Shown here: in pieces, positions 1 to 64,000 of the stretch
How the letters are laid out: each line of letters opens with the position of its first letter
Position numbering within the stretch: the first letter of the stretch is position 1
Assembly (NCBI GenBank): GCA_010093605.1
Contig: MU004195.1
Coordinates: 1,445,736-1,509,735 of the forward strand
Source of the DNA: Lophium mytilinum
Lineage: Eukaryota > Ascomycota > Dothideomycetes > Mytilinidiales > Mytilinidiaceae
DNA: 64,000 nucleotides
Reading direction: 5' to 3'
The notes under the pieces: model-generated
What the model saw: only the letters and a program-made list of their open reading frames with translations
What the model was told of the DNA's origin: nothing
Databases searched by the model: none
Translations under genes and position numbers: made by a program

Positions 1-3000
1 CCGCTCTTCGCTCTATCGGCCTCAACAATCATAGCCTTTGGTTTCGAAACTCCTAACAGCGGTGTGCCTAACGCAAGATTCACGAGCTGGGGTCGCGTGA
101 TCGGTGTCAGAGGATGCATTCGTGTTCTTGGAACCTTCGTTCCGTTGATGGTAGAAGGCGCGGCACGCTGGAGATGGGAGTAGATGATGAAGCCAGGGAG
201 CTTTGGTATAGAAACGCGAGCAAGTAGTGAAGACGGATGAAGATATACGAAGTGCTCAGCAGGATCGTCAGTGGTCGGCCGCCCAACATGGGAAGGGAAA
301 AGCGTAACGTAAGGAACCTCGATTGCTGTCCTAGGCTTTCGTGATAGCTCTGGTGGGACCGGTGCCAAATCTGCTCGCATGGCAACCTGGTCGATGAAAC
401 CAGCAGCACAGATCTGCTTGAGAAGCTCTAGTCGCTCTGCACTTGGTGGTGGCAGTCTAGGCTTGTAAGTTGCAATTGAAGCTGGGTGATGTGTGCGTAC
501 AATCGTTGATAGCTGGGAGCGTAACTGGCTCGCTTCGTTCATTGCTTTTGCATTCAAAAACATCTTGTCGCAGAAAGCATCTAAATCGGACTCATACGCA
601 TAGGCGCAAACCGCATTGTTGAGTTTCATACAGTCGCTCAGTTTGGCGTTCTTCGAGAATTGAGAGAGTGCCGCGTTGTATGACTTGCGAAGTGCCGACC
701 GCTCTGTAGCTTCGATGTTGTCCTGCATAGTTCGTACTGCATCAGGGTCATGAACTGGTTCTCTAAGACCAAGCTTATTCTCCGGAATGATCAGCTCTGG
801 AACAGAGAGAGCTGAGACCAGGGCAATAGTCTCAGCTGTGAGCTTATGCGTCATGCCCATAACGAGCATTCGCGCAAAGCGAGGATTGAGAGGGTATAGC
901 GATAGCTCGTGTCCCAGCTTGGTGACTTTGCCGTCAGCAGATATAGCTCCTAGATACGAGAGAAGCTTCTCAGCTTGGCGTAGACTGTCACGATCTGGAG
1001 GCGTTGGAAATGGAAATGTGGGTACTGGTGCTCCCATGCTTTTCAGTTGTAGAACGACTCCCTCGAGTGGAGTGCGCAGGATCTCTGGAGAAGCATACTC
1101 TTCAAAGTCCCTTTCAAACACAGCCGACGAGTATAGCCGGTAACAGTGTCCCGGGCCTGTTCGACCAGCACGACCAGCGCGTTGGTTGGCACTGGCCTTG
1201 CTGATCCATCCCACTTCAAAATTTTGGACTCCTGTAACAAGGTCGTACCTTTTCTCCTTCGATCTTCCGCAATCGAATACGTATCGGATACCTGGGATAG
1301 TCAAACTCGTTTCAGCAACGTTCGTCGCAAGAACTATGAGTCGTGATTCATCTGGCGGAGGTTCAAAAACTCGTAGCTGCTGGTTGGTAGGCAGCTGTGA
1401 GTACAATGGAAGTACATGTACTTTCATGACTGTACTCTCAGCAGACTCTTCTCCGATATTGAACTCTTGTTCGTCCTCGTCGTCGAAGCCATCGACAATG
1501 GAGTCATCATCTGATCCGTCTTCATCCCGATAATCATCGGCTTTGCCGCCAAGGTCTACGTCTTCAGTTTCTAGAGGGGCATCGGCAGCTGATATCCGTA
1601 CTGGGGGAGATTTTGCCTCTTGCCCTAGGGTCGAAGCAAAAGCCTGCTTGAGTCTCTTCGCTAGTTGCATGATCTCGTTCTGCCCAGTGAGAAACACCAG
1701 CATACCTCCACGAGGAAGCTTCTTGTGGCCTCTACTAACTTTCTGGAAAGCTTCTTCGACATAATCTCTCTGCGTTCTCCTTGCGAAATGGTTGGTGACA
1801 GAGTATTGCCGGCCTTCAGCTTTCAGCAATGGCGGAGGCCCATGCCGGAAAAGCCGACGGTTTTCTGTAAAGTCAGAGATTCTTAATGTTGCCGACATGA
1901 TAATTAACTTTAAGGGCTTATTGCTCGGATTCTCCTTTGCCATGTTCGCCCGAAGGTCGACGATCCTACTAAGCATACCAATCAGGATATCTGTGTTAAC
2001 GCTCCTCTCGTGAGCCTCATCGATAACGATGGCTGAGTATTTTGTGAGGACAAAATCCTGCGAGATCTCACGTAGAAGTACACCGTCTGTCATGAACTTA
2101 ATGGCGGTCTTGGCCGAAGCAGAGGAATCGAAACGAATCTAGTATACATTAGCTGTTAATGAACTAGTATCAAAGGGTTTTTAATCTTACCTGGTATGAA
2201 ACCTTTGATCCAGCCTCCCCAAGCTCGTCGCCAACGCGTTTAGCCATGCTTACTGCTGCCACTCTTCGGGGTTGCGTGACTCCAATCAAGCCAGGCGTTG
2301 GACCGCCTGGAGCTCCATATCCTGATTCGAACAGGAATTGGGGAACCTGGGTGGTTTTACCGCTTCCAGTTGCACCCCAGACTACTACGACATCGTTATT
2401 ATGGATTGCTTCCATGATTTTCTGCTCTTCAGCCACGATGGGTAGAGCTAGACGAGACTCTTGAATTTCCGGTGGCCTTTCAACATGCACGCTGAATGCT
2501 TTCCTGGTGGCATCGGTAGCCGTGTTGCTCTCCAGCTCGGGGGGAAGTGGCTCCAATTCAGGAGCTCTTGGCGTGAAATTGATAGGTTTTGTAGATGTTT
2601 CCGTTACCGTACCCGAAGGAGTGAAGCCGATCGCTTCGTGTCTCTGCTGGGTAGCCCACGCCTTGAATGCTGATGTACGTTCCTTTCTAGAAGCCTTCGT
2701 TTCTTCATCTTCGCTGGACGAGGTATCCTCATCTTCACTTTCGCTTTCCTCTTCTTCCTCTTCATCCTCTTCCAACGAAAGACCAGAATCACTGGCTCCA
2801 GATTCTTGGTCGGTTTCATCCTCGATTTCGCGGTGTTCGTCCTTTGTTACTCGCTCGTCTTCAGAATCTGTAGCCATCTCCTCTTCTCCAGAGCTAAAGC
2901 CTTCCCACTCTGGCTCTTCATTTACCGGCATAATCACGCTCTTAGTCTTGGTCCGCTTCCGTTTTTTGATGATCGGCTTGCCCTCCTCGTCGACTTCTAG

Positions 3001-3710
3001 AGGTCTTTTCAGTCCACTCCCAAAACTAACCAATGGTTTTTCGAGAGGGGCTCCTTGGTCATCTTCCTTGTTCTCCTTCACAGTGATGGCCACGGGTTCC
3101 TCTGCCTCTTCTGGTTGGTCCTCTTCGATATCTTCACTGTTGCTTCCGCTTGCTTCGAGAGATCTGGCCTTCCTCTTCTCCAGAATGACAGCATCATTCT
3201 TATCCACATCGATCCCAGCCTGCCGCTCCCTCAAAGCCCTTCCCATCTTCTCTCTCGCGCTCTCAGTCGTCCGTCCCAACTTCTTCGAGCTCTGGTAGAG
3301 TGACGTGTCGACCTTTTGCTCCGCGAGCTTCTTCAATAGTACAAGGTTTTCTTCTTTCTTCAGTTTTGTGTCCTACGGTCAAATATCCATATTAGCACAA
3401 TTCTCACTCAACAGCAAAAGCTGCCCAGACAAAATTCATTGCGAGAGGGTGTGAATCTGAGAATTGAATTGACGCCTACGATGTATTTCTCCAACCTCTT
3501 CGCCTTCTTTCCAGACATCTTGCCTTCCTGTGCCCCCTTCAGCTCATCCCGTAGCTTCCTCCGCTTCTCCTCCCTCTCGAGCTTCTCTGCGGGGATGATG
3601 AGCGTCGCATTCGAGTCCGCTTCGTCGGGTTCGGGCACATGGCTAGAACTTTGCGCTTTTTGTCGGGCTATGGCCTTATGCTTCCTCTGCCGGGCGACGA
3701 ACTTCGCCAT
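1..3710 (-). CDS. ECM16: DEAH-box RNA helicase Ecm16/Dhr1 (DHX37 family), C-terminal end off the window
   Basis: Nucleolar ATP-dependent RNA helicase. In the family it displaces U3 snoRNA from pre-rRNA during small-subunit biogenesis. Exons join(3710..3480, 2191..3372, <1..2138), read on the minus strand; introns of 107 and 52 bp are both phase 0 and restore one frame of about 1,183 residues. The basic N-terminus (MAKFVARQRKHK) is followed by a long acidic Ser/Glu-rich stretch (about residues 190-290). The helicase core then shows Walker A GATGSGKTT, TQPRRVAA, DEAH in VIDEAHERS, SAT in IIMSATLR, and motif VI QRAGRAGRTGPG. The OB-fold region reaches the window edge; yeast Ecm16 is about 1,270 aa, so little is missing. 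The ATG at 3710 was chosen because the family begins at this basic segment; the frame is open further upstream but that part does not resemble the family. The intron 2 acceptor places IRFDSS directly after VSYQ, as expected for motif Ib. Confidence 0.93.
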
Positions 3711-3923
3711 CGTGTCGTCGTCGAACTTGGAAAAAAAAGTTCGGGGAAGAGATTCGAAATTTCGAGGAAGGTGACAGGGATCCCGAAAGCGGTGGCAGAA
3801 AACAATTTCGCCAAGACCTCTGGAATCAACCTCCGCCTTGAATCTCGAGGTGTTTACCATCCAGCAAATCCAAGCTCTATAAGTTTTCCTGCATCTAGCT
3901 TGAGAGAGCAAGTACTCGTAAAT
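3711..3923. promoter_or_regulatory. Short bidirectional promoter between helicase and PAC3 genes
   Basis: The two start codons face away from each other across only 213 bp, so both promoters and both 5' leaders must fit here. I see no clear TATA box. A head-to-head ribosome-biogenesis and proteasome-assembly gene pair suggests shared housekeeping control, which is inference. Confidence 0.5.
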
Positions 3924-4488
3924 ATGGCAGACCCAGAATCCTACACCGTAACACCCTCCCCCTACCCCGCCCGCACCAAAACCGCTTCCGCGAGCATAAA
4001 TGACATCCCCACAACCGCGACATCTATCTACTTCGCCGACAAGATCGTGCTCACGATCACGCAAGCTGGGCGGTTGGCACATTGGGTATGCTCCCCTACC
4101 CTTCCCGCCTCACACTTACCCCAGCACCCTCAATCACAGCCTCGACTAACAACCCCTCCAGCTCCACGTGCCCCTCGACACCGAGTCCCCCGCCTCCGAA
4201 GCCCCTCTTGAACCCTCGTTCTCAGACCCAGACGACGACTCCGCAGATCCATCCTCAGACCTCTTACCGCTTTCGCATCTTACCGCGACGACGGTGTTAG
4301 GGGGCACCGTACCGGTGCTTGATACCATGGGCCAGCTGCTGGCGACGCAGATAGCGAGCGCGATTGCAACGAGAGATGCGGGTGAGAGGCGGATGGTGGT
4401 TGTGGGGTTGGGCCTGGACAAGGGGATGGTAGACCGGGGACGAGAGGGGTTTGTGGAAGTGGTGGGCTTGGTTTTGGGGGTGTTGTGA
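3924..4488 (+). CDS. Proteasome assembly chaperone 3 (PAC3/Poc3-like)
   Basis: Predicted small cytosolic chaperone which, with its partner PAC4/Poc4, helps assemble the proteasome alpha ring. Exons 3924..4085 and 4162..4488; the 76 bp intron (GTATGC, branch GACTAAC, acceptor CCTCCAG) is phase 0 and gives 162 aa. The diagnostic part is the first strand pair, FADKIVLTITQAGRLAHW, followed by LHVPL after the intron; this matches the PAC3 pattern in which a short hydrophobic strand ends in GRL.W. The C-terminal half (VVGLGLDKGMVDR) fits the end of the fold. The Pro/Asp-rich loop around residues 60-85 is longer than in yeast. The gene converges with the HET gene, with 146 bp between stop codons. 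Identification rests on fold pattern and length, so it is slightly less secure than for the enzymes. Confidence 0.78.
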
Positions 4489-4634
4489 ATATGGGAGGGA
4501 TGGAATGGAAAGGTAGAAGGCTTTCATATGGCATGGCACGGTGTTACGGTTGCATAGCGCTCATATACCCAAAAGCAATTCAAGAGGCTCAGATTTTAAA
4601 AGGGATATATGGCGGGAGAAGGAGTTATATGTTG

Positions 4635-6774
4635 CTAGATGATCTTTACAATGGCGTCGTTGATGACTTCGGAATCTTTGAACCAGTCCTCAACAGCTGG
4701 CTGTGGTAGGTCCTGGCGTTGCTGGTATACCAGTAGGCCGATGCGTTCCCATGCGTTTTTCACCTGTCGTAGAACTAGGAGAAATAGGTAATGCTGATTC
4801 CAAGATGCGGCGTCTAGGTATAAGAATTTAAGACAGGCAATTCGACTTTTGAGGCCGACTTGATGCTCGCCGTCTGCAAGGAGATTGTAGTCTGCGTAGA
4901 AGCGACGGGAACTGATGTTTCGAAACTGACCAGGTATCTGTATCTCGCAGATGTCGGATGTGAGTTCTTCCGTGGTCGTGCCAAAGATCAGCTGGCCTTG
5001 CAAGATAATATGGCCCCCATTGAGAGCTCCCGTGGAGTCTGGTCCCGCGAGAGAGACATTGGCACTCAAGAACTTGGTATAAACGACGAGAGGGTTTTCG
5101 TGGTCATGGTCTCGAGCCTTTTCGGACGTCTTGTCGATGGTGCCCTGAAAGCGATATGCAATTGCATCAAGACCCGACTTTGCCTCTCTATTCGAGACGG
5201 AAGCCCAACTCCAGGTCGGCGCTCTCCAAAGTTTTGGCCGACAGAACGATTCTGGCGTTCTGGTCGTCCACAGCATATCCTGGGTCAAGGTGCTTTCCCA
5301 CAATCCTGCAAGATATCTAGACTGTATCGATTGTTCCATTTCCTTGACCGCGCCAGATATGGCAGGAAAGATGTCAGACTCGTACGTGAATTTCATCCGG
5401 CTGTAGTCAGTGACCATGTCTCTCCAGGCGTTGGCAGTCTGCGAGTCCGTGACTTGGTCGAGTATCAACTTCTGGTATTTTTGCTTGGGTTGCAACCAAT
5501 ATGTATCCCCTGGCAGTTCCATGCAGCTGCACGCACTTTGCGTCATACACTCCCACATCAGCTCGTGTTTGCCGAAGTGAAGTACGCGGGGACTCAGGAG
5601 GCGCTCTTGAAGTACCCAGCCTCGAGATGTGAGAGGATGGTCTGATGTAGAGTGTAATATTCTCAGCTTCTCTCGAACAAAGATACCCTTGTAGTCGGGC
5701 TGGTTGCAGATCCTGTCCAGTCCGTAACTTACTTTTCGTATTTTGGTTTGGCGGAAAAGGCCTTCTCCAGATCCAGAAGAGGCGCTAGCTGCCAAAGTAA
5801 TAGCTGCGTTGCGATAGATGTTGCCCATGATAATAGATTGCTGATTCCAGTCGTCGGAGTCTTCTTGGATAATACAGAGACTATCTATCCATAGATATCT
5901 GAACTGCAAGCGGCGGGTAAAATCTACAGCTTCCTGAAAGGTCTTAGGTAGAATCTTCCATGGAATGCTCTTCTTGTGATTGTCGATGTTTGCCCGTGTA
6001 GTTTGGAAATGCGGCTTTTCGCCCCAACAATGGCTTAGACACGCGTACATGCAGCTGGTGCCTGGTGGAATTTCTTGTAAAGTGACTTGTGGTTCAATTT
6101 CGGGAGCACCTAATCCTACATCGAGAACTCGATAGGTCACTGCGATCGGTCTGGTATTCTGGCCACACAAAGATCCGTGATTCGTGATGCAATCAACCAT
6201 CCATTTTCTCACAGTCTCTAAGCTTTCCTCTGATTTCGTATGGTCGGACATGGGAAAAACTAGCGGGACGGTCTTTGGTATTCGAGGATTTCCTGGCGTA
6301 AATTAGCTGCTGGATGACGAGTTTCTCTTAGTCTTCAAACGTGAGAAGCTGCCCCAAATAATAGACGCGCTCCAAGTTATGATAAAAAAGGCAAGGAAGA
6401 GATCAGTACTGACTTTCGAGAGCGCAAATCTCAAATTGTTCGCCACCAAACTTCACTTCCAATCCTGACCGGTGGACGCTTACAATACATAAATGGGAAG
6501 ATAAATGAGCATCTCTAGGCCAAGACAGCAAAGCATCGTAAGTGACGCGGCATAATGTGCAATTCGTTTCTATGGCGGAAGCTTTCAAGTATTCAATCGA
6601 GAATATCAGGGATGAACTGCCTAGACTGATATCCTTCAAACCCTTACACACTTCCTCGGCTGAGTATAAATTTGGAGAAGGCGTAAAGGAATAAGGATCG
6701 ACTGAGATGCTGTGTTGGTAAGCCTTTTCTGAGCTCTGCCGTACGCCTTCGGTGGGGATTCCGTGTGGATCCAT
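4635..6774 (-). CDS. HET-domain (heterokaryon incompatibility) protein
   Basis: Member of the fungal HET family. Family members act in non-self recognition and regulated cell death after hyphal fusion, although most genomic copies have no proven role. Exons join(6774..6414, 6292..4635): the 121 bp intron (GTCAGT donor, GCCAG acceptor) is phase 1 and joins CALE to RNPRIPKTVPLVF, giving 672 aa. The N-terminal exon carries CTLCRVTYDALL, a usual Cys-containing lead-in. The HET core shows YACLSHCWGE (about residue 210), YLWIDSLCIIQ, and NAAITLAAS followed by GEGLF; all three signature blocks are intact. The second half continues with RGWVLQERLLSPRVLHF and TWSWASV, the standard C-terminal extension. 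No NACHT, ankyrin or WD repeats follow, so this is a stand-alone HET protein. An unspliced reading starting at 6251 would lose the first 120 residues. Confidence 0.88.
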
Positions 6775-7386
6775 GGATAGAGAAAAGACAGCCTAGCAAA
6801 GACGAGCAAAACGAAAATTGGAAGTCCTTGCAGATATGAAGTTTCTAGGCATCATTCCAAGGCTTTCGGTCTATCTACAGCAAGAGAACAAACCCATATA
6901 TTGAGACATGGCAGCAGATTCCAGTACGGGAGACCGTTGATCACAGAAGCAAGAAAAGCAATCGGCATGTGCGGTGTTCGAGGCAATGAAAAGGTTATTA
7001 TGGACAAAAGAAAACGTTGTTATACATTTAGGCGCTGTGCTTCGCGTGTCATCCTGCAGGTCGTGCCCAAAGGAGTGCGGCACAGCGCCTAATGGATCTG
7101 CGAGATGCATTGTGATAGGCTACAATTTGGAACAGATGACAAGTATCTCCGTCGACTGAAAGTGCCCATGTTGGGGTCGAGATCAGAGAGTATGAAATAG
7201 CAGACTTCCAGAGTATTTATAGCAGTTGCAGAGATTTTGTCTATGAACCCTGGCTTTTGAGTATTCTACCTGTCAAAGAATTGCTGCCTGCGTGAGAATC
7301 TCACATGCTTTTTCATTAGGGTATTTGCCTCTTAGTCTAACCGTAACGCCAATTCGTTTGTTATCCGTCGTCATTATACATCCCAA
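6775..7386. other. Intergenic, no gene seen
   Basis: About 0.6 kb holding the HET-gene promoter and the FES1 3' region. Only short, non-conserved ORFs are present, and I recognise no RNA gene or repeat. Confidence 0.5.
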
Positions 7387-8082
7387 TTATAGCAGTTGCG
7401 ACTCCAAGCCTGTCCTCCAAGATAGCAACGAGTCCGCGTCAGCCGCATCGATCTTCTCTTTCGGTTTGTGGGTATCTGGAAGGTGTGCAATGATGTCGTC
7501 AAGGGCAGCCTGGTAGTTCTGGGCAGCAGAGTTGAGAGCGCGAATGGCCCTCTTGCGTACATCTTTGCTTGGATCTGTGGTCGCTAGTCGGACTAGGGCG
7601 GGAATACCTCCAACAGTGAGGAACTGAGAGGCATGTTAGTGAATGAAGGGTTTGACATGGGGACCACTTGCCTTCTCCTGGACTTTGATATCATTCTGGA
7701 CGGCAGCATGGCAACAAGAAGCAGCTAGGGACCTGATCTCAGTATCCTCGCTGTCCAGCTGTTCCAACAACGGCGTCCACAAGCCTCGAGGCCCATCTTT
7801 GTACTGCTGAATGTTCTGGAGGTTGTTTGCGTTGTCCAGATTCTCCACCATCAATCGGAAGTCTTCGAATGCTTGGATGCGAGTATCGAGGTCGATGTCT
7901 CCCACCGCATTCTTGATGATGAGCAAGTTTTCCGCCATCCTCTCGGCGTCAGATCCGACATTGAAGCCAAAGAGGGCGGCCATTGCTGCAGAGGGGGGAG
8001 ATGCGATTGGGGTCTCTGCGTTCTGGCGCGACGCTTCTGAGTTCTGAACGCTCCATTTGAGAAGGTCGGGGAGCGCAGCCAT
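7387..8082 (-). CDS. FES1: Hsp70 nucleotide exchange factor Fes1
   Basis: Cytosolic armadillo-type nucleotide exchange factor that releases ADP from Hsp70 and promotes client release and misfolded-protein turnover. Exons join(8082..7672, 7623..7387) give 215 aa, close to the usual fungal length. The N-terminus MAALPDLLKWSVQNS is a Fes1/HspBP1 hallmark (LLKWS), followed by armadillo-like helices (LDTRIQAFEDFRLMVENLDNANNL, split here only by reading, then EIRSLAASCCHAAVQND). The second exon gives FLTVGGIPALVRL and DVRKRAIRALNSA. The 48 bp intron begins with GCAAGT rather than GT; a downstream GT choice breaks the frame, so this appears to be a GC-AG intron. It contains branch CACTAAC. The ATG at 8082 was preferred over an in-frame upstream start at 8184, whose extension is not Fes1-like. 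Divergent from actin. Confidence 0.93.
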
Positions 8083-9082
8083 TATGAGGGTCTTGTCTAA
8101 GTTAGATGCAAGAGAAAGCGTGAAAATATCAAGGTGAGAGAAGACGGCTGGAAGAGAGACGGAGGCGTGGGCGAGGAAGGTCAATTAAATTCGTCTGAAG
8201 TGCTGTTGTGACGAAACATGAAGAAAGTGTGGATAGGGGAGCTTTTCGCGAGGCCGAGAAGGAGCCACAACCTTCTTTTGCATTCCGTCAGCACACTTCG
8301 CTCTCACCAGATGTGCAGACAGACTTCAATCAGAGGGGGCGATTACTGACATGCGGCTCCAGCTCTATCTCCAATCTCACGGACAAAAACTGGAGCCTGT
8401 AGCGGAAATCCGCACTGCACGATGCTCCGCTCCTCGCAACCGCTGCATACCCCACTATCACGTGACTATCTCCTATGGCGGTGAAGCGTGGCACTGTGGG
8501 AACGGGCTGGCGATGGCTGGGGAACGGCGAGCAGGGCTTGGGCGAGGGTTCGAGGGCAGCGGCACACGTAGCACTGCTCCCGCGGCGTCTCTGCAGAGTC
8601 AAGAGTGGAACGAGGTGCGCTTGGCGCTGCCAGTGCGTTTTGGCGTTGCCTGCTTGGTGTTTGTTGAGACTTGGGCTTCATCATGCTGTGGCGGAGAGAA
8701 CGCGTGGCAGCGGAGCAGATGCAAATAGAAACAGTGCAGCCTGGAAGAGACTTCGCTACATATAAGAAGAATAAAGAAGCTATTCGTCTGCTGCGGCCAT
8801 TGCTTGTCTGTTCCTGCTAGACCGCCATCGTCACCCACCGCACAGCTCTTGCCCATTTCTAGCGGGGCCTGTGCGCTTATTTAGCACCCAACCTCGCCTT
8901 CGCACCTTCGCCCACACTACAACCTCATCGCCGCCCCGTAAGACTCTCTCCCTCACCACCGCGAGCAGCATCTCCAGCCCTCCAATCTCTTCGCAGCTAA
9001 TCGCCAATTCCTACAGCCACTCCTAATTGCAATCCGCCTGCACCCCGCACATCGCCTCCTATCTCCCCCGTAATCAGCAGCC
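8083..9082. promoter_or_regulatory. Divergent promoter region of FES1 and actin
   Basis: One kilobase between two outward-facing genes. The final 200 bp before the actin ATG are pyrimidine-rich (CT and CCC runs), as is common in leaders of strongly expressed fungal genes. TATATAAG near 8758 and CTTATTTAG near 8876 are weak TATA-like candidates. No convincing ORF lies here. Confidence 0.45.
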
Positions 9083-10685
<1,603 letters not shown>

Positions 10686-11959
10686 GGTAAGATATTTTTA
10701 TGCGGCGCTTTTGTCCCGTTGACTCTAACTAACATCTCAAAGCGCATGCGTCTATGCAAGTATCGACAGAATCAGATCAAGCCTACTAGCGAAGGTAACG
10801 TGTTGGAACAACCTCGCTGTGCCAGGGCTTTTCACATGACAATTGCTCATAAAATGGCGAGGTGGACCAGAGTTTGGGTGAATTTTGTTATCGGGCGAGC
10901 GTGTAGCCAACCGGGTGTGGTGCATGGTAGTTATGGGGACGGAAAGATGGTAGCTTAGAAATCCTGACACTCACCCTTTTTTCAACTGCTCCCGACTTCC
11001 ATAGTTGTTGGCACTCTATTCTCTCCTTTTCCTTCTTCTGTATCGAGACTATGCCCTGTGCGTTGTGAGAGATCGGGTGCTCGCGTCGGGCTTCTGGTCG
11101 GTATGAGATGCAATGAGAGTGCTTTTACTAACTATGCCCTATTATTGCATTTCAAAGCTGCGGATTAGTGTAGACGGGAGTATTAGGCCGCTCTCTATAT
11201 ATGAATACTGAGGCTGTTGGGAGCGATATGGCTGGGAAGGTTTCAAGGACGCCCTGGCGTTATACATACACTCTCTCGCTGGGGGCCTTACAGTATTGTC
11301 TTAGATGTCCATGAGTCGTAGCGGCAATCATGAGAACCGGAGGAATTGTGATAGTAATTCGGCCCAACCTCGCTATACTGATAAGCGTATCAGAGTTAGA
11401 TTGTATTTAATTCTCTAAGCTTACCTTTCCTAAGAGTCTATCTCTACCCGGAAAAAAACAAGCATAGGCCACAACCTTAATTAAACCCCATGCTCTCCCT
11501 TCAACCGCTCACGTTCAGGCACCCGATATTCGCAATCCACATTTACGAATTCGTGTTGCCTGGGTTTCACGATCGCGCTGTGTCCCGAACCGCGCATAAC
11601 CGTCTGCCGTCCCCCCCGTTGATGCAATTTCAACTTCCTAGCTAGGTTAGCAGCTCGGCAACAGTTCAAAAAGAGACCAACGAGCGAGCACACGGTCAGG
11701 CATCCGAACTGCGCGTGCAGATTAGAAACCATATATCTTTAAGCGAAGGCCTGAGTTCTTTCTTGCTTACACTCGCGTTTGTGGGTAAAATTACTCGAGT
11801 TTGAGGGTCCTCTTTGTTTGTTGCTTACAATTGCCTCGGAGATCTTCATTGACGGGGCTGCTTGGAGCTAGAGCGGATGCTTGTCTAGAGAGCTTATTTG
11901 GCGTCCCGACTTCGTCTTACCAACAAAGATCTCGACCTTCGAAACACGAAAACGACACG
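10686..11959. other. Intergenic: actin 3' region and MFS-gene promoter
   Basis: About 1.3 kb with no ORF resembling a known protein. The first part should hold the actin 3' UTR and polyadenylation signals. The stretch near 11380-11460 is AT-rich with poly-A runs. No repeat or RNA gene was recognised. Confidence 0.45.
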
Positions 11960-13797
11960 ATGGCTCCCGCGAAGCCATTGAGCCCGGACGGCGGTAGGGC
12001 TGTAGACGAGACGACGCCTCTTCTCGTCGCGCCCGTCACCGAGCCGAATGGCGAGACCGCATCCGCTGTTATTAGTAATGGGAAAGGCGATGATCCTGAT
12101 GAACAGCATCAGCATGAAGATGATGAGGAAGAGGAGCCATTGCCGATTGGGCAAATTCTTCTGCTGTGCTTCGCCAGGATGGTGGAGCCAATTGCCTTTT
12201 TCAGCATTTTCCCGTTCATCAACAAGATGATCTATGAAACGGGTAGTGTAAAGGAGGTGGACGTCGGATTCTATAGTGGGTTGATTGTGAGTCAGCCCTC
12301 AGACTGTGAGTATGGAAGGAAAGCTAACTAGATATAGGAGAGCCTGTTCTCGCTCACACAGGTGTGTGTCATGATTGCATGGGGACGGGTATGTAACGAC
12401 TCCATTGATTTTCCTCCTGGCTTATGAGAGATTGGGGTTGACATGTCTAACAGGCTGCGGACCGTATTGGAAGGAAACCAGTGCTCGTTTTCTCACTAAG
12501 TGGTGTCACAATCGCGACGGCGCTGTTCGGATTCAGCAAAAACCTTTGGCAGATGATCTTTTTCCGGTGTTTGGCGGGTGTCTTTGCGGGAACCATTGTG
12601 TAAGTAAACATCAACATCTCGTGAGGTATAATGGCTGATAGGAACGATAGAACTATTCGTGCAATGATCTCAGAGAACAGCACTAAGAAGACTCAAGCGA
12701 AAGCTTTCAGTTGGTTTGCCTTTTCGGGTTATATTGGCATATTTGTTGGACCGTTTATAGGCGGCACGATAGAAAGCCCGGCAGAGAAGTTCGCTTTCTT
12801 CAAAGACATCAAGTTCTTTATCGAATATCCGTACGCATTACCTACGATTGTCACAGGCTCATTTGGCTTCGTCGCAGCAGTCATCTCTGCGCTGTTCATC
12901 AAAGAGGTTCGACTCCTTATCCTAATCTGGTGTCTCCCGCTAACTTTGGACTAGACTCTGCACGTACATGAGAGTCAAGGCTCAACAGACAACACTCCGC
13001 CCAAATCGATATGGGAAATTCTCAAAGCCCCTGGGGTGGCCACCGTTCTCGGGTTGTATGGCTTCACTATGCTCATGGCATTCGCATACACTGCTGGTGA
13101 GTCCTCGCTCGAACCCCTCAATGCAAATGTCCCACTGACGCTTCCTCAGTACTGCCTGTCTATCTGTTCACATCCATCAAAAAGGGAGGTCTACAATTCC
13201 CGCCACTGGGTATTTCTATCGTCTTGGGTGTTGGTGGACTAGCGCAAGCAGTCTATCTACTTTTAATCTTTCCTCCGCTCCAGAAACGCTTTGGGACGGT
13301 CGGTGTATTGCGACTCTGCTCCTGTGCCTGGCCTTTTTTCTTCAGCTTGGGACCTATACTAAACACATTCCGCCGCCATGATGCCATGGTCCCTTTCTGG
13401 ATCTTCGGCCCATTTGGATTAGCCCTGGGCAGTGGAGTTGCGATGGCTTTTAGTAAGTTCCGCTGTCATCTTCTACCTAGTCTACCTCGTCCACAGTCTA
13501 GATACTTACAACCTCACAGCTGCCGTCCAACTTGCTCTCAATGACATATCTCCCTCGCACAAGGAGTTCGGGACGCTAAACGCGCTCGCTCTGGCGACTT
13601 CGAGTGGTACTCGTGCTGTCATACCTGCTATAGCTACGAGTATCTTTGCAGTTAGTGTAGGAGAGCAGATTGCTGCTGGCCACCTCTTCTGGCTGGTACT
13701 GATTGCAACATCATTGATGTATGCAGTAGCGGTGAGATGGCTGCCAAAAAATGCAGAGGGAAAGTACTACAAGAAAGTAGACGATGAAGATGCGTGA
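11960..13797 (+). CDS. MFS transporter, DHA1-like (ZIF1/YCR023C type)
   Basis: Predicted 12-helix drug/ion:H+ antiporter-type membrane protein. Seven exons: 11960..12286, 12338..12388, 12454..12599, 12651..12906, 12955..13096, 13150..13452, 13520..13797, giving 500 aa. An acidic soluble N-terminus (DDEEEEP) precedes the first helix (PIGQILLLCFARMVEPIAFF). Motif A, GRAADRIGRKP, is assembled across an exon junction. Later blocks include MISENSTKK, FVGPFIGG, LPTIVTGSFGFVAAVISALF followed by IKETLH, and GTLNALALATSSGTRAVIPA, which match this fungal/plant subfamily. The fourth intron uses a GTTCGA donor; frame and the FIKETL motif both require it. The ATG at 11960 is the first in frame. The substrate cannot be read from sequence. 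Confidence 0.87.
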
Positions 13798-14049
13798 GTA
13801 TAAAGGATCACTTCCAAAAGCGTCACCATAGATATATTCAACTCGACTCCCACATCCCCAGGAGTCGCACCACTTCCCCGAAAAGCTCTGTATATAAATA
13901 AATCCCAGCCTATGATTGGCCCACTATACCCTCTTACTATACCTATGCGAAGCCACTAGTGCGCCACGTGATCCCTTAGACTGCATCCCATACTTAGAAA
14001 AATACTCGCGCCCAACCGCCCCAACGCGTTCCAAACCCCATACAACACC

Positions 14050-15621
14050 ATGGACCCCCCGCAACCCCCGAGAAGAAAGCAGTTCAGGCCGCCCCAGCAA
14101 TACCTCTCCACCTACGCGCTCTCGCCCCACGCCCACCATCCACCCCTGGCCGACCACCAACAACAACAACCAGGCCCCGCGCACGCGCACTTCTCGCCCG
14201 CGTTCGCGCCGCCGCCCATCCCTACCCCAACACCGCAATACTTCCCACCACCTGCTCTAGCCTACGCGCAACCACCACCACCTCCACCGCCGCCGCAAGA
14301 CCCCGCCGTCTACAATACCGGCTTCCGCCCGCCGCCGCTGCAATGGCCGCAGTCGATCCCCGCGCACTCGCTGCGGCTGATGCGCGAGTACACGACCATC
14401 TGCAACTCGCCGGGCGTGCAGTCGCAGGGCGCGGTCGCGTTGGCGGATTTCAAGGTCTTCGGCATGGGCGTCATCACGCTGCATCATAAGATCGAGGATA
14501 TGTACCGCGCGCTGTGGCAAAGGGCGGGGGAGGAGGCGCGGAGGGATGTGGGGTGGGATTGGGTGGCCGAGGCGGAGGAGGGGGAGTGGGGGATTGAGAA
14601 GCAGTTTCGGCGGGCGAAGGCGGAGGTGGAGGTGCGGGAGCCGGTGCAGGTGCCGGTGCAGGAGCGCCCGAAGATGAAGAAGAGTGTGACGGCGAGGGGG
14701 CCGGATGGGGAGGGGGAGATGGAGTGGGTGTTTGATGGGGTGCGGTGGAGGCCTGTGGGGAGGGAAGGGGGGGAGGTGAAGAGGGATGGGGAGGGCGGGC
14801 ATAGGAGGAGGGAGAGTGGACATCATGGCGTGCGGAATGGGGAGCGTGGGAGCGCGAAGGGGCCGCCGATTGGGTTGTTTCCGCCGCCTGCTGTGGCGGG
14901 TTCGAAGATACATTCGCACGGCCAGGAGTTGCCGAAGAAAGTCAGAAAGCATAGGGCCAAGGAGGTGGATGGTACACACGGTGCAGCACAAGACACGGGT
15001 GGGGTCGCATCAGCGCTAGAAGCCTCAGGCGTGAAACAGAAGCATAGACGGAAGAGCCAGAAGATGAGGGACCCAGATGCGCCGAAGCATCCTAAATCGG
15101 CGTTCATCTTCTTCAATTCGACGGAGAATCGGCAGAAGCTAAAGGATGAGAACCCGGAGATGGTGTTCAGTAAGCTTTCTCTATTAGCCCTTATTGGAGA
15201 TTTTGATCTAACAATTCCCACAGAGGACATCGGAGCCCTGATGGGTGAACGATGGAAGACCATGCCAGCTGCCGAACGCGAAGGATATGAGAAGCAAGCT
15301 GCGGAAGAGAAGGAAAAATATCTAGCGGCGAAGGCAGCCTACATCCCAAAGGTTTCCGCGGATGCCAAGACCACGGGACTAAGTGCCAAGACCACGGGAT
15401 CAAATGTTAGGACACCAGGATCAAGTGTCAAGACGCCTAAATCGGTTATCACAATGGAAGATCAGGATGCTACCCCTAGCTGGCCTCATGTGAAAACTAC
15501 GTCCAATGGCAAGGCTAGCGGCATTCTAGGCCAAATTCCTCACCGGGTGCCTAACTATATGTCTGGTGTCCCTAGGGTTTTACCGAGTAACGATATGGAC
15601 GTTGATATGACGGATGGTTGA
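14050..15621 (+). CDS. HMG-box nuclear protein
   Basis: Probable DNA-binding or chromatin protein with one HMG box. Exons 14050..15169 and 15224..15621 give 505 aa. The first 90 residues are rich in Pro and Gln. A short conserved-looking block, ADFKVFGMGVITLHHKIEDM, follows at about residues 133-155; then comes a charged, Arg/Gly/Glu-rich linker. The HMG box starts at DPDAPKHPKSAFIFF (about residue 340) and continues ENRQKLKDENPEMVFKDIG, then ALMGERWKTMPAAEREGYE. The tail carries a small repeat, (K/R)TTGS(S/N)VKTPG-like, around residues 430-455. The 54 bp intron lies inside the box, is a multiple of three and contains no stop, so an unspliced reading stays open but inserts 18 residues into the DNA-binding fold. 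Downstream targets are unknown. Confidence 0.85.
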   Translation: MDPPQPPRRKQFRPPQQYLSTYALSPHAHHPPLADHQQQQPGPAHAHFSPAFAPPPIPTPTPQYFPPPALAYAQPPPPPPPPQDPAVYNTGFRPPPLQWPQSIPAHSLRLMREYTTICNSPGVQSQGAVALADFKVFGMGVITLHHKIEDMYRALWQRAGEEARRDVGWDWVAEAEEGEWGIEKQFRRAKAEVEVREPVQVPVQERPKMKKSVTARGPDGEGEMEWVFDGVRWRPVGREGGEVKRDGEGGHRRRESGHHGVRNGERGSAKGPPIGLFPPPAVAGSKIHSHGQELPKKVRKHRAKEVDGTHGAAQDTGGVASALEASGVKQKHRRKSQKMRDPDAPKHPKSAFIFFNSTENRQKLKDENPEMVFSKLSLLALIGDFDLTIPTEDIGALMGERWKTMPAAEREGYEKQAAEEKEKYLAAKAAYIPKVSADAKTTGLSAKTTGSNVRTPGSSVKTPKSVITMEDQDATPSWPHVKTTSNGKASGILGQIPHRVPNYMSGVPRVLPSNDMDVDMTDG

Positions 15622-16612
15622 TGCTAAGAGACAGAAGTCCGAGAAATCGATCTTGAGCATACACAGCACTGCACACGGAGTTCTGGCGCCGCAGAAAATG
15701 TGGAGGGGGTATGGACGGTTTGGTGATGGCATGCCTTCTTGCTTGGTATTGCGATTGCATACTTTGTTAACGTGTAAATAGTATATGAAGATACCCTGTA
15801 GACTTGTCTCATAGATCATCACGAGGCGCTTAATCAATGGGAAGAGCCTCTGAGCTCTTCACACATCTACACAATATCTTCCTTATCTCGCAAGCTCGTG
15901 GAGGGTCCATTCCGTGATTGCCTCAGAAAATCGAAAAGCCTAGACGTCTTTTTTGAGTAGCTTATGACCAATTTTAAACCTTCAGCCTCTCGTGCAATGG
16001 TTTTGATGGTCGAATGTTGGGTTTGAAAGCCTTTAGGTGCATGTTCGGGTTCCATATATGTTCGTACTTCCCGAAGTACGAACGGGGGGTAAGCGCAGGC
16101 GGACTTAGGCGGCACTAGGGGCCTCCCTTATCTATAATTTAGCTTACAGCCTACTTAAGGGCATTTTTTATAATAATTAGCTCTATACATGCCCGGGTTT
16201 AGAAAGCTTTTTCTCAACCAGTCGCCGTACGGTCTTCTAAGCCGGATCCCATTTCGCCAAATGCCACCCAGAGGGGAACCAGAACTCTATCACTCTCACA
16301 CGACGAAAATGTCCGATTTCTCCACATGTATCTATGACATTTGGATTGCGGTCCCGTCGCGGTTGATATTTGCGCTCTGTTTCGTCGAGATTTGTACTTG
16401 TTCGGAAGCACGTACCGCACGCTTCGCTATAAAAAAACAGTCAGTCTAGCCTCTCCCAAAGATTTTTGTCAATCTATAATCAATTTTGATTGAGTCCAAG
16501 AAATGTTAGCAAAACGATAACGGGCATGTTTAGAACTGAGCACTTGATGTGCCAGCAAATTACGCAACATATGAGAGAGCCTCCAAGTCAAATACAGAAA
16601 TTGAAGGGTATC
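15622..16612. other. Intergenic, AT-rich, possible mobile-element remnant
   Basis: Contains a perfect hairpin at 16060-16083. After it comes a compositionally different AT-rich stretch (poly-T and TATAATAATTAG near 16166-16182) flanked by GC-rich words. A minus ORF at 15867-16115 shows no recognisable domain. The mix of hairpin and AT-rich DNA resembles a decayed transposon edge, but I see no transposase. Confidence 0.35.
16060..16083. repeat. Perfect inverted repeat (11-bp arms, 2-bp loop)
   Basis: Arms GTTCGTACTTC and GAAGTACGAAC are separated by CC. The match is exact on inspection. The role is unknown; candidates are a transposon terminus, a protein-binding palindrome or chance. Confidence 0.7.
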
Positions 16613-17623
16613 TTACCATTCAAGTTCCTTCTCTGTCACATCGGGCCCCTTCATACCACACTTTGGACAAACTTTATTCCGAGTTCTGTGCTGGAGAACG
16701 ACGATGCTCATCGCGACTCTTTGGCTAGGAAAGAAGCACTCGTCCCAGTTTCGATTCAGATCGATTACTTTTTGCGTTCCAGAATCGACAATAACGAATT
16801 CCCCAAGATCGATTTTTAACGGATTTGTATTGTGAGTTTCGCAGTTAGCCCTCAATACTGCAATCAAGGCCTTGGCAGACCTGACGAATTCCAGGTGGAA
16901 CGGGCTGTATCTTCCGAAAGCGTCCATGAAATAAACCGGCTGCTGTCGATCAACCTGGGGCGGTATGCGAGTAATGAACCTCTGAATATCCATGACCGCC
17001 TGGAAGACCTGGATGTTCACTCGCAGCACTTGAGCCGTTGCCTCAATGAGTTGCCTCCCCTGCTGCACCACCGTGGTGACATTATCCGACACCGCCGTCA
17101 ACCTCGCCATCCATGAAGCTGACACATACTGAACCATTCCCATCAGCGTCTTGTGATTCTCCTCTTGCTTCCGCGCATGCAACGCGATACTCCCCATCTG
17201 CACCGTCAGCAACAACACCTCAATCGCCCCCGTATGCCCCCTCAAATCCGCCTTAAACGTCTCCAAATCCTCCTTCTTACACACCGCCCACTTCATCTTC
17301 ATCCATCCATCCTTGGTCCTCTTCCCGGATCCCCCAGTTCTTAGATGCGGCTGATACTTCGCTGCCTTATCCCAGAACCCGTCGATCGTCCGCTGACACT
17401 GCGCCGCCGCCTGCTGCAGCGCAATCCGCTCCGCATTCTGGGAGTCGTGCAGCTCGACACGCTTGACGCGGAGAAGGGCGCTCTCGAGGGTATAGAGCTC
17501 GTGGAGGAGTTCTCGGTATTGGGTGCCTGAGCAGCTGCTGGAACGCAGGGCGTCGATGACGGTGGAGGTGAGTTTGAGGGCCGCGAGGAAGTCGCCGACG
17601 GAGAAGCCGAAGCCGATGGACAT
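16613..17623 (-). CDS. ULD-type (ubiquitin-like domain) fungal protein with STAND-like N-terminus
   Basis: Uncharacterised Pezizomycotina family, at least 336 aa. The N-terminus FGFSVGDFLAALKLTSTVID, with ELLHELYTLESALL following, is the helical leader found on many fungal NLR/STAND-like and ULD proteins. The second half, QPVYFMDAFGRYSPFHLEF through RNWDECFFPSQRVAMSIVV, matches the ubiquitin-like ULD_2 pattern. It ends in CPKCGMKG, the first half of a Cys pair that relatives usually complete with a second CxxC. A GTAAGA donor directly before the stop suggests a short terminal exon between about 16440 and 16560 that I could not settle, so the true C-terminus may be longer than shown. The leader probably mediates protein contacts; no enzymatic motif is present. 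Confidence 0.75.
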   Translation of the reverse strand: MSIGFGFSVGDFLAALKLTSTVIDALRSSSCSGTQYRELLHELYTLESALLRVKRVELHDSQNAERIALQQAAAQCQRTIDGFWDKAAKYQPHLRTGGSGKRTKDGWMKMKWAVCKKEDLETFKADLRGHTGAIEVLLLTVQMGSIALHARKQEENHKTLMGMVQYVSASWMARLTAVSDNVTTVVQQGRQLIEATAQVLRVNIQVFQAVMDIQRFITRIPPQVDRQQPVYFMDAFGRYSPFHLEFVRSAKALIAVLRANCETHNTNPLKIDLGEFVIVDSGTQKVIDLNRNWDECFFPSQRVAMSIVVLQHRTRNKVCPKCGMKGPDVTEKELEW

Positions 17624-18156
17624 GGTGAGGGCTCAGAGAAGAGGCATCGTGATGGGGGAAGGGGGAGAGGGGAGGAGAGGAGTGGTGATGTGGGAGGTGT
17701 TGAGGTGTGAGGCTGTGGCTGTGTGGGCGTACAGTATGCATATGCATATGCAAAGCCTTGCGGCGAGGCTGACTTGGTGACGTGGTGGAAGGCTTGGTAG
17801 AATGGAGTTGTTGGATTGGAGGAAAGCAGGGAGGGCCTTTTCTTTTGGATCGGGGCTGCTTGGAGGTGCCTGTTGGCCACTGATCAAAGACCTTTAAATG
17901 GAATATTCCTGTGGTAGTTCTACTTCCAATGTCATTGTCGTATTCACATGATCTCAAATACGTAGACTGTGCTCTGGAATTGATACTGCTAAGTGTTAGT
18001 ACAAATCATTGGAGTTCTTTGTATCACAACGCTTGAATAACTACAGAACTCGTCAGACTGTCATCGGATATATACAGTAACTGTAGTAAATGCAACAATA
18101 CAAGAGCGCCAGCGTAAGAAACCGTTAAATATAGAGCAATCGCATTACTTAACGCC
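17624..18156. other. Intergenic
   Basis: Holds the promoter of the ULD-type gene (including the alternating GCATATGCATATGCA word near 17737) and the 3' region of the surface-protein gene. No gene recognised. Confidence 0.45.
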
Positions 18157-19260
18157 TCATGGGGCCTCGTACATCTGCCGCGTCTGCCCTGGAGCCTCGT
18201 ATAACGGCCTTGTCTGTCCTGGAGCTTCATAAACTGATCCTGTCTGTCGTGGAACTTCATATATCGGCCGTGTCTGTCCTGGAACCTCATACCTCGTCGG
18301 GGCGGGCGTTCCTAATGCCTCGTAAACTACCTCACCATGCTGATTATATTGATTCGTTTCCGGTGTCCTCCCTTGCGGCGGTGGTGAAGGTGTCTGCGGC
18401 GGTACTAGTGTGGCCGCCGCCCAAGGCGTCATCTTGGCTGGATCATTTTTCCACTGCGGCGGTGACACAGGCGATACAGCACGAGGGCTTGGAGATATTG
18501 GCGTTGGACGTGGATTGAACGATGCTGGAGGGGGATTGTATGGTGGGACTGGAGGCATTGCATTCCTCCTTCGGTAGCGACGTCTGGCGCACATATAGCC
18601 AACCATAAGGGCGAAGATAACAGCGATGCCGCCTGCTACGCTAGCAATGATAGGGACCTTGTTGGTTTGGAAGGCTGACTGGGTAGGGTGTGACGATGCG
18701 GTCGGCGACGACGTAGACGATGTCGTTTGGCGAGTCGCAGTTGTTAGGAACCCATTCGCAGCAGTTGTAACGGCAGCGCCGGTTGCAGAGCTTGCAGCTC
18801 CTGTCAATGGCTGGGTTGCTGTTGGTGTCAAGCTTGTGTAATCATCAACGACGACCCCTTCGGCGAGCTCGAAGACCTGGGTGTCGTCGTTGCAGCATAC
18901 GCTTTGGGAGTTGTAGCAACAGTATCTGTTGCCGCCGCACGACACTACTTTCTGCCATTTCGACGCGTAGTCGCCTGTCTTGCAATGCTGGAGGCAGTTG
19001 GGCGAGTTCCAGTCCTTATCTGTGCATGCGCCGCGGAAGAAGTATCCGCCTTTTCCGAATTGACACAGGCCGTTGGACAGGCACAGATCGCCTTCGGCTG
19101 GTATACAACATGAGGAGAACTGGTCTCCGGTACAAGCCTGGTATGCGTAGTCCGTGGGGAATGAACCGTCGGGGTAGTAACAGGACGCGCTGATAGCAGG
19201 GATCGCGGAGAGGGCTACAGCGAGAATGACAATGGGGTTGGAAAGGAGGGAGCGATGCAT
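18157..19260 (-). CDS. Cys-rich single-pass surface protein with tyrosine-repeat cytoplasmic tail
   Basis: Intronless, 367 aa from the ATG at 19260, chosen because it directly precedes a clean signal peptide (LLSNPIVILAVALSAIPAIS, residues about 4-24). The ectodomain has about 18 cysteines in roughly 110 residues, including CCIPAEGDLCLSNGLC and YCCYNSQSVCC, the pattern of many fungal secreted/WSC-like small Cys domains, but no exact family is recognised. A Ser/Thr-rich stalk follows. Next is one transmembrane helix (IIASVAGGIAVIFALMVGYM) and an Arg-rich stop-transfer. The cytoplasmic part is Pro-rich and ends in five YEVPGQTRP-like units of ten residues, each centred on one Tyr. The topology resembles a cell-wall sensor. 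An in-frame ATG at 19320 would add 20 residues before the signal peptide. Confidence 0.82.
   Translation of the reverse strand: MHRSLLSNPIVILAVALSAIPAISASCYYPDGSFPTDYAYQACTGDQFSSCCIPAEGDLCLSNGLCQFGKGGYFFRGACTDKDWNSPNCLQHCKTGDYASKWQKVVSCGGNRYCCYNSQSVCCNDDTQVFELAEGVVVDDYTSLTPTATQPLTGAASSATGAAVTTAANGFLTTATRQTTSSTSSPTASSHPTQSAFQTNKVPIIASVAGGIAVIFALMVGYMCARRRYRRRNAMPPVPPYNPPPASFNPRPTPISPSPRAVSPVSPPQWKNDPAKMTPWAAATLVPPQTPSPPPQGRTPETNQYNQHGEVVYEALGTPAPTRYEVPGQTRPIYEVPRQTGSVYEAPGQTRPLYEAPGQTRQMYEAP
18165..18284. repeat. 30-bp coding minisatellite, four units
   Basis: Units begin at 18165, 18195, 18225 and 18255 (CCTCGTACAT / CCTCGTATAA / CTTCATAAAC / CTTCATATAT), with a partial unit after 18285. Each encodes ten residues of the surface-protein tail. 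Because the period is a multiple of three, copy-number change keeps the frame. Confidence 0.85.
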
Positions 19261-20166
19261 CGTGGAGACAGCGAAAGGGTTGAGTGGTAGAAAAGTTGAC
19301 GGCGATGGCGACATGAACAAAAATACGGAGGGACGGAGGGGAGAAGAATGTTTGTAGAAGAGCTAGAGTCAACCTTACAGTGCCTGCATCTCGCATCGTG
19401 TACCGCATGGTGGTGGCTGTAAAGACACTCCCAAGACATGCTTCCAAGTAACGCCAGCCTTGGTCCTATGCGCCCTGGGGTAATTCCGAGGCTGTGATAC
19501 GCTCACCGGGCGAGATATAGGATTAGTGCTCGTGGCTATGGACGGCCAGAGCCATGTGGAAAGCTTCTTTTGAAGATGAAGCTTGGCTAAAGCCTGCAAC
19601 CAATGTTCCAGCCCTGGACACTCTCCAAGCCTCAGGGATCACGTGGGGGTGAAAGACGTCCCCGGAGGCTACCCACCGTATCGTTCTACTCACGTATCGA
19701 GTCGCAGGGCGGGCTTAACATGAGGCTGGGTGTCATGGCCGACGGCGAGCTGTGTCGAGGTGCTGCCACCCCTCTCCGAGATTGTTCGAAAGTGCAAACG
19801 AGGTGTCTGTCGAGCACCAGATGGCATGCTTAGCTACGTTCCTTGTCGTGATTCCGGTGTCGGAATGTGCTCAGAATTGACGAGTTGAACGCGTGAAAAC
19901 GCCAAAGCTACGATGCTTGTGGTCATAAGAGGCGGCCCCTGGCTGCAAGGATGGGATTGGCTCGGGAGCTAGGCCAATTGCACAGAGAGGAATATTCTTA
20001 ATCAGCACGGGGATTCTTTACACCACCATCTCTTCTTATCCTTCGTCTCATCTTCACCGTCTCTGAGACTGTTAGAGCGTCCTTCACAACGTCGATTCTC
20101 TCGTATGGCTCCAAATGCTAATTCCAATAGTATCATCATGGTTCTATTTTCTCTTTAACTTGGTAT
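19261..20166. other. Intergenic: promoter of the surface-protein gene
   Basis: About 0.9 kb without a supported gene. It separates the surface-protein gene from the metabolic cluster, which starts with the dehydrogenase 3' end at 20167. Confidence 0.45.
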
Positions 20167-21325
20167 CTAATTTTGCACGCCTTCGATGATCACCTTGATC
20201 ACGCTCTCCTTTCCTTGCCTTACTAGCTCGAATGCCTGTTCTGCCTCCTCAAACTTAAATCTGTTTGTGATGAGACGCTTGACGTCAATTTTACCGCTCG
20301 CCACAAGATCCACTGCGGTGGGGTAGCAGCCGGTTGTATAACGAATGGAACCACGGATAGTAAGGTCGCGGATGCAAGCGGTTGTGATAGGGATCGTAAC
20401 ATTCTCCTTGCCCATGCCAGCTTGGACATACATACCGCCCTTCTTTGCCAGGTTGATACCCGTCTGAATGCAGCTCTCGGCGCCGGTGGCCTCGATGACC
20501 ACATCAGGGCCCTCTCCGAGGTTGAATTCGTCCTTTATCATTTGGGCGAGCTTGACGCTCCAGTCATCGGCAGACACGTCCGCCGGCTTCGCAGGCGGTA
20601 GGAAGACACCATCGGCACCAAAAGTCTTCGCAAACTCAAGTCGAGACTTGCTAATGTCCACACCTATGACCTTCTTTGCCGAGTAGGATTTCGAAACAGC
20701 CTGGCATAGGACACCGATGGGTCCACAGCCGAAAACTACTATCGTCTGGTTCGCACGAACTTTCCCGACTTTGGTGATCTGCACTGCAACAGCGACAGGC
20801 TCAACCATGGCGCCTTGCTCCAGGTCCATGTGGTCCGGGAGTGGCACGCAGTAGTCCGCTGCGACAATGTAGTACTTTGAAAGAGTTCCGTCATGGGGAG
20901 GAGTGGCAGCAAAGACTGTATCTGGGCAAAGGTTGTAGGAGCCGGAGCGGCAGTAATTACAGTGGCGACAAGGAACTCCAGGTTCAATTGCAACGCGATC
21001 TCCGATCTTGAGGTTCTTGACTGCTGATCCGACCTCAACAACCGTGCCAGCGGACTCGTGGCCTAGGATGATTGGAGATTTAAGGATGAAGTCTAACTTG
21101 TAGTCAGCACCTACACTATCTATTTCCTCCGAAAGAACTCATTATACCTCCGATACGTCCTCTTTGCCAGTAATGTACATCACTTCCGCAGATACCAGTT
21201 TGACCGATGTGGATTCGCACATCCCAAGCATCTCTCAGTTTAGGAACTGGGCGTTCTTCGATGGCGCAGTCCTTGATGGCGCGAAGCACGAACGCTGGGT
21301 TCGTTTCAATTTTTTGTGTCGCCAT
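20167..21325 (-). CDS. Zinc-dependent polyol dehydrogenase (sorbitol/xylitol dehydrogenase family)
   Basis: Medium-chain NAD-dependent dehydrogenase that oxidises a polyol to a ketose (for example xylitol to D-xylulose). Exons join(21325..21148, 21092..20167); the 55 bp intron is phase 1 and joins RIG to [16 protein letters not shown], giving 367 aa, the usual length. Catalytic zinc ligands lie in [10 protein letters not shown] and LGHE. The structural zinc cluster is [16 protein letters not shown]. The Rossmann loop GCGPIGVLC is followed by VIGVDIS; the Asp there is typical of NAD over NADP preference. VEPVAVAVQ is intact. Sequence does not separate xylitol, sorbitol and L-arabitol specificity. 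It leads the 20-30 kb sugar cluster; a TTGTCCGC element sits 334 bp upstream of its ATG. Confidence 0.9.
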
Positions 21326-22226
21326 TGTGTAGAGATTTACAAGGCAAGTAGGTGGGTATCACGAGATCTCTCCGTAGTGATAAATTGTGTTGAAAGATAT
21401 AGTCTAGCTATCGGAGAAAGATGTAGGACTGTGTGTCCTTAACTAACGAGAGCAAAAGATTCACAAAGCTACCACGAAACTTCCAGACCCGCACCACGCG
21501 CGCGCTCACGGATTCCTAGGGACCAGCAAACAACGCGCTCTTGACTCCGCGACCCCTCACTTGACCGGGGCATCCACCCCTCGACTAGCGACTCGCACAA
21601 CGTGCTCGCAATGGCCACCACTGAGTCAAGTAATGAGCTGCGTGACCGACGGGGGTTGTTGTCCGCTCCGCACAGCACCGAAACTGCGGGTCCAAGCAAG
21701 GCGGAGCGCCCCATCCGGAGCATTCTATCCCCGCATCTGCTAGACGATATCACGTGAGATCTGACTCGCGCCCCAAGTGCTCCAGGGACGTGACGACTCG
21801 TTTTACCTGAGTAGCGTCATATAGCAAGGATTTGGTCGAGCGTAGAAAGGACATTGCCAACTAATATGTCTTAGTACTCGAAGGGCTTCCTCGGTACTTC
21901 GTACTGACAGACACGTAGAAGACACTCCGGAGCATCCCATGGTAATAGTCGAGAAAGGTCGACATATCTGTAAACCCAAAGCTTCAATTTGAGTTAGCGG
22001 AAGTGTCTGCAAAGTAGTCCCCTAATGTATTTGTTTTCCTGAGGTGCTTAAGAGGTCTATATCTACTTCCACAGCATCATGAATTGAGAAACAGTACAGT
22101 CAAGATCCAAGAGACAAATGAAGATCATGTAGAATTCATTTCTAGGTAGAACATTTACATGAAGCTATTTATGTCCTTTTAGGACATAGAAACCAGAACG
22201 CCTATCTACCGAAAAGAATCCACTGT
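21326..22226. promoter_or_regulatory. Promoter region of polyol dehydrogenase, with TTGTCCGC element
   Basis: TTGTCCGC at 21659-21666 is the same core found in the two divergent promoters of the cluster. A CGG..CCG-rich patch lies at about 21700-21720. The remainder, toward 22226, is the 3' region of the SDR gene and is AT-richer. No ORF here looks real. Confidence 0.45.
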
Positions 22227-23090
22227 CTAGCGGCAAGTGTAACCGCCATCCACAACCAGATCGCAGCCAGTGGTGTATGTGCTGGCATTGCTTGCCAGAT
22301 ACAGGTACGCGGCCTTCAACTCCCTTGGGTCCGCATCACGCTTCATCGGCGTCAAGCTGTACCATTCCTCTTTCATTTCGAAAGCACAGTCGCCTGAGAT
22401 GGCGGTATCAATGTATCCAGGGCTGACGCTGTTGACCCTTGCGAACTTCACCCACTCCACGGCCAAGGACTTGGCGAGATGAATGACACCAGCCTTACAC
22501 GCGTTGTAGCAAGCCTGCTCCTGTGGCACATTGGCAGCGTGACCAGACATCGACGCAGTGAAGATGACATTCCCAGAGCCCTGCTTTCGGAAGATCTCGC
22601 CGGCAACACGGGCGCAGAAGTAGGCTCCGCTGAAGTCGATATCTACGACACGGTGCCAATCCTCCAGCTTGTCGTCGAGACCACCCTTCTTGGAGGGAAT
22701 ACCGGCGTTGGCGATCATAACGTCTAGTCGTCCGAAGTCCTTCACGACAGCGTCGGTTTGTGCCTGCACTTGATCGAACACTGAGACGTCGCATTGGTAG
22801 GCTTTGACCTTGACACCGAAGTCTTTTGCAATTGTCGCGGCGAGCTTCTCGCATTGAGTAGACTTGTAGTACCAGAGAGCGATCTAGAGATGTTAGTCGC
22901 CTGCACAAATTGGAGGCGAGGGATATCTCACGTCTGCACCAGCCTCTGCGAGTCCTCGAGCAACTTCATACCCGATCCCACCTGATCCTCCTGTAATGAT
23001 GACCACTTTTCCATGCATGTCGAACATCTTGAAAACACTGTCCGACAGCTCAGGGGCGGGCCATCGGATGCTTTGAGGAGCAGCACCCAT
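22227..23090 (-). CDS. SDR reductase, L-xylulose/sorbose reductase (NADP mannitol dehydrogenase) type
   Basis: Short-chain dehydrogenase of the group that includes fungal L-xylulose reductases, Sou1-type sorbose reductases and NADP mannitol dehydrogenases; it would interconvert a ketose and a polyol in the cytosol. Exons join(23090..22932, 22883..22227); the 48 bp intron (branch GACTAAC) is phase 0; 271 aa. Cofactor loop TGGSGGIG, NAG in MIANAGIP, catalytic Ser in FTASMSGH, and YNACKAG (Tyr-x3-Lys) are all present. The C-terminus GCDLVVDGGYTCR is typical of the group. Divergent from the sugar transporter over 773 bp. Closely related to the second SDR at 26957, sharing an intron at the same place. 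Confidence 0.9.
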
Positions 23091-23863
23091 TTCGATGTGT
23101 GTTTGAGGCGAAAAGGAATTTGTCGATTGATGAGTAGAGGCTGTCTTGACGTTTGTGTTTACGATGAGACAAATGCGATATTGAGACTTGGAGAAAGAGA
23201 TTCAGAAGGACTTCAACAGCATATATGCACAGAAATATGGATACTCAACGGAAAGCAGCCAACGGCAGCTTTTGCGAACTCGTACTTCCCCGACTCACCT
23301 GCACGAAACCCATACACTCTCTATCACGAGCCAGCTACAACGACCATCTCACATGACAAGCGGGACGGATTCTATCGTGCGAGGACGAAAGAAGATTGTG
23401 GTGTTGACGGACAACACGGCACGTCGCAGAGCGGAAAGAGTTGTCCGCTTATTACGGACGACTCTCTCCGCTTACGGGACCAGGCCTGTAACGGGCCAAA
23501 CCATCGACACTGGTCTTCATTCCCCATACGAAAGCTCGATTTAGCGCTCCAGACTCACCAATCGGTGCTATTCAAGCGTCATGTCAGGAGACTCCATGCG
23601 ATCTCCCATGGGGTCCCCGCCATGTCAGCCTCATCGCCACTGCGGAAACGTGGGTAAACCGCACTTGATGCCGAACGCCTGGAATCTGGATGCTGCGCGT
23701 GTACGACTCGCCGCCACGCTTGGGTGTTCTTCATAAAGGGGTCGTGATACCTCTGCGATTTGAGAACATTTGACATTCAATCATCTTCTACCCTCGAATC
23801 TTTTCTTCCTCTGATTGAAAGAGATTTCATTTTGTTCTCTTCCTTCACCAGTCGTCACTCGTC
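23091..23863. promoter_or_regulatory. Divergent promoter of SDR and sugar transporter with clustered CGGAC/GTCCG elements
   Basis: Within 23408-23461 there are CGGACAA (23408-23414), TTGTCCGC (23441-23448) and CGGACGA (23455-23461). The last two form an inverted pair with GTCCG and CGGAC arms 7 bp apart. CGG-type half-sites in inverted pairs are the usual target of Zn2Cys6 dimers, and one such regulator is encoded in the same cluster. Binding is inference. Confidence 0.55.
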
Positions 23864-25544
23864 ATGAAGGATAGTGATATCGTAGGAGAAGCCATTGCGG
23901 CGGTGCTGCCCCAGCACGACCGTGTATGGTTTCGAGTGCCCCATCTGCTCCAACTCAACATGATTCTCCTGGTCCCATTGCTCTCGTCTGCAGTTGCTGG
24001 ATATGATGGTAAGTAGACCGTTAAAATTCCAGACTAGCTATAGTACGATTGCTCACAGTTAGACAAGGTTCAATGATGAACGCACTTCAAGCGCTCTCCC
24101 AATGGAAAGACTATTTTGGTAATCCCAAGGGCTCCGTCCTCGGAGTTGTCAATGCTGCTCAGTCCATCGGTTCCGTCATCTCGCTCCCCTTCGTCGGCTG
24201 GCTGTCCGATAAAATCGGCCGTAAACTCACCCTTCTGAGCGGCATAATCACCATCGTGGTTGCGTCCGCCATCCAAGCGGGCTCCGTCAACTACGGCATG
24301 TTCGTCTTCGCTAGAGTCATTGTCGGAATCGGCTCTATGCTTGTCGTCCAGCCCTCACCTATGTTGATCACCGAGCTCTGCTACCCTACCCATCGTGGGA
24401 AATACACCTCCTTGTTCTGGACCATCTATTATCTTGGCGCAATTCTTGCTGCGTGGACAACCTTCGGTACCCAGAAAGTCGAGAGCACATGGTCTTGGCG
24501 GATCCCCTCAATTGTGCAAGCTGGTTTCCCCATCGTGCAACTAGTCTTCTGGTGGTTCGTCCCCGAGTCACCTCGCTGGCTCATCGCCAACGGCCGTCTT
24601 GAAGAAGCAAAGGCGATTCTGGCTAGATTCCACACCGGCGGCGACGCCACACACCCCCTCATCACTTTCGAAATGTCCGAAATCGAACGCACTATCGAGA
24701 TGGAGCGTATTGCCTCCAAGACCAGCTGGAAGACCCTCATCGCCACCCCTGGCAACCGCAAGCGCACTCTCATCGCCGTGTGCGTCGGCTCGTTCGCCCA
24801 GTGGAACGGTGTGGCTGTCGTCTCCTACTATCTTACGTTAGTGCTCGACACTGTCGGCGTTACAAACCCGGATACTCAAACTTTGATCAACGGCCTCCTC
24901 CAGATCTTCAACTTCTGGGCCGCGGCCAGCGCTGCCTTCCTCGTCGACCGCCTCGGCCGCCGCACGTTGTTCATCTGGTCTGCATGTGGTATGCTAGTCA
25001 CTTTCATCATCTGGACTATATGCTCTGCGCTATTTGACAAACACGGCGGCAACAGTCTCGGCATAGCCGTTATTGCTATGATCTTCATCTACTTCTTCCA
25101 CTATGATATCGCCTACACGCCCCTCCTACTCGGTTATCCAACGGAGATCTTCTCCTACACGATTCGTTCTAAGGGATTGACAGTTGAGCTACTTAGCGTT
25201 TACGGTATGTACTCTCTACGTCTTACTAACTCAACTTCTATATGGCGACTGACCTTTGCCTAGGATCTTTGATCATTCTTGCATTTGTGAACCCCATTGC
25301 GCTGAACAACATCGGTTGGAAATATTACATCGTCTTCGACGTATTCCTAGGAGTGATCTGCGCCGTCACCTTCTTCCTATTTCCCGAAACGAAGGGACAC
25401 AGCCTCGAGGAGATCGCAGAGGTATTCGATGGGCCAAACGCGATGTCCGGTGTCGCGAAAGACCAGGCGACGCATGATGTCAAGCTAGGCGGAGACGGGG
25501 ATATCGAGCACAGGGAGGAGATCACCAAAGGCACCCTTGCCTAA
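23864..25544 (+). CDS. MFS sugar transporter (hexose/lactose-permease family)
   Basis: Twelve-helix proton-coupled or facilitative sugar importer at the plasma membrane. Exons 23864..24008, 24068..25204, 25264..25544 give 520 aa. Helix 1 ends VAGYDG, and exon 2 opens SMMNALQ, reproducing the family's GYDGSMMN block if the acceptor at 24066-24067 (CAAG) is used; the stronger-looking CACAG nine bases upstream would insert VRQ. Further motifs are GWLSDKIGRK, PESPRWLIANGR, VDRLGRRTLF, GYPTEIF..IRSKG and FPETKGHSLEEI. Together these are the complete sugar-porter signature. The cytosolic C-terminal tail is hydrophilic. Divergent from the SDR at 22227-23090 and in the same gene group as polyol dehydrogenase, so import of the cluster's substrate is the likely job. 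Confidence 0.92.
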
Positions 25545-25692
25545 AGCGGTCGCCGACTCGCATCGCTTTCAATAAAGCAAGTGTATATGCACAGTCACAA
25601 CATATGTCTTTGTATATAACCAATTCAGAACATACCCACTACTATTCATGATAATGCTCTAACGACTATCTCGTGTCACGCTCCTCCCTTCT

Positions 25693-26475
25693 TCACTCTT
25701 CCACGCTTCTGACCCTCACATCAACCCACTCCACTAAACTATCCCGAGTCGCAATCCCATTGATATAATCATTCGCATCCACCCTCCTAAACCCATCCTC
25801 TAGCGTCTTCTCTATCCCAGCGGCCACATGCCGCCGCGCCACCCTCGCTCTCGCAACATCCAAATCCACATCCACAAACACCCGCAGGTCCACCAGCGGC
25901 GCAATGTCCCGCCACTTGTCCTGGTTCAGGAGGAGATAGTTGCCCTCCAAGACCACGATCTCGGCGGAGGGGGGGATGGTCACGCCGTCCACTACAGGGT
26001 CTTTGGCGGCATGGTCGAAAGAGGGGACGAGGAGGGGGGCTTCTGGGGAGCTCTCGGCAGCTAATGGCGCTGATTCTGATGTTGATGTTGATGTTGATGT
26101 TGATTCGGGGGTTGCCGTTGAGGTTTTGGGATATCTATCCGCCCAAACACGTAGGTTATGGACGAAAGCGAGCAGTGCGTCGACGTCAAAGGTCCACGGA
26201 GCTCCGCGGCGGATATAAGCTTCTTCTTTATTTGGGAGGGCATCGAGAGTCGAGCGGGAAAGGTGGAATCCATCCATTGAGACCGCTATAGCCGTTGGGG
26301 TTGACGATGGGGATGTAGCAGCGGCAGTCTGGTTGATTATCCTAATCGTCTCTGTAGCAATTGTCGTCTTTCCAGACCCTGGTGCTCCAGCAATAGCAAC
26401 CAAAAATCTGCGTTTCTTGGACTGTGCAGCACGTGACTGGATCGTAGCAGCGAGGTCTCGGTATGTGGCTTCCAT
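25693..26475 (-). CDS. P-loop kinase of the uridine-kinase/PanK-like group (Yfh7/FrcK-like)
   Basis: Intronless, 260 aa. Walker A GAPGSGKTT (about residue 30), then MDGFHLSR (substrate loop with catalytic Asp), RRGAPWTFDVDAL, and VVLEGNYLLL; the Arg-rich lid RARVARRH follows. This order is that of the PanK/uridine-kinase-like family, which contains fungal Yfh7 and bacterial sugar kinases such as FrcK of fructose-uptake operons. A Ser/Thr/Glu spacer (residues about 120-140), coded by a GATGTT microsatellite, is inserted in a loop and is probably dispensable. It is divergent from the second SDR over 481 bp that contains four cluster elements. Phosphorylation of a ketose produced by the cluster is my inference; a nucleoside or pantothenate substrate is not excluded. 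Confidence 0.85.
   Translation of the reverse strand: MEATYRDLAATIQSRAAQSKKRRFLVAIAGAPGSGKTTIATETIRIINQTAAATSPSSTPTAIAVSMDGFHLSRSTLDALPNKEEAYIRRGAPWTFDVDALLAFVHNLRVWADRYPKTSTATPESTSTSTSTSESAPLAAESSPEAPLLVPSFDHAAKDPVVDGVTIPPSAEIVVLEGNYLLLNQDKWRDIAPLVDLRVFVDVDLDVARARVARRHVAAGIEKTLEDGFRRVDANDYINGIATRDSLVEWVDVRVRSVEE
26078..26104. repeat. GATGTT microsatellite, about 4.5 units
   Basis: Hexanucleotide run within the kinase gene, read on the minus strand as alternating Ser-Thr codons. The period keeps the frame. Confidence 0.85.
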
Positions 26476-26956
26476 ATTCTAGCGTCGAGAAAGAATGGCT
26501 GCGGCTTCGGGTGAGCGAAACGGATATCAGGGTGGCTACCGAGGATATCAAGCACAACAGGAGGCCAGGAAGCGGAGCAGTCTCTGTCGAAGTGGATCTC
26601 AGCACTAAGCGCGACGCACCCCATAGATCGTCCATTCCGGCACCCAAACCATCGGATACGTAGAATGGGTCAGAGTGTCCGCTGCTGGGGGCCCCGGCAG
26701 TCACGTGAAAGCGGACGGAATGAGGTGTCCGCCCTGCAGCGGACACCTTGGGACGATCGCCACGTTGCCTCGCGAACTGTGGGGGAGGGCCGATGACGGG
26801 GAGCTGTGAGCTGTCGCGTGAAAACGGAAGGACGCGCCTGTTGTTTGGAGGGGAGTATTCTTTGCTTTACTTGAAAGACTTTTCAGGATACCTTTGGACG
26901 ACCAACAGCCTTATATTTTGTACTTTTGAAACCCAGCTTTTGATATCACACTCAAC
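26476..26956. promoter_or_regulatory. Divergent promoter of kinase and second SDR with four GTCCGC/GCGGAC elements
   Basis: TGTCCGC at 26676-26682, GCGGAC at 26711-26716, and a perfect inverted repeat at 26724-26747. A CACGTG-like word (TCACGTGA) lies at 26701-26708. The density of elements is the highest in the cluster. Confidence 0.6.
26724..26747. promoter_or_regulatory. Candidate operator: 9-bp perfect inverted repeat
   Basis: Arms GGTGTCCGC (26724-26732) and GCGGACACC (26739-26747) are separated by CCTGCA. It contains two CGG-type half-sites, as expected for a dimeric Zn2Cys6 protein. It lies 209 bp before the SDR ATG and 248 bp before the kinase ATG. Confidence 0.6.
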
Positions 26957-27953
26957 ATGGTGCTCGCAAAACCGGAAAACAAGCATGTTCTCAAGGCTTT
27001 TGACTTGACTGGAAAGGTTGCGGCAGTGACTGGTGTGTATCAGTTGTGGTCTTTGAAGGCTGCGAATTGCTAATTGCTGCTCAGGTGGTGCTCGCGGCAT
27101 CGGTCTCGAAGTATGCAGGGGGCTCGCGGAAGCTGGTGCACATGTGAGTTACACCTTAGAAGACGATTGTAGAGCTCCGAATTTGACATTGAATAGGTTG
27201 CTCTGATCTACACTGCATCCAAGGACGCCGGAAAGACCGCCTCAGATATTGCTTCGGAGAACAACATAACGTGCAGAGCCTACAAGTCTGACGTGACCGA
27301 CGCAAAGCTGATCGAGGAGACATTGAAGCAAATCGCTGCAGACTTTGGCAAACTGGACATTCTTGTCGCCAACGCCGGCATCGCGACCCATTACGCTGCG
27401 GAGGACTACACGCCTGAGCAGTTCTCTGAGGTCATGAAAGTGAACTTGGATGGAGCATTCTACACTGCACAGGCTGCGGCGAGGATATTCAAAGTCCAAG
27501 GGCATGGTAACATCGTCTTCACTGCGTCCGTGAGCGCAATCTTGGTGAACGTGCCACAGAAGCAGTCTGCGGTGGGTATTCCGATCCAGAATAGTCTGAC
27601 ACGGTACTGATGTTCAGCAGTACAACGCCTCGAAAGCTGGTTTGGTGCACTTAGCCAAGTGCCTCTCGGTGGAATGGGTCGACTTCTGCCGAGTGAACTG
27701 CGTATCTCCAGGTTTCATCGCTACGGATATGTTGAGTGTACACCCCGAGGAGTGGAGAAAGAAGTGGTTCGGCATGATTCCGGCCACGAGACTGTGTGAT
27801 CCGTATGAGCTAAAGGGAGTAAGTGATTTATGTCTTTGAAAAGGTTGACACGATTGCTGACCTGACTAGGCATACGTCTTCTGTGCTTCTGACGCATCTA
27901 GCTATATGACCGGTGCGAACATCGTAATTGACGGAGGTTATACCTTGCCTTGA
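26957..27953 (+). CDS. Second SDR reductase, L-xylulose/sorbose reductase type
   Basis: NAD(P)-dependent short-chain dehydrogenase, 263 aa. Exons 26957..27032, 27085..27143, 27197..27571, 27621..27818, 27870..27953; all junctions are in frame. TGGARGIG (cofactor loop) is assembled across intron 1, LVANAGIA carries NAG, FTASVSA the catalytic Ser, and YNASKAG the Tyr-Lys pair. The end GANIVIDGGYTLP matches the other cluster SDR. Intron 3 ends CAGCAG, a tandem acceptor: the downstream AG gives QSAYNASKAG, the family form; the upstream one adds a Gln. It is similar to the SDR at 22227-23090 throughout (about half of residues identical by eye in the catalytic half), so a diverged paralogue acting on a related sugar or in the reverse direction is likely. 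Confidence 0.9.
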
Positions 27954-28203
27954 TCACCAAGGTCCAGGCGTACTACTTTGTTGCATATCGTTGGCGTAGA
28001 TTCCCGAGTTTCAAGATTAAGAATTTGTAAATACCTCTTCGGCTATTGCTTACGGTGTCTCATCATATACTGCTGTAGCCGTGGAGAGTGAAGTTGCACA
28101 CTCGTCTTCATCCGAAATCCGGGATTTGATTCATGAACTCCATAATCGTCGATTCTTGCCTGTTCATTACATCAGTAGAGTCTTCGCAATGGAGTAGAAT
28201 CAC

Positions 28204-30470
28204 TCACAGCATATTATCAACGCCTTCAAATTGCGCTGTATCCAGAGTAGGCCAGAGCAACGGATATAAGCCGTTCAATTGGGTCTGTGGCGATTCTTGT
28301 GTTGCATCCCAGCCGTCCACATCTGTATTAGGCACCAGGTATGCGCCACACAGTGACCTTATAACGCCTAAGCAGCGTTGAGCGCTGGGGTTGAGTTGCG
28401 CCATAGACTCGATCACGTGAATGGCCGTTGTAACTTGAGCAAGCCAGCTGTTGGCGGCTGGTGATTGAGGTTGATTCCGGAGACAAATGACAGGGATGAG
28501 CACGGCCTGAAATAAGAAATATAAGCCATACCAGCAAGCCATCATAGGCTTTTGCCCTTCGAACCACATGTTGGCTATGAGGTCGATTGATTCTTGCGCG
28601 TTGTCGAGGCATCTTTGAATTGCGATTTCAGAGCTCTGGTGGTCTTCTGGTTGATTCGTTCTGGACCGGTCAATGTCTCGGGTAATCATGCGCCGCACTA
28701 GGAATGGTCGATACATCAGAATACGAAAATTGCGGTATCGGCAGCGAAGTATTGAGTGGGCTAGAATATTGCGTGGGGTCTGAGTGACGTGCTCTTGGTA
28801 GTATTGCGGTAAGGATAGAAGCCATTGCTGGATGAGCATATCGTCTAGTTCTAGCATCTCAGTAGCCGAGGGGTATGGCGTTGAAATGATTCTAGCATAT
28901 ATTTGGCAAGTAGCGAGATGGAACGTGGATTGGGCTCGGAGGTGTGAATACACCGTCGTTTCCTGAGCCGGTGGCGGCATATTTCGCGTACCTGCAGTAA
29001 TGTCCTTCAGGTAGTATTAGCTATGAGAAATGTACAGGAGTTCTGAGACTAACGCTATCATGCACATTAAGAGGTATCTCGGTCTCAATCCCGCCTTCCG
29101 GAAAGTCAAGTGGCCGTGAAAATGTGATTATGGCGCCGACATCAAAGATATATAGGCCCCACCATACACGCCGCCTCATCTCCAACATGAGCGGCGTTGC
29201 ATCCCAGTTCGGGAACTCTTTGTGGAGACCAATACCCATGGCGATACGACGTGCAAGACCTGTGTAGTTATAGCCAGAATTGGGCTTGTTTCTCTTTTGC
29301 AAGTAGTTTGAAATGAGTGTTAATCCTTGGACTATAGTGAGATTGCCAGTTTCCAACATGTCGATGGACAAACGAGCTTTCGCAGCCTCGAAGAGTCCAA
29401 GATCAATATCGGTTGGCTGTGTAGCGGTAGAGTACGCGCCAATTGCAGCTACGACATACAGCAGAACCTGCCATGCGAGAGTAGTCGGTCGCGGGATTAC
29501 TTCCATGAACTGGGCACGAAACGTGGCTTCGTGAACAATGGGATAAGATACATGGTACAGGCGGAAATAAGCGTCGATGAAGGGCTCAAGCTGAGATAGC
29601 GACCATATCGCTGTAGGTATCGTGGAGGGGTGTGATTCAACATTATTGAAAGGTTGATCTGCTTCGTTTGGGGGCCTCGAATCTGTCAGTCGCAGAAGCG
29701 CGGCTCCAGAAGCAACTCCAAGGTACCCGCCCCCGTTGGAGTTACTTGTGAGGCTTGCCATGCCATCGACGAATTGGTCTCCATTTTGTCTGCCAGTGCG
29801 TTCGTCCCAGTCAAAATCGCCCGACGCTGGTGGTGTCTCTAGAATCAGAGCCTGAGCTTTGGTAGACTCTGAAGACGGGGTCTGCCGCGAGGAAGATGGT
29901 CGGTGTCGTGCAATAGCAGTACGGTTACTCTGGTAGCTTCTAACATGAAAAGATTGGTCTTGATATAGCGGTTCCTCTGTCCTTTGATGGCCACCGAAGG
30001 CTGTAGGATGTGCGGTCGTTGCGCTTGTCGGCAGGGCTTGTGGGGTTTGAGGAGTTTGTTGCGATTGGTTCGTAGGGGATGTGAGCTGCTCCAGTGTAGT
30101 ATTGTCTTCGTTGACGCCATTGGAAGAGGGAGCTACATTGTTAGAAGGACCTCTTGAAAGGCTCTCCAATAATGCCTTCGTCCTCGCAAGTTCTCCCTCC
30201 ACCTCAGTCAAGTGCCGCCGCGTGAGAGGGGTCTTAGTCTGCTTCTCGTATATGCATCGACGACGGAATTTTATACAGAGGGAGCACACGGGGATGACGC
30301 GATTACACTGTGCATAGTCAGTAGAGCTCCCTGGTAGGTGGGGTTACCTGAAGAATAAGAACCTTTGACTTCCGCCTCCTGCATTCTCTGCACGCTAGGT
30401 CGGCAAATGCAGTCTCCTCTGAGGATTCAGCCTCCATCCATCTTGAAGTATCATCATTCAACGCTGCCAT
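28204..30470 (-). CDS. Zn2Cys6 transcription factor with fungal-specific TF domain
   Basis: Gal4-type activator, 720 aa. Exons join(30470..30363, 30307..29054, 29004..28204). The zinc cluster is made across intron 1: ADLACRECRRRKSK joins CNRVIPVCSLCIKFRRRC, giving canonical spacing of six cysteines. A short coiled coil (LTEVEGELARTKALLESL) follows for dimerisation, then a Gln/Ser/Thr-rich linker. The middle homology region includes FIDAYFRLYHVSYPIVHEATF and GLARRIAMGIGLHKE, with MRRRVWWGLYIFD as its signature. Introns 1 and 2 have GTTCTT and GTTAGT donors. An alternative GTAACC donor would leave a 40 bp intron and break the cluster spacing. It sits at the edge of the sugar cluster and is the obvious candidate to bind the shared CGG elements. 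Its own promoter lacks a clear copy. Confidence 0.9.
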
Positions 30471-30531
30471 TGGGGGCCATTATGAAGGCGGAGAGAGTTC
30501 TCGGCCACCGCATATGAACGTAGCGGTCCAT
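30454..30531 (-). promoter_or_regulatory. Upstream ORF overlapping the start of the Zn2Cys6 gene
   Basis: A 25-codon frame from ATG 30531 (with a second in-frame ATG at 30480) ends at a TGA that lies 17 bases inside the main coding region, in another frame. ATG 30480 has A at -3 and G at +4, whereas the main ATG at 30470 has C at -3. If transcribed, it should reduce translation of the regulator. Confidence 0.5.
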
Positions 30532-31003
30532 GAGGTACTAATAGGCGTTTCCTCGGCGTCGATACTCTCCTCTAATTGGTTTATACATTGCACTATGATC
30601 TGCGCATTGGGCTCTTGGTGTCCAGACACGCGCCCATGGGTTGGGCTTGAAAAAGTGGCACTCTAGTTAAGCATGCTGCCACAGATGTAGATACGTCTGG
30701 CTGCCCCAGCTTAGAGTGCTCCAAAGGGTTTTTAGAGAGCCTAATGTGAAGAGTTCCAATTACTATTAAAGGTTTGAAAATGCATTAAAGCATATCAATG
30801 GTATACATGTGTACAGGTGTGATGCGGCTTGTTCAAGTTGGAGATGCCACTTCTCTTATGCCCTGAATATTAGACTCTCAAAAGCTGATGCCTGCAGGCA
30901 CAGCCGCATACCTTCAAACCTTAAGGCTGTGCAAAGTCCTTCAAGCCCTTATCCCCTAAAGTCTTCAAGCCTTACGTTTATCGACGTTGAATTCCACGCA
31001 AGA

Positions 31004-31831
31004 ATGCCGTCCAAATTCAAGAACCCTTTTTCGCTATCTCTCGTCCACCGCCAAAAGCCAAGAGTCCGTAGCCAAATCAACCGTATCTCCACTATCGTTC
31101 TGCCCTCTGAGCCGCCCCCTCTACTCGCCCTCCCACGCGAGATCCGCGACATGATCTATGCCTACATTCTCCCTAGAAAGCGCCAATCGTCAATACTACC
31201 CACCCCTCATACTGGCTTTACCTCCGTCTCCGCACCTTCCCCTCCACTCTACCTCCAGCTCACCTGTCGCCAGCTGCGTGACGAGCTGATGGACGCGTTC
31301 TATTTAATCGCGGTGTTCGAGGTTGGCAACCTGAATTCACACTCGCGGAGGTGGCGTAACGATCCAGATTACGAGATTTTGGCAGCCTCGCCACACTTAG
31401 CTCGCATTCGCCACATCCGAGTACGAATATCCCTAGATAGGATGAGCTTTCTCACGTTTAATGAGCTATCTCCAGAACAAAGCGTGAAAAAGGTCTGCCA
31501 AAAGGCAGAGAAGTTGGCCAGTGTTTTGAAGAACGGCGCGAAGCATTTGAGAAGCGTGACGGTGGATTGGTGGGATGATTTTGGGTACAAAGAAGATGTG
31601 GATAGGAGAACGGTGCTAGAGCAGTTTCGGTCTTTGGATGGCGTGAGGTGGAAAGTTGGAAAGATCTATGCGCTTAAGAGGGTTAAGAAGGACGTTGAGT
31701 GTGAGGTTAAAAAGGGCTTGCAGGAGCTCGATGAGGGCATGCTTGATGAGAGAGAGGGAGCGTCGGGCAGAATTGAGAGCACCAATGAGGCGGACGACGT
31801 TGGAATACGAGACAAGAAGGAACAAAGTTGA
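31004..31831 (+). CDS. 2EXR-type fungal protein
   Basis: Uncharacterised protein of 275 aa, intronless. The hallmark is LLALPREIRDMIYAYIL (about residues 43-60), the LPxEIRxxIY motif of the 2EXR/F-box-like family, followed by LQLTCRQLRDEL. These define the conserved N-terminal half in hundreds of Pezizomycotina paralogues of unknown role. The C-terminal half is charged, with two helical stretches (KVCQKAEKLASVL and VKKGLQELDEGML), and lacks other domains. The ATG at 31004 was chosen because it lies just before the basic leader; the frame is open upstream to 30809, but that part looks like leader sequence. Confidence 0.75.
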   Translation: MPSKFKNPFSLSLVHRQKPRVRSQINRISTIVLPSEPPPLLALPREIRDMIYAYILPRKRQSSILPTPHTGFTSVSAPSPPLYLQLTCRQLRDELMDAFYLIAVFEVGNLNSHSRRWRNDPDYEILAASPHLARIRHIRVRISLDRMSFLTFNELSPEQSVKKVCQKAEKLASVLKNGAKHLRSVTVDWWDDFGYKEDVDRRTVLEQFRSLDGVRWKVGKIYALKRVKKDVECEVKKGLQELDEGMLDEREGASGRIESTNEADDVGIRDKKEQS

Positions 31832-32479
31832 AGATGCTTGAATAAAAGACTGTTCCATCTAATTGTATCTGCTAGAATAGCCTACCTGTGCACTCAATGT
31901 ATTCGTCTCTTTGCACACTATTTATTGCTTGCATTCGTGGAATAGTCTGCCAAGCGTGAAACGTGTCTTCTACTCCGAAATACGAGATAAAGTTAGTGTG
32001 ATATGCAGTCATGAAATTCGTTGCTGTTCTATTGAGTTCATATTGGTAAAGCTTTTAGTTATATGAGCCAAGTACGTGACGTGGTACGTCATCTTTCAGA
32101 TTGGTGAGCGCTAGATGTTCGGCGCTCCGATCGTGCGAAGCCCCGACGCAACACCCCGCGCCGACATCTCCTTAGGTCATCAGCAGCCAACGGTCTTTGT
32201 CATTCTCGGCGAATAGTCAGGAGCGGAGCAGAAAGAGCTCCCCGGTAAGCGAAGATGAGGTGCATTAAGGTGAACACGCTATCACGCCAGCTGAGTATTT
32301 AATAGCATCCTACCCGGTGCCCATTATTTCATCCATCAACCTCCAGCCATCTATATACATCAGTTCATTGACTTCCGAATCAGCTCATCCACACTGCTCT
32401 CCATTCAAACCTTATTGCAAGATAGCATAGCATCTCTTTCTCCATATCAAATTTGTGGTTCTACCCAGAAGAAGCAAAC
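31832..32479. other. Intergenic: promoter of the SDR at 32480
   Basis: Roughly 0.65 kb. The part near 32290-32460 is CT/CA-rich, as expected for a 5' leader. No gene seen. Confidence 0.45.
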
Positions 32480-33487
32480 ATGGTTGCCATCAAACAAATT
32501 CTAGCTTCAAACCTCAAACTCTCTACCGCCCTCCCCTCATCCCCTACAGCCGTCTTCGTTGGCGGTACCAATGGCATCGGGCTTGGCGCTCTTAAAGCCT
32601 TCACGAAGCACACAACAACCCTCTCCCCAACAGTCTATATCGTCGGCCGCTCCCCTAGCTCCCTACAAACCCTTATCACATCACTCTCCGCTATCAATCC
32701 CTCCGCTACCTTCATCCCAATCCAAGCAAAGGACCTCACGCTAGTCAAAGATGCAGCAGCGGCAGCCACCGAGATCGCCTCCAAAATCGAGAAGCTCGAC
32801 CTCCTCATCATGAGCCCCGGCTTCGTCTCGCTATATCGAGAAAACACCCCCGAAGGCATCGACAGCACCCAGGCCATCCGCTTCTACTCCCGCATGCACT
32901 TCCTCACCACCCTTACGCCCGCGCTACAAAAATCGCCATCTCCGCGTGTGGTTTCCGTCCTTGCCGGCGGGCAAGAGGGAGAGCTGTTCGAGGAAGATAT
33001 GCTTCTGGAGAAGAAGTACTCCCTCATGAACGCTGCAGGCCAGTCCGCAAGCCTGATGTCGCTTTTCTTTGAAGCATATAAGAATCAGCCGGGCAATGAG
33101 AAGATCAGCCTTATCCACCTGTTCCCAGGCATCGTTGGCGGCACGGGACTCGCGATCAAAGGGCTTCCGGGCTTCGTGCAGTTTCTCATGAACTGGACTG
33201 TTGTACCGCTCATGAAGCTTTTCGGGCAGACCCCTGAAGAGTCTGGCGAGCGGGTGCTATATGCGGCGACGAGCGATAAGTTTAGGAGGGTGCAGGCGGG
33301 TGATGCCAGTGAAGGGGCAGAGTTGGAGAAGGGGACGGATGGGAAGGCTGGGAGCGGGGTTTTCCTCGTGCAAGGAGACTCGAGCGTCTTGACCGAGAAC
33401 AAGAAGTTGAAAGAGTACAAGGAAGCGGGCAAGGCAGATTTCGTGTACAAGCATACGCTTGAGCAGTATGAGAGGCTTGGAGTCTAA
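32480..33487 (+). CDS. SDR-like oxidoreductase (retinol dehydrogenase-like, atypical)
   Basis: 335 aa, intronless. Starts MVAIKQILASNLKL; an in-frame ATG nine codons earlier (32453) is less likely. The cofactor loop VFVGGTNGIGLGAL is a GGTNGIG variant of TGxxxGIG. LLIMSPGFVSL replaces the usual NNAG block. VVSVLAGGQEG holds the strand preceding the catalytic site, but the normal Tyr-x3-Lys appears only as YSLMNAAGQSA, with Lys replaced by Ala. The family of fungal proteins sharing this pattern is common next to secondary-metabolism genes but often stands alone, as here. Loss of the usual Lys makes classical SDR activity uncertain. The substrate is not predictable. Confidence 0.78.
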   Translation: MVAIKQILASNLKLSTALPSSPTAVFVGGTNGIGLGALKAFTKHTTTLSPTVYIVGRSPSSLQTLITSLSAINPSATFIPIQAKDLTLVKDAAAAATEIASKIEKLDLLIMSPGFVSLYRENTPEGIDSTQAIRFYSRMHFLTTLTPALQKSPSPRVVSVLAGGQEGELFEEDMLLEKKYSLMNAAGQSASLMSLFFEAYKNQPGNEKISLIHLFPGIVGGTGLAIKGLPGFVQFLMNWTVVPLMKLFGQTPEESGERVLYAATSDKFRRVQAGDASEGAELEKGTDGKAGSGVFLVQGDSSVLTENKKLKEYKEAGKADFVYKHTLEQYERLGV

Positions 33488-33676
33488 ATTTTGAATTGGG
33501 AGCAAGGCAGCTTTTAGTCAGGCGTTCTCACTTCTGGATTGGGCTTCCTGATATCCCTTCTCAAAAGCTTTCAGCTTTAGCTTCAACTTTAATGCTTATG
33601 AATATAATACCTCAAAATTGAACCATACTGCTCCCTAAAACATGTACTGTAACACCGAGCTCTCGTAAAGCCTCCC

Positions 33677-34104
33677 TCAAAACCCCGGATCACTCACCCA
33701 CTCGTCCGCATACCCAGAATCATACGCACTATCCGAACCATCACTCTCACTCCAATCTCCCCCCTCGTCAGGGACCTCTACCCCCGGTCCGCATCGATGA
33801 ACAGGGCGCGGATGGCCCTGCCTCAGCGGCACACGCCACAATTGCTCAAAAGGAGCAATGATGAAATCTCCTATTCGTTCCGTAATTTCTTGCGGGATGG
33901 ATAGTAATGGGATGAGTCTAAAAGTTTTGGTGAGTCTGTAATTTGGAGAACAGAGGAGGAAGACAAGGCTGACATGATCGCAGCGAGAAGGGTGGCTGTG
34001 AGGATAAGCCGGGCTTCCTCGACCCAGTCGACGCCGTCGAACCGAGAGAGGAAAGAGTTGTAGAGATTTGTGATGGCTTTGGGGATATGTGTGAAGTAGC
34101 TCAT
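33677..34104 (-). CDS. Small hypothetical protein with one hydrophobic helix
   Basis: Not recognised. Proposed exons join(34104..33974, 33917..33677), 123 aa. The N-terminal exon (MSYFTHIPKAITNLYNSFLS) ends in a hydrophobic run, ARLILTATLLAAI, which continues after splicing into LIPLLSIPQ, so a membrane-associated helix spans the junction. The C-terminus is acidic with Ser/Tyr/Asp (SDGSDSAYDSGYADEW). The intron (GTCAGC, TTTTAG) is 54 bp; an earlier acceptor (TTACAG) would add LTKTFR but leave only 38 bp. Similar small acidic-tailed proteins are common beside F-box and BTB genes, but no function is known. Confidence 0.5.
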
Positions 34105-34290
34105 GGTTGCTTGTGCATGAGATAGAGGAGGATGGATGCCTGGAGAGGAAATGTTGGTATACCCCGCCGCCCACGTGACTCAGGTAATAGAAAGTGACCG
34201 TCTGAATGCAGTTTACTATGCTGTTTCAGTCACTAAGTGTTCCCATACTGAATTGCACTCTGTCGCTTAAGAATAGCGTCAATCTCAACT

Positions 34291-36061
34291 TCAGTAGTCG
34301 CTCTTCCACTCATTCTCAATCTCCACCTTCCACCCCTTCACACTATACACCTTGATCTCCTCCATCCTCGGCCCATCGTCCCGCTCACTCTTTTTGAAAT
34401 TCATCTTTTGCGCCATCGGCCAACTATCCATCCTATCCCCAATGTACAGACACTTGAATGTGAGTTCCAGTTCCTGGAGCCTCGCATTCGTATTGTTGAC
34501 GAAGAACTGCCTGAACAACTCCGCGGCATACTCTTGCGCGAGTCCAATTCGGAGGACGGGAGGGCCCACATTGCCTGCTAAGGCATCAAACTTGTACTTG
34601 ATGGAGAACTCGTTGGCCTCGATGGGAACGTGGACAGCGAGGCGGAGGATGGAGAGGTGAGAGAAGCGAGAGAGGATCGCGACGGTGTCTTTGGGCTAGG
34701 CGGGGGATGACGTTAGTTGTAAACCTGAAACATTTCTAGAAGAGAGGGTAGCTTACCCAGGTGTAAGCTTCACCAACGAGGCGGAGATCTATGTTCATCT
34801 CTTCTAAATTGTGAGCTCGTTCGCGTAGTAGCTCCAGCTTCTCGTTTCCCCATACTGGAGGTTGTTGACGCCGGAATCTGTGGTCTAGAGACGTTGAGAA
34901 ACGGAGTCTGCGGAGACTTGGGCTGTGCTTCAGGATTGCGTCAAAGAGAATGTCCCCATTCTTGTCAGTATTGCTGATGTGTAGCTCCTCCAGGGCGTCG
35001 ATGGCCTCAATGAAATTAACAACGCATCCCGGATTATCCGTACAAGTAGGTGGGGCGCCGGAATATTCCCTTAGACCCTGGATGAAACTCGTGTGGAAGC
35101 ACTTCAGGCCGGGCATCTGGCCGTGGAACTCTTCAAAGAAGGTTTGCGGACAGCCCGACCCGAGATCTAGTCGGCGGAGTTTGGTCCAATCCATACTGCT
35201 TCGTAAAATTTGACAATGCTCGCGGCTCCAGTCGTACTGGGTTGGTATATTGAGCTCTTGCAGAGGAGGTATTTTATCGCCTGGCTGGATAAGCAGGTTT
35301 AGGGGATGAACATGGTCTCTGCCTCGCAGGATGTCGACCTTGTAAGTCGGATTATTCTCAAATCCACGTCCTTGTGGGTATGAAGGTACGCCATGATGGA
35401 AGAATAGTTTCAGGATCCGGAGTCTGTGGCTCTTCAAAAGGACTTCTTTGAGCTTAGGTAGCTCTGAGTATGCGCCGTTATCGCGTCCTACAGACATATA
35501 GAAGACCTCATATGTCAGCGAGTATAGTAGCGGTGATAAGAGAAGACGCATGTCCATGTTCATTTCCTGATCGTCGGATTTGGCACGGCGTGTGTTATTG
35601 ACATGGAGCTTCACATCAGGCCAGCTAGTTTCGAGCTTCGACAGGACGGCTTCAGGAATTGGTTTGTTAGCGTTCCAGTGGAAGTGTTGGAGATGTTTGA
35701 AGGCGCCGATAATCTTCCGTATGGTAGAGGAATCGAAACTATCATGTTTGGCGCTCCACTCGGCAATTCTTAGTTCTCTAACGTGGAGCCATAGATCACG
35801 ATGTAGGATTTGTTGAATCAGGTTTTCTGTTTGTTCTAGTTGTCGAGGGCCCTCGTCGCTCAGCTCGATAGAGCCCCATACGAATCGGTCTGTGAGCTTG
35901 TTGCACTGCTTCGATACGCGACGTAAATTACTCAAAGAAGTCGGTGATTCATCTTGTAGCTATCGAAGGTGATCAAATGTAGACTCAAAAGAATTGATCG
36001 TACACCTTACCTGCGAAATGATGATATTATGAACATCCTCGTTTAGATCGTTGAAATGCAT
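34291..36061 (-). CDS. F-box-like protein with leucine-rich C-terminal region
   Basis: 552 aa from exons join(36061..36011, 35959..34757, 34695..34291); all three are phase 0. The N-terminus MHFNDLNEDVHNIIISQ joins LQDESPTSLSNLRRVSKQC, forming an F-box of the fungal type (L..DV..II...L..L..VS..CN.L). The rest has irregular leucine-rich segments (LRELRIAEW, LRRLDLGSG, LEELHISNTD, LRRLRFSTS, LEEMNIDLRL), consistent with an LRR-like substrate-binding surface. The expected role is substrate adaptor of an SCF ubiquitin ligase via Skp1; the target is unknown. Intron 1 (GTAAGG..GATAG, 51 bp) and intron 2 (GTAAGC, branch ACTAACG, CCTAG) are clear. Confidence 0.78.
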
Positions 36062-36567
36062 CGTAGACGACTTTGCGACGGGGCAGACCCGAAGGTAATC
36101 CGGGAAAAGGTTTACTTCGTTCGGTGTGTAAACTGTGAAGGAGGTAGACCTAATTGTTGCAGCAATGATCGAAAACGACAACAGGTTCGCTAGACGCATT
36201 GAGCGATAGTACCGGATCAGATGCGCTGAAGTAAACAAGGGAGGTGTGGTTGGGATGGGGATTATATATAGTGGCGTCAGCAGAGTGTTGCCTACTTCTC
36301 AAGGTGGGCTGTGCCCGCATCGTCACGAGAAATCAGTACGTATGTTTACTAAAACCGGAACCCTAAAGACAAAACAACCCTGACAGCCGAAATATGAAAA
36401 CCTTGAGTTTAAGGGGGAGGTTCCGTCTTGTAGGGAAAGGTCTTCGAACTGTGATGACATGGAAAAGTACCCCCAAATATGGTTTAGTTGACACTGCCGC
36501 CCACGTGACCTGCTTGGAAGCTGTGAAGATTGACTCATTCTGATTGATGTGGTAGTGCCTACATAGA
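36062..36567. other. Intergenic
   Basis: Half a kilobase between the F-box gene start and the BTB gene stop. No supported gene; CCGCCCACGTGAC at 36498-36510 contains an E-box (CACGTG); the same core CCGCCCACGTGAC also occurs near 34167-34179. Confidence 0.4.
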
Positions 36568-37971
36568 TCACATCAAGTTATTCAAAGCTTTTTCAAGACG
36601 CGAGATCCGCTTCAAAAACCTTGACTCAGAATGCGAAAGACGGCAACTCTGATTATCACCCGACTCTCTCCCAGCCCTCACACAGTCCAGGCAGAGGCCG
36701 GTGGTAGTGTCGGTGGCATCGTCGATTTTCTCTTGTAGTATGCGCTTGATGTCACTTACGACAGTGTTGCCTTTGGTACATATACAATAACCCCGTTGGG
36801 TGCAAGTCGGCACAGGTGCGACAAGCTGCGAGACTTTCTCCTTGATCTCGGACACCGGAAGTTGATCCAATTTCTCAGAGAGCGGCCAGAGACCGACGTT
36901 TGACAGATTGTAGTAGAGACTCCCAACAACTTGGCGGATACAGACGACATTAGAGGCTAAGACGAACGGTGTGACGGTGGCGTCGAATGCCTGCAATAGA
37001 ACTTTGCGTAAATCGTTTCGTTTACTTTCGATCTCATCTGGAAGTTCTTAGCCTCTATAATATAGACTCACGTTCGTTTCGGACTGTGAAAAATGATTTG
37101 CGACCAATTGGAGAGATTCGAGAATCTACAGTCCTAGGCCACAAGTCTGGGCACACGGACTCGGCTCCAATTTGCCCACTCAACACCACTGTGGGGGGTA
37201 GCTTGACTGCTGAACAGGCAACTAGTCAAGAGGCAGTCTAATCTGCACTGCTTGAAGTTTGACACTGCCCTTGAGTATTTGAAACCCTGTGAGGTACCCC
37301 AAGCAGTGGCGTACCAGTGGGGCCAGACTTGTGGCCTGTCACTGTACAAACCAGTGTATATAGATTCATGTTCAGACAATGTAGAAAAGAAAGTTCGACT
37401 GCTTACCAGTAAGACCATCTGGGAGCATTTCGTACCCAGGGAAAGCATCGAATTTGAGTGGCTCGGGATGGTTATCCACCAAGGCCTTTGTAACCTTTGC
37501 AAACGCTTCTGGGAGGTCGAGACCGTATGTCACAAAAAGAAGCTTCTCAAATCCCTCGCTCCCGGCATGAGGAAGCCATTCAGAGGTCCAGAGCAGACTC
37601 CAAGGCTTCACGGGCCCAGCGCAGTCATATTTGTCGCATAAGATAGCAAGCTCAGCTAAAGCGGCTACGTCGCGCTCCATTGGAATTGAACTCGTGCGAA
37701 AATGGAGGATATGGCAGAGCAAGGTCATAGCAGGCGGGTCGTCGTCCGGCAATGGGATGAGGCGCGGTGACTTGGAGGTCAATCCCTCTCCTTCTGAGAA
37801 GCCATGCGTAAACATAGCGTTGAAGACGGAGGACGCGAGGCTGAGAACTTTCGAAGAAACGAGTAGATGAGCCGTCAGGTCTTCGGAGCCAAGTTCTAAT
37901 AGGACGTCCCCATTCTTATCCATCACAGTGGTTCCAGGAGGATGCACATGGTCTCCAGGTCTCGTAGCCAT
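36568..37971 (-). CDS. BTB/POZ-domain protein
   Basis: At least 344 aa, join(37971..37407, 37037..36568). The BTB fold starts at TTVMDKNGDVLLELGS (about residue 14) and runs LLVSSKVLSLASSVFNAMF, then PDDDPPAMTLLCHILHF and ALAELAILCDKYDC, the normal block order. The second exon has CVRAGRE and CTQRGYCIC cysteines of unclear purpose. The 369 bp gap between the two exons is longer than any other intron in the window, so a small internal exon may be missing, but I could not place one convincingly. Such fungal BTB proteins may link to Cul3 or act in protein assembly. The ATG at 37971 is preceded by an open frame to 38187 that is not BTB-like. Confidence 0.75.
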
Positions 37972-38410
37972 TTTGATAGTCTCAAGTACGGATGCTAGCC
38001 TGCCGGGACTCGAAGGAGACAAAAGGTTGAATGTACTGACGTTTTGAAGGCTTTGGGTGGGGATTGAATGTCGAATTAACCTCGCAGTAATGACGAGTCG
38101 GTACAGATTGAAGAAGAAGCGCGATACTTCTGAATGTGCATTCTTCAGCCTTCCAGCCTTCAGCGAGCCGTGGACCAGGTCATACACTCATCTTGGCAGA
38201 GGCGGAGGGCTGCATGAACGCTGGCCAATCACGATACATGACCTGCAACAAACAATTCGGTCTCCCGACGACGTGCGAGATCGGTGGTGGAAACATGCCG
38301 GATATCTGGCCCTCATTCAAACGAATCTGATGTTGTGTTGGTGCTGGTGAGCGGCCCGACGTCTTCGAACTTTCTCTCCACTTCGTTCCGTCCAAGCTTC
38401 TTCCGCCAGG
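37972..38410. promoter_or_regulatory. Divergent promoter of BTB gene and HUS1
   Basis: About 440 bp between outward-facing starts. The stretch just before the HUS1 ATG (38370-38410) is CT-rich. No gene recognised. Confidence 0.4.
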
Positions 38411-39775
38411 ATGCGCTTCAAAGCGTCGATCCAAAATATCTCGATATTTACCAGTATGCCAGCCCTTTACCACACCCTCGAAATCTATCTGACGCGTAAA
38501 TCGCAGAGCTTACCGCGTCGCTGAACTCGCTGGGCAACTTTGCGTGGGTCAAGCTCAGCGACAACCAGGTCTGCTTCACCATTATCCCGGAGCAGGGCAC
38601 ACAAGTTTGGGCGTAAGTTTGCCTTGAGGACATCGCGTAGATCAAATAAGCTGACCTGTTATTTCTATAGCGTGCTATCCATAGTAAGGGATCCTCTACA
38701 GATGCTTGTAGCTCCCATTGACCACCCCGCCCACGCGTAGGACTCCATATTCGAAGTCTACAACATCCAATCCGCGGCCAACAATGTGGTCAACCTCGAA
38801 GTTCCCCTCGCCCCTCTCACCACCGCCCTCCGATCGGCCCTCCAAGCCACCTCTGCCTCAATACGCCTGACGAAGAAGGACAACATCCCCCTCCTCGCCC
38901 TCACCATCGTCACGAACTCCTCCATAAACCCACGCGGCGCAATTAGTACAACAGGCAACAGTCAGGAGGACAGTGCCTTTGGCAATGGCTACGAGGAGTC
39001 TGCCTTTGGCCGCGAGCGCGAAACCATCGTGACTCAAGAGATCCCAGTAAAAGTGCTGAGCGCCGACTCGGTGTCCGGATTGCATGAGCCACGGTGCCGC
39101 GAACCAGATGTGCACATCATGTTACCTCCGCTGGCGCAGATTAAGGGCATTAGTGACCGGTTCACGAAGCTAGCGTCTGGAGGGGCGAAGCCAGGCGCGG
39201 GAATGACGGCGGCGAATGCGCCTCGCTCGCGGCTAGAACTGTCTGCGAACATGCACGGGTGCTTGAAGCTGAGCATTCGGACGGACGCGATGAACATCAG
39301 TAGCGTGTGGACCGGGTTGACGAACCCTGAGCTCGATCCGAGTCAAGTGCAAGGAGGAGAGGAAGGCATTGCGGAGCATCCCAGCACGCGGATGAAGGCG
39401 CTCGGGAGTGCAGACGGGCGCAGCGACCAAGGTTGGGCAACTGTTCGGATTGATGGTCGAGATTGGGGGAAAGTGATGTCAGTCGGACGTCTGGGTGGCA
39501 GAGTCATTGCGTGTGAGTAGAAAAATTGCCGCCGGCCGCTTTGGAGACCGTCCATCTTTCAATGAGGGCCAATCGAACTGACAGCACCGCAGGCTTCTGT
39601 CATGAACATGCGTTGATCCTCTACGTCTACCTTCCGAATGACAATGAAGGGGAGGATGAGTCGGTGTTGACCGTAAGTGGAGCTGCTTCATAGCCCCTTC
39701 GAAATATGTCACTTTTGCAATCCGAATATGCCTGACCGGAAGCCTTAGTACTACATGAGCTCCTACAGCGCTTAA
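38411..39775 (+). CDS. HUS1: Checkpoint clamp subunit Hus1
   Basis: Subunit of the Rad9-Rad1-Hus1 (9-1-1) DNA-damage clamp loaded at damaged DNA to activate the checkpoint kinase. Six exons: 38411..38453, 38507..38612, 38671..38683, 38741..39512, 39593..39672, 39749..39775, totalling 346 aa. The N-terminus reads MRFKASIQNISIFTK, then LTASLNSLGNFAWVKLSD and FTIIPEQGTQVWA, followed by VLSI from a 13-nt microexon and DSIFEVYNIQSAANNVVNLE. SIRLTKKDNIPLLALTI is the most conserved Hus1 segment. The last exon encodes only YYMSSYSA, the typical C-terminus. No part is missing. The family is single-copy in fungi and this copy looks functional. Confidence 0.93.
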
Positions 39776-40790
39776 CGAGCGAAGCGCGGCCTACCACCAT
39801 ACCCGAGGCACGAAGTTTTCGATAGTATCTCTCTCCTCGATCTATGAAACGATGGAATGACGATGAAAAGATGCCCTGTGGCTGGCATTCGTCCAAACCC
39901 ATAATGATATCCAAAACAAAATATACAAGTACAGAAATCCTTCTCATTCCCAGCATAACACTACACCGGAGTGCCCATCCCTCGCAACACAACCCCTCGG
40001 CCTTCCCCAAGATCCCGAGTACGTAGAAAACACATCTCAGGCCCCCACCCACCGCGCCCCCTCCCGCGCAACAACGACGTCAACACACCAGCCCCCGCCA
40101 GTCTGCCTTAACCCTCCAAAATAACCCACGTAACACAGACTCCCAGTCGTCCAGTCACCGCACGGTTGCAAGTGGCTGTTCACTCTCCCCAACCACGGGA
40201 CACACACCCGCGCCTCAGCCACTCCGTGGCCAGACCGCGGCACAGCACGAACCTCAACATCCCCGGAAGGGATCGCGTAAATTTCCCATCGACGCCGCAT
40301 GCACAGGGGACGCTTACCCGCACGCCACACCTTGTTTTTTTTGCCGCGAGCGTGACGGGTTGCTGTTCCGGGAGGGGTGCCTGGCGGAGCCGCGCTGGGT
40401 GTCAGCTGTAAGGCTGAAGGATGCGGATCCTGGGCGGAGGATGATTTGTCTCAGGAGGCGGGCCTGGCCGCGAGTGATGGCTGCATGTTGGCGGCTTACT
40501 AACGTAGGGCTGAGCACGCACGGGGTTCGTGGAGGAAACAAACGCGGGTCAGTATTATGGCCCGCTGCGATGATGGTGGAAGTATATGCGTGGGCGAAGA
40601 GCATTCCTACATTCGAGCGGATGTCTGTAAGGTGGACTCACGGCCGCGGAGTGGGTGGATTTGCTTACAAATCGAGACCACGGCTCTTCAAGGTCCTTGT
40701 GCGATATACATCTTGCCGCAAATGTTGAGTGAATACGGAGTTGGTCAGTCCTCTCTTCGTCCCGCGTCTATATACTACCAAGCGTTTAAA
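39776..40790. other. Intergenic, no supported gene
   Basis: Only overlapping short ORFs without domains. TATATACT before 40790 may be the promoter element for the cupin gene. Confidence 0.4.
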
Positions 40791-41174
40791 ATGCACCAGC
40801 TCGAGTTCCCAACCGCTCCTCCTAACCTCCCCAACCCCTCCACTTCCGCCGCGGAGAACGCTCCCTGGTGCCTCATCGGGCCTGGGATCTGGGAACTGCC
40901 CCTCAACAGCTCTGCTCCCTCTTCTTTTGTGAAAGAGAGGTCTGTCCTGCAGTACTACGAACCGCACACTCCATCTGTTACAGATGCTATTATCACGCAC
41001 ACGTATATTGAAGAGGTGGTGATCTTGTCTGGAAGCTTGACGGATGTCAAGAAGGGGATTGCGGCGGTGCAGGGGAGCTATGCGTATAGGGAGCCGGGGA
41101 TGGAGCATGGACCGTATAGAGCAGGGGAAGAGGGGGTGTTGCAATTTGTTAAGGTGAGAGGTGAGGGGGTGTGA
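40791..41174 (+). CDS. Small cupin-domain protein
   Basis: 127 aa, intronless, ATG at 40791 preceded by AAA. A single beta-barrel cupin is suggested by HTYIEEVVILSGSLTD (motif-1-like, with one His and paired Glu) and by AYREPGMEHGPYRA (motif-2-like, Pro-Gly-x2-His). GVLQFVKV is the closing strand. Proteins of this type include fungal and bacterial ChrR-like cupins and small metal-binding isomerase/dioxygenase-like proteins; the enzyme activity, if any, is not predictable. The frame is open upstream to 40557 without family resemblance. Confidence 0.7.
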   Translation: MHQLEFPTAPPNLPNPSTSAAENAPWCLIGPGIWELPLNSSAPSSFVKERSVLQYYEPHTPSVTDAIITHTYIEEVVILSGSLTDVKKGIAAVQGSYAYREPGMEHGPYRAGEEGVLQFVKVRGEGV

Positions 41175-44100
41175 GGTTGAGGTGAAGGAGGAGGTGGGAG
41201 ATTGGGTTTGAGAGTGGGATTTGGGGAAGTGGAGAGGAAGAATGAAAGAGAGAGCTATGAGAGAGAGGCGAGTTTGAAAGGAAGAGGGGTAATAAGAGAG
41301 ATGGGAGTTGAGAGAGAAGGCAGGATGAGAGAATGGGGGTAAATGCACGAGAGAAGAATCAGATGGAGGGAGGAGTTGGAGAGGAAGATTAGTGAACTGT
41401 TTGGGATGTCAGGGACGGATGTCTATAACGCCGCCTATGACGCCGGCGCAGTTTGCGGACCGAGCCGTTTCGTATTCGGCTCGATGGATGGGTCTTGAGG
41501 GTTAAGGGTGCCTTGCGGCCTGGGCTAGAGAAAACGGTGTTCGTGATACACCGCGTTCGCATTCCTTTTGACGTCAGATGTTGGAGTTGGAGCCGGGTTC
41601 GTTTCAGGCACGGACGCGATGTGCTATACCCACTACTGCCTCATCTCATCCTTTCCGTTTTGCATGTCGAGGCTATGACTCTATTTGCGTATGGCACAAC
41701 GCAGGCACAGCGCGGTGCAGTCACCGTACAACCCACCAGCCTCGCCAATGCCACCTTCTCGAACTTAGCAACTCCCGAAACGAGTTTCCAGTGGACTCAC
41801 CTCCATCTCGGATATCAATAAATTAGCTGCTATATTCCCACAATGGCTAATGATCAAGATTATCCGAGCGGCCGCTTCACATGCCGCATTCCACGAATTT
41901 ACCCGGTGTGACAACCGATTCGCTTCCGCAACTGCGGCTCGTGTCTGTGTCTGCTGCAAGCCTCCCGCGCCCGCAGTCCGTACCTGAGCCGTACCGCCCG
42001 ATCTGCCACCAGCGACCGGGGCTGCTGATCGAGGAAGTGGCGACAAGCTGAAACGAAATTGAGTACCTAGTAGTGGGAACCGTTGCTTAGCGGCAACGGC
42101 GACTAGATCTCGGTGGCGTCAATCGAATCGGATTCCCCGCATCCTGAATGATGATGACACTTGACCATGGCGGCCGCACGTCTGTGTTTGGAGTTATGAT
42201 GCGACCCGGGTAGAGATTTGGTATTGAGTCAATGGCGTATGTTGTGTCATGGAAGCCTCGTCTGCCCTTGCTGTGGAACAGAAGATGGAAGGTTTCTCGT
42301 GGAACAGAACACCTTTGTAGAACAGAAAATGGAAGAGTGTGACGAATTTCAAATCGGGAAGGCAGGGGTTGACAAGGGAGTACAGGTGATGCGATGGCAT
42401 TACCTACTCCTTCTACCAAGTTTCAAGTATTGGCCCATACCTTTGGACGAATAAATTAATCCTACCCCCACGAAACATCCTCAGGAAGATCAAACGAGTG
42501 ATACTGCACGCTTTACTAAAACCAACAGTGGTAGTATGCGCGCGTAGGGGCTAGAAATGAATGGAATGATCTCCGAGAAAGAGAGAGTGCGGGTAAAGAC
42601 AGTCAAAAATAAGTCAGCAGCTTTGAAACCACAGAAATTTTGGCCCCCAAAATAGAATCTCGAGACTCGCCGTGGCTGGTGAGGTGGGATGTCATGGTGG
42701 TGAGCCACATCCCCGTCCATTTTCAGCACAAATGTCGCATAAATAGCTCGGAACGCCACTCCCTTCAGCCAATGGCGGAGATCTCGGTGGCCGGATTGAG
42801 CTCAAATGTCCCTTAATATGCACCAAAACGGAATATGAGGTGCACAGCCCGGGTCAGCCCTAGCGTTAGGGGCGGCAGGGGCATCGCGCTTGTTACAGCC
42901 TATGAAGGAAAATCAAAGCGTGTAAAGGGTTATTTTGGGTGGGTACCTGCAGCGCCCATCCTCTCCATCGGGCTCCAGCCTCGACCCGGGGACGGGGAAA
43001 GGATACCGGTGCAGGTTTGGCCCTGTTTGGATGCTGCGAGACTCGAGAGCCTGGCTCCTTGCTTCGTTGTGCGGCTCGTGCGTGCATACGTCTATCGACA
43101 TTCAATCTATGTGTCCGGAATGGAGCAGTGGTGTCTGCCTTCACTGCGATACTTGGCCCCCATGGATAGAGTGCACCCTGTGGTAATACAAGTAGGGGGC
43201 TCCCCCTCCACCTCCAGCGGGCACCTCGTGGCTCCAGTCGCACAAGCAAGGCGTCCCTTTGGCACGGGGAAAGTGTCTCAATTGTCTTGGAGTCGTTTGG
43301 AGCCGCGATTGGCATCTGTGTTAGACAAGGGAGAGCGATGGAGACCCGGTCGGCCGGCCGCAGCCCTCTATTGCTTCGTTAGGATCCCGAGTATTGGCTG
43401 TGATTCGCAGGGCACGATTTGGGATCTCGGAAGATGGCATTATTTTAGGAATGTAGCAGAGTGCGTCGGCCCATTAGCTGTTCAAGGCTGCGCGCCGGTG
43501 ACGGTGGAAGCTGGATAGACGCAGGTACAGCAAGAAGGCTCTCAGCAAACACAGAGACGAGTAGATTGAGGCTCGTGTGGCGCGAAGAAGATGCGCGCTC
43601 TCTCACCGACTAGAGTGGTTGTCGCCGAGCGCTGCGCAGTCGGGATCGCAGAACCGCCTACCGAGCTGAGAGTCTAGAGCACGGATCTCGATCCAACGCT
43701 GCGATGCAGTGCTGAAAGAACGAAACAATGGGAGAGGCCAGCTGTGATGATGCGCTTCTTGGTACTGTACAAGAGGAGACGCCGGGCAACGGGACTGGTC
43801 CATTGCAGATCGCCGTTCACATGCCGGCTTCATGCGCATGCAGGTATGACAGGTCGGCGATGAGTCTTTGACAGCCTCAGGCGCACTCGGATGCCCTCTC
43901 ACAAGAATGCTCTGGTGGACGGCGAGGCTTCAATAGGGGGGGAGCGATGGCCAGGTGAGCGATGAAGTCAGAGAAGGAGTGAATGCAACACTCGCATGGA
44001 GTTCCTGCTCGCATTCCTATCGCGGCAAGTATCGACGGCGAAGGATCTCTGGTTGCACCCACAGTGTGGAACGACGCCGATCAAACGCTTCCCCGGCCAC

Positions 44101-44870
44101 GTTGCGAGATCCGGCGGTGGGTAGTGCAACGGCGGCATCCCTGCGCGCAAACGCAGTGAATACAAGGGCCTCGAGGGCATGACTGTGCCGCCCAGGCCAA
44201 TGCCATTCACTCAACACCACCTGCACACAAGCGCGCTGGATCAAGAGGCGTTCGATCCATCCCGCGCCTGTCGCAATGCCCGATCGCCTCGCCGCACCGA
44301 GCGTGAATTGATGCCTCCGGTTCCGTCTCCGACTCTCTCCATCCATCTAGTACCTCTCCCAGGCTCCCGTCCCGTCCGTCGCGCCTCTCCGCGCCGCGCA
44401 CGAGAAGCACAACGGCCGCCGCAGAGCAGCTCGCACAGCGTCACACGTCGGATTCGTGATTTGAAATTAGGATTTCGAGCACCTGGAATCCTGGATTGCC
44501 TCCAGGGCCACGGCTCACCTCACCCGCACCCATGCGCAGCTCTTCCATCCCACGCTGCCCCGAAGCGCCAGGGCTGAACCAGGGTCTCAGCGCCGCCGCA
44601 TCCACTCCAGCGGGAGGCTTGTCAGGGCTTGTCCCCATAGCCACAACCCACTGCTCCCCTCACACCTGCACCCACCGCTCGTCCAACGGCTTCGACGCCG
44701 CCATCGCGAGGAAACGGGGCTTGGCCAGTGCAGGTGCCCTTTGCAACCGCTATGCACAGAACCACCCTTGTGTCTCCCGCAGGGGTCGAGAGTAATGCCC
44801 GTCCGCTGAGGCTACCCTCCCTCCCCTAGTGCCAGGCACCGATTGTGTAAAAGCACGCGCCAGAGGTGGA
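41175..44870. other. Long gene-poor interval upstream of the micropeptide transcription unit
   Basis: 3.7 kb, the longest such stretch in the window. It starts with a purine-rich tract (GAGAG/GGAGG, about 41170-41400) after the cupin gene. The remaining sequence has many overlapping ORFs on both strands (for example 42835-43518 plus), none with recognisable domains, splice-consistent extension or codon pattern resembling the genes around it. It may be an extended regulatory region or contain non-coding RNA; I see no tRNA or rRNA. Confidence 0.4.
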
Positions 44871-44876
44871 TATAAA
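44871..44876 (+). promoter_or_regulatory. TATA box of the micropeptide transcription unit
   Basis: TATAAA in the context GGATATAAAGGC. Its position fits transcription beginning around 44900. The sequence beyond it turns strongly CT/CA-rich, as in leaders of highly expressed fungal genes. Confidence 0.55.
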
Positions 44877-45320
44877 GGCAGAGTCCCCAGTTGTGGCCTG
44901 GAGAGTCATCATCATCACCACCAAGCATTCATCCATCCATCCATCCCACGCACCACACACACACAGCATCCAGTTACACGCCTCGCACGCGCGTTTCATT
45001 GTCTCGGCCTTCCATCCTTGCGCTTCCACTTGCTCTGCTCTGTTGCCTTCTCCTTGGGGTCATTTTCTATTCCGAGCGGCCTCCGCCTCTGCTGTCTTCT
45101 ACTGCGTTCTCTGCTTTATAAACAGCGTCTCCTTGAGTCATTTGCTTCCATCCATCACATCTCAACTTCCATCGGTCCTCAAGGCATCACATCTTCTCTA
45201 CACATCACCGCATCTCCGTCTCAGCGTTCTAGTCCGCAGTCACATATCATCGTCGTCACTTCAAGCATAGCAATCATATCGTCCTTCTCAACCATCTTCA
45301 TCAACATCTTCATATTCTCC
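44877..45320 (+). promoter_or_regulatory. ATG-free pyrimidine-rich 5' leader
   Basis: I scanned these 444 bases by eye and found no ATG in any frame; about six to seven would be expected in random sequence. CATCC and CACACA runs occur near 44930-44965. No strong splice donor (GTAAGT/GTATGT/GTGAGT) is seen. The frame open through this stretch (44829-45344) therefore has no ATG to start it before the one at 45321. A leader selected to let scanning ribosomes reach 45321 is the simplest reading. Confidence 0.6.
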
Positions 45321-45344
45321 ATGGGTCGCGGCGGCTACAACTAG
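45321..45344 (+). CDS. Micropeptide ORF 1: MGRGGYN
   Basis: Seven codons plus TAG; the first ATG after the TATA box at 44871. Context is T at -3 and G at +4, so initiation may be leaky. Codons are ATG GGT CGC GGC GGC TAC AAC. It is preceded by the ATG-free leader and followed by 113 bases with no ATG before the second copy. I recognise no protein family; the GRGG core only loosely recalls RGG-type and DUF3602 proteins. It is too short for ordinary gene finders. Confidence 0.6.
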   Translation: MGRGGYN

Positions 45345-45457
45345 ACGCTTTCCACCAGATCACACAAGTTCAGCAGGACCAGACGACACCAAGCCCACGC
45401 ACCAAGCCAAGAGGCGCCCTACACTACCCACAACCACCACCCGTCCCAGCCATCATC

Positions 45458-45481
45458 ATGGGCCGCGGCGGATACAACTAG
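45458..45481 (+). CDS. Micropeptide ORF 2: MGRGGYN (identical peptide)
   Basis: Seven codons plus TAG; the second ATG after the TATA box. It differs from ORF 1 at two bases, GGT/GGC in codon 2 and GGC/GGA in codon 5, both silent. Starts are 137 bases apart, so the two copies are in different frames and cannot be one protein. The flanking DNA on either side is not similar between copies. Context is A at -3 and G at +4, stronger than ORF 1. Shortly downstream, CCGGA and TCCGG form a small hairpin. The next ATG (45573) opens a trivial three-codon frame. Confidence 0.6.
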   Translation: MGRGGYN

Positions 45482-46018
45482 AGGACCGGAAATCCGGAGT
45501 TCCAACACCCCACTCAACACCCGACCGCATATCGCAGCGGTCAACTACCACAATTCCCACTCCATGATATTATAACCACATCCCACGCGGCTTTGTATAT
45601 ATGGCGGCTTCTTCATATTCCCATTCTTACCAGCACAATGACGACGATAAACGGGGCGGTTTTCGGGAGGAGGGAGTGAGGTGGATGCGGCGGCGGAGGA
45701 AGGAGGAGGTTGTAGAGCGTTCTGATTTCGATTTCCCTTCTTGTTCTTCAGCATTGCGAGCGGTCCAGCGATTTGGGCTAGAGGTTTCTTTTGCGCAGCG
45801 TTCTTGTCTTTTTCCTTCTCTCTGCGTTTCTTCCGGCATTGTTCCTGTTTTCCAGCGAGCATTGCTACGGCACGGCTATTTCGTCTTTCCTACTCAATCT
45901 GCATTTCCTGCCTGCTATTCCTGCGTTTCCCGCTTTGCATTTGTTGTCGCATTCGCATTTAGCCCTCTATTCCATATCCCATATCCAAATTCGAACCTCG
46001 TGTCGCCCGACCCGGCTA
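45482..46018. other. 3' region of the micropeptide unit, convergent with MSS1
   Basis: No supported gene. Overlapping ORFs on both strands (45545-45862 minus; 45601-46164 plus) show low-complexity Lys/Arg/Gln or Ser-rich composition and no domain. The plus ORF runs through the last MSS1 exon and intron, so at most one is real. Confidence 0.4.
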
Positions 46019-48136
46019 CTACTTCCCCACACAGAACCTGCACTCGCGAAACACAGATTAGCAAAAGCTCATTGCGCAACCCTTCTCGAACGTTGAGACC
46101 TGAAACACCGGGGGCCGGGAGGGCCCGGATGGTGCCACAGACCGGTCAAGAAAAAGCCGTTTGACTTAGGCAGCACATGTGATGCGGAGAGAGGGCGCTA
46201 TGACTCACTTTTCGAATACGACCCCCAAGACCTCCTCGACGTCTCCCGCTTCGCCTCGGCCCGTGATCCGCGCCATGCTGTCTGCCGCCGCGCGGAGGGA
46301 CTCAGCTGCGATGACGATGTCGATGTCCATTTCGGCGTTCTCTTCTGCTGTTTCTGGCGCGAGTTTGCCTTCCCAGAGCGGGTCCTGGGCTAGTGGTCGT
46401 GGTTCATGGTGAGAGATGTCGGCTGCGCCGACGGCAGTGAGGAAGGCTTCGAGGTGGTCCAGACATTCGGAGAGCAGGACTCGCTGGCGTTCTGTGGCGC
46501 CGAGAGACTCTTGCCAGATTGATGCGTCGGGTATGTCGTCGGTGGATTCAGAGTCTGGGATCAGGGCAGAGGTCATGGATTTGAAGGTTGAGATGAGTCC
46601 TTGGAGGAAAGATTGGACGTTTCCTGGGTCGGAATCAGAGGAATTGGCGTCAGATGTAATAGCGTTTCTGCATGAAATGAAAAAGACGCGGTCGGATGGT
46701 ACGTCGAGGGCAGATTGAATCGTTTCTTTCCATCGTGCTTCAGATGCTGTGGCGTTCGAGAGTTTGTCTACCTTGTTGATAGCAACGACGACATTGATGC
46801 CGAGATCCACACATTCCCTGGCTGTCGCTTTGACCTCGGGGTCGATATCCTTTGAAGCATCCTGAACCACGATCAAAACATCCGACTCAAGCGCGCGCTG
46901 CTTAGCCCTCTTAATCCCCTCTTCCTCGACAGCACCCACCAGCCCCTCTCCACCCCCTAACCCATCCCCACCCGCTAACCCAGCCCTCCTCAACCCCGCC
47001 ATATCCCCTAGCCGCACCAACCACCCCCCAAGATCCACCCCCACCTCCACCACATCCCTCGTCGTCCCAGCCTCCGCCGCCACAATCGCCGCCTCCCGCC
47101 CCACAATCCGATTCAGCAAACTGCTCTTCCCCGCATTCGGCGCCCCCAGCAACGCCACCCCAATCCCGCTCCGCAACAGTTCGCCCCTGACCGCATTCGC
47201 GCGATGCGCCTCAATCTGCCGCTTCAACCGCCGTATCTGCCCCGCGACGGACGCGCATAACTCAACCGGCGACTCGTCGAAGTGCTGGTCCTCGGAGAAG
47301 TCGATCAGCGCCTCCAGCTCCCCGCGCGCGAGCAGGAGCAGCCGGCGCCAGCTCTCGTAGCGCGCGGCGAGCGAGGAGGTGGTGCCGCGCACGGAGAGCT
47401 GGCGCTGTTGCTCGGTGGTGGCGGAGAGGGTGTCGCCGAGGGCTTCGATTTGGGGGAGGGTTAGGCGGTTGTTGGTGAAGGCGCGGCGGGTGAATTCGCC
47501 GGGTTCGGCGTAGCGGATGCGGGGTGGAGGATGGAGGGTTGCTGAGGGGGGGAGGCATTGCGGGATGGCGGCGAGGACGGCGCGGATGATGGCGGGGCCG
47601 CCGTGGATGTGGAGTTCAAGGATGTCTTCGCCTGTGACGGTGTGCGGGGAGGGGAAGTGGAGGATTAGGGCGCCGGAGTCGAGGACGGTGGAGGGGGAGG
47701 GGGGGAGGTGGGGGGTGTAGAGGCGGCGGAGGGTTGCGTGGCGGGGTTTTGGGAGGGGTTTGAGGGGGCAGAGGGATTGGTATATCTAGGAGGAGGGAGT
47801 TGGGTTAGAATGAGGCTATGATTGATGATGATGATTGATGGAGGGTGAAATTACCTGAAGGCATGCCGGACCTGATATGCGTATTACGGCTATGGCGGCT
47901 TTGCCCGGAGCGGTGGATAGGGCGTATATGGTAGAGTCTTCATGATGAATGACACTTGAATTGCCAGTATGATAATTGCGATGAGATTTTGGGCTCAAGG
48001 GCCTTCGTGAGAAAGGTGTAACATGATTGCGACAAGCGCTGTAGTTTCTCCCAACTAGCAATTGGACGACAGGTAAAGGACGACTCGGACAGTTGATTCG
48101 CGGTAGGTGCTTGTAAAGACACTGCAGAGCTCTCAT
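46019..48136 (-). CDS. MSS1: Mitochondrial tRNA modification GTPase Mss1 (MnmE/TrmE family)
   Basis: Mitochondrial GTPase which, with Mto1 (MnmG), installs the 5-carboxymethylaminomethyl-type group on U34 of tRNAs. Exons join(48136..47855, 47785..46209, 46037..46019), 625 aa. An Arg/Ser-rich leader (about 60 residues) fits a mitochondrial presequence. TIYALSTAPGKAAIAVIRISG opens the MnmE N-domain, and GEFTRRAFTNNRLTLPQIEAL is its signature. The G domain has GAPNAGKSSL, TTRD, DMAG and NKVD. The C-terminal CxGK motif is supplied by a 19-nt last exon (FCVGK stop) after a 171 bp intron; without it the protein would end at VVFEK and lack the catalytic Cys. Confidence 0.93.
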
Positions 48137-48800
48137 ACCGAGAGAATGGTGTTATTGGAGCATGATGGTGATGAGGCTCCGAGACCCTTCTCCGCACGGA
48201 GCACGCCTGAACTTCACTGCTCCACGCTCATTGGACAAAATCAACGTTGCTCAATCCCAATTTATCAATACACCTGAAGCCATTGGCAACTACTTAACAG
48301 ATTTCTTTATAAGCTCGCAACTGATACATTCGAGTTTGGCCACGCCTTTGTCTCAAACCAGGTTTTCTAGGGCAGGTATCACGTGCAAACAGCGGCACAT
48401 GCGTCCGGCATAGGCGAATTTTCCCACTTTTAGTCGCATTACTGGAGTGGGGCGCAACGCTGAACACATTGGCGTTATTTTCCTGCACGTTCGCTAACTG
48501 ATTTGGCGATTATCAATCCGTATTCGCTGCCGTGAAGGAATCGTAGAGTGGTGGCGGTGGGTACTGCTCGGATTTGAACACCCCACTTTCACCCCTCCTT
48601 TCAACGTCATAAACAGTGTCATGATAGCTTCCGACCTCGCTTTTAAATTATAACACCGGTGTCAGATTTATCATCTAAGCTCGCAATAACTCTAATAACT
48701 CCGCTCTGAAATATACGTACCAAGCCACGTCCTCTCAACGTCTTCGACACCCTGCTGCTCCTCCCTCCACTTCCACCGAACACTTTCCAATTCAACCACA
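48137..48800. promoter_or_regulatory. Divergent promoter of MSS1 and the Gfo/Idh/MocA gene
   Basis: About 660 bp without a supported ORF. The 90 bp before 48801 are C/T-rich leader sequence. Confidence 0.4.
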
Positions 48801-50048
48801 ATGGCACCAAAAGAAATACGATGGGGTATCCTCGCAACAGGCGGGATTGCCCAGACCTTCACAAAAGACCTTACAGTCGACCCAACTACTCGTGGCGTCA
48901 CTAAAGTCAAGCATGTCGTAGTCGCGGCAGCGAGCTCCTCCTCGAAGAAGCGCGCAGAGGACTTCCTGAAAGAGTGCAATTGGCCCAACGCAAAGGCATA
49001 CGGCTCCTACGAAGACTTTGTCAAAGACCCGAACATCGATGTCATCTACATCGCAACACCTCACTCCCACCACTACCAGAACGCAATGCTGTGCTTAGAA
49101 GCGGGGAAGAACGTGCTCTGCGAGAAAGCGTTTACCGTCAATGCGGCACAAGCAAAGAAGCTCGTTGAGAAGGCGCGTGAGAAGAACCTTTGTGAGTAGA
49201 AGCTTAGTTTCGCACACCTACAGTCATCTAACTCCCTCATAGTCCTCATGGAAGCCGTCTGGACCCGCTGGTTTCCCCTCTCCATCTACGTCCGAGAGCA
49301 AATCACCTCCGGTCGTATTGGCACCGTCTACCGCGTCCAAGCCGATCTAAGCATGGCCGATGATCCTGATAAAACATACGCAGATGGGAAGAACCGGATG
49401 GTCAACATGGATCTTGCGGGAGGTGCACAACTGGATCTGGGAATATACGCCTTGACGTGGTGCTTCCAAACACTATATCATACCCAGCCGGCCAGCGAAC
49501 GCAAGCCTCCCAAGGTGCAAGCGGCCATGAAGCACTTCTCGGTCACCGGATCAGATGAGTCAACGACCGTCTTGCTTACTTTCCCGCGTTCTGAGAAGCT
49601 TGGCGGTGATGCGCATGCTGTCGCTATGAGCTCTATCCGTGTCGCGACCGATCCGGCGAAGAAGAATGTGGCGGGCCCTGCTATCCGGATTCAGGGTGAT
49701 AAGGGAGAGATTCAGGTATTCCCGCCAGCATTCAGGCCTCTCGATACCCGCGTCATTCTTTCCGATGGCACGGTCGAGGATAAGCATTGGGCGCAGCCGG
49801 GTCCTGGGAAGGGCAGCGGCTTCTACAACGGCTTTGGAGAGACAATCCAGCCGGAAGGTGAGGGCCAAGGCATGTTCTGGGAGGCGGATGAAGCTGCAGT
49901 AGCGATTCTTGAAGGGAGGAAAGAGGGGAGCTTCTTAGGTCTAGAGGAAAGTATAGTGATCATGGAGACTATGGATGAGATACGGAAGCAGGGAGGTCTG
50001 AAGTATCCTGATAAGATTGAGACACTCAATTACCCTGTTGCCCTATAG
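48801..50048 (+). CDS. Gfo/Idh/MocA oxidoreductase, dihydrodiol/D-xylose dehydrogenase type
   Basis: NADP-dependent dehydrogenase, 398 aa. Exons 48801..49191 and 49243..50048; the 51 bp intron is phase 1. Rossmann start IRWGILATGGIAQTFTKDL, then YIATPHSHHYQNAMLCLEAGKNVLCEKAFT; the usual CEKP is CEKA here. FLMEAVWTRWFP begins exon 2 and is typical of the dihydrodiol dehydrogenase/D-xylose 1-dehydrogenase (Xyd1-like) branch. GGAQLDLGIYALTW carries the catalytic Asp-x3-Tyr region. Substrates in the family include D-xylose, glucosone and aromatic dihydrodiols. It is not in the 20-30 kb cluster and has no GTCCGC element that I noticed. Confidence 0.9.
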
Positions 50049-51213
50049 AAAGAAGTCGAATAGGAGAAAAGCTTTATAGCTAATTTAAAGCGTGCAGTTT
50101 GTTAGATCATATTGTGGTTTGTAGATATTTGTGTCGGGTACTCTAGAGGCATGGACTGTCCCCAGAAACTTTCAACATCTAACATCAAATTACCTACTCC
50201 TGAGCACTTGAAATACAGGATCTGGACATTTTAAAGTTAGTCAAGACCGCGGCTCCTGGTGTACTCAAATGGATACACACATCCCCACTTGATGTGTGGG
50301 TAAAGGGTCGTGGATCAACACTGATGTTCAGAAAGGTAATAAAAGCTCTGAAAGGGCATTCTCGATCTGAGGTAGTGACATTATAGCCAAGAAAGCACCC
50401 TTTCATATGGTACTCGGTCAAAAGGGGTAGTGACATAATTTCGCCGCTGGTTGAAGTACTCGATATCCCATTGAGTATCAAACACAATCTAAACTTCGTA
50501 ACAACCTGAATGTAGCTGATGCCCCATAGCTATCTTACCACTGTCAGGAGTCCTTCAATACTTTAACAGAGTCTCAAAGTCGACGTAGAAATCCTCACGC
50601 CGTAGTTCAAGCTGTCATCAGGAAGCTTTGACATTAGTATGCCACTGTATGGAGTCCTCCAGCATGCTAGATTAGAAATCAAAGGAAGGAAATGGCTTCG
50701 TATGGCTAAATTTGGCCAGACCTTAGATATACTTGATCGGTTTTGACCTGCTTCACTGCGCTACCTCAGGAGTCACCTCATCCGACCCAAAAAGCCAATG
50801 CTCAGAGTGGATCTTCTGATAAGAAGCCCAAGCTTCGGAGATGGTTCCGTGATTCTGACAGCTTAAAACAGAGCATCGTGAATATGTTGAGTGCTTGGCA
50901 CATGGTCTCAACACATAAATCCATGTTCGTGCAGAAACTCGGGTGCCTCGGCATGTGATTATGAGGTTGTAAATGCAGAGTGAATGTGATTGGGGATAAC
51001 GTAGCCGGTATCAGAACTACGGAACGCTGTAACTCTCAGCACCTGCAATAACGCGTGTGCCAGCAAGCCGCCCCCAGCAGGCACATGCTATCTAGCATAG
51101 CCCAACAACTTCAGACTAGGTAGGCACCAAGCGGCGTAAATACCGCCTCTGTCTGCCCTCGAGGGCCTTCTCAACACAATGAACCTACCAAAATCCTCAG
51201 CTGTCCCTCCAAT
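50049..51213. other. Intergenic
   Basis: 1.2 kb. The AT-rich first part holds 3' UTR-like sequence. A 71-codon ORF at 50743-50958 has no recognisable domain and may be a remnant or chance. Confidence 0.4.
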
Positions 51214-52929
51214 ATGATTGGAACATCAACCCCCGAGTATATCTTCATCCGCGCTAGCATTGCCGGGCTGCGCGCCATCACCCCCCTCAGCGTCCTATAC
51301 TGTGGCTTCTGCGTCGTACGCCCGCCTCAATCCATAGTTGGAAAAGTCTTAGTCGCCTGGGCGGCTATAGAGACGGCCTTCTACTTCCTCGTCTACCTAC
51401 CGCGGAAACACATCCTGCAGAAAGCAGCCGACCATCCTGAGCCTCTGGACCCTGAGCACCGTAAAGTGCTATTTCAGAGATGCTTCTCTACGATACCTGA
51501 TGCGGAGCTGTACCTATCGAAATGGTTCCTCGGTAGCCCGATGGAGGATATCAAGCGCGAGAACATCAAAGACTTTTTCCGCTGGGCATTTCTGAACACT
51601 GCGGACTACAACCCAGCCGATGAGGAGGAGCTTGAGACATACATAAATGGTGTGGAGGAGCTTCTGGGACGCAAGATCGAGCCAGGCCGAGGATCAGCGA
51701 AATGCTTGCGGTTGACGATTGACGAGGTGGGCATGATGCACCGGAGTTTCTTCTGGTACTGTGTAAGTCACGACGAACATATTCCTTCCGCAAAATCGAT
51801 ACTGATATAGATACAGATCGTTGGTCTTGTGGATACAGCTACCGCAGTCCATTTCAAATACCGCGGCTTCAACCTCTACCGCACGCCTCTCCGCCGCTTC
51901 TTCGACGTCTTCCCCCTCCGCCCCCTCACGCTCTTCAGCACCCATCACTCCCCCGCTGAGCACACGTCATACTGGTACCGCCCGCATACCTCCAAGACCA
52001 AGCTCCCGGTTCTTTTTGTACACGGAATAGGCATCGGACTATTCCCCTATGTGCAATTCTTCGGCGAAATCAACCAGTCAGAGGATTATAAGGCGTCAGA
52101 TGGAGATGTTGGAATAATAGCGGTTGAGATCATGCCCATATGCATGCGGATCACACCCGCAGCCATCGCGAAAGAGGACATGTGCAGGGAGATCAACAGC
52201 ATTCTCGAGAAGCACGGCTGGGACAAGTTCGTGCTAATATCGCACTCGTACGTCTCTTTGCCTTCCTATACCAAACTTAACTTGTGATATTGACACTTTA
52301 CGCAGCTACGGCACCGTAATTTCGACACATCTCCTCCAAAACCCAACAGTGGCGCCCAAAATCGGCCCAATCCTTCTCGTTGACCCCGTCACCTTCCTCC
52401 TCCATTTGCCAGACGTGGCATACAACTTCGTAAGCCTACCTAGCCATTTCTTTCTTTCGTCAATTGTACTAATTGGTGACACATCCAGACTGCTCGTAAG
52501 CCCCGCACCGCAAACGAGCACCAACTCTACTACCTCGCCTCCCAGGACATGGGAGTTTCGCATACCCTCTCGCGCCACTTCTTCTGGAACGAGAATATTC
52601 TCTGGCTAGAGGACATCGAGAAGCACGATGTCACCGTCTCTCTCAGCGGGCGAGACCTGATCGTGAATAGCGATGCTGTAGGCAGGTACCTTGTTGGTGC
52701 GGCTCCTGAGAGTAGCGAGAGTGGCAGTGCCTGGAGTGATGATGATGGGGCCTGGAAGGAGGCGCCATGGGGCGGCGTAGGCTTAGATGTGCTGTGGTGG
52801 CAGGAGGCGGACCATGCGCAGGTGTTTGATATTGTGCGAGCAAGGAAGAAGCTGGTGGAGGTTGTCAAGAGGTACGTGAGGAGTGGTAAGGGGGCGAATG
52901 GGACTGTCTATGGGACTATTAAAGGTTGA
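51214..52929 (+). CDS. Membrane-anchored alpha/beta hydrolase
   Basis: 514 aa from exons 51214..51762, 51817..52247, 52306..52429, 52489..52929. One or two N-terminal hydrophobic helices (FIRASIAGLRAITPLSVLY; KVLVAWAAIETAFYFLVYL) anchor it. The hydrolase core starts at LPVLFVHGIGIGLFPYVQF (HG oxyanion strand). The nucleophile is in ISHSYGTVIS, assembled across intron 2 (donor GTACGT), so SHSYG replaces the usual GHSxG. PILLVDPVTFLLHLPDV carries the probable Asp, and QEADHAQVF the final His. Exon 2 could start six bases earlier at an alternative AG, adding IQ. Relatives are fungal proteins of unknown substrate, likely lipid esters. Confidence 0.85.
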
Positions 52930-53223
52930 GTTTTGGGTTGGGTCTGGCGTTCGGCTGAATGAGACGTGATGAACATACCCATACAGTATAGAGCAGAGAC
53001 GTCGTGCGGTGAGATCAAGTCACGAGCCTGGCTTTTTCGAGACCGCGCGCTTCAATGCAATTCCAGTTCCTATTCCAACTCGAATCCCATTCCGTCTTCG
53101 ATCACTGTCTTTGCCTCTTCTCTCACCCTCACCTCTCAGCTTTTACTCATCTCAACTCATCTCATCTCCTCCCTACCATACACTCTACGCCATACTCCGC
53201 TCTCCAACGACAACCTCCCAAAA

Positions 53224-53985
53224 ATGTGCACTCCACGCCCACGTGTACCTCAACCTCACGAACCCCTCGAACTCACCGTCCTCCCCAACCCGCGTACAAA
53301 CCCATCCCACCGCAAACGCCTCCAAAAGCGGTCCGCGGTCCCATTCGACCTCGTGTCGCCTCAGAAACACATGGATGGTGCAGACGATGGCGGTAGCGGA
53401 GGAGGAGAGCAGACAAGCCCAACGCCTGTTTCCAATCACAGGAGCCATGCACAAATAGGCGCCTCGAAGAGTACCGAGACTCGCCGCCCAAACCACACCT
53501 CCCACACCTCTCGCACCCATTTCCCACCAACGAGTCCAGTAGCTCCTCTCCCACCACTCCTCTCGCACTTGCGGGAGTCTCAGGAGGAGATGCTAAGAGG
53601 CGGTGGGCTGGGCTCGAGGTGGAGCGACGAGTCTGAGATCTTCGTCGCCCCGGACCTTCCGAGGTTGGTGAGGAACCCGATGCTGCCGCCGAGTGTAGCG
53701 CATATGCCTTCTTTTCTGGGTCCGACGGTGTGGATGCGGAGGGAGATTGAGCGGGGACACGGTATGATGCCTAGGAGCCAGGGGTACGCGGGGTATAATG
53801 GCAGTGGCAAAACAAGAGACAGTAATGAAAGACGAAGGGAGAATACTAGGCCTCACCCTCAGGTGGAAGAGCTGGAAGAGGGTATGGTCCGCGTCCCTAT
53901 CACGCCGCGGAAAATAAGGGGGGAGGGGAGGCTTGGGACGATTCGGGAAGCGAGTCGGGGACAGAGGGGGTGGGGGGATGGATAG
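53224..53985 (+). CDS. Hypothetical basic, Pro/Ser-rich protein
   Basis: 253 aa, intronless, not recognised. The ATG at 53224 was chosen for its strong context (CCCAAAAATG) and the preceding 200 bases of CT-rich leader; the frame stays open upstream to 52966. Composition is rich in Pro, Arg, Ser and Thr, suggesting intrinsic disorder. More structured segments are RWSDESEIFVAPDLPRLVRN and PSFLGPTVWMRREIERG, and the end has a TPRKIRGEGRLGTIREAS basic stretch that could be nuclear-targeting. No signal peptide or transmembrane helix. It starts 294 bp after the hydrolase stop, on the same strand. Confidence 0.55.
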   Translation: MCTPRPRVPQPHEPLELTVLPNPRTNPSHRKRLQKRSAVPFDLVSPQKHMDGADDGGSGGGEQTSPTPVSNHRSHAQIGASKSTETRRPNHTSHTSRTHFPPTSPVAPLPPLLSHLRESQEEMLRGGGLGSRWSDESEIFVAPDLPRLVRNPMLPPSVAHMPSFLGPTVWMRREIERGHGMMPRSQGYAGYNGSGKTRDSNERRRENTRPHPQVEELEEGMVRVPITPRKIRGEGRLGTIREASRGQRGWGDG

Positions 53986-54007
53986 TGGATATGGGATGCT
54001 TCAAATC

Positions 54008-54950
54008 AGACTACCTTTGGACCAAACGGTCACCTGCTAGCTGGGGTACTCTTGACAGTGGTATCAAGCAAGCAAAACTGGAGCTGGAAATGGAAGAGTT
54101 GAAGGCAGGATTCTTCAATGGTCTGGCGTTTCACATCTAGGCCGTACCAGACTACCTTTGTACCAAACGGTCACAAACTAGCTGGGGTACCTCTAACGGT
54201 GGTATCAATCAAGAAAAACTTAAGTTGAGACGGTACTTTATGGGAGAGGTGAATGAAAGATTATTCAATGGTCTGGAGCTTTCAATCTGGGCTTTTCCAG
54301 ACTAGATTTTGACCAAAAGGTCACATGCTAGCTGGGCGACCTCTGACGGTGGTGGCAATCAAGAAAAGCTGAAGCTGGAACAGTGCAATATCTACATGTC
54401 TGTGCGTATGGTATGAAATCTGTGTAGTATGGAAGAGGTAATTACATGACTCCTCAAATCAGACTCCCTTTTGACCAAACCGACACGTTCTGGCTGGGCC
54501 ACCTCTGACAGTGGTGTCAAGCAAGCAAAACTGAAGTTGGAACGGTGCAATATTCTTTTGTCTGCGCATTTGGGAGAGAAACTCTGTAGTATGGGGTAGG
54601 TGAATGCAGGACTCTTTATACCAGACTACCTTCTGACCAAACAGACATGTGCTAGCTGGACCACCCTTGATAGTGGTATCAAGCAAGCAGAGTATAAGTT
54701 GGCGCAGTGTAATGTTCATGTGTCTGCGCATATGCTAAGGAATCTGTGTAGTATGTGAGAGGTGAATTCAGGACTATTAAAACCAGGCTACCTTTTGACC
54801 GCATGGTCACATGCTAGCTGGGCCACCTTTGACAGTGGTATTAAGTAAGCAGAACTGAAGATGAAACAGCGTAAGATTGCGTGTCCGTGCATATGGCCTA
54901 GTTTGTATCCTGGTATAGAAGTGGAAGACTCCGGGACTCGAATATACTAC
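54008..54950. repeat. Six-copy tandem repeat, period 141-162 bp
   Basis: Units start at 54008, 54149, 54299, 54461, 54623 and 54785, each opening AGACTACCTT-like, followed by GACCAAACGGTCAC, GCTAGCTGGG and GACAGTGGTATCAAGCAAGC. Spacing is 141, 150, then 162 three times, so the last units keep one exact period. Divergence between copies is moderate (roughly 20-30% by eye). The minus strand carries a recurring open peptide including LLDTTVKGGPAS and FGQK in units 4-6. No transposase, and no similar copy elsewhere in the window. Confidence 0.88.
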
Positions 54951-55095
54951 GATTCGCAGGGTCTTCAAGAAGAGTGGGATTTGCATTGCTATTGTACACA
55001 TTACCATAAGTAGAGTCATTTCCTCCGCCCCTTCGTCCAACAAATCATCTACACAAAGACACTTACTGTCCCATGCATGTGTGCAATATCGTCCT

Positions 55096-56592
55096 CTACT
55101 CTTCCGCCGGGTACTCTGCCATCGCCCGCTTCACTTCAAGCATCTTGATGTCTTGCCGATACATTTCCACGGTAGCATCCCAGCTTTCCGAAGTAGCCGC
55201 CCATTTTTCCGCGCTAGCCGCCGCCTCTTTCCGCTTGATCGCTGCGAGTCGAGCTTCATATCGAAGTTGGCTTAGTCTTGGACGCTGCGGCACTGCCGTC
55301 GGCCGCTCCCGCTGGGCCTGATCTCTAGTCTGGTTCACAGGTGGATCATCTGTGGGGTCATGAATCGTGGTAGACTGGACAGTGTTTGTAAGGTCATCGA
55401 TTGGATCGGAGCCACTCTGAAGCCGCGTCGTGGAGCTCCGAGTCGGCATGGGAGCCCTCCTAACCTGTGGGTTCACTCTGGCAGTGGCGGTAGTGGTCCT
55501 GGTTTGCTTAGTGTGCCTCGAGGCGCTTGCACTGAGCTGTGAAACTGCCTTGCGTTTTCCCTTTCTCTGTGGGACTGTTGTCTGAGCCTGGGGCGCTTCG
55601 TTCTCGTCTACCAGCGCGGAATTGTGAGGAGGATCAGCTTCGTTATTGAACGGCGCCGGAGACAGGTCGGAAAGCGGTTCGGTGGTAGCATGAGGAATCC
55701 GACGCTCAGAGGGTCCAGGGTATCCGCAATGCTCGAGGTCGTCTGAGGGTTTGTTGTCATAAGTGAAGATGAATTCGAGTGTGCGGCCGTATTTGCTTTC
55801 AACGGGCCTGAACTGCGTGTTCTCCGTCAAGTCGTCGGTCCTGATGACTGGATTTACCATCTCCATGCTGCTGGCTGTTAGACTGTCATAGAGTGAGAGG
55901 TATGAGGTGGTTCTTACTGTGTGTAGCATGGAGTGTGGTGGTGAAGATCTTGTACGATTGATTGAATCGGCGCATCTAGATCTCTCCCGTTTTTCATGGT
56001 ACCGTACAAGCGCCTCGGAACGACATGGTTATCTAGCCACCCGTGCTGCAGGGTCACTGTAATCTTTCCCATGTAGCGCTTCACAAAATCTTCTAAGCGG
56101 CTCTCAGGAGCTTCCGCCCCCTCATCTACATCTTTGTTAGCTTGTCGCCTGCTGTTCCGCGACGGTTGATCTATACATACCAATCATGAACTCCCGGAAG
56201 AAGAACGCGGACTCGGCAAGGTCTCCATTTGGTCTCTCGACAACGGCGTTCGAGATGACTATGCTGCGTGGCGCTGCGGTACGGATGTCGGCCTGACTCA
56301 AGATGAAGCGCTCTTCTAGCAGTGTCCAATTCCGTATCTTTCTCTGGTCCGTTTTGTTCCCATCGATGAGAATAGACAACAGGATGCCGGCGGATTTGCT
56401 CCTATTTCTCGGTACAGTGACCTTGATGCCGTACCTTTGCGGTGGTTCTACCTTGATGCTGCAGCTGACAGACTCCTCCCGGTGTATGAGCTTGACATTG
56501 GAGCCAAACTTGGTCGTGACGTTGGCCTCCTCGTACGCCTTGCCTGTTCCTACATTGAAGATCTCGACCTGGTAACCGCTCGTATTGATCAT
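55096..56592 (-). CDS. Hypothetical protein, possibly DUF7918-like
   Basis: 464 aa from exons join(56592..56181, 56125..55918, 55870..55096). The N-terminal half (YQVEIFNVGTGKAYEEANVT through ILLSILIDGNKTDQRK, then FFFREFMI) is beta-rich and resembles the fungal DUF7918 pattern; identification is tentative. The C-terminal half is disordered and polar, with KRKAVSQLSASASRHTKQTR as a likely nuclear signal and a final coiled-coil-like helix (LRYEARLAAIKRKEAAASAE). Intron 2 ends CCAGCAG, a tandem acceptor that toggles one Ser. It lies beside the tandem repeats. Confidence 0.65.
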
Positions 56593-57102
56593 CGTGCTTG
56601 AGTAGGTAGGAGATGTCGGCTGCTTAACTGCGGTGTAACTGCGTTGGTGAGTGGCAAGGTGCGAGGAGAGCTGGACTGTGTAGAGCGTCCGTCGTGTGAG
56701 AGGCTCGCCGTAGTAAGTGAAAAACTGCTACGCAGGCCTTTCCCTCCAACGCACCCGATGTAGGAAGATGACGCTTCTTATATCAGGGACATTTACTTAG
56801 GAAGGGAGTAGTCGGAAGATGAGGGGCGCTACCCCGGAGTAGGTGTGAGATGGAGGGCGAGCTTGTGTGTTTGATGGAGGTGGAGGAAATATTTAGCTGG
56901 CTGAAGTAAAGGGCGGCGTATAGTATGGCCGCTCACTCCGCTACCCTAAGAACCTAATGGACCTCAACACTAATAGTTGGTGAACGAGAAGAAAGTGATA
57001 CCGGAACAAACCACTCAACAGCATGTTGAAGCTCAAGGTCGCGGTTTGCAAGATAAAAAGCTCTTATCACAACACTATTACTCATTATGAACATCCATCG
57101 AC
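56593..57102. other. Intergenic
   Basis: Half a kilobase containing the promoter of the preceding gene and the 3' end of the RTA1-like gene. Nothing else recognised. Confidence 0.4.
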
Positions 57103-58395
57103 CTACACTATATTCTTCGGCTCTTCTTTCACCCTCGTATGTAACGCGGCCAGAGCAATTTCATTATCGGGTGCTTTCGGCGTCGACTTCGACTTACTCA
57201 GGTGCTTCCCAATATACCCTCTCGGACCCCAAAGATGGAAAGGATCCAGTGCACCGGCCCAAACCGACCGCTTATTAGCCTGCTTCTCTGCCCTGAGTCT
57301 CTCAAGCTCTTCGTCTGACATATCCCAGAACTGTGTTTCCCTATCCTTCCCTCTGATCAAGCCCCACACATCAAAGGGATCAAAAAAAGTGACGATCCAG
57401 GGTCGATCATCCGTCCAGCCCGGTCCACGGCGCTCGGTAACGCCGTCACGGTCCAAGAACCGACTATTGGAGGACGGAAGCCGCTTTCCGGGGTGCCAAA
57501 TGTTCAAAAGGAGCGTGTTGGCAAACATGATGGAGGCTTCGAAGACCCAGAAGTAAGCCTCATTCTGGTATACCGCACCCTTCCATCCTTCGACATACTC
57601 CACGATACGATAGATACACCGGATCGTGACAATAGTTGCGCTTATGTAGAGGACATAGATTACGGTGCGGAGTTTTCTGGACAACACGTTGGCTTTTTGG
57701 GCGCGGTGTTGGAACAGAGCAGCCATCAGACCAAACGCTCCGAAAAGACAGGCTTGGAGGATCAAAGATGCCTTGACGAGGTTTGCGCCTATTTGGCGTT
57801 GTTTATCAGTCATCGTCAAGTTTGCCATGCGCCAAGCACCTTGTCCGATGAGGATTTCGCAAACGGCGTCGAGGCCAACGAAGGTGGTTACGACTCGGCC
57901 GGGATGCATAGGTGAGAGATACGGTATGTAGTAGAGTATTCGCGATAGAATAAAGTAGTTGATGAGGGAATACACAGGCCTGTGGATTTTAAGTCAGTAA
58001 TGGCATGTCATGGAGCTAGTTGCTACACTTACGGTCCAGACATGATTAAGACAATGCTCGCAATCATGACACCAAGACTTTCTGTATTGTATGCACCGTA
58101 TTCGCGAGTAATAAAGCCTGACATCATCAAGAGCGCTGCCCATGGCAGAAGAATAGTTGTTCTCCATGACTTATAGCGACTATGGAACACCGTTAATAAA
58201 TCAGGCCTTGAGTAGTGCCGGAAACTCACATAGTTTGCCAAACATGGATGACTCCAGAGATGAAAAAGAGGACTATGAACACAATCGGAGCGACTTTGTT
58301 GGGCGCATAGTACCAAGTGCTACCAGGCGCTATTGACAGTTAGTAAGAGTGCCTTGGGCCATGAAGAAGGTCCTACAATAGTCTCCTAATCCCAT
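57103..58395 (-). CDS. RTA1-like seven-helix membrane protein
   Basis: 380 aa, exons join(58395..58377, 58329..58230, 58179..58033, 57979..57103). The first exon is 19 nt (MGLGDY plus one base). After splicing the N-terminus reads SPGSTWYYAPNKVAPIVFIV, the RTA1-family start, followed by seven hydrophobic segments including WAALLMMSGFITREYGAY, IASIVLIMSGPPVYSLINY and RTVIYVLYISATIVTIRCIY, then RIVEYVEG and EAYFWVFEASIMFANTLLLN, the family signature. The cytosolic C-terminal 140 residues are unusually long and contain DPFDVWGL and DPFHLWGP, a repeated motif. RTA1-family members have been linked to lipid translocation and resistance to membrane-active drugs; specificity is unknown. Confidence 0.88.
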
Positions 58396-59427
58396 AGCGA
58401 TTGGTCTCAGCAAGTTAGGTATTAGTGAGATGAGATGTTGTTTGCTTGGTTTCAGTTCGTGGATTGAAGACTGTTATGTAGGAAATGGAAGAAAGAAAAT
58501 AAGCGGGTTCAATCGACGAGTTGGGGTATCTCGCGTTCCAAGCTTGATATACGGCTGCTGGGAAGTCTGCTGGATTAATATACTGTCGTAGATTGGCTAG
58601 AACGTGTGCGCGTACCAAGATATGAGGCTGTGTCTGAAGCTCGCTGCGTGTAGAACGCCATTTCTCAATGATAGCCCTATCACAATGCGTCTCTATCTAT
58701 TAGGTCCACTGCGGGTCTACCATTGACTTCTTGCTAAGTAAACGGCTACGTTGCAACAGGCAGTGCTGGGGTGTTCGTTTCGCGCAATGAACCCGTATAG
58801 AAGCATGAAAGCGAGGAATACGAAGATCTTGGCATGGAGCAGGCGACACCGTTTGGCGAGAACAAGGCACAACTTGCCTGCCTTATGCACAAGGCATTGC
58901 GTAAGGCTCAATCTATCAGGCATGCGACACGAGAATACGAGAAGACGGAATATGTGGCTGATGTTTCTAGCGCATGACTAGGGATGAACTGCCACAGATC
59001 ACCCGCAAAGCAATGCAAGTGGGTGTACACTAAAGTATGATTGAAATGACTAGGTGGCAAGCAAGATCGGAGGCTGCTTCGTCTTCGAGCATGGCCACGA
59101 GGCTTTGAAAGGGAGAAGACGAAGATCAGAGAAAGCGGTCGTAAAGATCCTCCATTGGAGCTGATTACTTTGTCAACGCTATCCCGGTGGTTAGAAGATG
59201 GTATGGACTAGTCCAACAATGGCCACGCGCATGTCTTGGCGCAAGATCTCACGGAGACGACCTCCACTCCCCTTCAACCTTTTATCTCAGCATTCGATTG
59301 TCCGAAACGCCACAATTTCACCCAAGGCATACTCGACCTTGTGGAGCGCCTCTTGATGTCTGCTGCGGTTAGCCATGCGACTCTACCTCACTTTTTTGCA
59401 TAAATCCGAGTTATAACCGCTGATGTG
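58396..59427. promoter_or_regulatory. Divergent interval between RTA1-like gene and TRS130
   Basis: 1.0 kb with only short ORFs lacking domains. I looked for tRNA-like GTTC loops here and could not build a cloverleaf. Confidence 0.4.
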
Positions 59428-62400
59428 ATGGAGAGCTCTAAAGTCACGGGTAATAACCCTGCTCCGGGGTTCGAAGCAATAATGTTAACACTTCTCAGTC
59501 GAATATCACGACCCATCAGGAGTATTTCCCTTGCTGTCATCGCAGCTAACATCCCGCCTGCCGCTTCGCAATCTTCACTGGAAATCTCCGTCGCGTCCAC
59601 TACGGTCCATTGATTCTCTACATGTGGATCTCGTGCCTAGCAGCGAGTCTGCCGATGCATCCGCCAACTTGTCGCAGCCAGGCCAAGCCATTGATGGGGA
59701 TGTTCATCGGCCCAACTCTGAGCATGGACCACCCGGTGCTGTAAAATCGCAAACCAGCTCGGAACTTTTGAGAGGCCCAGCGAAGGAGAGGCGTCACCAG
59801 ATTCCTGGCCTTCGTCGGACCCCGTATCTGAAAGTGTATCTTTTAAGATGTGACGATTCCGAAACGTACAAAGCTTCCTCTAGAAAGCTGCTCCGGGAGT
59901 GGGTGCGAATCCATACACCGCCTTCGCAAAGTAGCTCCTCGGCGAGTGCTCCAGAAAACCATGACGCATTTGAGTGGCTCATCCTGCATGTTGTTGTTCC
60001 CGATACACCGGCCGCAAGTCAGCCTCGTGGGAGTGGGGCTGCGGGCTCTAATTCAGGGACCACTGAGAAGTCAGGCAGTACCTCGCGATGGACACGTGGA
60101 TCTACCACAATCTTTGAGAAGATACGAGCTGACTTCAACCACGCCTCCAAATCTGCGCCAGATCGTGTCGCCCAGGTGCGACTTCAGAAAGATGTCGTTC
60201 CGCCTCACATGCTGCCATCTGGCTCTGCAGTAGTGAGCTCACCATACAGCGAGAGCCCCCAAGAACAGAACAACGCTTGGAATGACGTGATAGCTAAATT
60301 CAAGACACTTATCCTACTGTCATTCAATCTGCGGGTCGGGCAGTATGAGGAGGATATTCGAGACAAAGAATCTCAGCGGTCACTTCCCGGATGGAACTTC
60401 TGTACTTTCTTCATCCTCAAAGAAGGCTTGGCAAGAGGATTTGAAAGTGTGGGTCTTGTCGAAGATGCTCTCATGGGATATGACGAGCTCTCCTTCGGGC
60501 TTGACTCCATCATTCGAGACCAGGCTAACGATAGCAATCAAGATCAAGGCGGTGCATTTTTTCAATACACCAAAGATCTTCAGAAACAAGCTGCGCTCCT
60601 TCAAAAGCACTCAGAGAACTCAGAAGAGAATGGCGAGAGCTTATTGCTGCCCGATGTGTTTGGGGAAAAGCCTTTAAATGCGGTTAAGAAGAACTATCGA
60701 GAGTCAATATTGTCTAGTAACATCTCTGTATTCGACTTTCGGTGTTACATCTTCTCTCGACAGCTGTCGCTATTACTGAGGCTAGGGAATGCATATTCCG
60801 CTAGGACGGAACTAGCAGCAAAGCTAGCGCGACCGTCTGCCTCTGTCGCCCAGCGTTCCGTAGATGATTTGAGCATTGGAACCAAATCAAGCACAGTCTC
60901 TGAAACCTCGGAAGACCTGCTGTCCCTTTCGGAGCTCTGCCTGCGTAGTCTGAGTTTCGTGACATCCGTTGCTCGAGTCCTGAGGGACGATCTTAACACT
61001 GGGTATGTGACCCTGCTCATCATTATACTCGTTATCTAATTATCTCATAGGAGTACCATTTCGTCGAAGAAAATCCCGAGACGCCTTGTTGATAACTTAG
61101 TCTCTTCTTGGACATTCGCCGTAGCACAGCAGATACTAGATGAAACTGCCACATCTTCCTTGCCTGTGTCGAAGTTTCGGGGCGACGCTACATCAGGTTC
61201 CTCCGGGAAGATGTTATCTTATGGGGGCCGCGCCGAGGAATTGAAGGCGAATGTCCCGGAGCCGAAAACGATGATTCATCCGAGCAGATCTTCCTCTCTA
61301 TCTCACCGGAGGACTTCCAATGCAGACCCTCCCTATGCTCATATTCCACCCTCCGGGCAAGTTGTGTTCGACCACGGCCGTTTTGAAGAACGACCTCCTC
61401 CGATAAGTCAACCAACTGTCGTGCCGATGAAGTCGGGCATCCACGATCTTGCGGGGAATAGAGCGAGACTATACATTGTCCAACGCCGCATTCTTGAACA
61501 CATTGGTCAAAATTGCGGCTGGGCTGTTGGCTGGGCAGCATTTGCAGCTACAAAACACTCCCAGAAAGATGACTTCCGTGATATTGATCTAGATGAGACA
61601 AATGACGAGGAAGTCAAGCAATTGCGACAGGGAGGAGGTGCTGACGAGATCTCGTCGCCTACGCTCGGTCTATGCGTGGTTACTCTTAGGGACGCTCTAT
61701 CCTCGCTTGGAGATTTTAGAGGGTTCTACGAGGTATGATCTCAATCAATCGCTATATACATGGTAAAACTAATGCTTCATGCAGAGGCTAAGTGATCTTG
61801 CCGTCAAACATTACATGACCGCCGGTCAATCCAATTCCGCCGAAAGCATTCTCGGAGATCTTGCGGCGCTCAAGTAGTAAGTCACGCAGCTTTCCTAGAC
61901 TCGTCTCAGACTAACATGAACTAGCGAGCTTGGTGATTATGCTGCTGCGGCGATGTATTTCAGTCGTATGGCCCCTCAATTTGCGGAGACTCGATGGAAT
62001 TTTGTCGAAACTACTATGCTTAAGATGTATGCGCAGTGTCTTAAAAAGCTCAACCGAAAGGACGAATATACGCGGACACTTCTCGATCTTCTAGCTAAGT
62101 CAGCAGCTAAGAAGATGTCGATCCGAATATCCAGAAAATCGTTCCAGTCAATAGGAATACCAGATGAGAACGCCCAGAGTACTTTTAGCTGGCTCGACGA
62201 TGACAAGGCCGACACCACGGGATTGTTCAATGAGCTCTTAACATATTCCGAACAACTCCCGTATGATATCACGGTCCCTATGTCTAAGTACTTTGGGGAC
62301 ATTGCGGTCGAACCTTATGTCCGCCATTACGATGACAGAGATGGCTTCCAGCTCCGCTTACAAGTTCGCCATATTCTTGAGGATGACATCTTGATCGAGA

Positions 62401-64000
62401 GAGCAAGGATACACCTTATCCATGTAACTCCAGGACAGGGTAAAGAAATGTGGCTAGACCTTGAAGATACAATGCTCATCAGAAAAGGGCTTTTCAAAGT
62501 CTGGCTTGATTCAAATGTAAGTCAAAGTCTGCTCAAAGTGTCACACTATACTAATGCGTGACAGATCAATACTACCGGCTCTTTCATTGTAGATAAAATC
62601 GTCATTCAAGCAAAGAAGATTGTTTTCTTGCATGAACCCATCGCTAAACCGGATACTACTACTCCACTAGGAATTTCCACGCCTTCAATCACAGCGCTGA
62701 AGATACCAAAAAAATCACGTATACTCTGTTTCCCCCGCATGGAGTCGTTCCAGGCTAAGGTCGCTTTGTCTCATTTCATACATATTGACCGAGCTAGATC
62801 GATAGAGATTCGATGTTCTAGTGGTTGGAACGAGATCAAAAGCGCTGAGTTCCGACTACGAAGTGCGTCCGCAGGCCTGAGGCTCCGTACTGCAAATGCC
62901 GAAGTCGTCTCAGGAAATGTTGTCCTGAGCGATACATCCAAGCCAGGGGTCATCTCTATTGAAGACATGCCGAAGAACTCAAGCGCGACGCTCCGGATTC
63001 CTTACGAGCTTGAGAACATCCTGCCGGAGCTCTCTATCAGACTTGAGATTGATTACGTCACGGAACAGGGCCAGTTCGTGATGGTTGATTCCTCAGTGAT
63101 CCCGATTGAGTTGCCTCTTGACGTCAACGTCCACGACCATTTCAAAGGAGACGCATTGTTTTCACGATTCAATATCAAGACAGCCGGCAGCACGCCGTTG
63201 GAGGTCCTCAATGTGAAGCTGGATGGCTCCGAAGTTTTCGACGTTCAGGCGCCGCGGAAAATTACGACACCTTTGTTCGTATACCCCAAGCAGCCGGTAT
63301 CTGTCACGTACAAAATAACCACGAAAGGCTCCTCCGGGGCAACCTCCGTCCGTAACAACCGGGGGAAGCTGGAAGGCCCAACCCTAGGGTTGACAGTAGA
63401 TTACCGTTGCCTGGATGAGGCTGTCCTCACTCGAGCAGAAGACATATTTGCCGCCGCTGTAGAAGGAGGCCCACTTCGTCGCCTTGGCCGATTACTCGTG
63501 CCCGCATTCGTCGATCGTTTGGAGCACAAAATCCTGCTAGGACAGTTTGAGAAGACAGCACTGCTCGGTGTGATCAGCCTGGGTTCATTCGAGGATCTGG
63601 CATGGTCGGACTATATCGAAAGCTTACCAACAGTTATCCGTGACGACACGAGAAACTGGCTGAAGAATTGGCACGATGTAAGTATACACATACTCTTCGT
63701 TGACACCCTGCTAACTCAACTATTTTCCAGACCTATCCATCCATCACTCTTGGCCCGAGCCCCGACTCGACCCACCAGCCCCTCACCTCGCGAACCATCG
63801 TGATAACCGTCGCCATTCCCCAAACACATGTCGTGCATACTGCCTCCCTCCGGCTTATTCATCAGGATCAAAACCTATCCCACACCACCATCATTTCAGG
63901 AGTTGGCAAGCCGCTCATGGCTGAGCTCCGCATCAAGCACACGCGCCGGTGGGCTGGGAGTCCAGATTCTCTCAAATCTGCTGCCCGTATCTCCGATATA
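59428..64000 (+). CDS. TRS130: TRAPP II complex subunit Trs130 (TRAPPC10), 3' end off the window
   Basis: Golgi/endosome TRAPP II tether subunit supporting Ypt31/Rab11 activation. Exons join(59428..59449, 59499..61002, 61051..61732, 61785..61876, 61925..62516, 62565..63677, 63731..>64000), 1,425 codons in the window. Exon 1 is 22 nt; splicing gives MESSKVTVEYHDPSGVFPLL, then SRLPLRNLHWKSPSRPLRSI, the family start. LRGPAKERRHQIPGLRRTPY and GWNFCTFFILKEGLARGFE are strong TRAPPC10 blocks. The C-terminal part (DLEDTMLIRKGLF; VSVTYKITTK) forms the beta-rich region. All junctions keep frame. The ATG at 59428 is preceded by an out-of-frame ATG TGA at 59423. Confidence 0.92.

Follow-up and report, generated by a model that had tools for sequence, protein, structure and literature searches.

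Two micro-ORFs on the forward strand of the window (the whole analysed stretch of 64,000 nucleotides from Lophium mytilinum) encode the same heptapeptide, MGRGGYN, and both terminate at TAG. Micro-ORF 1 (45321..45344; ATGGGTCGCGGCGGCTACAACTAG) has the start context TATTCTCC-ATG-GG, and micro-ORF 2 (45458..45481; ATGGGCCGCGGCGGATACAACTAG) the context CCATCATC-ATG-GG. The ORFs differ by two silent changes, one in codon 2 (GGT/GGC) and one in codon 5 (GGC/GGA), and their offset of 137 nt places them in different frames. The coordinates, peptide, stop codon, silent differences, offset, and frames are all as described in a first-pass annotation of this DNA. The match itself, given there as the 24-base ORFs, is one base longer on each side. 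It forms a 26-nt direct repeat on the plus strand (45320..45345 and 45457-45482, 24/26 identical), whose ends lie no more than 1 nt from the ATG and the stop codon. The repeat finder gave no extension past 26 nt, and the regions flanking the twin ORFs look unrelated. Between the ORFs lies a CA-rich, ATG-free spacer of 113 nt (45345..45457).

The pair is situated in a probably non-coding gap some 5 kb wide. On the 3' side, this gap is bounded by the 3' part of a convergent MnmE/MSS1-type GTPase gene (46205..47002, minus strand), which is identified by Pfam and by its coding signal. GTP_EFTU scored above the Pfam cut-off and MnmE_helical (E 5.7e-5) below it, so that the label MSS1 is likely rather than certain. 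In a hexamer profile of the region from 38 to 50 kb, a clear coding signal appears on the minus strand from 46.4 kb and a peak on the plus strand near 40.9 kb. The printed values from approximately 41.2 to 46.2 kb peak at 0.11 and 0.10, under the coding mark of 0.12, in a profile that was printed every 240 nt and is insensitive (−0.05 in one window inside the cupin ORF at 40557-41174). Elsewhere, the window encodes proteins with HET, PigL_N, and ULD_2 domains, a set consistent with a filamentous ascomycete; a 538-aa ORF (4635-6251, minus strand) carries a HET (heterokaryon incompatibility) domain with an E-value of 1e-33. A degenerate repeat array occupies 54001-54869, with 3.5 copies of a 162-nt unit at 54297-54869 (75% matches) and related copies from about 54001.

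Coding potential of the gap and the putative transcript

The next ORFs 3' of the twins are MIL (45564) and a frame of 187 aa (45601..46164, plus strand). The latter has a codon score of −0.052, which is below 93 of the 94 coding chunks, and no Pfam match; on these grounds it was rejected as the main protein and is not considered a gene. Codon scoring of this kind is coarse: the non-coding yardstick consists of only four overlapping ORFs, which score between about −0.08 and 0.06, and the Pfam-supported cupin ORF at 40557-41174 receives just 0.022. Upstream of the twins, a 227-aa ORF (42835-43518, plus strand) has a codon score of −0.105 and no Pfam match, and its non-coding-like character suggests that this part of the gap is probably intergenic. 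A splice-site scan of 44881-46250 gave one donor, at 45676. A long spliced protein was rejected, the longest frame under simple intron rules being 82 aa and otherwise unsupported. The reading frames are open upstream of the twin ORFs for 175 codons (ORF 1) and 75 codons (ORF 2), with no in-frame ATG below the first TATA-like box; that the twins are the 3' ends of spliced coding exons was rejected solely because no matching acceptor signals were seen by eye. Around the twin ORFs, the analysis revealed no further frame that is credible as coding sequence.

Two TATA-like boxes (both TATAAA) upstream of the pair, at 44871..44876 and 45117..45122 on the plus strand, may serve as a promoter element and an alternative to it. 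In agreement with the first-pass annotation, which named one TATA box, the first two ATGs of the plus strand below these boxes are the starts of the twin ORFs at 45321 and 45458. A pyrimidine-rich stretch of 441 nt (44880..45320, plus strand) would form the 5' leader. It contains no ATG versus a Markov mean of 4.17 (P 0.008), and an equal lack of ATGs is found in 4.8% of genome windows of the same length. In the wider region 44905-45563, the two ATGs compare with 4.33 expected (P 0.18), a count reached in 7.5% of genome windows and not unusual. For three shorter segments, the test was uninformative because the Markov mean is zero there. The composition is pyrimidine-rich at 44900-45300, becomes CA-rich around the twin ORFs, and shifts again after 45600; TATATA (45596) followed by GATAAA (45646), together spanning 45596..45651 on the plus strand, are possible 3'-end signals.

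Start contexts were scored with a matrix derived from 58 long ORFs by taking the first ATG of each, which is not a verified start. Ranked against all ATGs of a 264-kb background sample, micro-ORF 1 is at the 76th percentile and micro-ORF 2 at the 94th; among the 58 long-ORF starts they are at the 40th and the 69th, respectively. The start of the MIL ORF, at the 83rd percentile of all ATGs, ranks above that of micro-ORF 1. No RNA fold common to both copies was detected; their predicted folds differ, and each copy folds no better than shuffled sequences (z −0.21, −0.73, 0.62, and 1.46). A search of 43400-46400 with the Rfam covariance models gave no match at E-values up to 1.

Frequency of the repeat in the genome

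A pattern encoding MGRGGYN plus a following T was matched at least twice in the assembly of 43,183,309 bases (24 contigs), both times at the twin locus, and its reversed control gave no match. A pattern for GRGGYN followed by TRR (TAA, TAG, TGA, or TGG) likewise had at least two matches versus none for its control; counts from genome pattern searches are lower bounds throughout. The exact pattern was matched twice in the window and never in 100 shuffles. The background sample of 264 kb comprised 21 sequences: the window itself plus twenty 10-kb stretches taken from contigs C1-C7. Its 5,345 ORFs of 5-60 codons yielded 1,349 non-overlapping pairs of the same length at most 1 kb apart, of which one, the MGRGGYN twins, was identical. 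Among same-length pairs of at least six codons in this sample, none besides the twins came within two residues of identity. Within 44905-45600 (696 nt), the most similar 24-mers agree at 22/24 positions; in 200 Markov simulations of this stretch the best was 20/24, obtained once, and 22/24 was never reached. The pair is a real repeat above chance, since it is rare in genome and sample and its 22/24 match lies beyond the simulations.

Repeats of comparable quality do occur elsewhere. A scan of the 264 kb for 24-mers matching in at least 22 of 24 positions at a distance of 30-1000 nt, filtered for simple sequence, returned 20 rows, which we grouped into nine places including the twin locus; two of the other eight are repeat clusters. 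Complete 24-nt ORFs with two additional nucleotides made up 612 of the 526,908 sampled 26-mers. Approximately 1.5 ORF-sized repeat coincidences are therefore expected in the genome before other evidence is considered (8 places × 0.00116 × 43.18/0.264), so that the coincidence of the repeat with an ORF is not decisive on its own.

Further copies were sought within the window and the genome. A third copy with up to three mismatches is absent from the window, and the only genome match of the 781-bp stretch 44880-45660 is itself. With up to three mismatches, eight matches including the twins occur in the genome, and the reversed control has 14. The near copy that matches best (two mismatches) lies on the minus strand at C14:638018-638038 and ends a 10-codon ORF, MSNDGRDGYN-stop; it is probably due to chance because the control has more matches at this threshold. 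Starts of the form MGRGG[YF] number nine in the genome versus four for the control pattern. Of those elsewhere, three on the plus strand were rejected as further micro-ORFs because they run on into longer frames, and four on the minus strand because none is followed by AAY and TRR. The exact pattern gave no match in viral contigs or in prokaryote genome contigs; neither collection is fungal, and these zeros are therefore silent on conservation among fungi. In the same non-fungal viral contigs, no relative was found for the terminal 265 aa of the MnmE-like protein.

Possible constraint on, and function of, the heptapeptide

Both differences between the copies leave the peptide intact. With equal weights, 96 of the 2,484 possible double substitutions of micro-ORF 1 (3.9%) are silent, which gives a P of about 0.039, a value that takes all substitutions as equally likely and concerns two events only. 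Neither of the two changes is a replacement in the ATG frame, versus two replacements in each of the other frames (WVAAATT/WAAADTT and GSRRLQL/GPRRIQL). By our count, the copies are unlike at two of their seven degenerate third positions. Synonymous change is thus below full divergence, and the copies may be young, their codons biased, or their nucleotides constrained as well. The first-pass annotation had taken conservation with silent change as the mark of selection on a translated peptide. The coincidence of the repeat unit with a whole ORF, the silence of both changes, the position at the first ATGs, where ribosomes that scan would begin, and the lack of another credible coding sequence on the putative transcript argue for this view, although the silent changes contribute a P of only about 0.039. 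Judged from these features, selection at the peptide level appears to be the best reading, not a proven one.

The explanation that we favor, tentatively and at a little less than an even chance, is a gene for a trans-acting micropeptide with two identical ORFs on one mRNA, working like the insect gene tal/pri. A small RNA polymerase II transcript, initiated downstream of either TATA-like box, would contain the twin heptapeptide ORFs as its sole protein-coding content. Scanning ribosomes would translate ORF 1; leaky scanning or reinitiation would allow them to translate ORF 2 too, which is better placed, and the same peptide would be made twice per mRNA. The glycine at position 2 suggests removal of the initiator methionine, in which case the product would be GRGGYN. 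This peptide would act in trans, and selection on it would hold both copies. The ORFs, their identity, their silent differences, and the lack of ATGs ahead of them are observed; transcription, translation, selection, and action in trans are what we infer. Several observations count against this explanation. The largely unchanged synonymous positions fit youth of the copies or nucleotide-level constraint equally well, the start context of micro-ORF 1 is poorer than the one at MIL, and eight other places in 264 kb hold 24-mers equally similar within 1 kb. In addition, the number of ATGs over the whole of 44905-45563 is not unusual, and the coding measures behind the lack of another protein are coarse.

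The main rival explanation places the function in cis. The nascent heptapeptide would stall the terminating ribosome, or the two ORFs would meter reinitiation, and either way RNA stability or downstream use would be controlled, as by some uORFs; the peptide may then matter within the ribosome itself, with no need for a free product. The first place on the leader and a constraint at the peptide level fit this mechanism equally well. The length is near that of the six-residue MAGDIS uORF of human AMD1 (PMC9648851), and a fungal precedent is described in the arginine attenuator peptide of Neurospora crassa arg-2, a conserved fungal uORF peptide of 24 residues (PMC9604717). These regulatory uORFs are very short leader ORFs in which the peptide matters, as may hold for the twins. 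However, a main ORF follows there, whereas none that is credible was found here, and two identical copies are present. The non-coding-like 187-aa frame begins only after the further ORF MIL and has a start context at the 64.5th percentile of all ATGs, splicing under simple intron rules opens no more than the 82 aa, and the space is closed at 46205 by the convergent gene. Moreover, most uORFs keep features other than their amino-acid sequence, according to a review (PMC9604717). We rank a role in cis second and consider it somewhat unlikely.

Alternatively, the pair might be an untranslated accident, in which a templated microduplication of 26 nt happened to hold one whole small ORF and two neutral changes followed. 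The unrelated flanks, from which the first-pass annotation had concluded that there was no recent duplication, are real, but the conclusion is wrong in its logic: a templated insertion of 26 nt itself leaves unrelated flanks, and a recent one is compatible with them. The eight other places with similar 24-mers and the 1.5 or so coincidences expected in 43.18 Mb also favor such an event, although two of these eight places are repeat clusters. It would further have to yield two silent changes (P 0.039) and to fall on the two ATGs that come first after a stretch lacking ATGs, of a kind seen in about 5% of genome windows. Both factors were chosen post hoc and are not wholly independent of each other. 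We rate the accident as unlikely. A repeated nucleotide element, such as a binding site for a DNA- or RNA-binding protein whose ORF form is incidental, would account for nucleotides more alike (only two of the seven third positions differing) than the peptide alone requires, but is very unlikely given the lack of a common fold, of stability beyond shuffles, and of an Rfam match, the near copies that are not in excess of the control, and repeat ends that coincide with the start and stop codons.

Relation to known micropeptide systems

The favored reading as a trans-acting micropeptide gene draws on tal/pri/mlpt of insects, which is described as a 1.5-kb mRNA with four smORFs encoding peptides of 11-32 aa that have the common core LDPTGQY (PMC11475943). 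The fungal locus, where the single transcript is presumed, shares with it the occurrence of one peptide core in more than one tiny ORF and the lack of a long coding ORF. In the fungus there are two ORFs, the whole peptide is identical, and it has seven residues. The resemblance to tal/pri put forward in the first-pass annotation therefore stands for the layout and not for the sequence: the LDPTGQY core is absent from MGRGGYN, and the likeness is at most a functional analogy. The heptapeptide would be, to our knowledge, the shortest product of a tal/pri-like micropeptide gene. The plant gene ENOD40 is similar in being a short RNA with little besides very small conserved ORFs; its peptides are longer and are not identical twins.

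The GRGG core is shared with DUF3602/Par32 proteins and their GRGGAGN repeats, but the AGN part is missing from MGRGGYN and the likeness is short and of low complexity. DUF3602 (PF12223) has five Pfam matches in the genome, none of them at the twin locus; a peptide of seven residues is too short for this test to be fair. One DUF3602 protein (C1:1736319-1736558) holds MGRGGAGN inside a longer frame and thereby resembles the start of the heptapeptide; mimicry between the two is possible. Solved structures gave no match to the heptapeptide, a search with little power at such a length. For MGRGGYN, no paper was found, and the papers among the matches listed for RGGYN concern, by title, RGG boxes, nuclear import, or unrelated subjects. 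Among the matches listed for a fungal twin micropeptide gene, none was found by titles and abstract starts. The shortest ORF given in the available text of a fungal sORF survey has 11 residues (PMC7394265), and that of a 2025 review of fungal lncRNAs uses the word "peptide" once (PMC12566771).

Usual gene finding does not reach down to ORFs of seven codons, and the recurrence of an identical micro-ORF hints at peptide function from a single genome, with no need for expression data. It is possible, though we put it somewhat below an even chance, that this fungus has a gene encoding one heptapeptide twice per mRNA under selection for the peptide, and that the layout of tal/pri has arisen independently in fungi. 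If relatives confirm the pair, such twins could be sought across entire fungal genomes, and the existence of polycistronic micropeptide genes in fungi would become directly testable. If both relatives and ribosome data confirm it, the twin locus would be a fungal micropeptide gene.
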